Part shown: piece by piece, positions 1 to 64,000 of the stretch
Position numbering within the stretch: position 1 is the stretch's first letter
How the letters are laid out: the number at the start of each line of letters is the position of its first letter
Origin: Lysobacter sp. KIS68-7
Lineage (GTDB): Bacteria; Pseudomonadota; Gammaproteobacteria; Xanthomonadales; Xanthomonadaceae
Assembly: GCF_021284745.1 (NCBI RefSeq)
Contig: NZ_CP089925.1
Coordinates: forward strand, 2,479,001 to 2,543,000
DNA length: 64,000 bases
Direction of reading: 5' to 3'
Position numbers and translations under genes: made by a program
Notes under the pieces: model-generated
What the model saw: only the letters and a program-made list of their open reading frames with translations
Databases searched by the model: none
Told to the model about the DNA's origin: nothing

Positions 1-2
1 CC

Positions 3-773
3 GACCAGCAGACGCCTGCGTGGCGGCGCGTCGTCCAGTACTGGCAGGGGAGCGGCCTGTTGCCCTCGATGTCCGCGCGGCCGGGCGCGACCGATTGCAA
101 CGCACCGGATGCATGGCCCACGTCGGCCGAATGTCGCGCGTTCGTCGTGGATACGCCCTGGTCGGCGGTGTTCGTGTCGTATGCCTACCTGCGCGCCGGC
201 ATCCCGGGGTTTGCTCCGGCGGCGAGCCACATCGATTTCGTTCGGCAGGCGCTTCGCAATGACGGCTTTTCGCCGCTGCGCTTCGCCGATCCCGACACCG
301 AAGCACCGGCCGTGGGCGACCTGCTGTGCTTCACGCGCGGCTTGTCGGCGCCGATGGGCGCGTCGGGTATCCGCAATTACATCGCGAAGGGCGGTGGTGG
401 CCTGGCGATGCATTGCGACATCGTCGTCGACGTGAACGCCGCGGGCGATGGCCGCATGTACACCATCGGCGGCAACGTGCTGCAGGGCGTCACGCTGCGC
501 ACGCTGCACGTCAACAAGAGCGGCACGATCTGGCAGCTTCCCCGCAAGGGCGAATCCTTCCTGTGCCAACCCGGCGACGACGCTGGGTGCACGTTCAATC
601 GCCAGGATTGGGTGGCGCTGCTCAAGCTCGAGCCGAAGGCCGCGGCGCCCGCGCCGCAGGGCGTGCCGTGCTGCACGGCCTGCTCGCTGCCGATGCCGCC
701 CGGCATGAAGCGTTGCCCGGTCACGCCGTCGGCCGAACCGCTCGTGCAGCCCGCCGTGCCGACGACGCCCTGA
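3..773 (+). CDS. DUF2272 family protein, 5'-truncated by the window edge
   Basis: The reading frame is open from the first bases of the window, ahead of the first internal ATG at 60, so the true start lies upstream. The segment PWSAVFVSYAYLRAG and the later HCDIVVDV and YTIGGN segments are typical of DUF2272, a proteobacterial family of unknown function. PWSAVFVSY sits where papain-like (CHAP/NlpC) amidases carry their catalytic Cys, here Ser, so catalysis is doubtful; that is inference. The C-terminal tail is Pro/Ala-rich with a short Cys-rich stretch (VPCCTACSLPMPPGMKRC). It ends one base from the stop of the convergent zinc-ribbon gene. Confidence 0.75.
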   Translation, partial: DQQTPAWRRVVQYWQGSGLLPSMSARPGATDCNAPDAWPTSAECRAFVVDTPWSAVFVSYAYLRAGIPGFAPAASHIDFVRQALRNDGFSPLRFADPDTEAPAVGDLLCFTRGLSAPMGASGIRNYIAKGGGGLAMHCDIVVDVNAAGDGRMYTIGGNVLQGVTLRTLHVNKSGTIWQLPRKGESFLCQPGDDAGCTFNRQDWVALLKLEPKAAAPAPQGVPCCTACSLPMPPGMKRCPVTPSAEPLVQPAVPTTP

Positions 774-774
774 C

Positions 775-972
775 TCAGGCGTCCGGCGCGCGGTGCTTCG
801 GCCGGGGCTTCTGGCGCGGATCCACCTGCACGCCGAGCACGACGTTGCAGTGGATGCACGAGAAGGTCAGGCAACGCCCCTTGGTCTGATCGTCGACCGT
901 GGCCACGGCGCTTTCGATGCGCACGTGCAACACGCGCTTGCCGCACTTCGGGCATTCGCCGTGGTTGATCAC
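775..972 (-). CDS. small zinc-ribbon protein, 65 aa
   Basis: Starts at a GTG (972-970) that overlaps the TGA of the upstream hydrolase gene as GTGA, a usual arrangement for translational coupling. The product has two CxxC knuckles, C7-C10 (CPKC) and C39-C42 (CIHC), plus an extra Cys at 34, which fits a small zinc ribbon. The tail is basic and Pro-rich. No function can be assigned. It is the last gene of a three-gene operon with a DUF1244 protein and an alpha/beta hydrolase. Longer starts are open in this frame but would run inside the hydrolase gene, so the GTG is preferred. Confidence 0.65.
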   Translation of the reverse strand: MINHGECPKCGKRVLHVRIESAVATVDDQTKGRCLTFSCIHCNVVLGVQVDPRQKPRPKHRAPDA

Positions 973-1763
973 GGCAGCGCGACCGCCGAACCGACGAACG
1001 TCGACAACGTCTTCGCATAGGTGCGATCGGTGGCCACCGTCGAATGGTCCGCGCGCGGCAGGTTCAACACCTGCGGCGCGTGCGGGAGCGATGCGATGAG
1101 CTGGTCGGTGCTCGATGCGGGCACGACATCGTCGCGACCGGCGCGCACGATCAGCAGCGGGCCCTGGTACTTCGCGAGATAGTCGGCCTGGTCGTAGCGA
1201 TCCTGCAGGATCCACTTCACGGGCAGCCACGGGTAATGCGCCTGCGCGACATTGGCCATGCTGTCGAACGGCGTGACCAGCACGAGCTTGGCGACGGGCC
1301 GCTTCGATGCGACATAGCTCGCCACCGCGCTGCCCAGGCTGCGTCCGATCACCACGATGCGCGCGTGCGGTTGCCGCGCCTGCACCTGGTCGAACACGGC
1401 GAGCGCGTCTTCGAGGATGTCCGCCTGCGTCGGCGTACCTTCGCTTGCGCCGTAGCCACGGTAGGGAACGAGGTAGGTGCTGCTGTTCGGGAACCACTTC
1501 GCGAAGTCTTCGCGACGATCCTCGATGCGCTCGGAATTGCCGCCGAAATACAGCACGGCGCCCGGCTGTCCGATGTTCACCAGCCAGCCGTTGAGCATCA
1601 CGCCGTTGCGCGCGATGCCGAAGTCCGTCTGCTTCGCGTCGGCCTTGGTTTCCTGCGGCAGGTAGAGCATGTCGCGCTGCTTGGCGTACATCCAGCCGCA
1701 CACGCCGGCGTAGGTGAGCACGGGCGTGGCCACGAGCGCGGCGACGAGCAACTTCTTCTTCAT
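969..1763 (-). CDS. alpha/beta hydrolase, membrane-anchored
   Basis: 264 aa. An N-terminal hydrophobic segment after MKKK ([20 protein letters not shown]) looks like an uncleaved signal anchor, leaving the catalytic domain in the periplasm. The nucleophile elbow reads GRSLGSA, followed by a likely Asp in RAGRDDVVP and a His in RADHS, which completes a serine-hydrolase triad. An early oxyanion-type segment is LYFGGNSER. It resembles the FrsA/YfhR-type hydrolases of unknown substrate. Its ATG overlaps the TGA of the upstream DUF1244 gene (ATGA), and its own TGA overlaps the GTG of the zinc-ribbon gene. Confidence 0.85.
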
Positions 1764-2074
1764 GGCTGCACTCCCTTGCGTTGCGCGGCTTCGAAGGCCG
1801 CGAGTTGTTCGGCGGTCGCGTCGCGTTGGTGTTTTTCCTTCCAGCGGGCGAAGGGCTCGCCGTAGATGGCTTCGCGCGCTTCGTCCTTCGTCATGCCGAT
1901 GCCGCGCTGTTCGGCGGCTTCACGGTACCAGTCGGCCAGGCAGTTGCGGCAGAAACCGGCCGTGATCATCAGGTCGATGTTCTGCACCTCGGGCCGCTCG
2001 TGCACGAGGTGGGCGATGAGGCGGCGGAAGGCCGCGGCCTCGATCTGGGTGGTTTCGAAATCCTCTGTCGACAT
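1760..2074 (-). CDS. DUF1244 family protein
   Basis: 104 aa beginning [16 protein letters not shown]. The segment [19 protein letters not shown] is the signature of DUF1244, a short, mostly helical proteobacterial family with two conserved Cys and no known function. First gene of a tight operon with a membrane-anchored hydrolase and a zinc-ribbon protein, both joined by 4-base overlaps. The start at 2074 is preferred because the frame upstream runs into the divergent folD promoter region. About 88 bases separate it from folD, so both genes probably use promoters in that gap. Confidence 0.85.
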
Positions 2075-2162
2075 GGGGCGATTCCAAATTCGATGTCGCG
2101 AGGCTACAACGGGTCGGCAATAATGCGCAGCCGCACTCCAGCACAGATCCGGTGGCCCTCGC

Positions 2163-3038
2163 ATGACGACCGCATCAGCAGCCCGCATCCTCGATGGCAA
2201 GCGCATCTCGGAGGACCTCCTCGAGACGCTCGCCGGGCGGGTCGCGGCCCGGGTGGCCGCCGGCAAGCCGCGTCCGGGGCTGGCGGTGGTGCTGGTCGGC
2301 AACGATCCGGCCTCCGCGGTGTATGTCCGGAACAAACGGCGCGCGGCGGAAAAGGTGGGCATCCGGGCCATCGACTACGACCTGCCGGCCGATACCTCCG
2401 ACGCCGAGCTGCTCGCCCTCGTGGACCGCCTCAACGCCGATCCCGAGGTGCACGGCATCCTGCTCCAGCTGCCCTTGCCGGACCGGCGCGACGCCACCGA
2501 GCTGATCCATCGCATCGACCCCCGCAAGGACGTCGACGGCTTCCACCCCGAGAACGTCGGCCACCTGGCGCTGCGTCAGTTCGGCCTGCGGCCCTGCACG
2601 CCGCGCGGCATCACGACCCTGCTGGCCTATACCGACCGCCCCGTGCGCGGCGCGAGCGCGACGATCGTGGGGGTCTCCAACCACGTCGGCCGCCCGATGG
2701 CGCTGGAGCTGCTCATCGCCGGCTGCACCACCACCTGCTGCCACAAGTTCACCCCGCCGGAGGTCCTGAAGGCCGCGGTGCAGGGCGCCGACATCCTCGT
2801 CGTCGCCGTCGGCCGCCCGGGCCTGATCCCCGGCGACTGGGTGAAGCCGGGCGCCGTGGTCATCGACGTGGGCATCAATCGCCTCGAAGACGGGCGCTTG
2901 GTCGGCGACGTGGGCTTCGAAGCGGCTGCGCAGCGAGCCAGCTGGATCACGCCGGTCCCCGGCGGGGTCGGGCCGATGACCGTTGCGACACTCATGCAGA
3001 ACACTCTGGAGGCGGCAGAGGCATCGGACGGCGGCTGA
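2163..3038 (+). CDS. folD: bifunctional methylenetetrahydrofolate dehydrogenase/cyclohydrolase FolD
   Basis: 291 aa, normal length for FolD, which interconverts 5,10-methylene-, 5,10-methenyl- and 10-formyl-tetrahydrofolate in the cytoplasm using NADP. Visible signatures are [14 protein letters not shown] with the catalytic Tyr and Lys, [22 protein letters not shown], the dinucleotide-binding [16 protein letters not shown] and the C-terminal [11 protein letters not shown]. It lies 41 bases upstream of guaB. 10-formyl-THF supports purine synthesis, so the pairing with guaB and guaA is functionally sensible. A TATCAT-type -10 candidate in the folD-guaB gap suggests guaB may also have its own promoter. 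Confidence 0.97.
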
Positions 3039-3079
3039 TCCGGGTTATCATTACGCGCTTCCCGCAAACGGGTAGCCCA

Positions 3080-4537
3080 ATGCTCCGCATCCAGGCCGAA
3101 GCGCTCACCTACGACGACGTCTCGCTCGTCCCCGCGCACTCCGTCGTCCTTCCCAAAGACGTCTCGCTCGCCACGCGCCTCACGCGCAACCTGCGCCTGA
3201 ACCTCCCGATCGTGTCCGCCGCCATGGACACCGTCACCGAAGCACGCCTCGCAGTCACCATGGCGCAACTCGGCGGCATCGGCATCCTGCACAAGAACAT
3301 GTCGGTCGGTCGCCAGGCGGCGGAAGTCGCGCGGGTGAAGACCTTCGAAGCCGGCGTCATCAAGGAGCCCTTCACCGTCGGGCCCGACGCGACGATCGGC
3401 GAAGTGCTGCGCCTCACGCGCGCACGCAACATCTCCGGTGTTCCGGTCGTCGACGGCGGCCAGCTGGTCGGCATCGTCACCGGGCGCGACATGCGCTTCG
3501 AGAAGAAGCTCGACGATCCGGTCCGCCACATCATGACCAAGAAGGATCGCCTCATCACCGTGCGCGAAGGCGCCAGCGATGACGAAGTGCTGCAACTGCT
3601 GCACAAGCACCGCATCGAAAAGGTGCTGGTGGTCAACGACGAATTCGCCTTGCGCGGCCTGATCACCGTCAAGGACATCCAGAAGAAGCAGGACAATCCG
3701 AACGCCGCCTACGACCCGAGCGAACGCCTGCTCGTCGGCGCGGCGGTCGGCGTCGGCGGCGATACCGAACAACGCATCGAAGCGCTCGTCGCCGCGGGCG
3801 TGGACGTGATCATCGTCGACACCGCGCACGGCCATTCGCAGGGCGTGCTCGATCGCGTGGCATGGGCGAAGAAGCGCTTCCCGAAGCTCGACGTCATCGG
3901 CGGCAACATCGTCACCGGCGATGCAGCGCTCGCGCTGATGGACGCCGGTGCCGACGCGGTGAAGGTCGGCGTCGGGCCCGGTTCGATCTGCACCACGCGC
4001 ATTGTCGCCGGTGTCGGCGTGCCGCAGGTCACCGCGATCGACATGGTCGCCGAAGCATTGCAGGATCGAATTCCGCTGATCGCCGACGGCGGCATCCGCT
4101 ACTCGGGCGACATCGGCAAGGCGATCGTCGCCGGCGCGTCGAGCGTGATGATCGGCGGTCTGTTCGCCGGCACCGAGGAATCGCCGGGCGAAACCGAACT
4201 GTTCCAGGGCCGCAGCTACAAGAGCTACCGCGGCATGGGCTCCCTCGGCGCGATGGAGAAGGGGTCGAAGGACCGCTACTTCCAGGACGCGAGCGACGCC
4301 GACAAGCTCGTCCCCGAAGGCATCGAAGGCCGCGTGCCGTACCGCGGCCCGCTCAGCGGCGTGGTGCACCAACTCGCGGGCGGCCTGCGCGCGACGATGG
4401 GCTACGTCGGCTGCGCGACGATCGAAGAGATGCGCGTGAAGCCGTCCTTCGTGAAGGTGACCGCCGCCGGCACGCGCGAGTCGCACGTGCACGACGTGCA
4501 GATCACCAAGGAACCGCCGAACTACCGCGCCTCGTGA
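3080..4537 (+). CDS. guaB: inosine-5'-monophosphate dehydrogenase GuaB
   Basis: 485 aa. Oxidises IMP to XMP with NAD, the committed step to GMP. The start [14 protein letters not shown] at 3080 gives the usual IMPDH N terminus. A CBS-domain pair occupies roughly residues 95-210. The active-site loop GPGSICTTR places the catalytic Cys at residue 304, and the flap region carries the usual [16 protein letters not shown]. The frame stays open far upstream, but that stretch is antisense to other genes. guaA follows after 4 bases, the standard guaBA operon. Confidence 0.98.
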
Positions 4538-4541
4538 CCCA

Positions 4542-6113
4542 ATGACCCACGACATCCATCGCGACAAGATCCTCATCCTCGACTTCGGCGCGCAGTACAC
4601 GCAGCTCATCGCGCGTCGCATCCGCGAACTCGGCGTCTACTGCGAAATCTGGGCGTGGGACCACGACCCGGCGGAAATCGCGAAGTTCGGCGCGAAGGGC
4701 ATCATCCTCTCCGGTGGCCCGGAATCCACGACGCTGCCGGGCGCGCCGCGCGCACCGCAGGAAGTCTGGGACAGCGGCCTGCCGCTGCTCGGCATCTGCT
4801 ACGGCATGCAGACGATGGCTGCGCAGCTCGGTGGCTCCACCGAAGCCGCGGACCAGCGCGAGTTCGGCCACGCGACGGTGGAAGTCATTGCGCACGATTC
4901 GCTGTTCGAAGGCCTGAAGGACCATCCGGGCGCACCGCCGCGCCTGGACGTGTGGATGAGCCACGGCGACCATGTCGCCACCGCGCCGCCGAACTTCATC
5001 GTCACCGCGCGCACCGATCGCATCCCCGTCGCCGCGATGGCCGACGAAGCGCGCCGCTGGTACGGCGTGCAGTTCCATCCCGAAGTCACGCACACCAAGC
5101 AGGGGCAGGCGCTGCTGCGCCGCTTCGTCGTCGACATCTGCGGCTGCGCGACGCTGTGGAACGCGGCCAACATCATCGACGACCTGGTCGCGCGCGTGCG
5201 CGCGCAGGTCGGTTCGGACGAAGTGATCCTGGGCCTGTCCGGCGGCGTGGATTCCTCCGTGGTCGCCGCGCTGCTGCACAGGGCCATCGGCGAACAGCTG
5301 ACCTGCGTGTTCGTCGACACCGGCCTGCTGCGCTTCGAGGAAGGCGACCAGGTGATGGCGATGTTCGCCCAGCACATGGGCGTCAAAGTCGTGCGCGTGG
5401 ATGCGGCCGATCGCTACTTCGCCAAGCTCGCCGGCGTCCAGGACCCGGAAGCCAAGCGCAAGATCATCGGCAACCTGTTCGTCGACATCTTCGACGAAGA
5501 GTCGGCCAAGCTGCGCAACGCCAAGTGGCTCGCGCAGGGCACCATCTATCCCGACGTGATCGAGTCGGCCGGCAGCAAGACCGGCAAGGCGCACGTCATC
5601 AAGTCGCACCACAACGTGGGCGGCCTGCCGGAGCACATGAAGCTCGGCCTGGTCGAACCGTTGCGCGAACTGTTCAAGGACGAAGTGCGTCGCCTGGGTG
5701 TCGAACTCGGCCTGCCGCACGCGATGGTCTATCGCCATCCGTTCCCGGGCCCCGGCCTGGGCGTGCGCATCCTGGGTGAAGTGAAGCCGGAGTACGCGGA
5801 GCTGCTCGCGAAGGCCGACCACATCTTCATCGACGAACTGCGCAAGGCGAACCTGTACGACAAGGTGAGCCAGGCCTTCGCCGTGTTCCTGCCGGTGAAG
5901 TCGGTGGGCGTGGTGGGCGATGCGCGTGCGTACGAATGGGTCATCGCGCTGCGCGCGGTGGAAACCATCGACTTCATGACGGCGCACTGGGCGCACCTGC
6001 CGCACGAGTTCCTCGGCATGGTGTCCAACCGCATCATCAACGAACTGCGCGGCGTTTCGCGCGTGGTCTACGACATCAGCGGCAAGCCGCCGGCGACGAT
6101 CGAGTGGGAGTAG
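4542..6113 (+). CDS. guaA: GMP synthase (glutamine-hydrolysing) GuaA
   Basis: 523 aa. Converts XMP to GMP using glutamine amide nitrogen and ATP. The N-terminal class I amidotransferase has its nucleophile at C86 (LGICYGMQ) and the His-Glu pair in FHPEVTHT. The ATP-pyrophosphatase P-loop is LSGGVDSS, and the C-terminal dimerisation domain contains [12 protein letters not shown] and ends with the typical PPATIEWE. Second gene of guaBA. Confidence 0.98.
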
Positions 6114-6183
6114 GGCGGCCGCCGTCCGACGAACGGTAGCCGCACGATGTCGATTTGACCTGCGCTCATTCGTCGTCCAATGA

Positions 6184-7137
<954 letters not shown>

Positions 7138-7608
7138 TCAGTTGCGCTTGCGGCGCATCTCCTGGTCCATCTCCAGATCGAAGCTGCGCACCGACAGGCT
7201 CACTTCGCTGCCCATCACGACGCTCGCGGCCAGCAACATCAATACGCCCACGATCGCCAGCGCCGTCGGCACGAAGCCGAGGCGAAAGCCGATGAAGGCA
7301 TCCACCGCCAGCCCCAGACTCGTGCCCACGAAGGCACCCAGCGCGCCATAGAGCAGTTGGCAGGCGCGCAGCACCAGGTGCGCGCGGCGGCGGTGCCGTT
7401 CGATCTGGTCGTCGCGCTCGGCACGGTCGGGCGCATCGAATTCCCAGCTCACGATCAGCGCCCGCAGCCGGTCCACCACGCGCGCCAGCCGTGCATTGGC
7501 CGAAGTCAGCAGGGAGGCCGTGGCCGCCATGAGCAGGGCGGGGGCGAGCATGGCGGTCAGGATCGCGTAATGGGCGAGCGCGGACTGGAACAAACCGGAC
7601 CTCGGCAA
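7138..7608 (-). CDS. DUF2721 family membrane protein
   Basis: 156 aa with a hydrophobic segment at about 13-33 (ALAHYAILTAMLAPALLMAAT), then a cytoplasmic-looking charged stretch containing ANARLARVVDRLR, and two further membrane spans at about 83-110 and 112-135. This layout and the NARLxRVVDRxR motif fit DUF2721, a family of unknown function. The gene is monocistronic, convergent with tadA and divergent from orn, with 54 bases between its start and that of orn. Confidence 0.75.
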   Translation of the reverse strand: MPRSGLFQSALAHYAILTAMLAPALLMAATASLLTSANARLARVVDRLRALIVSWEFDAPDRAERDDQIERHRRRAHLVLRACQLLYGALGAFVGTSLGLAVDAFIGFRLGFVPTALAIVGVLMLLAASVVMGSEVSLSVRSFDLEMDQEMRRKRN

Positions 7609-7662
7609 GGCGGGGAAAAGGCTGGGCTATGATGCGCCGTCCCTACAGGCACCGCGAGACCG

Positions 7663-8235
7663 ATGGCGAAACACATGGAAAGTGAAGGCCGCTTGATCTG
7701 GATCGACCTGGAAATGACGGGCCTGGACACGGCCCGCGACTCGATCCTCGAAATCGCGACCATCGTGACGGACTCCAACCTGGAGGTCCTGGCCGAAGGC
7801 CCCGAACTTGCGATCGCGCATCCGCTCTCGGCCCTGGAGTCGATGGACGAGTGGAACCGCACGCAGCACCGCAAGTCCGGGCTGTGGCAGCGGGTGCTCG
7901 AAAGCCGCGTTTCCATGGAGTCGGCCGAGGCGCGCACGCTGGCGTTCCTCTCCGAATGGGTGCCGGCCAATGCCTCGCCCATGTGCGGCAATTCCATCTG
8001 CCAGGACCGGCGCTTCCTGCACCGGCTGATGCCGGCGCTCGAGAAGCACTTCCACTACCGCAACCTCGACGTCAGCACGATCAAGGAGCTGTCCCGCCGC
8101 TGGTCGCCCACGATCCTCAACGGCCTGCGCAAGCAGGCGGCCCATACGGCCCTGAGCGACGTGCGCGATTCCATCGCCGAGTTGGCCTACTATCGAAAGC
8201 ACATGGGCCCCCTGGCGGGCCTGCCGACGGGGTAG
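7663..8235 (+). CDS. orn: oligoribonuclease Orn
   Basis: 190 aa DEDDh 3'-5' exonuclease that degrades 2-5 nt RNAs, including pGpG from c-di-GMP breakdown. Motifs: [10 protein letters not shown] (first Asp and Glu), [13 protein letters not shown] (second Asp) and [12 protein letters not shown] (catalytic His and last Asp). Two starts are possible, ATG 7663 ([11 protein letters not shown]) and ATG 7678 (MESEGRL); the second resembles most homologues, the first is kept as the longer form. Finishing c-di-GMP turnover links it loosely to the diguanylate cyclase gene that follows. Confidence 0.96.
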
Positions 8236-8237
8236 GG
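8230..8237 (+). other. KOPS-like octamer GGGTAGGG
   Basis: Matches the FtsK-orienting consensus GGGNAGGG on the + strand, at the 3' end of orn, pointing toward the dif-like site at 19505. Confidence 0.55.
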
Positions 8238-8304
8238 GCTGGCAGCGCAGGGCGCACGGGGAACCACTCGATCCGCCCGTCCGTGGATTTTCGCCGCGGC
8301 GTCG

Positions 8305-11241
8305 ATGCTGTTGTTCCTGCAGAACCTCGCGACGCCCGCGTTTGCGCAAGGCAAGCCGGTCAACGCGTACTTCCGCGAAACCTGGACCACGCGCGAGGGC
8401 CTGCCGCACAACCAGGTCAATGCGATCGCACAGACGCCCGATGGGTACCTGTGGTTCGGCACGTGGGAAGGGCTGGTCCGCTACAACGGCCTGGAATTCC
8501 ACGTCTTCGACCGCAGCAACACACCGGCGCTGCGCGACAACGGCGTGCGCTCGATCCGCGTCGCGCCGGATGGTGCGCTGGTGGTCGGGACCTCGCGCGG
8601 CGGCGTGAGCGTATTGCGCAACGGTCGCTGGCGCACCTATGGCCGGAGCGAGGGCCTGGCGCAGGACGAGATCATGGACGCGGTGCTCGACGCGCGCGGC
8701 CGCCTGTGGGTCGCCACCGAAAGCGCCGGCGTCACGCGCCTGGATCCGGATGGCCGGCGCGCGCAGTTCACGCAACCGCGTATTCCTTCGAACATCACCT
8801 TCAGCCTGGTGCGGTCGCGCGATGACCAGGTGTGGCTCGCGACCGCATCAGGCGTCGTGCGCTTCGACGGCGATCGCATCACGACCTACGACCAGGGCAG
8901 CGGACTGCCGGACGCGCCGATCTTCCATCTCGAACAGACGGCGAATGGCGAGTTGTTCGCCGGCACCGAACGCGGCCTGTTCCATCGCGTGGGCGAGCGC
9001 TTCGGGATCGTCTCCACCTTGTTGCCTTCCGACGGCGTGCCGAGCCTGGCGCGCGACGCGGCGGGCGAGTTGTGGGTCGGCACCGTCAACCATGGCCTGT
9101 TGCGCCTGGACGACAACGGCGTGGATGCGCTGAGCAGCGAGAAAGGCCTGCCGAACAATCGCGTCGCGGCCTTGTTCGTCGATCGCGAAGGCAGCCTGTG
9201 GGCCGGCACCAATGCGGGCTTGCTGCGCCTGCGCGACGCGCCGTTCACCACGTTCAACACCGAGCAAGGGCTGAGCGACGACTACGTGCGCGCCCTCGCG
9301 GAAGGACGCGACGGCAGTGTGTGGATCGGCACGAGCCGCGGGCTCAATCGCTGGCGCGACGGCAAGGTCATCGACGTGTACGACAGTGCCCACGGCCTGC
9401 CGGGCGATTCGATCCTCAGCCTGTTGGTGAACGACGACGACAGCCTGTGGGTCGGCACGTATGTCGGCGGTTTGTTGCGCTTGCGCGATGGCAAGGTGGT
9501 GGAGCACCACGACACGACCGACGGCCTGCCGGGCAACCAGGTGCGCGCGCTCGCGCACGGCGCCGACGGCGCGTTGTGGATCGGCACGTCGCGCGGACTT
9601 GTCCAGATGCGCGACGGCGCCTTCCGCAGGTTCGGCGCCGCCGAAGGACTGCCGCGCGATTTCATCCTCGCCTTGCATGTCGCGCGCGACGGCGCGGTGT
9701 GGGTGGGCACGGCGAACGGCGCGGCGCGCATCGTCGACGGGCGCGTGGCGCCCATCGACCTGCATCGGATGAACGATGCGCAGGACGTGTTCGATTTCCA
9801 CGAAGACAGCGACGGCACGGTGTGGATCGCGACCGACCGCGGCTTGGTGCGCTATCGCAACGGCCGCATGGTGGCGCTCGGGCTTGCGCAGGGCCTGCCG
9901 GTCGACACCTTGTTCCAGGTCGTCGACGACCACGCGGGCAGCCTTTGGCTCACCTCCAACCGCGGCGTGCTGCGCGTGGCGCGCCAGGACGTGGAAGCGG
10001 TGCTCGACGGTCGCCAGCGCACGCTCAATCCCGATCAGTTCGGCGAAGCCGATGGCCTGGCGAGCAGCCAGTGCAACGGCGGCTCCGGGCCCGCGGCGAT
10101 CCGCGATGCGCGCGGTCGCGTCTGGGTGGCGACGGCACGCGGCGCGGGCATGGTGGATCCCACCGTGCTGCACAGCTATCGCCGGGCCTTGTCGCCGGTC
10201 GTGATCGAACAGGTGCTCGCGGACGAACGCGCCATCGAGGATCGCGGCGCGTCGCAGGGTCGGCTCGTGTTGCCCCCGGGCACGCGCAAGCTGGAGTTCC
10301 GTTTCGCCGGCCTGAACTTCCAGACGCCGCGCCTGCTGCGCTACCGCTATCGGCTGCTCGGCGTCGACGACACGTGGGTGGAACGAGGCAACCAACGCAT
10401 CGCGCAGTACACGAACCTGGGGCCCGGCAAGTATCGATTCCTCGTCTCGTCGTCTGCGCCCGGGCTGGGGCAGGGGTGGAACCCGGACACCACCACGCTC
10501 GACATCGAGATCCAGCCGCGCTTCTGGCAACACGCATGGTTTGCGGGGTTGTGCGCGGTGGCGACGGCGCTGCTGGTCTACGCGTTCGTCCGTTGGCGCA
10601 CGCGCAGCCTGCGCCTGCGCGCGATGGAATTGGAAACCGTGGTGGACCAGCGCACGCGCGACCTGCGCGAACAGACCACACGCCTGCTCGTCGCCGACGA
10701 GGAGAAGACGCGCCTGCTGCGCCAGTTGCAGGACAAGTCGGAAGCCTTCGAACGCCAGGCGCGAGAAGACGCGCTCACGGGCGTGCAGAACCGCCGCAGC
10801 CTCGACGAACGCCTCGCGCAATCCTTCGACATCGCCACGCGCATGCAGCAGCCGCTGAGCTTCGCGCTGCTGGACATCGACCACTTCAAGCGCATCAACG
10901 ACGAGTACTCGCACGCGGCGGGCGATGAAGCCTTGCGCGAAGTCGCGCGCGTGCTGGCCAGCGTGCTCGAGGACGATGCGATGCTGGCGCGCTGGGGGGG
11001 CGAGGAGTTCGCGGTGCTGTTCCCGCTGGCGACGGTCGACCAGGCGCGCGTGCGCTGCGAAGCGGCGCGCCAGGCGATCGAACACATGAACTGCGATGCG
11101 TTCGCGCCGGGCTGGCGCATGACGGTGAGCGGCGGCGTGTGCGAACGAACGGGCCTGTCGCACCACGAAAAGCTGGTCAGCCGCGCCGACCAGCTGTTGT
11201 ACGAAGCGAAGCGGGCGGGGCGCAACCGGATCGTCGGTTGA
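8305..11241 (+). CDS. periplasmic-propeller sensor diguanylate cyclase (Reg_prop, Y_Y_Y, GGDEF)
   Basis: 978 aa. After a short hydrophobic leader ending ATPAFA-Q come many two-component-regulator propeller repeats of the type DGYLWFGT, GLPxNxV and GSVWIGT (about residues 20-620), then a Y_Y_Y-like domain (about 650-735), one membrane span (QHAWFAGLCAVATALLVYAFV), a coiled stretch and a C-terminal GGDEF domain. The active-site loop is GGEEF at 898-902, so c-di-GMP synthesis is expected. The usual inhibitory RxxD just before it is absent. The annotated ATG leaves a 14-residue signal with no basic n-region. The frame is open back to 8236 and would add RPWIFAAAS; the only start-like codon there is CTG at 8239. 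The ligand is unknown. Confidence 0.88.
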   Translation: MLLFLQNLATPAFAQGKPVNAYFRETWTTREGLPHNQVNAIAQTPDGYLWFGTWEGLVRYNGLEFHVFDRSNTPALRDNGVRSIRVAPDGALVVGTSRGGVSVLRNGRWRTYGRSEGLAQDEIMDAVLDARGRLWVATESAGVTRLDPDGRRAQFTQPRIPSNITFSLVRSRDDQVWLATASGVVRFDGDRITTYDQGSGLPDAPIFHLEQTANGELFAGTERGLFHRVGERFGIVSTLLPSDGVPSLARDAAGELWVGTVNHGLLRLDDNGVDALSSEKGLPNNRVAALFVDREGSLWAGTNAGLLRLRDAPFTTFNTEQGLSDDYVRALAEGRDGSVWIGTSRGLNRWRDGKVIDVYDSAHGLPGDSILSLLVNDDDSLWVGTYVGGLLRLRDGKVVEHHDTTDGLPGNQVRALAHGADGALWIGTSRGLVQMRDGAFRRFGAAEGLPRDFILALHVARDGAVWVGTANGAARIVDGRVAPIDLHRMNDAQDVFDFHEDSDGTVWIATDRGLVRYRNGRMVALGLAQGLPVDTLFQVVDDHAGSLWLTSNRGVLRVARQDVEAVLDGRQRTLNPDQFGEADGLASSQCNGGSGPAAIRDARGRVWVATARGAGMVDPTVLHSYRRALSPVVIEQVLADERAIEDRGASQGRLVLPPGTRKLEFRFAGLNFQTPRLLRYRYRLLGVDDTWVERGNQRIAQYTNLGPGKYRFLVSSSAPGLGQGWNPDTTTLDIEIQPRFWQHAWFAGLCAVATALLVYAFVRWRTRSLRLRAMELETVVDQRTRDLREQTTRLLVADEEKTRLLRQLQDKSEAFERQAREDALTGVQNRRSLDERLAQSFDIATRMQQPLSFALLDIDHFKRINDEYSHAAGDEALREVARVLASVLEDDAMLARWGGEEFAVLFPLATVDQARVRCEAARQAIEHMNCDAFAPGWRMTVSGGVCERTGLSHHEKLVSRADQLLYEAKRAGRNRIVG
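10468..10475 (+). other. KOPS-like octamer GGGCAGGG
   Basis: Matches GGGNAGGG on the + strand inside the diguanylate cyclase gene, pointing toward the dif-like site at 19505. Confidence 0.55.
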
Positions 11242-11260
11242 GCGCCCCGCGTTTGTCGGA

Positions 11261-13630
<2,370 letters not shown>

Positions 13631-13742
13631 GGCGGGGGCTCCATGCTCGAAAGGCCTCGAAAGGCTCTGGGGGAAGCGGCAACGGCGGGCGCCGGCCGCG
13701 AAGCGCGGTATTTTACAGGCCCCGCACAGCCGTTGCCTCCAC

Positions 13743-14564
13743 ATGACCCCGACGCGCCCGGTCTTCTACGTTTCCGACGGCACCGGCATCACCGCCGAGA
13801 CCATCGGCCACAGCCTCCTGACGCAGTTCGGCGACACGCGCTTCACCACCGACCGCATCCCCTTCGTGGATACGGCGGAGAAGGCGCGCGAGGCCGCCCA
13901 GCGCATCCGGGAGGCAGGGGAGGCCGCCGGGGTGCGCCCGATCGTCGTCAACTCGTGCGTGGACAACGAGCTCTACCGCATCCTGGCCGAGGGCGGGGGC
14001 CTGATGCTCGACATCTTCGCGCCCTTCATCGAGCCGCTCGAACGCGAACTCGGCGAGACGCGCAAGCTGCGCGTGGGCCAGGCGCACGGCATGGTCGACT
14101 TCGAGGCCTACCACCGCCGCATCAACGCGATGAACTACGCGCTGACGCACGACGACGGCATCAGCATGGATTTCGACGACGCGGAGATCATCCTCGTCGG
14201 CGTGTCGCGCGCGGGCAAGACGCCCACGTGCGTGTACCTCGCGCTGCACTACGGCATCTGCGCGGCGAACTACCCGTTGACCGAAGAAGATCTGGAAGCC
14301 GATCGCCTGCCTGCGAAGCTGCGGCCGCATCGCCACAAGTTGTTCGGGCTGACGATCGATCCGATCCGCCTGCACCAGATCCGCCAGGAGCGCCGGCCGA
14401 ATTCGCGCTACGCGCAACTGGACACGTGCAAGCGCGAGGTTGCGCAAGCCGAACACATTTTCCGCAACGAACGCCTGACGACGCTGAGCACCACGCACAC
14501 GTCGATCGAGGAGATCGCCAGCAAGGTGCTGACGACGCTGGGGATCCACCGGGAAATGTTCTGA
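13743..14564 (+). CDS. ppsR: PEP synthase regulatory protein PpsR (kinase/pyrophosphorylase, DUF299)
   Basis: 273 aa. Inactivates PEP synthase by ADP-dependent phosphorylation of a Thr near its catalytic His, and reactivates it by phosphate-dependent dephosphorylation. The family signatures [22 protein letters not shown] at the N terminus and the nucleotide-binding [15 protein letters not shown] (Gly153-Lys159) are intact. The start [13 protein letters not shown] at 13743 is chosen over a longer frame that runs through the divergent promoter region. A TATTTT-like -10 candidate lies in that gap. The ppsA/ppsR divergent pair is a common proteobacterial arrangement. Confidence 0.96.
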
Positions 14565-14676
14565 CGGCGTGAAGCGCGGGTGTGGAATTTCGCGCCTGTG
14601 GGAGCAATCACGTTATGCCCCTTGTCGGGGCGCGTCAATGCTGCCGCCCATGCATCTTGCCGTGTAGGATCGGGCC

Positions 14677-15174
14677 ATGAGCAAGGCAGTGACACGCGCT
14701 GCGCGCATCCCGAAATTGAGCCGCTTCGGCTGGCTCATGGGGCTGTACGCGGAAAACCATGTGCGCCTCGTGCGCCTGTTCGAACCGCAGGATCTCGCCG
14801 TCGGCCGTTACGTTTCCTGCGTCGGCGACGGATTGGACGTCATCCTGGATGTCGTCGAACGCCACGCCTACACAGTGGAATTGCGATTGAGCTACGCGAT
14901 GGCCGATCCGGTGACCGGCGAGCTCGATCCCTCCGCACACGTGCGCCTGTATCGCGACGCGCGGCAGGTAGAAGCCACGCACTGTTACGTCGGGCGTCGC
15001 TGGCAGGATGTCATCGGCATGTATCCGCCGCCGGCGGAAGTCGTGGGCCATCGCCTGCGCATGAACACGTTCCTGGGCAAGTGGCTGCAGTACCTGGCGG
15101 AGCAGGGGCATGGCGTCGCAACGCTGGTGCCGGTGCCGGTGGGCAGCGAAACGGAAGCGCCGATCGCGGCCTGA
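14677..15174 (+). CDS. DUF1249 (YqiB-like) protein
   Basis: 165 aa. RFGWLMGLYAENHVRLVRLF and the later VEATHCYVGRRWQDVIGMYPPP match DUF1249, the E. coli YqiB family of unknown function, predicted soluble. The start at 14677 follows GGATCGGGCC, a weak ribosome site. Monocistronic; the hairpin at 15195-15236 follows 20 bases after its stop. Confidence 0.85.
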   Translation: MSKAVTRAARIPKLSRFGWLMGLYAENHVRLVRLFEPQDLAVGRYVSCVGDGLDVILDVVERHAYTVELRLSYAMADPVTGELDPSAHVRLYRDARQVEATHCYVGRRWQDVIGMYPPPAEVVGHRLRMNTFLGKWLQYLAEQGHGVATLVPVPVGSETEAPIAA

Positions 15175-15194
15175 TTCGCAGGGCGGAACGACAA

Positions 15195-15236
15195 AAACAA
15201 AACGGGCCACCTTTCGGCAGCCCGTTCTGTTTTGTT
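15195..15236. terminator. bidirectional intrinsic terminator
   Basis: Inverted repeat AACGGGC (15201-15207) / GCCCGTT (15220-15226), flanked by A-rich sequence on the left and TTTTGTTT on the right. The U-tract is good in both directions. It would end the DUF1249 transcript on + and the tRNA-Ala/tRNA-Glu transcript on -. Confidence 0.75.
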
Positions 15237-15312
15237 TGGCGTCCCCACGGGGATTCGAACCCCGGTCGCTACCGTGAAAGGGTAATGTCCTAGGCCTCTA
15301 GACGATGGGGAC
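15237..15312 (-). tRNA. tRNA-Glu (TTC)
   Basis: 76-nt cloverleaf on the - strand with acceptor GTCCCCA/TGGGGAC, D-arm containing TCTAGAGGCCTAGG, anticodon loop CTTTCAC (anticodon TTC), T-loop GGTTCGAATCC and an encoded CCA end. It sits 27 bases downstream of tRNA-Ala on the same strand, so the two are probably one transcript ended by the hairpin at 15195-15236. Confidence 0.97.
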
Positions 15313-15339
15313 AGTAGCGGTTTCCAGCTTGCGTTTTAT

Positions 15340-15415
15340 TGGTGGAGCCAGCCGGGATCGAACCGGCGACCTCCTGCATGCCATGCAGGCGCTCTCCCAG
15401 CTGAGCTATGGCCCC
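15340..15415 (-). tRNA. tRNA-Ala (GGC)
   Basis: 76-nt cloverleaf on the - strand with acceptor GGGGCCA/TGGCTCC (one G-U-type pair), D-arm AGCTCAGCTGGGAGAGC, anticodon stem CCTGC/GCAGG around loop ATGGCAT (anticodon GGC), T-loop GGTTCGATCCC and an encoded CCA. Confidence 0.97.
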
Positions 15416-15514
15416 ACTGCTGGAAAGCCCGCAAGTCTAGGGGCGGTTCCGGGAAGCGTCAACCACTTTTTCACGTTCGAAACGAAATCGGGATGTGGGT
15501 CCGCGCGCGTCGAT

Positions 15515-15973
15515 TCATTTTTCGACGACGAGCGTGCCTTTCATGATCGCCGAGTGTCCCGGGAACGTGCAGAAAAAGGTGTAGTCGCCACCGACCTTGA
15601 GCTTGCTGCCGGCGAATGAGGTTTTTGTCGACTCGCCACCGCCGACGACTTTCGTCGCCGCGATGACCTTCGCATCGCCCTTGTCCTGGTAACCGCCGGC
15701 GGCACCGGCTTTTGCGGCAGCGGCGACGATCGCGTTCATGTCGGATGTGAGGCTGATGACGACGTCATGGCCCATCGCCGTGGCGGGCATCTTGCCGATG
15801 TGCGTGAGTTCCACGCTGATCTTCGGGCACGACGCGGACACGGTGGCGGTCTTGAGGTCGAACTGCATCTTGTCGTCGCCGGTCAGCTTCAGCGTGCACT
15901 TCGGCGAGGCATGCGCGAACGGCGCGGCGCCGAGCAGCGCAAGCGCGAAGAGAAGGGAAGTCGCTTTGTTCAT
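15515..15973 (-). CDS. azu: azurin, periplasmic blue copper protein
   Basis: 152 aa. Signal peptide MNKATSLLFALALLGAAPFAHA, then a mature protein of azurin length. Copper ligands are visible: His in ATAMGHDVV, and Cys, His and Met in FFCTFPGHSAIMKGTLVV. The Cys pair of the N-terminal disulfide is present (KCTLKL and SASCPKI). Azurin carries single electrons in the periplasm, for example to nitrite reductase or peroxidases; none is in this window. It begins 5 bases after the stop of the PLP decarboxylase gene, so the two are probably cotranscribed. Confidence 0.95.
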   Translation of the reverse strand: MNKATSLLFALALLGAAPFAHASPKCTLKLTGDDKMQFDLKTATVSASCPKISVELTHIGKMPATAMGHDVVISLTSDMNAIVAAAAKAGAAGGYQDKGDAKVIAATKVVGGGESTKTSFAGSKLKVGGDYTFFCTFPGHSAIMKGTLVVEK

Positions 15974-15978
15974 GGCGT

Positions 15979-17985
15979 TCACTCCGTGGGGGCGGGGGAG
16001 GGGGCCGCGCTCTGGCGCACCCGCGCGGCGAGGTAGTCGAAGTAGCGGTCGATGTAGCTGATGTCGTTTTCGCGATCGATCAGGTAGGGATTCATCAATG
16101 TGTGGCGCAGGATCACCAGGCGGTCGGCGTCGCCGTCGAACGTGGCCGGGTCGAGTTGCAGGCGTGCCGCCATGCGGTGCAATTCCACCAGGCCCAGTGC
16201 TTCCGGACGCAGCGTCGTCATCGAGCCGAAAAACTCCTTCACCTGCAAGGGGCGATGCGGATCGCAACGCAGGTCTTCGTGCAGTCGACGCACGAACGCG
16301 TTGGCGCGTGCGACATCGCGATTGCCGGCCGGATTCAGGGCCAGGCAGACCAGGTTGCTGTCAGGCTGGAACGGCACGCTGGCATGCACGACATCGGCGA
16401 GTTCGCGCGCAAAGCGCTCCGCGCGCGCATGGAAAGCTTCGGCCGCGAGCACGGTCTGTTTCGGAAGCTGTCCGAAATGCGCGTGGTCGAGCGGCAGCAC
16501 GCGATGCGTGACATACACGGCCGCCGCCGATGCGCCGGATTTCGAACCTTCGAGCACGTATTGGCCGAGGCGGCGGAAGCGGGCCATGTAATCGGAGGCG
16601 CCTTCGCCGTCAAAGACGTAATCCGCTTCCTCGGCGAGCAGTGCCATCGCACGATGATCGCGGCAGACGAACGCGCCGGCGCCGTAGGGCAGGTACCCGA
16701 GCTTGTGCGGATCGACGGTGACCGAATCGGTGTCGCCGAGCGCAGCAAAGGCGGCATGGACTTCGGGCTGCGGAAAGCGTGCGAAACCGGTGGCCACTTC
16801 ATCCCGAGAACGCAGCGAGCCATCGGCATTGCGGAAGAGCGTGGCGAGATATCCGCCCCACGCAGCATCGACGTGCACGTCGAATCCGAGTCCACGCGCA
16901 TGCATGCCATCGCGCGCAGCCACGATGCGATCGATGGGATCGACCGTGCCGTATTCCGTGGTGCCCAAGACACCCACGACCATCAGGACGGACTGGCGTT
17001 CGCGCAGGCAGTCCTCGAGCACGTGCTGCAATGCGTCGGCATCCAGTCGCATGCCGTGTTCGGGCAGCAGCGTGAGTTGGTCGCGTCCCAGGCCCAGCAG
17101 TTTCAGGCCCTTGCTCCATGAATAGTGCGCAGTGACCGGTGCGAGCACGCGCGGGGGCGACAAAGCGGGATGTCGGGCAAAGAATCCGACCAGGCCGCGG
17201 GTTTCGATGCGCTCGTTGCGCACGCGTGTTTGCCAGGCGCGGCGCTGGTCGGCGTGTTGCGTCGCCAGCCACGCATGCCAGCGGTCCAGCAAGGCCAGCG
17301 TGTCGCTGCGCCCGAGGTTGAACGCGGCCGAATCGCTGTCGGGCACGTCGATGTCGCGCACGCCCGCGGCACGCAGCGCCACCGGGAATGCCTTCAACGC
17401 GAGCGCTAGCCGCAACGCCTGGTAGTTGGCCACCGTGCCGCCCGACGTCAGGTGCCCGAAAGCACAGTCCTTGCGGGCGGGATCGTCCGGATAGCCGAGC
17501 ATGCGGGCCAGCTGCAGCCCGGCGCGGATCTCCAGTTCCACGGTGACGGGCGCAGCGTCCTCGCTGACGTTGTTGGGGTTGTACGGCAGCGTGAGCCACT
17601 GCGCGGCCAGGCCAGGCAGCAGGAGATCGGACGCCATGTGCCCGATGTAGCGCGGGCTGTGGAACGGCACCGACTTCTTCAGGGATGCCGACAAGGCATG
17701 GAGTTCGCGCCGCATTCGGGCTTCGAAGGCCTGGTAGCCCGGCTGCTGGGCGGCACGCGTCGGGATGGCCGGCGGATCTTCGGGGTGGAAATTGCGGCGC
17801 CAGTACACGTGGTCGCGCAGGAACTCGACGACGAGGCGTTCGAGCAGCGCGTCGTTTTCGCCGTACGGCCCGAGGAAGCAGGCATCCAGTGCTTCGCGGC
17901 CCAGCGCATCGGACGGCGCGCCGGATGCGGTGGGTTCCGAAGGTGTGTCACGAACAACGGCGAGGGGTTTCTGCATGGCCGGCAT
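15979..17985 (-). CDS. PLP-dependent group II decarboxylase, tyrosine decarboxylase-like
   Basis: 668 aa, longer than animal aromatic decarboxylases and close to bacterial tyrosine decarboxylases (about 620 aa). The PLP Lys is K428 in TVDPHKLGYLPYGAGA; HVDAAWGGY supplies the Asp that pairs with the pyridine nitrogen; GHLTSGGTVANYQ is the N-terminal cofactor-phosphate region. The substrate is not settled by sequence alone; an aromatic amino acid is the best guess. An ATG nine bases inside (17976) is an alternative start. The gene precedes azurin in one transcription unit, and a near-perfect FNR/ANR-type palindrome lies upstream at 18012-18025. Confidence 0.85.
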   Translation of the reverse strand: MPAMQKPLAVVRDTPSEPTASGAPSDALGREALDACFLGPYGENDALLERLVVEFLRDHVYWRRNFHPEDPPAIPTRAAQQPGYQAFEARMRRELHALSASLKKSVPFHSPRYIGHMASDLLLPGLAAQWLTLPYNPNNVSEDAAPVTVELEIRAGLQLARMLGYPDDPARKDCAFGHLTSGGTVANYQALRLALALKAFPVALRAAGVRDIDVPDSDSAAFNLGRSDTLALLDRWHAWLATQHADQRRAWQTRVRNERIETRGLVGFFARHPALSPPRVLAPVTAHYSWSKGLKLLGLGRDQLTLLPEHGMRLDADALQHVLEDCLRERQSVLMVVGVLGTTEYGTVDPIDRIVAARDGMHARGLGFDVHVDAAWGGYLATLFRNADGSLRSRDEVATGFARFPQPEVHAAFAALGDTDSVTVDPHKLGYLPYGAGAFVCRDHRAMALLAEEADYVFDGEGASDYMARFRRLGQYVLEGSKSGASAAAVYVTHRVLPLDHAHFGQLPKQTVLAAEAFHARAERFARELADVVHASVPFQPDSNLVCLALNPAGNRDVARANAFVRRLHEDLRCDPHRPLQVKEFFGSMTTLRPEALGLVELHRMAARLQLDPATFDGDADRLVILRHTLMNPYLIDRENDISYIDRYFDYLAARVRQSAAPSPAPTE
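15995..16002 (+). other. KOPS-like octamer GGGGAGGG
   Basis: Matches GGGNAGGG on the + strand near the 3' end of the decarboxylase gene, pointing toward the dif-like site at 19505. Confidence 0.5.
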
Positions 17986-18011
17986 CCTGCGAAACCGCGC
18001 GGGGATCGGCT

Positions 18012-18025
18012 CTGATCCAGATCAA
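18012..18025. promoter_or_regulatory. FNR/ANR-type box upstream of the decarboxylase-azurin operon
   Basis: CTGATCCAGATCAA matches the FNR/ANR consensus TTGAT-N4-ATCAA at 9 of 10 fixed positions. Its near edge is 26 bases from the decarboxylase ATG (17985), which leaves little room for a leader if the regulator activates from -41.5, so either the leader is very short or the protein represses. The call rests on sequence match and on the known anaerobic control of azurin in Pseudomonas. Confidence 0.45.
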
Positions 18026-18045
18026 GCTGGGCCCGGGGCTGTCGC

Positions 18046-18063
18046 CCTAGGATATCTCCTAGG
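18046..18063. repeat. inverted repeat CCTAGGA/TCCTAGG upstream of the first XafT-like gene
   Basis: Perfect 7-base arms (18046-18052 and 18057-18063) around TATC, ending 7 bases before the ATG at 18071. It could be an operator for the XafT-like gene or part of the Xer accessory region. A related palindrome CCTATAGG lies at a similar distance before the second XafT-like gene (21459-21466). Confidence 0.5.
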
Positions 18064-18086
18064 CCGTAAGATGCATTCCCGGGGGT
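18059..18086. other. partial Xer attachment site A
   Basis: Shares the 13 bases CGTAAGATGCATT (18065-18077) with the dif-like site at 19505-19532: the inner part of the XerD-side arm, the 6-base centre GATGCA (18070-18075) and the first two bases of the XerC arm. The remaining XerC arm is unrelated (TTCCCGGGGGT). It marks the left end of the left cassette. As a stand-alone Xer site it is weak. Confidence 0.5.
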
Positions 18087-19000
18087 CGGCACGCGCCGGC
18101 TACCTGGCGAAACAACCCCGCAGGCCAGTTCGCATTACGTCGGAGCAATTCGAGCGCGAACGCCTCGCCACCGGCATGTCACGCGAGAGTGCAGCGGCAC
18201 TTCTCGGGGTGAGCCTTCGAACGATCGGCAACTGGGAAACGGGGAGGGCGCGTGTCGCCTTCTCCGCCTTCAAGCTGCTGCGCATGATTCGACAGGGCGA
18301 GCTACCCGACGCCGCGTGGAAGGGCTTTCGTGTCATCCGCGGCAAGCTGGTTACGCCCGAGGAGCACGAGTTCCACCCCGGCGACCTGGCATGGCTGTCC
18401 CTGCTGGTCCGCCGCGCCAAGGCGTTCTCCGACCTCCTGCGGGAGCGCGACGGCCTGAGGTCGAACGCGGCGGCAGCCGCGTCGGCCGTGGCCGGGACGC
18501 CCCTCGTGGTGACGTGGCCGACCTCCCGCGCCGGCTCTGCCGGGCCGGCGAAGCCGGCCCTTGGGCTTGTCTATTACTTCAACAAGTCGGACGCGGATTA
18601 TGGAAATGGCTCAACAGAGCGGTTTGCAGGGGTTGTGCGTGGCCCCAACATGGGGCCACAATGGGGCCATGAACACACCCAAGACTCCCGTCCAGAAATT
18701 CAACCTTCGGCTGCCCATGGATCTGATGGAAGAAGCACAGGCACAAGCGCAGGCCATGGGGATCAGTTTCAACTCCTACATGATCCTGGCGCTGCGCAAC
18801 TTCGTGCCGTACATGGCACGGCAACTGAAATCGCACACGCCGACAACGGTAGCTGCAGTGATGCCGCAGAGGAGCATTCCGGCATCAACAACGCGTACTG
18901 CGGCGAAGGTTGGGCGCAACGACGCGTGTCCGTGCGGCAGCGGACGCAAAGCGAAGCACTGCCATCCAGAGCACTGCTGACGGTCGGGGGTGACGCATGA
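18071..19000 (+). CDS. XafT-like (VC1465-family) Xer recombination activation factor, copy 1
   Basis: The ATG lies in the ATGCAT core of attachment site A. Residues ~17-115 contain a helix-turn-helix (MSRESAAALLGVSLRTIGNWETGRARVAFSAFKLLRM) followed by the family-typical LVTPEEHEFHPGDLAWLSLLVRRAKAF. Proteins of this family in the Vibrio TLC satellite phage activate XerD-first recombination at dif without FtsK. Closely similar to the second copy at 20832-21446. The open frame is 309 aa, about 100 longer than copy 2, and its last ~110 codons overlap the ribbon-helix-helix gene in another frame. That tail is probably not native; a lost stop or frameshift near 18560-18660 is likely. Confidence 0.75.
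   Translation: MHSRGSARAGYLAKQPRRPVRITSEQFERERLATGMSRESAAALLGVSLRTIGNWETGRARVAFSAFKLLRMIRQGELPDAAWKGFRVIRGKLVTPEEHEFHPGDLAWLSLLVRRAKAFSDLLRERDGLRSNAAAAASAVAGTPLVVTWPTSRAGSAGPAKPALGLVYYFNKSDADYGNGSTERFAGVVRGPNMGPQWGHEHTQDSRPEIQPSAAHGSDGRSTGTSAGHGDQFQLLHDPGAAQLRAVHGTATEIAHADNGSCSDAAEEHSGINNAYCGEGWAQRRVSVRQRTQSEALPSRALLTVGGDA
18241..18248 (+). other. KOPS-like octamer GGGGAGGG, last on the left side
   Basis: Matches GGGNAGGG on the + strand, inside the first XafT-like gene, 1.26 kb left of the dif-like site. It is the rightmost + strand copy found. Confidence 0.55.
18641..18668. promoter_or_regulatory. palindrome and direct repeat before the RHH gene, candidate operator
   Basis: GGCCCCA (18641-18647) and TGGGGCC (18651-18657) form an inverted repeat around ACA, and TGGGGCC recurs at 18662-18668, directly against the ATG at 18669. 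Tandem half-sites next to the start of a ribbon-helix-helix gene are the usual set-up for autoregulation. Confidence 0.5.
18669..18980 (+). CDS. ribbon-helix-helix (Arc-type) protein with C-terminal SEC-C motif
   Basis: 103 aa. VQKFNLRLPMDLMEEAQAQA followed by GISFNSYMILALRNFV is an Arc/MetJ-type ribbon-helix-helix DNA-binding domain (about residues 7-45). The C terminus NDACPCGSGRKAKHCH is a SEC-C zinc-binding motif like that at the end of SecA. The combination on such a short protein is uncommon. Such small RHH proteins are often antitoxins or cassette repressors; no obvious toxin domain is seen in the gene that follows 16 bases downstream. Cargo of the left Xer cassette. The overlapping longer frame of the XafT-like gene is thought to be spurious here. 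Confidence 0.75.
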   Translation: MNTPKTPVQKFNLRLPMDLMEEAQAQAQAMGISFNSYMILALRNFVPYMARQLKSHTPTTVAAVMPQRSIPASTTRTAAKVGRNDACPCGSGRKAKHCHPEHC

Positions 19001-19485
19001 AGCGCCAGCCTGCGTTCCGTCTTCCCGTTGGGCCGGATGACCTGGTGCGGCATGCGCTCGCTGCGTACTACCGCGCCGTGGGCGATGCGACTGCGCCGAT
19101 TGGCGAGCCGCATCCGCAGGATTGGTCCGACCCCGAAATCTTCATGGACACGCTGATCGACTTCTTTGGCCTGCGGGTGCGTTACGAGGCGTCGATGGCA
19201 GGCTTTAGCGTGGAGGCGGACCACGCGCGCTACCTGGCATGGGCGAACAGCAAGCCCTACGGGCAGATGCACGTGTCGGAGCTGGGGTTGGATGAAACTC
19301 CGGGTGCAGGGGCGGAGCCCCTGCGATATGCCGCCAAGGATGGCGGCGCTGTTCCAGCGGTTGGACCCGCGCTGACGGGCCTTCAAACGGGGCGCGGAAC
19401 CCCGTCTGAAGAACCCGCTTTTTCAGGTGCATCGAGGCAGACTTTGCCGGTCGCCCCGATGCTTGCAAACGTCGACCACGACTAG
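18997..19485 (+). CDS. hypothetical protein, last gene of the left Xer cassette
   Basis: 162 aa from an ATG preceded by GGGGGTG. The first ~100 residues look like a real globular protein (DDLVRHALAAYYRAVGD, EIFMDTLIDFFGLRVRYE, YLAWANSKPYGQMHVSELGLDE). The remainder is low-complexity Gly/Ala/Pro and may be an extension after a frameshift. I do not recognise the family. It may form an operon with the RHH/SEC-C gene 16 bases upstream, and its stop is 19 bases from the dif-like site. Confidence 0.55.
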   Translation: MKRQPAFRLPVGPDDLVRHALAAYYRAVGDATAPIGEPHPQDWSDPEIFMDTLIDFFGLRVRYEASMAGFSVEADHARYLAWANSKPYGQMHVSELGLDETPGAGAEPLRYAAKDGGAVPAVGPALTGLQTGRGTPSEEPAFSGASRQTLPVAPMLANVDHD

Positions 19486-19504
19486 GAGACCGACGCGCAT
19501 GAGC

Positions 19505-19532
19505 ATTGTACGTAAGATGCATTATGCGCACT
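19505..19532 (-). other. dif-like XerC/XerD recombination site (candidate chromosomal dif)
   Basis: Read on the - strand: XerC-side arm AGTGCGCATAA (10/11 match to E. coli dif), 6-base centre TGCATC, XerD-side arm TTACGTACAAT (8/11 match). It is the only place in the window where both arms are recognisable. It lies between two partial copies of itself (18059 and 21429), and KOPS polarity in the window inverts around it. Either the host dif or a recombinant dif re-formed by cassette insertion. Confidence 0.75.
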
Positions 19533-19646
19533 TACGTATCCTCCCAGTGGCCCTGTTGGGCCGTTTGACCATGCCCCACCTCGCCCCGAATGGCAAATCC
19601 TGCCTTTCGGGGCCCAAAAAAAGGCCAGCTAAGCGCCTGCCCTGAG

Positions 19647-19672
19647 TGTCCGCTTTCGGCCAGAAGCGGACA
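19647..19672. repeat. TGTCCGC stem-loop, copy 1
   Basis: Arms TGTCCGCTT (19647-19655) and AAGCGGACA (19664-19672) around an 8-base loop TCGGCCAG. Copy 2 is at 20097-20126; together they bracket the gene at 19684-20031. A run of seven T on the - strand (19613-19620) follows about 27 bases later, too far for a textbook terminator. Resembles dispersed palindromic elements of Xanthomonadaceae genomes. Confidence 0.6.
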
Positions 19673-19683
19673 TTTTCGATTTG

Positions 19684-20031
19684 CTAGACCCGGCGGAAAA
19701 GCAGCGTGCGGCATGGCGCGAACGCAGGCTGCAGCACAGTTTGGCGCCAGCCGGCCGTCGACGGAAAGGCAGCAACCATGGCCGACTCCAACAGAGTGAA
19801 ACCGGGCTGATCTTCTCCAACCACAATTGCTTGGCCGCCAAATGAGAACTCCAAAAAAGCCTCGTCCGTAGTGATCAGGTCGGTTTTGAAGCCCCATATC
19901 TCTGTAACGGCCTGCCAGGCGACAACGTTTCCGCCGACAGTGAACCCAAAGGCAGTGGCTGCCACGGAGACAACCTCGGGCTTTGATCTAATTCTGGAGA
20001 ACCGCTCCATCAGATTCGAAATTGTTCCCAT
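19684..20031 (-). CDS. hypothetical protein, possibly immunity-type
   Basis: 115 aa. VSVAATAFGFTVGGNVVAWQAVTEIWGFKTDLITTDEAFLEF and the closing GWRQTVLQPAFAPCRTLLFRR recall a widespread group of small uncharacterised proteins often found near polymorphic toxins; this is recognition of overall pattern, not a domain hit. Codon use is less GC-biased than in neighbouring housekeeping genes, which suggests transfer. An ATG 21 bases inside (20010, MERFSRIRS) is an alternative start. It stands alone between two TGTCCGC stem-loops within the right Xer cassette. Confidence 0.55.
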   Translation of the reverse strand: MGTISNLMERFSRIRSKPEVVSVAATAFGFTVGGNVVAWQAVTEIWGFKTDLITTDEAFLEFSFGGQAIVVGEDQPGFTLLESAMVAAFPSTAGWRQTVLQPAFAPCRTLLFRRV

Positions 20032-20096
20032 GTACGCCTGACTTCATAGCTGCGCCGACTTGAGCTTATGCAACCTGCGGTTCGGACAACAAGTCG

Positions 20097-20126
20097 AGTG
20101 TCCGCTATGGGTCGAAAGCGGACACT
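20097..20126. repeat. TGTCCGC stem-loop, copy 2
   Basis: Perfect 10-base arms AGTGTCCGCT (20097-20106) and AGCGGACACT (20117-20126) around ATGGGTCGAA. Shares the TGTCCGC/GCGGACA arms with copy 1 at 19647-19672 but has a different loop. Confidence 0.65.
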
Positions 20127-20143
20127 GAGCTTGACCGATTCTA

Positions 20144-20566
20144 CTAGGCCCTTCGGGCGGCCCTTTGGCCACGGGCGCGAGCCTCGGCAAAGCGGTCAGC
20201 AGGAACAAGAGCGGTCACCGCAGGGCTCCGCCCTGCACCCGCCAGCTCCTCCAGAAAGTCCTCGTGCTCGCGTTCCTCGTCCTCGCTCCATGGGCGCTCG
20301 CTGAGATGGCCCGTCTGCAACGCATGCAGGCGCAGGCGCTCGGCGATCTGGAACGTGAGTGCCTCGAAGAAGTCGCGGGCGTTGCCCCAAGGGTCGTCCT
20401 CCACGAGCCAGCGTCCGCCGTTCGGAGGCACCATTTTGTGGCCGGCAGCGAGATAGGCCTTCATGGCCAGCGCGAGGAAAGAGTCGCCGTCGATGAAGAT
20501 GGTCGAGGCGAGAGTCGGATAACGATCGGCCGTCGCGGCGGCCCAAGTTTCAACCTGGCGTGTCAT
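20144..20566 (-). CDS. hypothetical protein, third gene of the right Xer cassette
   Basis: 140 aa, predicted soluble, Glu/Arg-rich at the C terminus. Recognisable stretches are TIFIDGDSFLALAMKAYLAAGHKMVPPNGGRWLVEDDPWGNARDFFEALTFQIAERLRLHAL and SEDEEREHEDFLEEL. I cannot place it in a family. Its ATG overlaps the TGA of the preceding 90-aa gene (ATGA), so it belongs to the XafT-led operon. Confidence 0.65.
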   Translation of the reverse strand: MTRQVETWAAATADRYPTLASTIFIDGDSFLALAMKAYLAAGHKMVPPNGGRWLVEDDPWGNARDFFEALTFQIAERLRLHALQTGHLSERPWSEDEEREHEDFLEELAGAGRSPAVTALVPADRFAEARARGQRAARRA

Positions 20567-20835
20567 TTCGAATCACCTCGTCCTGGTATCGGTTCGGTCA
20601 GAGCGCGCGGCACTTTTGGGCCTCGCTTACCGTCCTGCCTTGCGACTTCTCGCACCCATGCGTCGAGCACACGCACGTCCGCGTCCTTGTGTTGGGCGTT
20701 GAGGTCTTCGAGGCCGTCCCACTGGCGAATTCGAAAACGGATCAGCGCGTTGATCGTTCGCGCGAATGGCTTGAGGTCTTCGAGTGCCCGGCTCGCGACT
20801 TCGATCGGGTCGCCGCTTTCGATAGGCTCGTTCAT
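20563..20835 (-). CDS. hypothetical protein, second gene of the right Xer cassette
   Basis: 90 aa, highly charged and mostly helical by eye (ALEDLKPFARTINALIRFRIRQWDGLEDLNAQ, VLDAWVREVARQDGKRGPK). No family recognised. It is joined to the XafT-like gene upstream and to the 140-aa gene downstream by ATGA overlaps, so the three are translated from one message. Confidence 0.65.
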   Translation of the reverse strand: MNEPIESGDPIEVASRALEDLKPFARTINALIRFRIRQWDGLEDLNAQHKDADVRVLDAWVREVARQDGKRGPKVPRALTEPIPGRGDSK

Positions 20836-21446
20836 GCCGCCTCCCCCTTTTGGCCCGTGTTACTACGTGGGCCAATCGCCCGCCCCGCCTGACCCTTTTC
20901 ACCGGTCGTAACCGGGGAAAAGTCCCGGACGCGCGGAAAGATTGTCCCGACGGTGGTCCATTGGCGCAGTTGCATGTACGGAAATGCCGATGCGCTGGGA
21001 GCGACGGCAGGGGCGCGGGCAACGCTGCGCTCGCGCGCAGCGCAGGCCGCGCCCTCGCCTTCCTCCAGCTTGCGACGCAACTCCGTAAACGCCTCTGCGC
21101 GGCGCACCAGCAGCGACAGCCACGTCAGGTCGTGCGGTTCGAAGGCGTGGTTCTCAGGCGTCACCAGACGCCCGCGAACGAGCGAATAGCCCTCCCAGCG
21201 GGGATCGTTGAGATCCCCGTTCCGGGTCACGCGCAGGAGCTTGAACGCAGCCCACGCTGGCCGCGCCTTGCCCGTCTCCCAATGCCCGATGGTGCGCAAG
21301 CTGACGCCGAGAAATTCGGCGGCCTGCTCCCGGGTAAAGCCCGATTTTTTGCGTTCTGTGGCGAACTGCTCGGGCGTGACAATTGGCGCTTTTCTAGGGA
21401 ATTTCCCGTGTTTTCCGGCTCGCGCCGGATGTCGCCTTGGATGCAT
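20832..21446 (-). CDS. XafT-like (VC1465-family) Xer recombination activation factor, copy 2
   Basis: 204 aa from an ATG formed by the last base of the XerC arm and the centre of attachment site C. The helix-turn-helix reads FTREQAAEFLGVSLRTIGHWETGKARPAWAAFKLLRV, followed by LVRGRLVTPENHAFEPHDLTWLSLLVRRAEAFTEL (about residues 30-135); the Ala/Gly-rich C terminus is probably flexible. Close relative of copy 1, facing it across the dif-like site. A weak ribosome site AGGAAA precedes the XerC arm. The known Vibrio relative activates XerCD recombination at sites lacking a good XerD arm, which fits site C exactly. Confidence 0.85.
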   Translation of the reverse strand: MHPRRHPARAGKHGKFPRKAPIVTPEQFATERKKSGFTREQAAEFLGVSLRTIGHWETGKARPAWAAFKLLRVTRNGDLNDPRWEGYSLVRGRLVTPENHAFEPHDLTWLSLLVRRAEAFTELRRKLEEGEGAACAARERSVARAPAVAPSASAFPYMQLRQWTTVGTIFPRVRDFSPVTTGEKGQAGRAIGPRSNTGQKGEAA

Positions 21447-21456
21447 TATGCGCACT
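21429..21456. other. partial Xer attachment site C
   Basis: Shares 18 bases GATGCATTATGCGCACTT with the dif-like site (19516-19533 and 21440-21457): full XerC arm (21446-21456) and centre. The XerD-side arm (21429-21439, ATGTCGCCTTG) does not match. A good XerC arm with no XerD arm is the design described for the TLC satellite phage attP. It marks the right end of the right cassette. Confidence 0.7.
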
Positions 21457-21464
21457 TTCCTATA

Positions 21465-21490
21465 GGTCAAGGAGACCCTTCTCCTTGACC
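21465..21490. repeat. perfect stem-loop GGTCAAGGAGA/TCTCCTTGACC
   Basis: 11-base perfect arms (21465-21475 and 21480-21490) around CCCT, between the DUF4124-like gene and attachment site C. No U-tract on either side, so a classical terminator is doubtful. It could end the DUF4124-like transcript or act upstream of the second XafT-like gene. A KOPS octamer overlaps its right edge. Confidence 0.6.
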
Positions 21491-21496
21491 CTTCCC
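21489..21496 (-). other. KOPS-like octamer GGGAAGGG, first on the right side
   Basis: CCCTTCCC on +, so GGGAAGGG on the - strand, 33 bases right of attachment site C and pointing left toward the dif-like site. It is the leftmost - strand copy found. Confidence 0.55.
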
Positions 21497-21514
21497 TAGG
21501 CCAAGGCTGAGGCG

Positions 21515-21934
21515 CTACAGGCCTTTGCAGGCTTCGCTGACCTGATCGTCCAGCGACCGCAGCTGCGCGAACGTGCGCTTCAACCCCAATCGATCCAGCG
21601 CCGTCTGTCGCTCCTTGCGCGCGGCTTCGCATTCGAGCCGGCGCTGGCCACGCGAATCAATGCCATGGCGCCGGCCCGTTGTTGTCGACTTGGTTCGCGA
21701 CGACGCCACGGGCTTCCGGATGGATCCACGCTTGGCTGGCTTCACCGGGTCCGGTGCGGCGTCCACCCGAATGGGCACCGCCCGCGACAGCCGGCTCCCG
21801 TCGGCGCACGGCGCGTCCTGCCAGGACACACCGCCATCGGCCGCCACGCATCGGAACAGCTCACCGGCCGCCGCAGGCCCGGCGGCGAGTACGCCCGCCA
21901 ATCCCACCGCGCAGCAAATCGACATCCGTGTCAT
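21515..21934 (-). CDS. periplasmic DUF4124-like protein
   Basis: 139 aa. Signal peptide MTRMSICCAVGLAGVLAAGPAAA, then GELFRCVAADGGVSWQDAPCADGSRLSR, the conserved start of DUF4124-type proteins (YRC..DG...QDxPC), whose two Cys probably pair in the periplasm. The rest is basic and helical (RRLECEAARKERQTALDRLGLKR). Function unknown. First chromosomal gene to the right of the Xer island. Confidence 0.75.
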   Translation of the reverse strand: MTRMSICCAVGLAGVLAAGPAAAGELFRCVAADGGVSWQDAPCADGSRLSRAVPIRVDAAPDPVKPAKRGSIRKPVASSRTKSTTTGRRHGIDSRGQRRLECEAARKERQTALDRLGLKRTFAQLRSLDDQVSEACKGL

Positions 21935-22084
21935 TGCAGTCCCTGAAGTGGCGGCAGCGCCGCGGCCGCAACCGTGGGGCCGTCGAGGATGGCCGCGACC
22001 GCGGCGCTGCCTACGAATCCAGAGTGCCCGCGCCGATCCGGCACGACGATCGGGGAACGCCGCATCCCGGTGTCAGGGAATTCC

Positions 22085-24163
22085 TCAATCCACGATCAAT
22101 CGCCACGTGTTCCGCCCGCCTGCCTTTGCGTCGTACAAGGCCTTGTCCGCCAGCGCCGTCAAGGCCCGCGCCGACGCGACATTCGTCGTGTACGCAATGC
22201 CGATGCTCGTTCCCACGTGCAGCGCGTGGCCTTCGGCATCCACGGGTTCTTGCATCGCGACGATCAGTTTCTTCGCGATCGCCTCGGCCGCCTCCGGCGA
22301 CTGGGCATCTTCGACCAGCACGGCGAATTCGTCGCCACCCAACCGCGCCACCGAGTCGACATCCCGCACGCACGAGGCCAGCCGCGTCGCGAACGAGCGC
22401 AGCACCGCATCGCCTGCGGGATGCCCGAAGGTGTCGTTGATCGCCTTGAACTTGTCCAGGTCGAGCAGCATCAGCAGCAACGGCGTGCCGTGGCGTTTCG
22501 CACGCGAAATGGCGCGCTCGAGCCGCTCGTCGAATTCGCGGCGATTGCCGAGGCTCGTCAGCGCGTCCACGCGCGCCAGGCGATCCAGGGCGCGCTCGGC
22601 CTCCTTCAGCGGCGTGATGTCGAATGTCAGCGCATAGAAGCCGCGACGCGCACCATCGGGGGCGATGTCCGGTACGTAGTGCGACTGCAGATAGCGGAAT
22701 CCGGTCGATGCGTCGGGTTCGCGATCGAAGATCTGTTCCCGCCCCGAGATCGCGGCCTGGATGTGCGTGGACCAGGTGCGATACGCCTCCTCTCCCCTCG
22801 CCTCCCGCACCGTCTTCCCGAGCAGGTCCTCCGTCCGCACGCCGTAGATGCGTTCGTATTGCGCGTTGACGAAGCTGTAGCGCTCGTCCGCGTCGACGTG
22901 CGCGATGAGCGCAGGAATGTTGTCGGTGATCGCGCGCAGGCGCGCGCGGCTGTCATCGAGCGCGGCGATCGCCTCCATTCGCTTGCTGATGTCGCGCGCC
23001 GAAGCGATGAGTTCCCAGCGTGCATCCGAATCGACGGCCAGCACGCGCGTGCAGGCGACTTCCACCCAGATCTCGTGACCTTCCTTGTGGCGGATGCGGA
23101 AGGTCACCGGCTCCGAGATTCCGGTGGCGGCGATGCGCTGGAAGGCTTCGGACGCCTGCGCGATGTCGTCCGGATTCACCAGGTCCCAGCGCGCCCGCAG
23201 GAATTCCTCCGGCTCGTAGCCCAGCACATGGCGGATCGCCGGCGAGACGTAGGACGGCGCACCTTCCGCCGACATGCGCACGACGAGGTCGCGGCTGTAA
23301 TCGGCCAGCGTGCGGTAACGCGCCGCGAAACGCTTGCGTTCCGAGAGCACCGTCGCCACTGGGAACGCGACGAGGCAACACGTGCCGACGAAGGCCTGCA
23401 ACAGGAACGTATGCGCGAGCAGCGACGAAGACTTCAGCAGCGCGAACGGCCCTGCATCGAGCGCCGTCGAGATGCCTGCCGTCACCGCGATGACCACAAC
23501 GCCCGACACCACGCCGGCGAAGCCATGCCGGAACGTGAGCAGCAACAGCGGTGCCAGCACGAGGAACAGCAACGGCGCGCGATCCTGCAGGAAGACCGCC
23601 GCGCAGATTCCGAGCAGCGCGAATGCGCAGAGTGCGAAGTCGAGATGCTTGCCGGGACGGCCCAGCAGCCCGCTCCGCTCGCGCCTGGCCACGACCACCA
23701 GCGTCGCCACGATCACCATGCCGATGACGTGCGCCGTGTACCAGGTCAGCAGGATCTCGACGAACGGCCGATCACGGAAGATCGCGGCGTACGTGGCCAC
23801 CAGCAACGCGGATATCCCGCACGCCACCAGCGTGCTGCCCGTCGCCGTGGTGGCGAGCGTGAACAAACGCGCAGGATCGGTGATGTCCGGGACACGTCGT
23901 CGGATCGCCCCGGCGATCAGCACGATTTCCAGCAGGTTCGCGATCGCGGGGACGAACGACCTCGCCATCGGGTCGCCGTGCAGGATGCGTGCGACGAGTT
24001 CGGCCGCGAACGCCGCGGCCAGGGTCGCGGGCCAGCGCGCGAACGGCTGGAACAACAACACCCCGACCACGATGCCGCTGACGATCCACACCGTCGAAAC
24101 GCTGCCCGCGGCGCGTGTCAGGTCGATCGAGATCCACGTGGACGCGCCGACGATCGCAGCCAA
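22085..24163 (-). CDS. MASE1-PAS-PAS-GGDEF diguanylate cyclase
   Basis: 692 aa. About eight membrane spans in the first ~290 residues form a MASE1-type sensor (GIVVGVLLFQPFARWPATLAAAFAAELVARILHGD, FVEILLTWYTAHVIGMVIVATL). Two PAS domains follow (about 300-420 and 430-550, with PSYVSPAIRHVLGYEPEEF and FVNAQYERIYGVRTEDLLGK), then a GGDEF domain with an intact GGDEF at 609-613 preceded by RDVD, an RxxD inhibitory site for product feedback. Expected to make c-di-GMP. Monocistronic, 81 bases from the membrane-protein gene upstream on the other side. Confidence 0.92.
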   Translation of the reverse strand: MAAIVGASTWISIDLTRAAGSVSTVWIVSGIVVGVLLFQPFARWPATLAAAFAAELVARILHGDPMARSFVPAIANLLEIVLIAGAIRRRVPDITDPARLFTLATTATGSTLVACGISALLVATYAAIFRDRPFVEILLTWYTAHVIGMVIVATLVVVARRERSGLLGRPGKHLDFALCAFALLGICAAVFLQDRAPLLFLVLAPLLLLTFRHGFAGVVSGVVVIAVTAGISTALDAGPFALLKSSSLLAHTFLLQAFVGTCCLVAFPVATVLSERKRFAARYRTLADYSRDLVVRMSAEGAPSYVSPAIRHVLGYEPEEFLRARWDLVNPDDIAQASEAFQRIAATGISEPVTFRIRHKEGHEIWVEVACTRVLAVDSDARWELIASARDISKRMEAIAALDDSRARLRAITDNIPALIAHVDADERYSFVNAQYERIYGVRTEDLLGKTVREARGEEAYRTWSTHIQAAISGREQIFDREPDASTGFRYLQSHYVPDIAPDGARRGFYALTFDITPLKEAERALDRLARVDALTSLGNRREFDERLERAISRAKRHGTPLLLMLLDLDKFKAINDTFGHPAGDAVLRSFATRLASCVRDVDSVARLGGDEFAVLVEDAQSPEAAEAIAKKLIVAMQEPVDAEGHALHVGTSIGIAYTTNVASARALTALADKALYDAKAGGRNTWRLIVD

Positions 24164-24244
24164 GGCCAGGAGCGCGACGGGATTCGCGCGCCCTGGCGTG
24201 GCCGCTTTGCTTGCGTCAACCAGAAGCCTGGCTCCCTTGCAGGA

Positions 24245-24811
24245 TCAGCGACTGCGGCCCAGCCACCACGCCATCGGGATGCTCGCGATGAGCAGGCCGA
24301 GACCGTAGTCGAGCAACGCACCGACGGTGAAGTCCATCGGGAAGCGATACCAGTTCCAGTAAGGGATGTTCGTGGCGAACCAGGCGAGCAGTCCCATCGC
24401 GCCACCCATCGCCACGCGCGTGGCGAAGCCCGCGGCGGACGAAGCCATGATCCACGCGGCCAGCAGACAGACGAAGTAGCCGGAAATGAATTGCTTGAGG
24501 AGGTTCGGCGCCATGCTGGACACGACCGGGTTCGGCGACGGGTCGTAGACGATGAAGGCGCCGGGGCTGTCCTTGTACTTCGCGATGAAGGCCTCGCGCT
24601 GCGCGTCGTCGCGATAAGCCTCCGCCGACATGCCCGGCACCATGTACACGCCGGCGCCCGAGTTGCCTGCCGACTGCAGGGCGCCCAGAGTCGCCTCCTG
24701 GTTCGTGGCCACCTTCATGCCCATCTCGCCGAAGGGCAGCACCATGTGCGCCACCGCGCCCCAGATGAAAAACACGATCGCGCCGATGAAGCCGGCGATG
24801 AAGATCCGCAT
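24245..24811 (-). CDS. hypothetical inner-membrane protein
   Basis: 188 aa starting MRIFIAGFIGAIVFFIWGAVAHMVLPFGEMG. A first span with an embedded W-G-A-x-x-H motif is followed by a periplasmic-looking loop (about 35-100) and three further spans toward the C terminus. The WGAxxHxxLPFGExG pattern recurs in uncharacterised xanthomonad proteins. No function assigned. It lies 53 bases downstream of crcB on the same strand and may share its transcript. Confidence 0.65.
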   Translation of the reverse strand: MRIFIAGFIGAIVFFIWGAVAHMVLPFGEMGMKVATNQEATLGALQSAGNSGAGVYMVPGMSAEAYRDDAQREAFIAKYKDSPGAFIVYDPSPNPVVSSMAPNLLKQFISGYFVCLLAAWIMASSAAGFATRVAMGGAMGLLAWFATNIPYWNWYRFPMDFTVGALLDYGLGLLIASIPMAWWLGRSR

Positions 24812-24864
24812 GACGTTCCTCCCCGGTTGTGCGGCCCAGGCCGCCGGGGCCGAGGATGCACCCG

Positions 24865-25263
24865 TTAGTAAGGAGGCCGCAACAGCGTCGCCACGCGCGC
24901 GCCCAACCAGACCAGGGTGAGCCCGGCGACTAGCGAGACGCCCAGGTACAGCAGGATCTGGTCGTTGCGATGCGAGCGCGAGAACAACAGGCACTCGAGC
25001 ATCAGCGCCGAAAAGGTCGTCAGGCCGCCCAGCACGCCCACGATCAGGAACGCGCGCCAGTACAGCGCGGAAGGCCCGCGCGCCTCCAGCCAGATCGCGA
25101 TGAAGCCGGCGAGGAAAGCGCCGATCAGGTTCGCCGCAAGCGTGCCCCACGGAAAGCCGTCGCCCATGCGACGCAGCAACAGGCCGCCCAACCAGAAGCG
25201 TCCCGCCGCGCCGAGCGCGCCGCCGCACATCACCAACACGAATTGCTGCCACCACGCACTCAT
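24865..25263 (-). CDS. crcB: fluoride channel CrcB/Fluc
   Basis: 132 aa with four membrane spans, usual for CrcB, which forms dual-topology dimers exporting fluoride. Family motifs GGALGAAGRF, WGTLAANLIGAFLAGF and GVLGGLTTFSAL are intact. The start at 25263 overlaps the stop of the upstream MFS gene as ATGA. No fluoride riboswitch is visible; translation appears coupled to the transporter gene. Confidence 0.93.
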   Translation of the reverse strand: MSAWWQQFVLVMCGGALGAAGRFWLGGLLLRRMGDGFPWGTLAANLIGAFLAGFIAIWLEARGPSALYWRAFLIVGVLGGLTTFSALMLECLLFSRSHRNDQILLYLGVSLVAGLTLVWLGARVATLLRPPY

Positions 25264-26426
25264 GCGTCCTTCCTTCCCGTGACCAGCACCAAGCCCGCCG
25301 CCACCGCGAACGCGGCGCTCAATCCGAAGGCCCACATCGGCGAGTCGTTCTCCCACAAGGTGCCGAAGATCGCCGAGGCCGGCAACAGCAGCAAGCCGGT
25401 CACGAGGTAATACCAACCGAACGCGGTGCCTGCGGCTTCCGCCGGCACCATGTCGGCGACGAGTGCGCGCTCGCTGCCTTCGATCATCGCGGTCACCAGG
25501 CCATAAGCCGGGAACAGCACCCACAGCCACGCCGGCGAAATCGGCACGACGCCGAGCAGCACGTACAACAGCGCATACCCCGCCCAGCCTGCAAGGATCA
25601 GGCGCTTGCGGCCGATGCGATCGGAGAGCGCGGAGAACGGCGTCGACGCAAATGCCGCCACCGCGGAGAACGAGGCCCACAACAAGGTGACCTGGCTTGC
25701 GCCGAGCCCGAGGTCGTTGGCGCGCAGCAACAGGAACATGTTCGACGCATTGCCCAGCGTGAACAGTCCCAGCGCGACCAGGTAACGGCGATAGCGCGAC
25801 GGCAACGCGGTCCAGCGCCAGTCGATGCGCTTGTGCGGCGCCGCGGGCGGATGCGCGGGCTCCTTCAGGCGCAGCGTCATCAGGAGCACGAACACGGCCG
25901 GCACGAACGCGCACAGGAACACGTGCTGCAGCGACATCCCCGATGCGAGCAAAGCCGCGGCCACGAGCGGACCGACCACCGCGCCTGCGTTGTCCATCCC
26001 GCGGTGCACGCCGTAGGCCAGCCCGCGATGTTCCGGTGCGACGCTGGAGGCCAACATCGCATCGCGCGGTGCCGAACGCAGTCCCTTGCCGATGCGGTCG
26101 ACGAAGCGGAAGAACAGGACGCCCAACCAACTCGTCGCGATGCCGATCAGCGGACGCGCGATGCCCGCGAGCCCGTAACCGATCACCACGAAGGGTTTGA
26201 TCCGCCGAATGCGATCGGCGAGCACACCCGCGAAGAGTTTCAGCAGCGCACTCGTGGCTTCCGCGACCCCTTCGATGATGCCGATCGCCTTCGGCCCCGC
26301 CATCAGCACGCTCGCCACGTACAGCGGCACGAGCGGATAGATCATGTCGCTCGCGGCGTCGTTGAGCAGGCTGATCGCGCCCAGCAGCCACACCGTCCTT
26401 GGGAGGCTGGCGAGCGCGCGGCGCAT
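25260..26426 (-). CDS. MFS transporter
   Basis: 388 aa with about eleven to twelve membrane spans. Shows MFS loop motifs GVLADRIRRIKPFVVIGYGLAG and FSALSDRIGRKRLILAGW, and the segment DRIGKGLRSAPRDAMLASS typical of a group of uncharacterised bacterial MFS carriers. Substrate unknown. The ATG shares one base with the stop of rarA (TGATG), and the stop overlaps the ATG of crcB. Confidence 0.88.
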   Translation of the reverse strand: MRRALASLPRTVWLLGAISLLNDAASDMIYPLVPLYVASVLMAGPKAIGIIEGVAEATSALLKLFAGVLADRIRRIKPFVVIGYGLAGIARPLIGIATSWLGVLFFRFVDRIGKGLRSAPRDAMLASSVAPEHRGLAYGVHRGMDNAGAVVGPLVAAALLASGMSLQHVFLCAFVPAVFVLLMTLRLKEPAHPPAAPHKRIDWRWTALPSRYRRYLVALGLFTLGNASNMFLLLRANDLGLGASQVTLLWASFSAVAAFASTPFSALSDRIGRKRLILAGWAGYALLYVLLGVVPISPAWLWVLFPAYGLVTAMIEGSERALVADMVPAEAAGTAFGWYYLVTGLLLLPASAIFGTLWENDSPMWAFGLSAAFAVAAGLVLVTGRKDA

Positions 26427-27787
26427 CAGGCCTCGTCGTCCTCGCCGCGCGCCTGGGCGCGGGCTGCGCGCAAGGCATCGAGCTTGTCCTTGAAGCGCGC
26501 CTCGAGGCCGCGTTCGCTCGGCGTGTAATACACGCGCTCGCCCATCGCATCCGGGAAGCCGGTCTGGTCGAGCGCGATGCCGCCGGCGGCGTCGTGGTCG
26601 TACTGGTAGCCCTTGCCGTAACCGAGCTGCTTCATCAGCTTCGTCGGGGCGTTGCGGAAGTGCATCGGGACTTCGAGCGTGCCGAGTTCGCGCACGTCGT
26701 CGCGGGCGGTGTTGAACGCGGTGTAGGCCGCATTCGACTTCGCCGTCGTCGCGAGGTAGATCACCGCCTGCGCAAGCGCGAGTTCGCCTTCGGGGCTGCC
26801 CAAACGATCGTAGGCGTCCCAGGCCTCGATCGACATCTGCAAGGCACGCGGATCGGCCAGGCCGATGTCCTCCACCGCCATGCGCGTGATGCGGCGTGCG
26901 AGGTAGCTCGGGTCCGCACCGCCGTCGAGCATGCGCGCCAGCCAGTACAGCGCGGCATCGGGATTCGAACTGCGCACGCATTTGTGCAGCGCGCTGATCT
27001 GGTCGTAGAACTGCTCGCCGCCCTTGTCGAAGCGGCGCGTGCGGTCGGCGAGGACCTGTTCGATCGTCGCATCGGTGACGACGCCGCCCTCCCCCGCCAG
27101 GTCGGCTGCGATCTCGAGGAAGGTGAGCCCGCGCCGCACGTCGCCATCGGCGGCGCGTGCGATGAGTTGCAGTTGTTCCGGCGCCACCTGCAGGCCGCGT
27201 CCGCCGAGGCCGCGCTCCTCGTCGTCCATCGCACGTTGCAGTGCGATCGCAATGTCGTCCGGCGACACCGCTTCCATTACATGCACGCGGCAGCGCGAGA
27301 GCAACGCGGAGTTGAGTTCGAACGAAGGATTCTCGGTGGTCGCGCCGACGAAGATGATCGTCCCGCGCTCGATGTGCGGCAGGAACGCATCCTGCTGCGC
27401 CTTGTTGAAGCGATGCACCTCGTCGACGAACAGGACGGTGCGCCGGCCTTCGGAGAAACGCAGCCCCGCTTCGGCGAGCACCTGCCGCACTTCCGGCAAA
27501 CCGACTAGCACCGCGGACACCGCGCGGAACTCCGCATCGGCGTAATGCGCGAGCAATTGCGCGAGTGTCGTCTTGCCGCAGCCCGGCGGGCCCCACAGGA
27601 TCATCGAATGCACGCGACCGGATTCGATCGCGCGCCGCACTGCGGTGTTCGGCGCGAGCAGGCGGCGCTGCCCGACCATGTCGTCGAGCGTGCGCGGACG
27701 CATGCGCTCGGCGAGCGGACGCAAGGCGTCGCGGTCGACCGTCAGCAGGTCGTGTTCGGGGAGTGCCGGCGCTTTGGTTCGGGCCAC
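26426..27787 (-). CDS. rarA: replication-associated recombination protein RarA (MgsA)
   Basis: 453 aa AAA+ ATPase acting at stalled replication forks. Walker A is WGPPGCGKTTLAQ, Walker B TVLFVDEVHRFNKAQQDAFLP, sensor 1 GATTENPSFELNSALLSR. The C-terminal tetramerisation part contains PMHFRNAPTKLMKQLGYGKGYQYDHD and YYTPSERGLEARF. First gene of an apparent rarA-MFS-crcB unit; lolA lies 21 bases upstream on the same strand, so transcription may start before lolA. Confidence 0.96.
   Translation of the reverse strand: MARTKAPALPEHDLLTVDRDALRPLAERMRPRTLDDMVGQRRLLAPNTAVRRAIESGRVHSMILWGPPGCGKTTLAQLLAHYADAEFRAVSAVLVGLPEVRQVLAEAGLRFSEGRRTVLFVDEVHRFNKAQQDAFLPHIERGTIIFVGATTENPSFELNSALLSRCRVHVMEAVSPDDIAIALQRAMDDEERGLGGRGLQVAPEQLQLIARAADGDVRRGLTFLEIAADLAGEGGVVTDATIEQVLADRTRRFDKGGEQFYDQISALHKCVRSSNPDAALYWLARMLDGGADPSYLARRITRMAVEDIGLADPRALQMSIEAWDAYDRLGSPEGELALAQAVIYLATTAKSNAAYTAFNTARDDVRELGTLEVPMHFRNAPTKLMKQLGYGKGYQYDHDAAGGIALDQTGFPDAMGERVYYTPSERGLEARFKDKLDALRAARAQARGEDDEA
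27087..27094 (-). other. KOPS-like octamer GGGGAGGG
   Basis: CCCTCCCC on +, in rarA; on the - strand it reads toward the dif-like site. Confidence 0.55.
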
Positions 27788-27808
27788 GCCGAGGATTCTA
27801 GCGAGCGA

Positions 27809-28438
27809 TCAACCGCCCGCGACGATATCCACGCCCTTCGGCGGGTCGAAAGTGAACGTGCCCGACTTGAAGGACGGGTTGCGCTTCCACGTCGTGAAGC
27901 CCAGCTCCGTGCGCTGGCCCAGCGGATCCACCACGCGCATGCGCACCAGCCCGGCGTCGCCGAAGCCCAGGCGCGCGGATTCGAAGCTGGCGTTTTCGGC
28001 CTGGCGCGGGCGCAGTTCGATCCATGCCAGCCCGTCGATCGTGCCGAGTTCCTTGACCTGGAACTCGCGGTCCAGGCGCGTCGGATCGATCAGCGCGGTG
28101 AGCGGCGAGCTCTGTTCCTCCACGCCCTGCGCACGCTTGGTGACCTGCTTGAGGTCCGGGTCGTAGACCCAGATCGACTTGCCGTCGGCCACGATCAGCT
28201 GCTCGTAGGGCTTCGCGTATTCCCAGCGGAAGTAGCGCGGCGCGGACATCGCCACGCGCCCCGTCGAGGTTTCCTTCTTCCTGCCGTTCGCGTCGAACAC
28301 CTGCTGCGTGAACTGGCCATCGAGCCCCTTCAGGCCCTTGGTGAATTTCGTCAGGTCTTCGCGCCCGCCCGCGTGCGCGTGGGCGGCGAAGAGAACGGCG
28401 AGGCCGAAGCCGGCAGCGAAGCGCAGGGCGCGGGTCAT
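27809..28438 (-). CDS. lolA: outer-membrane lipoprotein carrier protein LolA
   Basis: 209 aa. Signal peptide MTRALRFAAGFGLAVLFAAHAHA. The mature protein carries LolA signatures LDGQFTQQVFDANG, SAPRYFRWEYAKPYEQLIVADGKSIWVYDPDLKQVTKR and the C-terminal FTFDPPKGVDIV. It ferries lipoproteins across the periplasm from LolCDE to LolB. It lies between ftsK and rarA on one strand, the common ftsK-lolA-rarA order of gammaproteobacteria. Confidence 0.96.
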   Translation of the reverse strand: MTRALRFAAGFGLAVLFAAHAHAGGREDLTKFTKGLKGLDGQFTQQVFDANGRKKETSTGRVAMSAPRYFRWEYAKPYEQLIVADGKSIWVYDPDLKQVTKRAQGVEEQSSPLTALIDPTRLDREFQVKELGTIDGLAWIELRPRQAENASFESARLGFGDAGLVRMRVVDPLGQRTELGFTTWKRNPSFKSGTFTFDPPKGVDIVAGG

Positions 28439-28508
28439 GTGGGGTCCGATGGGTTGGGCGACACGGCGAGTCTGCCTCGCCGTGCCTGAATACGCTTTTA
28501 CGAGGCCG

Positions 28509-30866
28509 TCACTTCGGCGGCGGCGGCGCGAGCACGCTGCGGTCGCCGTTGTGTTCCGGCGGCGTGACCACGCCCGCGGCTTCCATCGCTTCGATCAGGC
28601 GCGCGGCGCGGTTGTAGCCGATCTTCAGGCGACGTTGCACGCCGGAGATCGAAGCACGGCGCGTCTCGGTGACGATGCGGACCGCTTCGTCGTACAGCGG
28701 GTCGGACTCGTCCCCTCCCCCGCCACCGGATTCGGGCAGGCCGGTCGCACCGACCACCACGCCGTCGCCCAGCGTCTGCACCTCGTCGAGCACGCCTTCG
28801 ATGTAATCGGGCGCGCCGCTGACCTGCTTGAGGTGTTCGACGACGCGATGCACTTCTTCGTCGGAGACGAACGCACCGTGCACGCGCTCGGGCATCGCCG
28901 TGCCCGGCGGCAGGTAGAGCATGTCGCCGTGGCCGAGCAGCGTTTCCGCGCCCGACTGGTCGAGGATGGTGCGCGAGTCGATCTTGCTCGACACCTGGAA
29001 CGCGATGCGCGTCGGGATGTTCGCTTTGATCAGGCCGGTGATGACGTCCACCGACGGGCGCTGCGTAGCCAGGATCAAATGGATGCCGGCGGCACGCGCC
29101 TTCTGCGCGAGGCGCGCGATGAGTTCTTCGACCTTCTTGCCGACGATCATCATCATGTCGGCGAATTCGTCGATGAAGATGACGATGAACGGCAGCGTCT
29201 CGAGCGGACGCGGCGCTTCGCCGAGTTCCGGGTTCGGCTTGAACAGCGGATCCATCATCGGTTGGCCGGACGCGATGGCGTCGGTCACCTTCTTGTTGAA
29301 ACCCGCCAGGTTGCGCACGCCGACCGCGGACATCAGCTTGTAGCGACGTTCCATCTCGGCCACGCACCAACGCAGGCCGTTCGCCGCTTCCTTCATGTCG
29401 GTGACGACCGGTGCCAGGAGATGCGGAATGCCCTGGTAGACCGAGAGCTCCAGCATCTTCGGGTCGATCATCAGCATCCGCAGGTCCTTCGCGGAGGCCT
29501 TGTAAAGCAGCGACAACACCATCGCGTTGACCGCGACGGATTTGCCCGAGCCCGTGGTACCGGCGACGAGCAGGTGCGGCATGCGCGCGAGGTCGGCGAC
29601 GGTCGGGCGGCCGGCGATGTCCTTGCCCAGCGCGAGCGTGAGCGGACTGCCGCTCTTGTCGTATTCCTTCGAGCGCAGCAGCTCGGAGAGGAAGATCATT
29701 TCGCGCGAGGTGTTCGGCGTTTCCAGGCCGACCACCGACTTGCCCGGGATGACGTCGACCACGCGCACCGACTTCACCGACAGGCCGCGCGCGATGTCCT
29801 TGTCGAGCGAGGAGATCTGGCTGACCTTCACGCCCGGCGCGGGTTCGAGTTCGAAGCGCGTGATCACCGGGCCGGGATACGCGCCGACGACCTGCGCATC
29901 GATGCGGAAATCCTTGAGCTTGAATTCGATCTGGCGCGAGAGCGTTTCGAGCGTCTCTTCGCTGTAACCCTTCGGCTGCGGCTTCGGATCGTCGAGCAGC
30001 GCGAGCGGCGGGATGCCGGTGCCATCGCCGGTATGGAACAGCGGGATCTGCGTTTCGCGCTTGGCGCGATCGCTCTTTTCGACGACGGGCGCCGGCGGCG
30101 GTTCGATCTTCACCGGCGCACGCTTGGCGCGCAGTTCGGTTTCGATCTTGCGCGTCTCTTCGCGCTCCTCGCGGAACGCGCGCGCCTGCTGCCATTCGGC
30201 CGCCTGCTGCTGGCCGCGACGGAACAGCGGCGGGATCGCGAGCACCCACGCGCCGAGCTTGTCCATGACGGTGAGCCACGACAGGCCCGTGGCCAGCGTC
30301 GTGGAGATCAGCAGCAGCGCAACGAGGAAGAGATTGGCGCCGACCGGGCCGAAGCCGTGGTACAGCGAGTTGCCGACGAGCTGCCCGAGGATGCCGCCGC
30401 TGCCTGCGGAGAAATCCGCTGCGCCGCCGACGCGGATCTGCAGGAAGCCACACGCGGAGACGATGAACGCAACGATGCCGACGAGCCGCAGCGCGGGCCC
30501 GAGGTCGGCCTCGCCATCGCCGTCGATATCCATGCCGAACAACGCGATCCACGCGATCAACCCGAGCATCACGGGCAGCAGGAACGCGACGTAACCGCAG
30601 AGATACAGCAGCACGTCGGCGATCCACGCGCCGACGATGCCGCCGATGTTGTGCAAGGGCGCCGTGACGCTGCCCGAATGCGACCAGCCGGGGTCGTCCG
30701 GCGAGAAGGTCACCAGGCTCGCGAGCAGGTACAGCAGCAGCGGCGCGATGGCGATGAGGGCCAGGTCGCGCCAGATCTTCTGACGACGCGATCCGCCGGC
30801 GGTGGCCTGAGCCGCCGCCGGGGTTCGACGCGTTCGTTTGCGCTCCGGGAGGGGCGTTGCCGACAC
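28509..30866 (-). CDS. ftsK: DNA translocase FtsK
   Basis: 785 aa. Four membrane spans in the first ~200 residues, a short charged linker ([19 protein letters not shown]), then the RecA-like motor with Walker [15 protein letters not shown] and Walker [13 protein letters not shown], and a C-terminal gamma winged helix ([29 protein letters not shown]). The gamma domain reads KOPS octamers and activates XerCD at dif; both elements are proposed within this window. The linker is far shorter than in E. coli FtsK, as in many xanthomonads. Confidence 0.97.
28713..28720 (-). other. KOPS-like octamer GGGGAGGG
   Basis: CCCTCCCC on +, in the 3' part of ftsK; reads toward the dif-like site on the - strand. 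Confidence 0.55.
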
Positions 30867-30912
30867 CGTACGATCCTGCCTTAAGGAGTTCCCCTAGGGC
30901 CTTGATCCTACG

Positions 30913-33095
<2,183 letters not shown>

Positions 33096-33114
33096 GGGTG
33101 CGCGGGGGTCGTCG

Positions 33115-34239
33115 ATGAAAGCGCGCATCGTTGGCGCGCTGTCCGACATCCCCGCTTCCCAATGGGATGCGCTGCACGACGGGGCGCATCCCTTCATCGC
33201 GCATGCCTTCCTCGAAGGGCTGGAATCGCAGGGCTGCCTGCGCGCGAGTTACGGGTGGACGCCGCGCCACGTCGTGCTGTTCGACGACGATGTGCTCGTC
33301 GCGGCCGCGCCCGGTTACGCCAAGCGCAATTCGCACGGCGAATTCGTCTTCGACCACGCATGGGCGCATGCCTACGCGCAGCACGGGCGGGACTACTTTC
33401 CGAAGTGGTTGGGCGCTGTGCCCTACTCGCCCGTCACCGGGCCGCGCCTGCTGGCGCGTGACGCGGCGAGCCGACAGGCCTTGCTCGAAGCCATCCTTGC
33501 GCATGTGCGCGCCAACGGATGGTCCTCGGCGCACATCAACTTCCATCGCGAGGACGAGTCCGCCGCCTTCGACGCCGCATGGATCCCGCGCATCGACATC
33601 CAGTACCACTGGGAGAACCGCGGCGCGTGGCCAGATTTCGAGGCCTTCCTCGCGGCGATGGACCACAAGCACCGCAAGAACATCCGGCAGGAACGGGCGA
33701 AGGTCGCGCGATTCGGAATCAGGATGCGCGTGGTCCACGGGGATGAGGCGAGCGAAGCGGACCTGGCCGCGATGCACGCCTTCTACCTGCAGACCTTCCG
33801 CGAGTACGGCAACACGCCGGCGCTGACGCTCGACTTCTTCCGCCACCTTGCGCGCACGATGCCGCGTGCGCTGGTCCTGTTCTTCGCCGACCTCGGCGGC
33901 GAAACCGTCGCCGGCGCGATGTGCCTGCGCGGCCACGACACGCTGTACGGGCGCTACTGGGGCGCGAGCGTCCTCGCGCCCGGCCTGCATTTCGAGACCT
34001 GTTACTACCAGGGCATCGACTATTGCCTGCGCGAAGGCCTGCGCCGCTTCGAACCGGGCGCGCAGGGCGAACACAAACTCGCGCGAGGATTCCTTCCCAC
34101 GCGCACGCATAGTCGCCATTGGATCGCCGATCCGGAGTTCGCCTCCGCGATCGCACAGTGGTGCGCGCAGGAGACTGCTTCGGTGCGCCGTTACGAGGCG
34201 GCCCTCGCGGCGCATTCCCCGTTTCGCGTGGGCGCATGA
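33115..34239 (+). CDS. FemAB-like GNAT-fold protein (PF04339)
   Basis: 374 aa. The layout IPASQWDALHDGAHPFIAHAFLEGLE, HKHRKNIRQERAKV, FYLQTFREYGNTPALTLDFF and the C-terminal CYYQGIDYCLREGLRRFEPGAQGEHKLARGFLP defines the FemAB-like 'peptidoglycan biosynthesis' family. These are GNAT-fold proteins presumed to use aminoacyl-tRNA or acyl donors; the substrate is not known. The gene starts 19 bases after trxB and ends in an ATGA overlap with aat, itself an aminoacyl-tRNA-dependent GNAT transferase. Confidence 0.9.
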   Translation: MKARIVGALSDIPASQWDALHDGAHPFIAHAFLEGLESQGCLRASYGWTPRHVVLFDDDVLVAAAPGYAKRNSHGEFVFDHAWAHAYAQHGRDYFPKWLGAVPYSPVTGPRLLARDAASRQALLEAILAHVRANGWSSAHINFHREDESAAFDAAWIPRIDIQYHWENRGAWPDFEAFLAAMDHKHRKNIRQERAKVARFGIRMRVVHGDEASEADLAAMHAFYLQTFREYGNTPALTLDFFRHLARTMPRALVLFFADLGGETVAGAMCLRGHDTLYGRYWGASVLAPGLHFETCYYQGIDYCLREGLRRFEPGAQGEHKLARGFLPTRTHSRHWIADPEFASAIAQWCAQETASVRRYEAALAAHSPFRVGA

Positions 34240-34967
34240 CGATGCGCATGCCCGTCGTCCTCGATGACACCTACGTGTTCCCGCCCGCCGAGCGTGCGCT
34301 CGAGGAACCCAACGGCTTGCTCGCCGTGGGCGGGGATCTGTCGGCACCGCGCCTGTTGGCCGCCTATCGCGCCGGCGTGTTCCCCTGGTACTCGCACGGG
34401 CAGCCGATCCTGTGGTGGACGCCGGATCCGCGCATGGTGTTCGCCACCGACGGCGTGAACCTGTCCTCGCGCTTCCGTCGCGGGCTGCGCAACACCCAGT
34501 GGGAGGTGCGCGCAGACACCGCGTTCGACGCCGTGGTCGACGCCTGCGCGCACATCCCGCGCGCCGGGCAGCGCGGCACCTGGATCACGCCCGCGATGCG
34601 GCGCGCCTACAACGCCCTGCATCGGCTCGGGCACGCGCACAGCATCGAGGTGTTCGACGATGGGCGCCTCGTGGGCGGGTTGTACGGCGTATCGGTGGGA
34701 ACGATGTTCTTCGCCGAAAGCATGTTCAGCGCCGAATCGGGCGGATCGAAAGTCGCCCTCGCCGCCCTCGCCCATCGCCTGCACGCGTGGGGCTGGCCCC
34801 TGATCGATGCGCAGGTGGAGAACCCGCACCTGGTCTCGTTGGGGGCGCTGGCGCTGCCGCGGGCCGGATTCCTGGAAAGGATCGCCCCACTGGTGGAGAC
34901 CCCCGAACCGCCCGGCGCATGGACCACGCGTTTCGGAAGCCTGGAAGCCTCCGCCCTCGCTCGCTGA
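34236..34967 (+). CDS. aat: leucyl/phenylalanyl-tRNA--protein transferase Aat
   Basis: 243 aa. Attaches Leu or Phe from tRNA to N-terminal Arg/Lys, creating N-degrons. Signatures [78 protein letters not shown] and [18 protein letters not shown] are intact. ATG 34236 overlaps the FemAB-like stop; an internal ATG at 34242 (MRMPVV) is an alternative. clpS and clpA, which recognise and degrade the products, lie just beyond infA. Confidence 0.96.
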
Positions 34968-35059
34968 ACCGGCCGCTTTGCCGGAGGCATGGCCGCCATG
35001 CCAGAATGCGCGACTTTGCGGGCGGCCCGACGCCGCCCCGCCACCGATTACAGGACAGC

Positions 35060-35278
35060 ATGGCCAAAGACGACGTCATCGAGTTCGAGGGTACGGTCAC
35101 CGAAACCCTCCCGAACACCATGTTCCGGGTGAAGCTCGAGAACGGCCACGAGATCATTGCCCACATCTCCGGGCGCATGCGGAAGAACTACATCCGCATC
35201 CTCACCGGCGATAAGGTCAAGGTCGAAATGACCCCCTACGACCTGACCAAGGGTCGCATCACTTATCGCATGAAGTGA
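35060..35278 (+). CDS. infA: translation initiation factor IF-1
   Basis: 72 aa, complete and typical ([49 protein letters not shown]). An OB-fold protein binding the 30S A site during initiation. Located between aat and clpA as in many gammaproteobacteria. Ends 20 bases before a strong hairpin terminator. Confidence 0.98.
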
Positions 35279-35298
35279 TCGACGCAAGTCATTGAAAG

Positions 35299-35326
35299 AA
35301 AAAGGCGACCCGCAGGTCGCCTTTTT
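35299..35326. terminator. bidirectional intrinsic terminator between infA and clpA
   Basis: Arms AAAAAGGCGACC (35299-35310) and GGTCGCCTTTTT (35315-35326) around CGCA. U-tracts on both strands, between the convergent stops of infA and clpA. Confidence 0.92.
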
Positions 35327-35346
35327 CGTTTCCGGCGTTTGCCAGA

Positions 35347-37617
<2,271 letters not shown>

Positions 37618-37729
37618 GTTGCGATGGCCTCCGACGTCTGGCCCTGGTTGATGCCCCCGACATGGGGACGTGATTCAACCCTTTCCAGAGGCCAACGCGA
37701 GGGCGACTCGACAGCGGCCTGTGTTTTGT

Positions 37730-38056
37730 TTACGCCTTTTCCATCGTGCAGAGCAAGGGGTGTTGGTTGACCCGTGCGTACTCATTCACCTGGGCCACCT
37801 TCGACTCTGCGACGTCGCGCGTGAACACGCCGCACACACCCCGGCCGCGCGTGTGCACGTGCAACATCACCTGGGTCGCCTTTTCGAGGTTCATCGCGAA
37901 AAACCTCATCAAAACGTCCACGACGAAGTCCATCGGCGTGTAATCGTCGTTGAGGAGCAGGACCGAATACAGCGGCGGGCGCGCCGTTTCGGGCTTGCTG
38001 GTTTCGACCATCGCGCTGTGGTCGTTGTGAACATCGTGTTCGTTCTTGCGTGCCAT
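37730..38056 (-). CDS. clpS: ClpA adaptor protein ClpS
   Basis: 108 aa. [27 protein letters not shown] is the N-degron-binding signature, with Asn/Asp and Met gating residues, followed by [27 protein letters not shown]. Delivers proteins with N-terminal Leu, Phe, Trp or Tyr to ClpAP. The 112-base gap to clpA is long enough for a separate clpA promoter. Confidence 0.97.
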
Positions 38057-38141
38057 GGCGCGGGATTATACGGAGGCGCCCGCGGAAGGCGGCCCCGCCG
38101 CCGTCGTGGACGCCCCGCCCGCCGGCCCGCACAATGCGGCC

Positions 38142-38603
38142 ATGAGCTACCGCGAAGGCCGTTTCTGGCAACCCGATGTCACCGTCGCCACGGTCGTGGT
38201 GCGCGACGGGCGCCTGCTGGTCGTGGAAGAACGCGTGAACGGCGCGTTGGTGATCAACCAGCCCGCCGGCCACCTGGAACCCGACGAAAGCCTGGTGGAT
38301 GCCGCGTTGCGCGAAACGCGCGAGGAAACGGGCTGGGACGTCCGCCTCACCGGCTTCATCGGCGCGTACCAATGGAAGGCGGAGAACGGCCGCCACTACC
38401 TGCGTTTCGCGTTCGCCGCCGAGCCCGAACGCCACGATCCCACGCGTCCCCTGGACACCGGCATCGAACGCGCCGTGTGGATGACACCCGCCGAACTCGA
38501 CGCCATCCGCGACCGCCATCGCAGCCCGCTGGTGTGGCGCGTCGTGGCCGACCACCTCGCGGGCCGTCGCCATCCGTTGTCGATGGTGCAGCAACTCGCC
38601 TGA
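38142..38603 (+). CDS. nudJ: NUDIX hydrolase, NudJ-like
   Basis: 153 aa. The complete Nudix box [23 protein letters not shown] (residues ~45-67) supplies the metal-binding glutamates. Start [30 protein letters not shown]. Position immediately upstream of mnmA and hflD is the same as E. coli nudJ (nudJ-mnmA-hflD), which hydrolyses HMP-PP and nucleoside tri/diphosphates; the exact substrate is inferred from this context. The gap to mnmA is 11 bases. Confidence 0.85.
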
Positions 38604-38614
38604 GCGTTCCGAAG

Positions 38615-39772
38615 ATGGAGGCACACCGTTCCATTCGCACCGTCGTCGGCATGTCCGGCGGCGTCGACTCGTCGGTCGCCGCGCTGATGTTGCGCGAGGC
38701 GGGCGAGCCGATCGCGGGACTGTTCATGCAGAACTGGGCCGACGACGGCAGCGGCGACTGCCGCGCCGACGAGGATCGCCGCGATGCGGTGGCGGTGTGC
38801 GGGCGACTGGGCATCCCGATCCACTTCCGCGATTTCTCGCGCGAATACTGGGACGGCGTGTTCGCCCACTTCCTCGCCGAATACGCCGCGGGCCGCACGC
38901 CCAACCCGGACGTGTTGTGCAACCGCGAGATCAAGTTCAAGCACTTCCTCGACGCGGCACATGCGCTGGGCGCCGAACGCATCGCGACGGGCCACTACGC
39001 GCGCGTCGAACATTCGAACGGACGCGCGCGCCTGCTGCGCGCCGCCGACCGCAACAAGGACCAGAGCTACTTCCTGCACCAGCTCGGCCAGGCGCAACTG
39101 TCGTCCACGCTGTTCCCGCTCGGCCACCTGCGCAAGGAAGAAGTGCGCCGCATCGCGCAGGACGCCGCGCTGCCGACGCATGCGAAGAAGGATTCGACCG
39201 GCATCTGTTTCATCGGCGAACGCGACTTCCGCGAATTCCTCGCGCGCTACCTGCCCGCGAAGCCCGGCGAGATCCGCGACCCGCAGGGCCGCGTCGTGGG
39301 CGAACACCCGGGCGTGTTCTTCTTCACGCTGGGGCAGCGCGAAGGCCTGCACATCGGCGGCGTGCGCGGCCGCGAGGCGGCACCGTGGTACGTGGTGGCC
39401 AAGGACGTGGCGCGCAACGTGCTCGTGGTGGACCAGGGCAGCGACTCGCCCTACCTGCAATCGAACACGCTGCTGACCGAAAGCGCACACTGGATCGCGG
39501 GCGCGCCACCCGCGGCGCACTTCGCCTGCACGGCGCAGACCCGTTACCGCCAGCACGATGAAGCGTGCACCGTGCGGGTGCGCGATGATGGGTCCCTGGA
39601 TGTCGCGTTTTCGCGCCCGCAGCGCGCTGTCACGCCGGGACAATCGCTGGTGTTGTACGACGGCGAGGAATGCCTGGGCGGCGCGGTGATCGCCCGCACC
39701 GACGCCCCGCTGGAGGCCGCGACGCCGGAAGGCGCATTGCAGACCCCGCTTCAGGAGAGCCACCCCGCATGA
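38615..39772 (+). CDS. mnmA: tRNA-specific 2-thiouridylase MnmA
   Basis: 385 aa. Thiolates wobble U34 of Lys, Glu and Gln tRNAs. PP-loop [15 protein letters not shown], catalytic C102 in [12 protein letters not shown] and C198 in [12 protein letters not shown], plus TGHYARVE and YFLHQLGQ segments, are intact. Start at 38615 ([16 protein letters not shown]). Its stop overlaps the ATG of hflD (ATGA). Confidence 0.97.
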
Positions 39773-40389
39773 GCTTCATGGACGATCGCGTGCTTGCCCT
39801 TGCCGGCATGGTGCAGGCCCTGCGCCAGGTCCGGCGCATCGCCGAGACCGGCGAGGCGGACAACGCCGTGCTCGGAACCGCCACCGACAGCGTGTTCCGC
39901 ATCGATGCCGCCTCACCCGAAGAGGTCTACGGCCACGCCGATGCGCTCAAGCCCGGCATGCAACTGCTGCTCGACTATTTCTCCAACAGCGGCGGCGATG
40001 CGCGCGACGACCTCCTGCCCCGCCTCGCGCTTGCCGTGATGCAGCTCGAACGGCGCTTCGCGCGCGAAGACGCCACCGCAAAGAAAGTCCACGAAGGCAT
40101 CCTCGCGCTCGCGCCCACCGCCGAGCGGCTCGGCAGCACGCACCCGGACGTGTTGAACGCACTGGGCAGCCTGTACTCCGACACCGTCAGCCACCTGCGT
40201 CCGCGCGTCATGGTCCAGGGCAATCCGCATTACCTCGGCCAGGCCGCGATCGTGTCGGAGATCCGCGCCGTGCTGCTCGCCGCGCTGCGCTCGGCCGTGC
40301 TCTGGCGCCAGCTCGGCGGGAGCCTGTGGGATTTCGTGCTCCGCCGCCGCGCGCTGGTGGGCAGCGTGCAGTCGCAACTGCGGCTTTGA
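39769..40389 (+). CDS. hflD: HflD family protein
   Basis: 206 aa helical protein, [31 protein letters not shown] at the start, then [22 protein letters not shown] and [34 protein letters not shown]. HflD is a peripheral membrane protein that in E. coli binds phage lambda CII; its role elsewhere is unclear. Translationally coupled to mnmA, the conserved arrangement. Confidence 0.92.
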
Positions 40390-40536
40390 CGCACGCATAG
40401 CCCGTTCGTTGGGGCGCCGAGGTGGGCGGGAAGGCCCCCGATCCGGCATAATTGACAGGCTTTACAGCGCCCCTTCCGCGGCCCTGGCCCGGAAGCCTCG
40501 CGCGCACCCCACCCCGCACGCACCACGGAGCCAAGC

Positions 40537-43311
<2,775 letters not shown>

Positions 43312-43332
43312 GCGATCGCTTCAGGTGAAACG

Positions 43333-43360
43333 AAAAGGCGGCCTTCGGGCCGCCTTTTTT
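43333..43360 (+). terminator. intrinsic terminator after acnA
   Basis: Stem AAGGCGGCC / GGCCGCCTT with a TTCG tetraloop (43344-43347) and six T (43355-43360). The leading AAAA also makes it usable for the convergent lipoprotein gene on -. Confidence 0.95.
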
Positions 43361-43361
43361 G

Positions 43362-43817
43362 TCATAGCTTCGGCGTCCACTCCGCAGAAAGCAAAACCCA
43401 CTCATCCCCATCCTGCCGCCACGTCGTGGTCACGTAGTACACCTGCCCGTTGTCCGGCAACAGCCCACCGCCACCGCCCGTCAACGCGGCAGTGAACTTC
43501 ACCGTCGCCCCGCCCTGCTGCATCGCGACGTCCAGCGGCCCCAGCGTCATACCGACATGCTTGTTGCGCAGGAACACCATCCGCGCCATGCGCCCGGCGT
43601 CCTCCCGACCCATCCCGTTCGGCCCGATGAAATCGGGCGCGATGCCGTCGGACAACGCACCTGCGTCGCGTTCGCTCACCGCCTCCTGCATCTGCGCGAT
43701 GTTGCGCCGCAACGCCTCTTCCGGCGCCGCATGCTTGCAACCAGCGAGCAGCAACAACGCCAAGGCCACCACCGACAGGAATCTCGCCACCGAATTGGCT
43801 CCGAAGGATGCATGCAC
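43362..43817 (-). CDS. lipoprotein of unknown function, NTF2-like
   Basis: 151 aa. Lipoprotein signal with lipobox LLLLAGC (Cys ~27). The mature part (EEALRRNIAQMQEAVSERDAGALSDGIAPDFIGPNGMGREDAGRMARM, VYYVTTTWRQDGDEWVLLSAEW) has the cone-like alpha+beta pattern of NTF2/SnoaL-type domains, which here may bind small ligands or partner proteins. Found between aconitase and rpfB, on the opposite strand. Function unknown. Confidence 0.75.
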   Translation of the reverse strand: MHASFGANSVARFLSVVALALLLLAGCKHAAPEEALRRNIAQMQEAVSERDAGALSDGIAPDFIGPNGMGREDAGRMARMVFLRNKHVGMTLGPLDVAMQQGGATVKFTAALTGGGGGLLPDNGQVYYVTTTWRQDGDEWVLLSAEWTPKL

Positions 43818-43917
43818 ACCCTAGCGCGCCGCCTTGCCAGCCCCTAGTGCCTATGCTCCAATCGACCGATCCGTACGGCGCCGCATCGGCGCCACAAGCG
43901 ATATATGGGGAGATCGC

Positions 43918-45600
<1,683 letters not shown>

Positions 45601-45738
45601 CGGCCGCGGCTTCGGGGCCTGCAGCCCCGCCTGCAAGAAACGCGCCGCATAGCGCGCACAGTGCGGATCGATCTCGATCCGCTACCGCTCGTCGCCCTGT
45701 GACTTGCACCCCTTGATTTTTCACCCCGACTCCACCTT

Positions 45739-45764
45739 CACGCGGGTGTAGCATCCCCCGCGTG
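45739..45764. repeat. stem-loop in the rpfB-rpfF gap
   Basis: Arms CACGCGGG (45739-45746) and CCCGCGTG (45757-45764) around a 10-base loop, 59 bases before the rpfF ATG. No U-tract, so attenuation or mRNA stabilisation is as likely as termination. Confidence 0.5.
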
Positions 45765-45822
45765 GGCGATTGCCCGTCTGCCGCCCACCCCTGTTCTGCG
45801 GACGGGTTCAAAGGGGAACAAC

Positions 45823-46695
45823 ATGAGCAACATCGAGAAGCTGCAGCGCAGCCTTCGTTACCCCACGCTGCGCGTGGAAGCAGAACCCTCCGGTGCCTGC
45901 CACTGGCTCTACATGCACGCCGATGCGTCCTCCGGCATCCGCCCGTGCTTCCGTACCGAGCTGATGGACGAAATGTGGCGCTACCTCAACAGCATCACCC
46001 TGCCCAAGGGCCAGCGCCGTCCCGGCAACCTGCGCCACGTGGTCATCGCCTCGGACGCCCCCGCGTTCAACCTCGGCGGAGACCTGGAACTGTTCGCGCG
46101 CCTGATTCGTGAAAACAACCGCGAACAACTCCTCGCCTACGCGCGTCGCTGCGTCGATGGCGTGCACCACATCCACAGCGGCCTCGGCGGCGACGTCCGC
46201 ACGATCGCGCTGGTCCAGGGCGATGCGCTCGGCGGCGGCATGGAACTGGCGCTGTCGTGCCACACCATCGTGGCCGAAGAGGGTTCGAACATGGGCCTGC
46301 CGGAAGTGCTGTTCGGCCTGTTCCCGGGCATGGGCGCCTACTCCTTCCTGTGCAAGCGCGTCTCCCCGCAGCAGGCGGAGAAGATGATCCTCAGCGGCGA
46401 CATCTATTCGGCCGAAGACCTGTATCGCATGGGCGTCGTCGACATCCTGGCGAAGAAGGGCGAAGGCCCGGCCGCCGTGCAGGACCTGATCCGCACGCAG
46501 CAGCGTTCGCCGCACTCGCACCTCGCGCTGAACCAGGTGCGCCAGATCGCGCAGCCGGTGGGCTACGACGAGCTGATGGGCATCACCGAAGTGTGGGTGG
46601 ACTCCGCGCTGGCGCTGGGCGATCGCTCGCTCAAGACCATGGACCGCATCGTCCGCGCGCAGGAACGCCGCTCCGGCGCCGAAGTCGCTGCCTGA
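45823..46695 (+). CDS. rpfF: DSF synthase RpfF (crotonase family)
   Basis: 290 aa. Makes the cis-2-unsaturated fatty-acid signal DSF from 3-hydroxyacyl-ACP by dehydration and thioester hydrolysis. The two catalytic glutamates of the family are at E141 (GGGMELALSC) and E161 (GLPEVLFGLFPGMGAYSFL), the same numbers as in Xanthomonas RpfF. A Shine-Dalgarno AAAGGGGAAC precedes the ATG. Convergent with rpfC, whose stop is 40 bases away. The separate upstream gap suggests rpfF has its own promoter besides read-through from rpfB. Confidence 0.96.
   Translation: MSNIEKLQRSLRYPTLRVEAEPSGACHWLYMHADASSGIRPCFRTELMDEMWRYLNSITLPKGQRRPGNLRHVVIASDAPAFNLGGDLELFARLIRENNREQLLAYARRCVDGVHHIHSGLGGDVRTIALVQGDALGGGMELALSCHTIVAEEGSNMGLPEVLFGLFPGMGAYSFLCKRVSPQQAEKMILSGDIYSAEDLYRMGVVDILAKKGEGPAAVQDLIRTQQRSPHSHLALNQVRQIAQPVGYDELMGITEVWVDSALALGDRSLKTMDRIVRAQERRSGAEVAA
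45998..46005 (-). other. KOPS-like octamer GGGCAGGG
   Basis: CCCTGCCC on +, within rpfF; on the - strand it points toward the dif-like site. Confidence 0.5.
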
Positions 46696-46735
46696 TCGAA
46701 GCTGCTGATGGGGAAGTTCGGCGGAACGCCGGATT

Positions 46736-48910
46736 TCAGATGTTTTCGTTGTCGCGCGCGGCCTTGTGCCCGCGCGCGTCCAGCGCAGCGCGCCCCTGCG
46801 CCATGCGCTCACGCAGTGCGGCCAGTCGCGGCCGCCATTCGCGCGTGAGCTGCCACTCGGGCAGGCGCATCCATTCGCTGCTGGCCGCGGCCACGCGGAT
46901 CAGGCCGAGGTTGCTGGAGACCCCCTTGAGCGCGTGCGCATGGTCGCGCACCGCCGCCCACTCGCCCGCCTCGCCGGATTTCTCCAGCGACACCAGGCAG
47001 CCCTCGGCGTCGCGCAGGCACTGCGCGATGAACTCGCGCACGAAGGTCTCGCCCATGCCGAGCGCACCCAGTTCCTCGAGCACGCCGGGGTCGAAGTCCT
47101 CGTCGCCGACCGGCAACTCCACGCGCGCGCTGATCGGCTGCACGTTGCTCGCCTGGCCGCTGATCGCCACTTCGGCGAGTGTGTCGAGCAGGCGCGCGAC
47201 CACCACCGGTTTGGGCAGGAACGCCCGCGCGCCGGCCTGCGCGCATTGCTGGATGGCTTCGGGCGTGACGTCCGCCGTGAGCACGATCACCGGCGTGCGC
47301 TTGCCGCCACCGGATTCCATCACCCGCAATTCGCGCAACAGGTCCAGGCCGCTGACGCCCGGCATGTGCAGGTCGACGATCGCTGCGTCGTAGTTGTTCG
47401 CGGCGAGCGCATCGAGCACCTGCTCGCCATCCTCCACGCTCACCACGCGATGCCCCGCCTTCTGCAGCAGGCGTTGCAGCACCATGCGGTTGGCCGCGTG
47501 GTCGTCGGCGATCAGCAGTTCGAGCGAGCGCACGCGCGCGCGATGGCGCAGGAACGGATCGCCGAAGGCGATGACGTTGGCCGCCGGCTCCTGGTTGAAG
47601 GCGACTTTCGCTGCCGCTTCGCGCGGTGCTTCGGCAGGTGCGGTCGCTTCGGCGACGCGATCGAACGGCAACTCCACCCAGAACCGACTGCCGCGACGCT
47701 CGGAGCTTTCGAACCCGATGCTGCCGCCCATCGCTTCGGTCAGGCCCTTGGCGATCGTGGTGCCCAGGCCCGTGCCGCCGTAGCGGCGCGACAGCGAGAC
47801 GTCCGCCTGTTCGAAGGCTTCGAACAAGCGCGCACGCGCCGCCGCGGGAATGCCGATGCCCGTATCGATGACCGTGAAACGCAAACGCACGCGCGCGTCT
47901 TCGGCATTGGCGATCGCCACTTCCAGGCGCACCGAGCCTTCGTCGGTGAACTTGATCGCGTTGCCCGCCAGGTTGATCAGCACCTGGCGCACGTGGCCCG
48001 CGTCGCCGACCACGCGCTCGGGCACGTCGGGCGCAATGGTGGACAGATACTCGATGCGTTTGTTGCGCGCCGTCGGCTGCAGGATCGCGCCCACGCCTTC
48101 CAGCAGCTCCGGCAGCGAGAACTCGACGGTGTGCAGCTTGAGCTTGCCCGCTTCGATCGCGGAGATGTCGAGCACGTCCTCGACCAGCGACAGCAGCGAG
48201 CGCGCAGAGGCCTGGATCGTGTTGAGGCACTCGCGCTGTTCGGCGTCCAAGCGCGTGGTGGCGAGCAGCTCCGACATGCCCGCCAGGCCGTTGAGCGGCG
48301 TGCGGAACTCGTGGCTCATGTTCGCGAGGAACCGGCTCTTCGCCTCGTTCGCCTTGCGTGCCGCTTCGGTCGCGCGCGTCAGTGCGCGCAGCAGGCCCGA
48401 CAGATACAGCGGCACCGCGATCAGGCCCACCAGCAGGCCGATGCCGAGGCTGCGGTTGGTGTGCCAGTAATCGCTGAAGAGCAGCGTGGCGCCGAAGCTC
48501 GTGACCGCGCCCATCACCGCGAAATAGAGATAGCGATTGCCGAAGCGCAGGCCGTTGCCGACCGTCACCCACATCAGGATCACGTAGACCCAGGCGAGCG
48601 GCTCGCCCATGCGGACCATGGCCAGGCCCATCAGGCCGTAGTCGGAGACCATGCCGATCGCACGGCGCACGTGCGACACGCCCGGCTTCGCCACGATGCC
48701 GAGCACCAGGCCCAGGCCGATGGCGAAGCCCGTGGCGACCATGAACAACACGTCGCGATATTGCGAGAACGGTTCGTCCGGATCCGGGCCGCGCACCAGC
48801 AGGTACACCAGCACCACCGACAACACCGCCAGGCGCACCAATGCCTGGCCGTGCTCGCTGTCGGGCCGGTTGGAGAGTCGTTGCCGGAGCGTGGCGAACG
48901 CCACGATCAC
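46736..48910 (-). CDS. rpfC: DSF sensor hybrid histidine kinase RpfC
   Basis: 724 aa from a GTG at 48910 that overlaps the rpfG stop (GTGA). About five membrane spans (residues 20-160), dimerisation/phosphoacceptor His at 200 ([16 protein letters not shown]), an HATPase domain with DTGIGIP and GGTGLGT, a receiver domain with D513 (IVDLHMPG) and Lys in LPKPV, and a C-terminal HPt with H659 (HAHALKG). It senses DSF and phosphorylates RpfG. Xanthomonas rpfC has the same layout at nearly the same residue numbers. No rpfH lies between rpfC and rpfG. Confidence 0.96.
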
Positions 48911-49983
48911 GCCTCCAGGGCCGGCCGTGCGCTGACGGTGGAGAAGCGCAGGCAGATGTCGTCCACGCGATCGCGCGCACGCACCAGCACTTCGACGCAG
49001 CGCGGATCGAACAGGCGGCCGCGCTGCGCGTACAGGTACGCAAGCGCCGCATCGATCGACCAGGCTTCCTTGTACGGACGCGGCGAGATCAACGCGTCGA
49101 AGACATCCGCCACCGCGACGATGCGCGCTTCCAGCGGAATCGCCTCGCCCATCAGGCCGTCCGGATAACCGCTGCCGTCGTAGCGTTCGTGGTGGCGCAG
49201 CGCGACGGTGGCGCCGGTCTGGATGAAACGGCTCTGGCTGCCGCTCAGCAGCTCGTGCCCGATGCGCGGATGGCGGCGCATGATCGCGATTTCCTGCTCG
49301 GTGAGCGGGCCGGGCTTGAGCAGGATCGCATCGGGGATCGCGATCTTGCCCATGTCGTGCAAAGGCGCGGCGAGTTCGATCAGGCGCGCTTCTTCTTCGC
49401 TCAGGCCGAGGCCTTCGGCGATGAGGCCGGCGATATGCGCCATGCGTTCGAGATACGCACTGGTGCCGATGTCGCGGTATTCGATGGCGCGCGCCAGGCG
49501 CGAGAGCGTTTCGCGTTCGCGCTCTTCCACCTCGTTCATGCTTGAAAGCAGGCGTTGCTCGAGCGAGAGCGCACGCTGCTTCACGGTCTCCGCCTGCTGG
49601 CGCAGGTGCAGCAGGTTGCGGCAACGCGCACGCAGTTCGCGCGGGCGCACGGGCTTGACCAGGAAATCGATGACGCCGGCTTCCAGCGCGGCCTGGCGCA
49701 CGGGTTCGTCGCCGACCACGGTGACCAGCACGATCGGCACGTCGCGATGCACCGGCGGGCGGCGGAAGCGGCGCGCGAATTCGAGCCCGTCCATGCCAGG
49801 CATGCGGTAGTCGAGGAGCAGCAGGTCGGGCCGGTTGCTCTCGCACCAGGCCAATGCCGCGCTCGGGTCGCCGAAGTCGTGCACGGCCAGCTCGGGACCG
49901 ATGTCCTCGAGGATGTGGCGCAACATTGTGCGCGCCGAGGTCTGGTCGTCGACGATGACCACGTTCACTTCATTAACCCGCAT
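48907..49983 (-). CDS. rpfG: HD-GYP c-di-GMP phosphodiesterase response regulator RpfG
   Basis: 358 aa. N-terminal receiver with acidic pair DDQ, phospho-Asp in [12 protein letters not shown] and Lys in VKPVRP. The HD-GYP domain has [21 protein letters not shown] and [15 protein letters not shown], the full metal and GYP signature. Degrades c-di-GMP when phosphorylated by RpfC. Translated ahead of, and coupled to, rpfC. Confidence 0.97.
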
Positions 49984-50097
49984 CGAGTGGCGCCCCCTGG
50001 AGTCCTTCCTCGGCGTTGGGCGGCAGCATACCCCGCACTTGCGGGAGGAAGCACGAAATCACGGTGGAAAACGCGATCGCGTCCGCAACGAAACGAC

Positions 50098-50469
50098 TCA
50101 ATTTCCGACCACCGGTTCGCGGGCGCCGCCCCGCAGGGTCCCATGGCGCGCCAGGACCTGTTCGAAGGCCCTGGCCAGGCGGTCGGGCATCGGGGCGAAA
50201 CGCACGCCCACGGTCGTGGCGTCGATGCGGGCCACGCGGGCCAGCAGGAACAGGTCGATGCCTTCCTGGCCCGGGCCGCAATGCAGTTCGACCTCGAGCG
50301 CCTGCCCCACCCGGAGGTTGAACCCGGGCGGGCGCGGCAGGTTGAGACCGGTGATCGAGACATCGCCCAAGGGCGCCCGCCAGTCCCCGTTGGGGTCGCG
50401 GATGACGGCCTCGCCTTCCAGCGAGACACGGGAGCGTCGAAAGTCGGCTTGGGCCATGAGCTGCGTCAT
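50098..50469 (-). CDS. PilZ domain c-di-GMP-binding protein
   Basis: 123 aa, a single PilZ domain. FRRSRVSLEGEAVIRD supplies the RxxxR half and GDVSITGLNL the (D/N)xSxxG half of the c-di-GMP site. It lies between rpfG, which lowers c-di-GMP, and lysS, where the Xanthomonas cluster carries rpfD; it is not an RpfD homologue. 114 bases separate it from rpfG, so its own promoter is likely. Confidence 0.85.
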   Translation of the reverse strand: MTQLMAQADFRRSRVSLEGEAVIRDPNGDWRAPLGDVSITGLNLPRPPGFNLRVGQALEVELHCGPGQEGIDLFLLARVARIDATTVGVRFAPMPDRLARAFEQVLARHGTLRGGAREPVVGN

Positions 50470-50532
50470 GACCGTGTGAACGCGGCGGCGGGCGCGGTCC
50501 GGCCGCCCCGCCAGTCTCGACTCAGCGCCGAT

Positions 50533-52074
50533 TTAGCCTGGGTGGGCTTCCGGGCGCATGTAGGGGAACAGCAGCACGTCGCGGATCGAGTCCGAGTCCG
50601 TCAGCAGCATCACCAGGCGGTCGATGCCCACGCCCAGGCCGCCGGTCGGCGGCAGGCCGACTTCGAGGGCGCGGATGTAGTCGGCGTCGTAGTGCATCGC
50701 CTCGTCGTCGCCGCCTTCCTTCGCCTCGACCTGCGCACGGAAGCGCGCGGCCTGGTCTTCGGGGTCGTTGAGCTCGGAGAAGCCGTTTGCCAGCTCCTTG
50801 CCGCCCACGAACAACTCGAAGCGATCGGTGATGCCCGGCTCGGTGTCCGACTCGCGCGCCAGCGGCGAGACTTCCACCGGATAGTGGGTGATGAAGGTCG
50901 GCTGCGTCAGGCCGGCCTCCACGGTGTGCTCGAAGATCGAGAGCAGCAGCTTGCCCCAGCCTTCGGTCTTCTTGACGTGGATGCCCAGGCGCGCGCAATG
51001 CGCGGCGAGCGCGTCGCGGTCGCGGCAGTCGGCCACGCTGATTTCAGGATTGAGCTCGCGCACCGCTTCTTCCAGGCGCCAGCGGCGGAAGCGCGGGCCG
51101 AGGTCGATCGCGTTGCCTTCCCAGGTCACGGCCGTCGTGCCGATCGCATCCTGCGCGGCGTGGCGGATCATGTCTTCGGTCAGGTCCATGACCTCGTCGT
51201 ACGTGGCGTAGGCCTCGTACAGCTCGAGCATGGTGAATTCCGGGTTGTGCCGCGTGCTCACGCCTTCGTTGCGGAAGTTGCGGTTGATCTCGTACACGCG
51301 TTCGAAACCGCCGACCACCAGGCGCTTGAGGTACAGCTCCGGCGCCACGCGCAGGAACAGGTCCAGGCCCAGCGCGTTGTGGTGGGTGACGAAGGGCTTG
51401 GCGGTCGCGCCGCCGACGATGTAATGCATCATCGGCGTTTCCACTTCGAGGAAGCGGCGCGCGTCGAGCCAGCGGCGGATCGAGGCGATCACCTTCGAAC
51501 GTTGGACGAAGACTTCGCGCGCTTCCGGCGTCACGATCAGATCGACGTAACGCTGGCGATAACGCTGCTCGACGTCGCTCAGGCCGTGCCACTTGTCCGG
51601 CAGCGGCCGCAGCGACTTGGTGAGCAGGCGCAGCGTGTCGGCCTTGATCGACAGCTCGCCGGTCTTGGTGCGCATCAGCGTGCCGGTGGCGGCAATGATG
51701 TCGCCGACGTCCCAGCCCTTGAACGCGTCGTAGGTTTCGCCCAGCGCCGTGGATTGCAGGAACAGCTGGATGCGTCCGGTGACGTCCTGGATCTGCGCAA
51801 ACGCGGCCTTGCCCATCACGCGCTTGGCGAGCAGGCGGCCGGCGATGACGATGCGGCGGCCCGTGCCTTCCAGCGCTTCACCCGTCCACTTTTCTGCGTC
51901 GGCGTATTCGGCCTGCAGGTCGCCGGCGTGGTCTTCGCGGCGGAAGTCGTTGGGGAAGGCGATGCCCTGCGCGCGCAGCGCGGTCAGTTTCGCGCGTCGC
52001 TCGGCGATCAGGTGGTTTTCGTCGTGCTGCTGGGCAGTGCTGTCGTGTTCGGTCATGTTCGTCGTGTGCGTCAT
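50533..52074 (-). CDS. lysS: lysyl-tRNA synthetase, class II
   Basis: 513 aa. An N-terminal OB fold binds the anticodon ([26 protein letters not shown]). Class II motifs: motif 2 [26 protein letters not shown] and motif 3 [23 protein letters not shown] 52074 ([12 protein letters not shown]) overlaps the prfB stop; ATG 52056 ([12 protein letters not shown]) is an alternative. prfB-lysS is the conserved proteobacterial pair. Confidence 0.97.
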
Positions 52075-53199
52075 GCGGCGTCGCTGCGCTTGGAACCCGC
52101 TTCCAGGCCGGATTTCAGGCTCGCTTCGATGAATTCGTCGAGGTCGCCGTCCAGCACCTTCTGCGTGTCGCTGCGTTCGATGCCCGTGCGCAGGTCCTTG
52201 ATGCGGCTCTGGTCCAGCACGTAGTTGCGGATCTGGCTGCCCCAGCCGATGTCGGACTTGGTGGCTTCCACCGCATCGCGTTCGGCGTTGCGCTTCTGGA
52301 CTTCGAGTTCGTAAAGCTTCGCGGCCAGCATCTTCATCGCGCGGTCGCGGTTGGCGTGCTGGCTGCGTTCGGTTTGGCACGCAACGACGATGCCCGAAGG
52401 CACGTGCGTGATGCGCACCGCCGATTCGGTCTTGTTGACGTGCTGGCCGCCGGCGCCCGAGGAGCGATACACGTCTGTCTTCAGGTCGGCCGGATTGATG
52501 TCGATGTCGATCTCGTCGTCGACTTCCGGCGAAACGAACAGCGATGTGAACGAGGTATGGCGGCGGTTGTCCGAATCGAACGGCGACTTGCGCACGAGGC
52601 GGTGCACGCCCGTTTCGGTCTTCAGCCAGCCGTAGGCGTAATCGCCTTCCACGCGGAAGGTGGCGGACTTGATGCCCGCGACTTCACCGCCGGAGACTTC
52701 CAGCAATTCGGTCTTCCAGCCGCGCGATTCGGCCCAGCGCAGGTACATGCGCAGCAGGATTTCCGCCCAGTCCTGCGCCTCGGTGCCGCCGGCGCCGGCC
52801 TGGATGTCGACGAAGGCCGAATGCGAATCCATCTTGCCGGAGAACATGCGCTGGAATTCCAGCTGTTCGACGCGCTTGGCGTAGCGCTCGACGTCCGCGA
52901 CGATCGCGTTCGCGGTGTCCTCGTCGTTTTCCATTTCGACGAGTTCGAGCAGCTCGTCCGCGCCGGCGAGGCCCTCGGTGAGCTCGCGGATGCCGTTGAC
53001 GGTCTTGTCGAGCAACGAGCGTTCGCGGCCCAGGGCCTGCGCACGCGCGGAGTCGTTCCAGACGTCCGGGCTTTCTAGTTCGCGGTTGACTTCTTCCAGA
53101 CGCTCTTTGCGGGCGTCGTAGTCAAAGATACCCCCTCAGCGCATCCAGCCGGCCCGTGAGGTCGGCGATGCGCTGGCGGACGGGATTGAGTTCGATCAT
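52071..53199 (-). CDS. prfB: peptide chain release factor 2, with programmed +1 frameshift
   Basis: Two frames joined at 53122-53136. Frame 1 starts at ATG 53199 ([25 protein letters not shown]) and meets an in-frame TGA after 25 codons. A +1 shift continues as [20 protein letters not shown] through 350 more residues to 52071, total about 375 aa. RF2 reads UGA and UAA. The catalytic GGQ loop is [17 protein letters not shown]. The shift is the known autoregulation by RF2 level. Followed by lysS with an ATGA overlap. Confidence 0.96.
53122..53136 (-). promoter_or_regulatory. prfB +1 programmed frameshift site
   Basis: On the - strand AGGGGGTATCTTTGA: internal Shine-Dalgarno AGGGGG, slippery CTT and the in-frame TGA, followed by C. 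Same bases as the E. coli prfB site. Confidence 0.97.
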
Positions 53200-53291
53200 G
53201 TGGCGCGGAATCGTGCAAATGCGTGGCCGCGCATGATAGCCGAGCGCGGCCCGATGCGCCGGAGCGGCCGGCGGAACGCAGGTTCAGCGGG

Positions 53292-53576
53292 TCACTCGCA
53301 GACCAGGCGGGTGATCGTGTTCTGCTTGTCCACGTAGATCGTGAGGCGATCGGTCTTCTTGTCCCGCTGGACCGCCTGCCCCGGGCTGATGATCCGCCAC
53401 AGCCCGGCGCCGCTGTCGCGATAGAGCTTCTGGAAGTTGAGCTCGTTGGCCGGCTTGCCCACGGCCCACTGGAGCCCTTCGACGTTGCAGGTGGCCTTGG
53501 GCGCCTTCGGCGCGGCGGCCGCGCATCCGGCGCTGGCCAGGGCCAGGAACACAAACAGGGTGGTGCGCTTGTCCAT
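53292..53576 (-). CDS. lipoprotein, peptidase inhibitor I78 family
   Basis: 94 aa. Lipobox LASAGC (Cys 18). TCNVEGLQWAVGKPANELNFQKLYRDSGAGLWRIISPGQAVQRDKKTDRLTIYVDKQNTITRLVCE has the I78 pattern: a Cys near the start, the W/VGK turn, an R-x-I-x-PG stretch, DRLxIxVD and the final Cys that pairs with the first. I78 members inhibit serine proteases such as elastase in the periplasm. Confidence 0.8.
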   Translation of the reverse strand: MDKRTTLFVFLALASAGCAAAAPKAPKATCNVEGLQWAVGKPANELNFQKLYRDSGAGLWRIISPGQAVQRDKKTDRLTIYVDKQNTITRLVCE

Positions 53577-53633
53577 CGCGTCCTCCGCGTCGCTCGGCCG
53601 ACGACGCGGAGGATAGGACAGGCCCGTGAAGGC

Positions 53634-56525
53634 TCAGCGCACTTCGAACTCGCCGACCAGCACGGCCTCGTCACCACCGGCCAGGCGCAAGGTCACCGAC
53701 TGGTCCTTCTGCCCCGCCCTGCCCCACCCCGTGCTGAGCATCAGCGTGAGCGTGGTCGCGCCGGTGACGATCTGCTGGCGGTCGCCGAAGTAATGCGCCT
53801 GCACCTTGTACTTGCCGGGCTTGGCATCGCGCAGCAGGAATTCCTCTGGGCCGTAGCCACCGGTGAAGTCGTCGGAGAGTAAGCCGCCCTGGTAGGTATT
53901 GCGATTGCCGTAGTAGCAGCGCTCGCCGTTCGGATCGGTCACCCACAGGTCCATGTCGCTGTTGTCGCTGTCCCAGGCGAGCACGGCGCGCAGGCCGACC
54001 GGCAGGTTGCGCAGCAGGCGCTTGTCGATGAAGGACGTGTCCAGCGGCGTGGGGCTGCGCGCGATGATCGCGTTGAGTTCGTTGAGCGCAACCAGTTCCA
54101 CTTCGGCGAAGCGGCCCTCCCATTCGCGTGCGACCACTTCGTACAGGTGCTCGATCGCTTCCTGGCGCTGGCCGGCGGCGGCGAGTGCGAGGCCGAGGTC
54201 GCGGTGGCTTTGGGGTTCTTCGCCCGCGAGGGAGAGCACCGTGCGGAAGACCTGCACGGCGCGCGCGTTTTCCTTCGCCTGCATCAGGCGATAGCCGAGC
54301 ACTCGCATGACGTGGCGATCCTCCAGTTGCATCTCGGCCAGGTTGGAGAGCACGCGCAGGCCCTCGGCGCGGCGGCCCTTGCGCAGCAACAGGTCGGCGA
54401 CGTCGAGGTAGAAGGCGGTGCTATCGGCGTTGTCGTCGCGTATCTGGAGGTAGCGCGCATAGAGCTCCCCGGGTGCGGCGTCGCGGAGGCGGCGGGCATA
54501 GGGCGTGTCCGGGTTCCAGGGTTGCAGCGCGATGGTGGCCTGCGCGCTGGCGACATCCGGGGCTGCGACTTTCAAAAGCGCGACTTGCCCTCGCGCACGC
54601 TCCATCACCGGAGCTGCCGCAGGTGCGGGCGGAGGCGGCGGCATCATCATTTGCCTCATGGCGGGCGTGCCGGCGACTTCCCGCTCTTCCGCAGCATCGG
54701 CATCCAGGGTCGCGGCATCTGCGGCCGCCGCCGCTGCATCGGCAGCAGCGATCGCTTCTTCGCGCGTGCCCTGCTTCGCCACCGAGACCGGCGTGTTCTT
54801 CGGGTACTTCGTCTCCCACCACGCCACGCGTTGGGCGAACTCCGACGCCACGGCGTCGAGATGTGCGGCGCGGCGATGCCCCTGGTCGCTGACCTGTGCG
54901 GTGCGGATCCGATCCGCTTCGCCGCGCAGTTCCGCCGGCGGCGCAATGCCGTAACGCACGTAGTCGGCAGCGGCATCGAGCACGATCAGCGAGGTCCCCG
55001 CCGTCACGATGCCGAAGCGTTGCCCGAGTTCGGCGATGCGATCACGGTTGCGTTCCGGATCGCCGGACAGGACGGCGACGCGCCAACCTGCCCAAAGCTG
55101 CGCGACCTGCGGATGCAAGGTGTCATCGACGGGCAAGGCCACGTCCATCTCGCGCATCACGCCGTTGTCCGACAGGCGCACGCGCACGGACGCGTTCGGC
55201 CCGGACGCGCGCGCCGCGATGCGCAGCACGCCGTCGTCGATGAAACGCGACGGCACTTCGATGTCGGTCGCCTCACGCCCCTGCAGCGACACGATGCGGA
55301 TGCCGTCCTGCAGCAAGGCCTTCGTTGCGGCATCCAGCCCCGCGCGGCCCTGCCAGGCGATCAGGCGCCCGTTGCGTTGCTGCGCGAGCGTCGCCAGCCG
55401 TGTCGCATCGGCGTCCGAACCCGCAGTGGAGATCGCATAGAGGCGCTGGTCCGCCGACAACGCGGGGAAGCGTGCATCGCCGTAGTCCTGCATGCCATCG
55501 CTCACCAGCAGGTATTCACCGATCTCCGCGCGCGGCTGCCAGTCGGCCAGGTTCGTCGCGCCGTCGTGCACTGCACGCGCCAGCACGTTGCGCAGCGCCG
55601 ACCAATCGCCGCCGTGGATCGCGAAGACGCCGCCGTCGGTGCCGACGTCGCGCAGCAGGCGCAGCGTCACCCGCCCCTCGCCCATGGCCTTGAAGTAGCG
55701 ATCCAGCAGCGCGAACTCCGCATCGCGGTCGCGCGTGCGCGCCGAGGCGGAGGCATCCCACAGCAGGCCGACCGAATGGGGCAAGGCGCGTGCATGGGGC
55801 GCGCTCGCATGCAGCGGCGTTTCGGCCAGGACATAGCGCGCGCCGTTGAACGCGGCGGTGTAATGCGCGGGGCCCTTCGCCAGCGGAAAGCGCAGTTCCA
55901 GCGGGCCGTCGGTTCGCGGTGCGCGGCGCGACAGCGGGCCATGTGCGTTCAACGCGACTTCGTCTGCACCCGCCAGCAGCTGCATCGGCAGTTCCATGAC
56001 GCCGTCGCCCCCTTCGCTGCGCAGCGATTCGTCCACGATCATCCGCACGCGACGCTCGCCACGCGCGGGAATCGGATAGATGCGCAGTCGGAAGTGGTTG
56101 CCGGCCGTCCTTTCGAGCAGGGCCGGGTCCACGCGGCGCCGCTCGATGCTTTCGAACACGGCGCGCCCCTTGTCCTTCGGCACGGGCACGGCCTCGCGCA
56201 GGGCGCCGTTGAAATCGAGCGCGAAGCCAGTGACCTGCTGGCCCGCCGCCAAGGGGAATTCCAGGGTGCCTTCGAGTTGCCGTGCGTTCGGGTTGTGCAG
56301 CACCAGCGTGTAGGTCGTGCGCGCCAGGTGGCCGGCGACATCCACGTCGACCTGTGCCTGACGCAATCGGATCGGCTGCAGCGAGCGCGTGTCCTCGCCT
56401 CCGATCCGGATCAAGGGCGGCGCAGTGACGTGCTGCTTCGGGTTGGGCTGTCGCTGGGCGAATCCGCTTGGGGCGAGCGCGAGCGTCAGCGCGCAGACCG
56501 CGGCGGCAACGAGGATGCGTGGCAT
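53634..56525 (-). CDS. VIT-domain protein with vWA-like, TPR and DUF2135 regions
   Basis: 963 aa. Signal peptide MPRILVAAAVCALTLALAPSGFA. A VIT domain (about 45-170: LARTTYTLVLHNPNARQLEGTLEFPLAAGQQVTGFAL) leads to a vWA-like region (about 240-400). An Ala/Asp-rich linker follows (about 610-650), then TPR-like helices (about 690-830) and a C-terminal DUF2135 (VLAWDSDNSDMDLWVTDPNGERCYYGNRNTYQGG, about 855-960), which resembles E. coli YfaP. The vWA lacks an obvious DxSxS metal site (SVGLLWDASASART), so metal binding is uncertain. Secreted or periplasmic; function unknown. Inserted between prfB and recJ. Confidence 0.82.
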   Translation of the reverse strand: MPRILVAAAVCALTLALAPSGFAQRQPNPKQHVTAPPLIRIGGEDTRSLQPIRLRQAQVDVDVAGHLARTTYTLVLHNPNARQLEGTLEFPLAAGQQVTGFALDFNGALREAVPVPKDKGRAVFESIERRRVDPALLERTAGNHFRLRIYPIPARGERRVRMIVDESLRSEGGDGVMELPMQLLAGADEVALNAHGPLSRRAPRTDGPLELRFPLAKGPAHYTAAFNGARYVLAETPLHASAPHARALPHSVGLLWDASASARTRDRDAEFALLDRYFKAMGEGRVTLRLLRDVGTDGGVFAIHGGDWSALRNVLARAVHDGATNLADWQPRAEIGEYLLVSDGMQDYGDARFPALSADQRLYAISTAGSDADATRLATLAQQRNGRLIAWQGRAGLDAATKALLQDGIRIVSLQGREATDIEVPSRFIDDGVLRIAARASGPNASVRVRLSDNGVMREMDVALPVDDTLHPQVAQLWAGWRVAVLSGDPERNRDRIAELGQRFGIVTAGTSLIVLDAAADYVRYGIAPPAELRGEADRIRTAQVSDQGHRRAAHLDAVASEFAQRVAWWETKYPKNTPVSVAKQGTREEAIAAADAAAAAADAATLDADAAEEREVAGTPAMRQMMMPPPPPAPAAAPVMERARGQVALLKVAAPDVASAQATIALQPWNPDTPYARRLRDAAPGELYARYLQIRDDNADSTAFYLDVADLLLRKGRRAEGLRVLSNLAEMQLEDRHVMRVLGYRLMQAKENARAVQVFRTVLSLAGEEPQSHRDLGLALAAAGQRQEAIEHLYEVVAREWEGRFAEVELVALNELNAIIARSPTPLDTSFIDKRLLRNLPVGLRAVLAWDSDNSDMDLWVTDPNGERCYYGNRNTYQGGLLSDDFTGGYGPEEFLLRDAKPGKYKVQAHYFGDRQQIVTGATTLTLMLSTGWGRAGQKDQSVTLRLAGGDEAVLVGEFEVR
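53717..53724 (-). other. KOPS-like octamer GGGCAGGG
   Basis: CCCTGCCC on +, in the 3' part of the VIT-domain gene; points toward the dif-like site on the - strand. Confidence 0.5.
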
Positions 56526-56598
56526 GCGATGTCCCCTTCAGTGGGCCGGTGTGCCCCTTGCAACGCGCGTCGCGCGGCAATGGGGTTGCGCCCCGGGG

Positions 56599-58320
56599 TC
56601 AATCGACCGCCATGTGCTCCACGATCAGCTGGATCGCATCGCCGCCGCGGTAGTCGTCCACCGACAGGCGATAGGCCAGATGCACGCGCGCCGGCGGCGG
56701 CGTGCCCGTCCATGCGCCGAAGTGGATGGCATCCAGGGGCGTCGCGCGGCCGGGTGTCCGCAGCGAGAGCTTGAGGTGACGCTGGCCGACGACGCGGTGC
56801 CCGACCACGTCGAACACGCCATCGAACAAGGGCTCGGGAAAGCCCTGCCCCCACGGCCCGCCGTCGCGCAGGCAATCGGCGTTGCGGCGATGGAACTCCT
56901 CGCCCTGCAGTTCGCCGTCGCTGAGCAGTTCCGATTGCAGGAACGCGGGATCGAGCATGCGTTCGACCTGCGCGTGCAGCGCTTCGGAGAAGGCGTCGAG
57001 CGAGGCGTGCGGCAGGCTCAGGCCCGCCGCCATGGCGTGGCCGCCGAAGCGCGGAATGAGCCCGGGGTGCATGGCATCCACGGCCGCCAGTGCGTCGCGG
57101 ATGTGCAGCCCGGGGATCGAACGCGCGGACCCGCGCAAGGCATCGCTGCCCGGTTCCGCGGGTGCGAACGCAACGACAGGCCGATGCGCGCGATCCTTCA
57201 TCCGCGAGGCCACCAGCCCCACGACGCCCGGATGCCATTGCGGATCGAACAGGCACAGCACCGTCGGCAGCGTGCCGTCGAGCGCTACGCGCGCAATCGC
57301 CACCTCCGCCTCGTCCGTCATCTGCTGCTGCACGCCTTTGCGCTCGGCGTTGATCGCATCCAGCGTGGACGCGAGCGCACGTGCTTCGGTCGCCTCCTCG
57401 CTGAGCAGGAGCGCGATGCCCACGCCCATGTCTTCGAGGCGACCGGCTGCGTTGATGCGCGGCGCGAGTGCATAACCGATGTCGGTGGCGGTGAGCGTAC
57501 GCATGTCGCGACCGGAGGCTTCGACCAGGGCGCGCAGGCCCAGGCAGCCCTGCCCTGCGCGCAAGCGCCGCAGGCCGGCGCCGACCAGGGCGCGGTTGTT
57601 CGCGTCGAGCCAGACCAGGTCCGCCACCGTGCCGACGGCAACGAGGTCGAGCAGCGTCGACAGGTCCGGCTCGCCCGAGGCAAAGGCGCCCGCATCGCGC
57701 AAGCGTCGGCGCAAGGCGAGCAGCACGTAGAACATGACCCCCACGCCCGCGAGCGCCTTGCTCGGGAAATCGTCGCCGCGCAGGTTGGGATCGACGATCG
57801 CGTTCGCGTCGGGCAGCGTTTCGCCCGGCAGGTGGTGGTCCGTGACTAGCACCTGCCAACCGCGCGCACGCGCCGCGGCCACGCCTGCATGGCATGCGAT
57901 GCCGTGGTCGACGGTCACCAGCAGGTCGGGTTGCAGCGCGGCGAGGTCGTCGACGAGACCCGGCGACAGGCCGTATCCGTGCACGGCGCGATTGGGCACC
58001 GCATGCGAGACGTGCTTGGCCCCCAGCATGCGCAGCCCGCGCACGCCGACCGCACACGCCGTCGCGCCATCGCAATCGAAATCCCCGACGACGACGATGT
58101 GCGCATCGCGTGCGATCGCATCGCTGAGCAAGGCCGTCGCCGCGTCCATCCCGCCCATCGCATCGGGCGAATGCAGGCGCGCCAGGCGCGGTTGTGCGTC
58201 GTCATAACTGGAAGCACCGCGCATCGCATACAGGCGACGCAGCAACATCGGCACGTGTTCCGGCCAATCGCCGCCGGGCACCACCGGCGTGCGACGCACG
58301 ATGCGACGTTGCAGCGTCAT
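56599..58320 (-). CDS. recJ: single-stranded-DNA-specific exonuclease RecJ
   Basis: 573 aa. 5'-3' exonuclease of the DHH family: VVGDFDCDGATACAVGV (motif I), DLLVTVDHGIACHAG and VLVTDHHLPGETLPDANAIVDPN (DHH motif), then the DHHA1 part with RFGGHAMAAGLSLP and a C-terminal OB-like domain. ATG 58320 overlaps the stop of the rpfE-type gene (ATGA). Confidence 0.96.
   Translation of the reverse strand: MTLQRRIVRRTPVVPGGDWPEHVPMLLRRLYAMRGASSYDDAQPRLARLHSPDAMGGMDAATALLSDAIARDAHIVVVGDFDCDGATACAVGVRGLRMLGAKHVSHAVPNRAVHGYGLSPGLVDDLAALQPDLLVTVDHGIACHAGVAAARARGWQVLVTDHHLPGETLPDANAIVDPNLRGDDFPSKALAGVGVMFYVLLALRRRLRDAGAFASGEPDLSTLLDLVAVGTVADLVWLDANNRALVGAGLRRLRAGQGCLGLRALVEASGRDMRTLTATDIGYALAPRINAAGRLEDMGVGIALLLSEEATEARALASTLDAINAERKGVQQQMTDEAEVAIARVALDGTLPTVLCLFDPQWHPGVVGLVASRMKDRAHRPVVAFAPAEPGSDALRGSARSIPGLHIRDALAAVDAMHPGLIPRFGGHAMAAGLSLPHASLDAFSEALHAQVERMLDPAFLQSELLSDGELQGEEFHRRNADCLRDGGPWGQGFPEPLFDGVFDVVGHRVVGQRHLKLSLRTPGRATPLDAIHFGAWTGTPPPARVHLAYRLSVDDYRGGDAIQLIVEHMAVD
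56843..56850 (-). other. KOPS-like octamer GGGCAGGG
   Basis: CCCTGCCC on +, in recJ; points toward the dif-like site on the - strand. Confidence 0.5.
57548..57555 (-). other. KOPS-like octamer GGGCAGGG
   Basis: CCCTGCCC on +, in recJ; points toward the dif-like site on the - strand. Farthest copy found on the right. Confidence 0.5.
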
Positions 58321-59261
58321 GCGTCGAAGGCGCCGTGCGGCTTGCGCCAGAAGCGCCAGCGTTGCGGACGCAACAGCGTCCAGTCGGTGCCGTCTTCACA
58401 ATCCACGTGCACCGAGGCCAGTACGCCGTCGCGCACGGCATCGAATGCTGGATCGAGCCAGAGATCGCACAACTGTCGCAGGTCGCGCATCTCGCGCAGG
58501 TCGAACAGGCCTGTACCCGCAAACCGCGTCGGCAGATCCTCGCCGTGCGAGCCCGCGACCTGCGCCAGCGCACGCACGGTGATCTCGTTCGAATGCACGA
58601 TCGCGTGGTTCGTCGTTACGTGGTCCGGCAGCACGCCGCCACCCCAGAACCACAACGAGTTCACGGGCGGCTTGCCGGCGGCCATGCGCTCGGCATTCAT
58701 CGGATGCTGGTGCAGCAGCACCTGGGCTTCGCTCAGCAAGGCGCGCCAGCGACGGCCTTCGGGGCCGTCCGGCAGATGCTCGAACAGGTCCCCGCCCAGC
58801 GCTTCGGACGGTGCCGTCATCGGCGCGATCTTCGCCTCGCGCGGCAGCCGCAGGTACCAACGCGCGGGGCGCGGCGCATCGATCGGCATCCCCGCATCCC
58901 CGAAGGTCGGACGCAAGGCCGCGATGAAGGCTTCGGCTTCCACGACGTCCAATTGCAGTGCATCGCCGCTGGCGAGCAGCCGCGCACCATTGATGTCGGG
59001 CCGCACGTACGCAGGATCCGCGCGCAACCACGTGGACAGCGGCGCATCGTCCGCATCGAACGCACGCGTGAGTGCCGCGACGGGCCAACCGCGCGGCAGC
59101 ATGTCGAAATGGCGTTCCAACTGCGCGCGCTCGCCGGCTTCACGCGCCTGGCGATCCGCGCGCCCGAGCGGCCTGGCGACTTCCGGCGTCAGCGCCTGTG
59201 CACCGAAACGCGCGCGTGCCGGCAGCAGCAGGGTCGCAGACGCCGTCGTCGGCGCGGCCAC
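58317..59261 (-). CDS. rpfE: RpfE-type protein
   Basis: 314 aa, soluble. ALTRAFDADDAPLSTWLRADPAYVRPDINGARLL, MHQHPMNAERMAAGKPPVNSLWFWGGGVLP (the NSLWFWGGG turn is characteristic) and the place between greA and recJ match rpfE of Xanthomonas, a conserved gene of the rpf cluster with a mild effect on virulence factors and no settled biochemical role. It begins 4 bases after greA and is coupled to recJ. Confidence 0.75.
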   Translation of the reverse strand: MAAPTTASATLLLPARARFGAQALTPEVARPLGRADRQAREAGERAQLERHFDMLPRGWPVAALTRAFDADDAPLSTWLRADPAYVRPDINGARLLASGDALQLDVVEAEAFIAALRPTFGDAGMPIDAPRPARWYLRLPREAKIAPMTAPSEALGGDLFEHLPDGPEGRRWRALLSEAQVLLHQHPMNAERMAAGKPPVNSLWFWGGGVLPDHVTTNHAIVHSNEITVRALAQVAGSHGEDLPTRFAGTGLFDLREMRDLRQLCDLWLDPAFDAVRDGVLASVHVDCEDGTDWTLLRPQRWRFWRKPHGAFDA

Positions 59262-59265
59262 GGCC

Positions 59266-59747
59266 TCAGCCCTCGTAGGAGACCGCGACGATTTCGTACT
59301 CGCGCTGGCCCGCGGGCGCGTCGATGGTGATCGTGTCGCCCTCGTGCTTGCCGATCAGCGCACGCGCCACCGGCGAGGAAATCGCGATCATCCCCTGTTT
59401 GATGTCCGCTTCCAGGTCGCCGACGATCTGGTAGCGCTTCTCTTCGCCGCTGTCGGCATCGGCCAGCTCGACCGTCGCGCCGAACACCACGCGCGAACCG
59501 GCGTTGAGACCGGACACGTCGATCACCTGCGCGTGCGAGAGCTCCGCTTCCAGCTGCTTGATGCGGCCTTCGATGAAGCCCTGCTGTTCGCGCGCGGCGT
59601 GGTACTCCGCGTTTTCCTTCAGGTCGCCGTGCGCGCGGGCCTCGGCGATCGCATGGATCACCGCCGGCCGCTTCACCGACTTCAGTTCTTCCAGCTCGGC
59701 GCGCAGGCGCTGCGCGCCTTTCGCCGTCATAGGTGCCCGCGTGGTGC

Positions 59748-59751
<4 letters not shown>
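59266..59751 (-). CDS. greA: transcription elongation factor GreA
   Basis: 161 aa. The N-terminal coiled coil carries the acidic tip [24 protein letters not shown]; the C-terminal FKBP-like domain includes [36 protein letters not shown]. Rescues backtracked RNA polymerase. ATG 59751 overlaps the carB stop. The carA-carB-greA order is widespread in gammaproteobacteria. Confidence 0.97.
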
Positions 59752-63008
<3,257 letters not shown>

Positions 63009-63022
63009 GCTCGATAAGCCTT

Positions 63023-63448
63023 TCAGTACATGCGATCCCGCCACCACGATTGCGGCAGCCAGGTGATCTGGTCGGTGCTGGTCGCGTCGACGGTGCCGGA
63101 CTGGACCGCGTGCAGGACCTTGCCCTGCATGTCGTTCCAGCTCGTGGCCGTCGCGCCGATCTGCGCACCGATGCGGTTGTTGTGTGCGTCCATCGCGCGC
63201 ATGGGGTTGCCCTGTCCGTCGTCTTCCATCACGGACGTGACGAGGGCCACCAGGCGCGGCGACGTCGTGTAAGCGACGGTCGCACTTGCGAGCGAATGGC
63301 GATATGCGTCCGACGGGCCGTTGCGCCCGCCGGGGAAATCCATGCGGAACCAGTGGGCGTAGACCGTGCCGAGCACGAACGCCGGATACGCCGCGAGCAC
63401 GAGGAAGGCAGCGGCGATCAGGCGCAGGCGACGACCCGGACGCTTCAC
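63023..63448 (-). CDS. hypothetical protein between carA and carB
   Basis: 141 aa from a GTG at 63448 that overlaps the carA stop (GTGA). One N-terminal membrane segment ([25 protein letters not shown]), then [31 protein letters not shown] and [16 protein letters not shown]. The YRHxLxSA and AMDxHNNxxG pattern resembles DUF6973-type domains found in secreted and toxin-associated proteins; this is a tentative likeness. Forced coupling to carA suggests it is expressed with the car genes whatever its job. Confidence 0.65.
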
Positions 63449-64000
63449 TTCGCGCGCGCCTCCATGGCCTGGATGAACCGGTCGAACAGCGGCGCGACGT
63501 CGTGCGGGCCGGGGCTCGCTTCCGGATGGCCCTGGAAGGAGAACGCCGGTGCGTCGGTGAGCGCGATGCCCTGGTTCGAACCGTCGAACAGCGAGCGATG
63601 GGTCACGCGCGCATTCTTCGGCAGCGTCGCTTCGTCGACGGCGAAGCCATGGTTCTGTGAAGTGATCATCACGCGGCCGGTGTCGAGGTCGATGACCGGG
63701 TGGTTCGCGCCGTGGTGGCCGAACTTCATCTTCTGCGTCTGCGCGCCGACGGCCAGGCCGAGCAACTGGTGGCCCAGGCAGATGCCGTAGGTCGGCAATT
63801 TCTTGTCGACGAAGGTCTTGATCGCTTCGATGGCGTAGTCGCACGGCGCCGGGTCGCCCGGGCCGTTGGAGAGGAACACGCCGTCGGGGTTCATCGCGAG
63901 CACCTGCTCGGCGGGCGTCTGCGCCGGCACGACGGTCACGTCGCAGCCGCGCTCGGCGAGCATGCGCAGGATGTTCTGCTTCACGCCGAAGTCGTAGGCG
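63445..64000 (-). CDS. carA: carbamoyl-phosphate synthase small subunit CarA, 5' part beyond the window
   Basis: The frame is open through the right edge of the window, and the visible C-terminal ~185 residues begin [27 protein letters not shown]. The class I glutamine amidotransferase domain is complete: catalytic Cys in [15 protein letters not shown], oxyanion region FLSNGPGDP and His-Glu in [13 protein letters not shown]. Releases ammonia for CarB. Confidence 0.95.

Follow-up and report, generated by a model that had tools for sequence, protein, structure and literature searches.

The window, by which we mean the whole 64,000-nucleotide stretch analysed (Lysobacter sp. KIS68-7, contig NZ_CP089925.1, positions 2,479,001 to 2,543,000), contained an intact dif site flanked by two small modules, designated A (1,446 bp) and C (1,924 bp). 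This agreed with a preliminary description of the DNA, which placed modules of about 1.45 and 1.92 kb on the two sides of a dif-like sequence at 19505-19532. The same description called the modules head-to-head, which was wrong, as both xafT genes converge on dif. The features are as follows.

18059..18086, minus strand: outer Xer half-site A; retains the XerD arm and the central region but has no XerC arm
18071..19000, plus strand: xafT-A body; DUF3653 (Pfam) 2e-8, NF040522 101.2 bits
18669..18980, plus strand: A2, ribbon-helix-helix/SEC-C small protein; SEC-C 3.4e-8
18997..19485, plus strand: A3 (162 aa), weak member of the gene X family (HMMs built without the window proteins)
19484..19501, plus strand: inner (leader) end of module A; carries AGGAG and an ATG at 19499 that a circular form would put in frame with xafT-A across the Xer site
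19505..19532, minus strand: intact dif; located by sequence, GC-skew peak and dif matrix score
19529..19545, minus strand: inner (leader) end of module C; carries GGGAGGA and, within the XerC arm, a GTG (19531-19529) that a circular form would put in frame with xafT-C
19644..20129, minus strand: possible insertion in module C; a 115-aa ORF between two copies of a hairpin repeat
20144..20566, minus strand: C3 (140 aa), member of the gene X family (HMMs built without the window proteins)
20563..20835, minus strand: C2 (90 aa), no family match in profile searches
20832..21446, minus strand: xafT-C body; NF040522 100.6 bits
21429..21456, minus strand: outer Xer half-site C; retains the XerC arm and the central region, with a degenerate XerD arm

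The intact dif, read on the minus strand, was AGTGCGCATAA-TGCATC-TTACGTACAAT. It coincided with the peak of cumulative GC skew (profiled from 12 to 28 kb). A matrix of 33 distinct dif sites of the family, this one among them, gave it a score of 44.8, and the second score in the window was 5.5 at site C. Site A matched the intact dif at 17 of 28 letters with a run of 13 bp, and site C at 21 of 28 with a run of 17 bp. The two outer copies therefore kept opposite halves, as had been noted, A the XerD half and C the XerC half. In the 21-kb stretch around dif, only these two had a run of at least 10, or at least 18 matches, to dif.

Chance recurrence of the shared words had been named as a possible objection. 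In the 3.25-Mb genome, the 13-mer common to A and the middle site had exactly two copies, and the 17-mer, with up to two mismatches, was found in exactly two places, the middle site and C. Since these words occurred nowhere else in the genome, chance was very unlikely. The XerD half of site A starts with TTACGG, like the dif of congener G004. We interpreted the intact dif as a probable hybrid, with a XerC arm derived from module C and a XerD arm derived from module A.

The three sites shared one (direct) orientation, so that each module could be excised singly. As expected of an IMEX, each module was bounded by dif-like sites, one of which was the intact dif, and no recombinase family was matched by any of the seven module ORFs scanned. 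The host genome encoded both XerC (TIGR02224, 360.2 bits; cut-off 335.15) and XerD (TIGR02225, 364.2 bits; cut-off 329.6).

Both outer genes had an HTH plus DUF3653 architecture (Pfam). Both passed NF040522, the NCBI model for the VC1465/XafT Xer activation factor, whose curated cut-off is 70 bits. By these matches the lead genes are members of the VC1465/XafT family, as first proposed, and XerD activation is predicted for their products. The available text of PMC9765430 names XafT as the factor by which an IMEX of Vibrio cholerae activates XerD. The conserved HTH and DUF3653 portion of xafT-A spanned about 18071-18553, and the frame continued over A2. A module protein of Lysobacter aestuarii was 57% identical to the xafT-C product in the best segment. 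Both XafT proteins also matched PHROG 1668 ('tail assembly protein') at E of about 1e-9; we take this label to be a mislabelled HTH family. The structure models of XafT-C (pLDDT 65, with a good HTH part) and C3 (pLDDT 56) were too weak for a fold search.

In searches with XafT proteins of relatives, the Burkholderiales protein found no relative among viral contigs and the Rhodoferax protein no match in the phage collection; the L. aestuarii protein gave one match, partial, to an HTH, on a plasmid. The dN/dS of xafT was 0.08-0.10 in three betaproteobacterial pairs with dS below 0.5. The values for pairs with the window genes (0.14-0.30) are rough, because dS exceeded 1 or was saturated.

The small genes between dif and xafT had been described simply as cargo. 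Small genes are indeed present, and the description was incomplete in that one family, designated gene X, recurs in other modules of this kind, with a clear member in C and a weak one in A. C3 matched three gene X HMMs built without the window proteins at E 1.3e-11, 2.4e-9 and 6.8e-11. A3 matched at E 5e-4 (four proteins), 0.004 (seven proteins) and 0.07 (three proteins, L. aestuarii left out). The seven-protein HMM matched 10 modules, 7 of which were its own training members. Three of these (BetaMAG, Rhodo2a and G407) were placed by eye; the four-protein HMM gave E 0.85 for BetaMAG and 0.025 for G407 and did not list Rhodo2a. A homologue of A2, 47% identical, was present in the tandem modules of locus L196, and A2, at its SEC-C end, was the only module protein with PADLOC matches.

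The seven scanned ORFs gave no match to replication initiator, coat or recombinase families, in agreement with the earlier statement that initiator, coat and morphogenesis genes are absent. The filamentous-prophage set (replication, coat and Zot/G1p genes) was absent from A and C, the PHROG label on XafT aside. C3 and A3 had no match in the phage collection, and a consensus scan found no sigma-70 promoter. The possible insertion in module C comprised hairpin repeat copies at 19644-19674 and 20099-20129 and an ORF at 19684-20031 with no family match in profile searches. The repeat had 24 copies in 32 kb of congener G004. An integron reading of these repeats was rejected, since no integron integrase scored above cut-off in any of the five genomes G000-G004; weak matches to it occurred in 14 of 14 control genomes.

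The positions of the xafT starts suggested a split gene. The ATG of xafT-A was within the central region of site A, and that of xafT-C (21446-21444) overlapped the central region of site C, so that both bodies retain a start codon when integrated. The attachment site appears to cut into xafT, and its start would be completed on circle closure. When the two ends of each module were joined in silico, 16 of the 18 modules gained an upstream ATG in frame, where random cut points would give 3.58 (P 1.5e-11). Allowing GTG as well left the count at 16, with 5.92 expected (P 2e-7). On the other hand, the chromosomal junctions as found had an in-frame ATG in only 1 of 16, or 2 of 16 with GTG. The two circle-junction failures were A. 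composti and Rhodo1b. For WC the ATG-only result carries no information, as its control rate was 1.0.

With one module per group (omitting WC, Rhodo1b, which is a failure, Rhodo2a, Rhodo2b, Rhodo3, G367, G407 and G439), 9 of 10 circle junctions passed, against 1.69 expected (P 8e-7). Among modules found later, in 3 of 115 genomes with matches, 4 of 7 had an in-frame ATG (1.09 expected, P 0.012); the three that failed (G590a, G590b and G615) had NF040522 scores below cut-off. A strict test, demanding a start behind a Shine-Dalgarno-like word, was passed by 6 of 18 circle junctions (2.0 expected), with control rates for A and C singly of 0.10 and 0.15.

In 12 modules the xafT body abutted the intact dif, and in 9 of these the host XerD arm closed the xafT frame with a stop codon. 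Of the 16 chromosomal junctions, only the two of window A (96 nt upstream) and C (6 and 30 nt upstream) had an in-frame start preceded by a Shine-Dalgarno-like word. Judged from these letters, the proposed switch is leakier in the window than in its relatives.

The set of 18 consisted of the two window modules and 16 from 37 loci, with both ends found and a length below 2.8 kb; longer elements (in L179, L182 and L184) were excluded, as were XafT genes lacking a second end. The 37 loci were L118-L134 (17 of 27 loci) and 20 stretches from 19 high-scoring genomes, out of 144 genomes with matches. XafT modules below 3 kb lay at dif in other Xanthomonadaceae, in Burkholderiales and in another family of the class, some in tandem. 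At L196 three copies were in tandem, and copies 1 and 2 were identical at 1,529 of 1,530 bases. A C-type module (L118, 1,294 bp) and an A-type module (L178, 1,599 bp) occurred elsewhere with the same gene orientation. There are two mirror classes of module, one keeping the XerC half and the other the XerD half, which carries the earlier observation on A and C further; a single intact dif can in this way have modules stacked to its left and right.

An empty dif had been suggested as a check among related genomes. Two of the four congeners (G002 and G003) had a single dif and no DUF3653 gene, so the modules have not become fixed across the genus. The other two (G001 and G004) had different, DUF3653-only genes. 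G004 had earlier been read as empty, as it lacked a PF12375 match. This was rejected because a longer stretch contained a divergent DUF3653 gene and, at a distance of 2,460 bp, a half-site; only G002 and G003 were counted as empty.

We interpreted A and C, with a probability of about 0.68, as minimal IMEXs of the XafT type that host XerC/XerD inserted at the chromosomal dif. The attP of element C would retain the XerC arm and central region (the TLC layout), and that of element A, as its mirror image, the XerD arm and central region. Every insertion would yield a full dif and a damaged outer site, so that the two elements, one per class, would end up on opposite sides of a hybrid dif common to both. 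The site halves can be read directly from the DNA; from them we infer the order of the insertion events.

The leader (ribosome-binding site and start codon) would lie at the inner end and the xafT body at the outer end. In a circle, or downstream of a tandem neighbour, the two would be joined in frame and XafT made, which would activate XerD and permit re-integration. In a single integrated copy, xafT would be without its leader, and integration is thus proposed to be self-limiting. The modules had been called self-activating; the XafT gene is there, with the qualifier that it is apparently parted from its leader while integrated. The in-frame junction was seen in silico, and expression, activation and mobility would be expected of it. 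Modules without a Rep would persist through excision and re-integration, and would spread with the aid of co-resident inoviruses or Rep-bearing relatives.

A competing view is that A and C are remnants of larger TLC-like or filamentous elements which lost their replication and morphogenesis genes and, now immobile, kept the attachment ends and xafT. This fits the PF23343-type Rep present in four larger modules of the 18 (G405, G439, G367 and Xylophilus; 2.4-2.7 kb) and undetected in the other 14, window A and C included. DUF3653-bearing filamentous prophages at the same place in other genomes, the apparent insertion in module C and the fact that no circle was observed point the same way. (A circular Inoviridae record of 1,881 bp, whose Rep is related, was dropped, as it had no DUF3653 or HTH match.) Four observations speak against it: xafT has a low dN/dS in three close pairs; 16 of 18 modules carry the leader at one end and the body, in frame, at the other; tandem copies at L196 are near-identical; and several modules retain gene X. 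We consider this reading unlikely, at perhaps one chance in a few.

It is highly improbable that the host has domesticated the xafT-like genes as regulators that adjust Xer recombination, and that the half-sites are merely old scars. All 20 DUF3653 loci of the family that were fetched, out of 39 places in 36 genomes, lay less than 1 kb from dif and read away from it, as such a role would predict, although 8 of the 20 were chosen for a dif already known nearby; the remaining 12 were added so that the 19 best-scoring places outside this genome were all covered. A DUF3653 place in G150 was 21 kb from dif, on the other hand, and the congeners either lack such genes (G002, G003) or have different ones (G001, G004). 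Side, orientation and gene content also vary among genomes, and tandem copies exist.

The preliminary description likened the modules to both IMEXs and plasmid pdif modules. The former likeness stood, with modules at dif, and the latter did not. Acinetobacter pdif/dif modules are likewise small, Xer-bounded and arrayed, which would suit modules moved passively by XerCD without an activator. However, single Acinetobacter modules are bounded by inversely oriented, complete sites (available text of PMC13141974), whereas the window has three direct sites, two of them half-sites, and a Xer activator gene in both modules. Passive movement is thus scarcely credible here. The wider module set was found by a XafT search, and its XafT carriage is no evidence on this point. 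The available text of PMC12907356 contains neither XafT nor activation as a word, and that of PMC13141974 does not contain the latter.

The satellite phage TLC-phi of Vibrio cholerae resembles the window modules in its XafT (VC1465)-family gene. Its attP has an intact XerC arm and central region and a degenerate XerD arm (available text of PMC4246890), a layout seen in module C only; module A is the opposite. The same source describes an autonomous replication module in TLC, whereas no Rep was found in A and C. The Stenotrophomonas filamentous phages SMA6 and SMA7 have a DUF3653-like relative, as in the window, and ORF11 of Xanthomonas phage XacF1 matched DUF3653 just under cut-off. XacF1 integrates at dif via Xer, with its attP inside ORF12, a possible regulator split by integration; deletion of most of the 5' part of ORF12 delayed integration and destabilised the prophage (available text of PMC5666396). 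Unlike xafT of the window, ORF12 matches DUF3693, not DUF3653. These three phages also differ in size (7.1-7.6 kb) and in having replication genes, and SMA7 in annotated capsid and Zot-like genes. Integron cassettes, too, are small modules stacked at one chromosomal site, with a circular intermediate as proposed here, but the recombination site in the window is dif.

TLC-phi is a known case of a mobile element that activates Xer. We suggest tentatively, at somewhat less than even odds, that integron-like cassette arrays are widespread at chromosomal dif: circular, mostly Rep-less elements of about 1-2 kb that use the host dimer recombinases. Each would be controlled by an activator gene in two parts, which becomes whole only on circularisation or downstream of another module in tandem, and the existence of two mirror-image attP classes would let arrays extend to either side of one functional dif. 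If so, the degenerate XerD arm of the TLC-type attP would be coding sequence for the activator leader, without the stop codon often present in that frame in the host arm. The split activator would explain both how an element avoids immediate re-excision and why the TLC-type attP lacks a XerD arm. If modules that lack a Rep do move, many environmental proteobacteria would have a cassette platform at their dimer-resolution site; genes would be gained and lost there without a dedicated integrase, and surveys keyed on integrases or phage genes would miss it.

The genome is one contig of 3.25 Mb, in which the window spans bases 2479001-2543000. In the profiled stretch (12-28 kb of the window), cumulative GC skew peaked at 19.5 kb. 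The dif at this peak consisted, read on the minus strand, of XerC arm AGTGCGCATAA, central region TGCATC and XerD arm TTACGTACAAT. Scanned with a matrix built from 33 distinct dif sites of the family, the window's own among them, it scored 44.8 versus 5.5 for the runner-up site in the window. One short module, A or C, lay on each side.

Sites and genes of modules A and C (window coordinates)
18059-18086, same orientation as dif: half-site A, 1,446 bp from dif on one side; central region and inner XerD arm retained
19505-19532, read on the minus strand: intact dif
21429-21456, same orientation as dif: half-site C, 1,924 bp from dif on the other side; XerC arm and central region retained
Module A, from the outer half-site: xafT; further genes, a ribbon-helix-helix/SEC-C gene and a 162-aa gene
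Module C, from the outer half-site: xafT; further genes, a 90-aa gene, a 140-aa gene and a 115-aa ORF flanked by two hairpin repeats

The words shared by dif and half-sites A and C had no further occurrence in the whole genome, so that the identities noticed in the preliminary description are very unlikely to be due to chance. Joining the outer halves of A and C would yield AGTGCGCATAA TGCATC TTACGGCCTAG, which resembles the dif of the congener G004, AGTGCGCATAA TGCATC TTACGGGACAT. The most plausible reading of this resemblance is that elements A and C together made up the intact middle site as a hybrid, and that the former dif survives in the two outer halves. Genes for tRNA-Glu and tRNA-Ala are found at 15237-15415, some 2.7 kb to the left of half-site A.

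A domain search found HTH and DUF3653 in the product of the gene at each outer half-site. Both proteins scored above the curated NCBI threshold for 'VC1465 family Xer recombination activation factor' (XafT; NF040522, 70 bits). With the dif score and the two half-sites, this bore out the description of XafT-led modules flanking a dif-like site. Both XafT proteins also matched a PHROG labelled 'tail assembly protein'. Host XerC and XerD were both present, each above its own family cut-off. The seven module ORFs scanned gave no match to replication initiator, coat or recombinase families, in agreement with the earlier statement on replication and coat genes.

The hairpin repeat bordering the 115-aa ORF (GTCCGCT-N-AGCGGAC, copies at 19644-19674 and 20099-20129) was found 24 times in a 32-kb stretch of the congener G004 (loci L205 and L206). 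No integron integrase above cut-off was found in the G004 genome.

The preliminary description proposed looking for an empty dif in related Lysobacter genomes. Two congeners (G002 and G003) had one dif each and no DUF3653 gene was found, establishing the absence of the modules there. In G001, a DUF3653 gene adjoined the sole dif site found. A different module was present in G004; it measured 2,460 bp, its DUF3653 gene was divergent, and it had a half-site of its own. This module (locus L210, 7547-10034) also holds a zinc-ribbon protein gene and an uncharacterised ORF, and adjoins a homologue of the gene immediately right of module C.

Twenty of the family's 39 DUF3653 places were fetched (eight via an already known nearby dif, 12 by score). 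All 20 lay less than 1 kb from a dif and were directed away from it, and several sat in filamentous prophages. The place in genome G150, outside the fetched 20, was 21 kb from dif.

The suggested search for VC1465-family genes near dif in other genomes found that small XafT modules recur. Each was bounded at one end by an intact dif and at the other by a half dif, and they occurred in Lysobacter aestuarii and Arenimonas composti, and likewise in Polaromonas, Rhodoferax, Xylophilus, several MAGs and further genomes. The 37 loci yielded 16 modules for which both ends were found; adding the two of the window made 18, of 875-2,728 bp. Tandem pairs were present at five loci (L124, L129, L248, L249 and L177). 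The viral contig L196 held three 1,530-bp copies, the first two alike at 1,529 of 1,530 bases, with near-identical tandem modules at 1507-4594. These carried XafT and SEC-C genes, resembling module A, and adjoined a dif with a filamentous phage on its other side. L118 had the layout of module C, and L178 that of module A, including the SEC-C gene (read by eye). In L110 (9380-10590, the same locus as L133), xafT starts within dif and is followed by an apparent ribbon-helix-helix antitoxin and GNAT toxin pair, judged by eye. The inovirus-like contig L197 (7,831 bp) has a 17-bp direct terminal repeat resembling the Xer site core.

In the modules compared, half-sites retaining the XerC side lay on the XerC side of dif. 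According to a passage in PMC4246890, the TLC satellite phage has the same arrangement. Half-sites retaining the XerD side lay on the XerD side in A, L178 and L196, and in longer elements at L106, L112, L182 and L184. In the part of the review literature that sets out three attP classes, none is of this kind. The two mirror classes explain how a single intact dif can be flanked by modules on either side, here and in genome G072. In G072 (L106, 9152-9905), a DUF3653 gene stands on each side of one dif, both reading away from it, and a filamentous prophage holds one of them.

The start of xafT lay embedded in the Xer site. When the 18 modules were circularized in silico, 16 showed an in-frame ATG no more than 60 nt upstream, versus 3.58 expected from random cut points (P 1.5e-11). 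At the chromosomal junctions as found, only one of 16 had such an ATG. Counting one module per group, which leaves out module C and the failing module Rhodo1b, gave nine of 10 versus 1.69 expected (P 8e-7). A later set gave four of seven versus 1.09 (P 0.012), and its three failures were all below the XafT family cut-off. The circle leaders read MSIVRK|MHSRG in module A, preceded by AGGAG; (V)RIMH|PRRH in module C, with GGGAGGA ahead of a GTG; and MKSYNKSVRIMH|KGR in L. aestuarii. The host XerD arm set a stop codon in the xafT frame in nine of the 12 modules whose gene abuts intact dif.

Requiring a strict Shine-Dalgarno sequence reduced the excess (6/18 circle junctions versus 2.0 expected). 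Two of 16 chromosomal junctions passed, both the window's own. This suggested that the integrated xafT there is only partly disarmed. A precedent for the split gene is the filamentous Xanthomonas phage XacF1, whose attP, in the portion of PMC5666396 consulted, lies within ORF12, so that integration splits ORF12; a 5' deletion of ORF12 delayed integration and destabilised the prophage.

The dN/dS of xafT was 0.08-0.10 in three betaproteobacterial pairs (dS <0.5) and 0.14-0.30 in five pairs with dS >1; one more pair was saturated. These low values argue against simple decay, and do so most clearly in the betaproteobacterial modules.

Besides xafT, some modules share a second gene. An HMM trained on the last genes of four further modules (L. 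aestuarii, G405, G367 and G439) matched, outside its own members, genes in L190, L193 and both L175 copies. Module C's 140-aa gene also matched it (E 1.3e-11), and the match of module A's 162-aa gene was weak (E 5e-4; 0.07 without L. aestuarii). A seven-protein HMM had matches in 10 of 18 modules, seven of them training members. The structure model of this protein was of poor quality. A rolling-circle Rep was present in four of 18 modules, all of 2.4-2.7 kb; Pfam identified it as PF23343 in three, and in G367 the assignment came from similarity. We infer that the smaller modules are Rep-less derivatives.

XafT-encoding IMEXs are reportedly widespread in beta- and gammaproteobacteria, according to a 2019 PNAS paper. 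Among titles and abstract openings, in a search thin on subscription papers, none was found on Rep-less XafT modules, a split xafT or XerD-retaining attP. A passage of PMC9765430 names XafT as the factor by which a V. cholerae IMEX activates XerD. The interpretation in the preliminary description was largely right. The modules appear to be minimal IMEXs of the XafT type whose attachment sites come in mirror-image forms and cut the activator gene. We propose that a module would excise as a circle, that xafT expression would be switched and XerD activated, and that modules may spread with the aid of co-resident inoviruses or of relatives that carry Rep.
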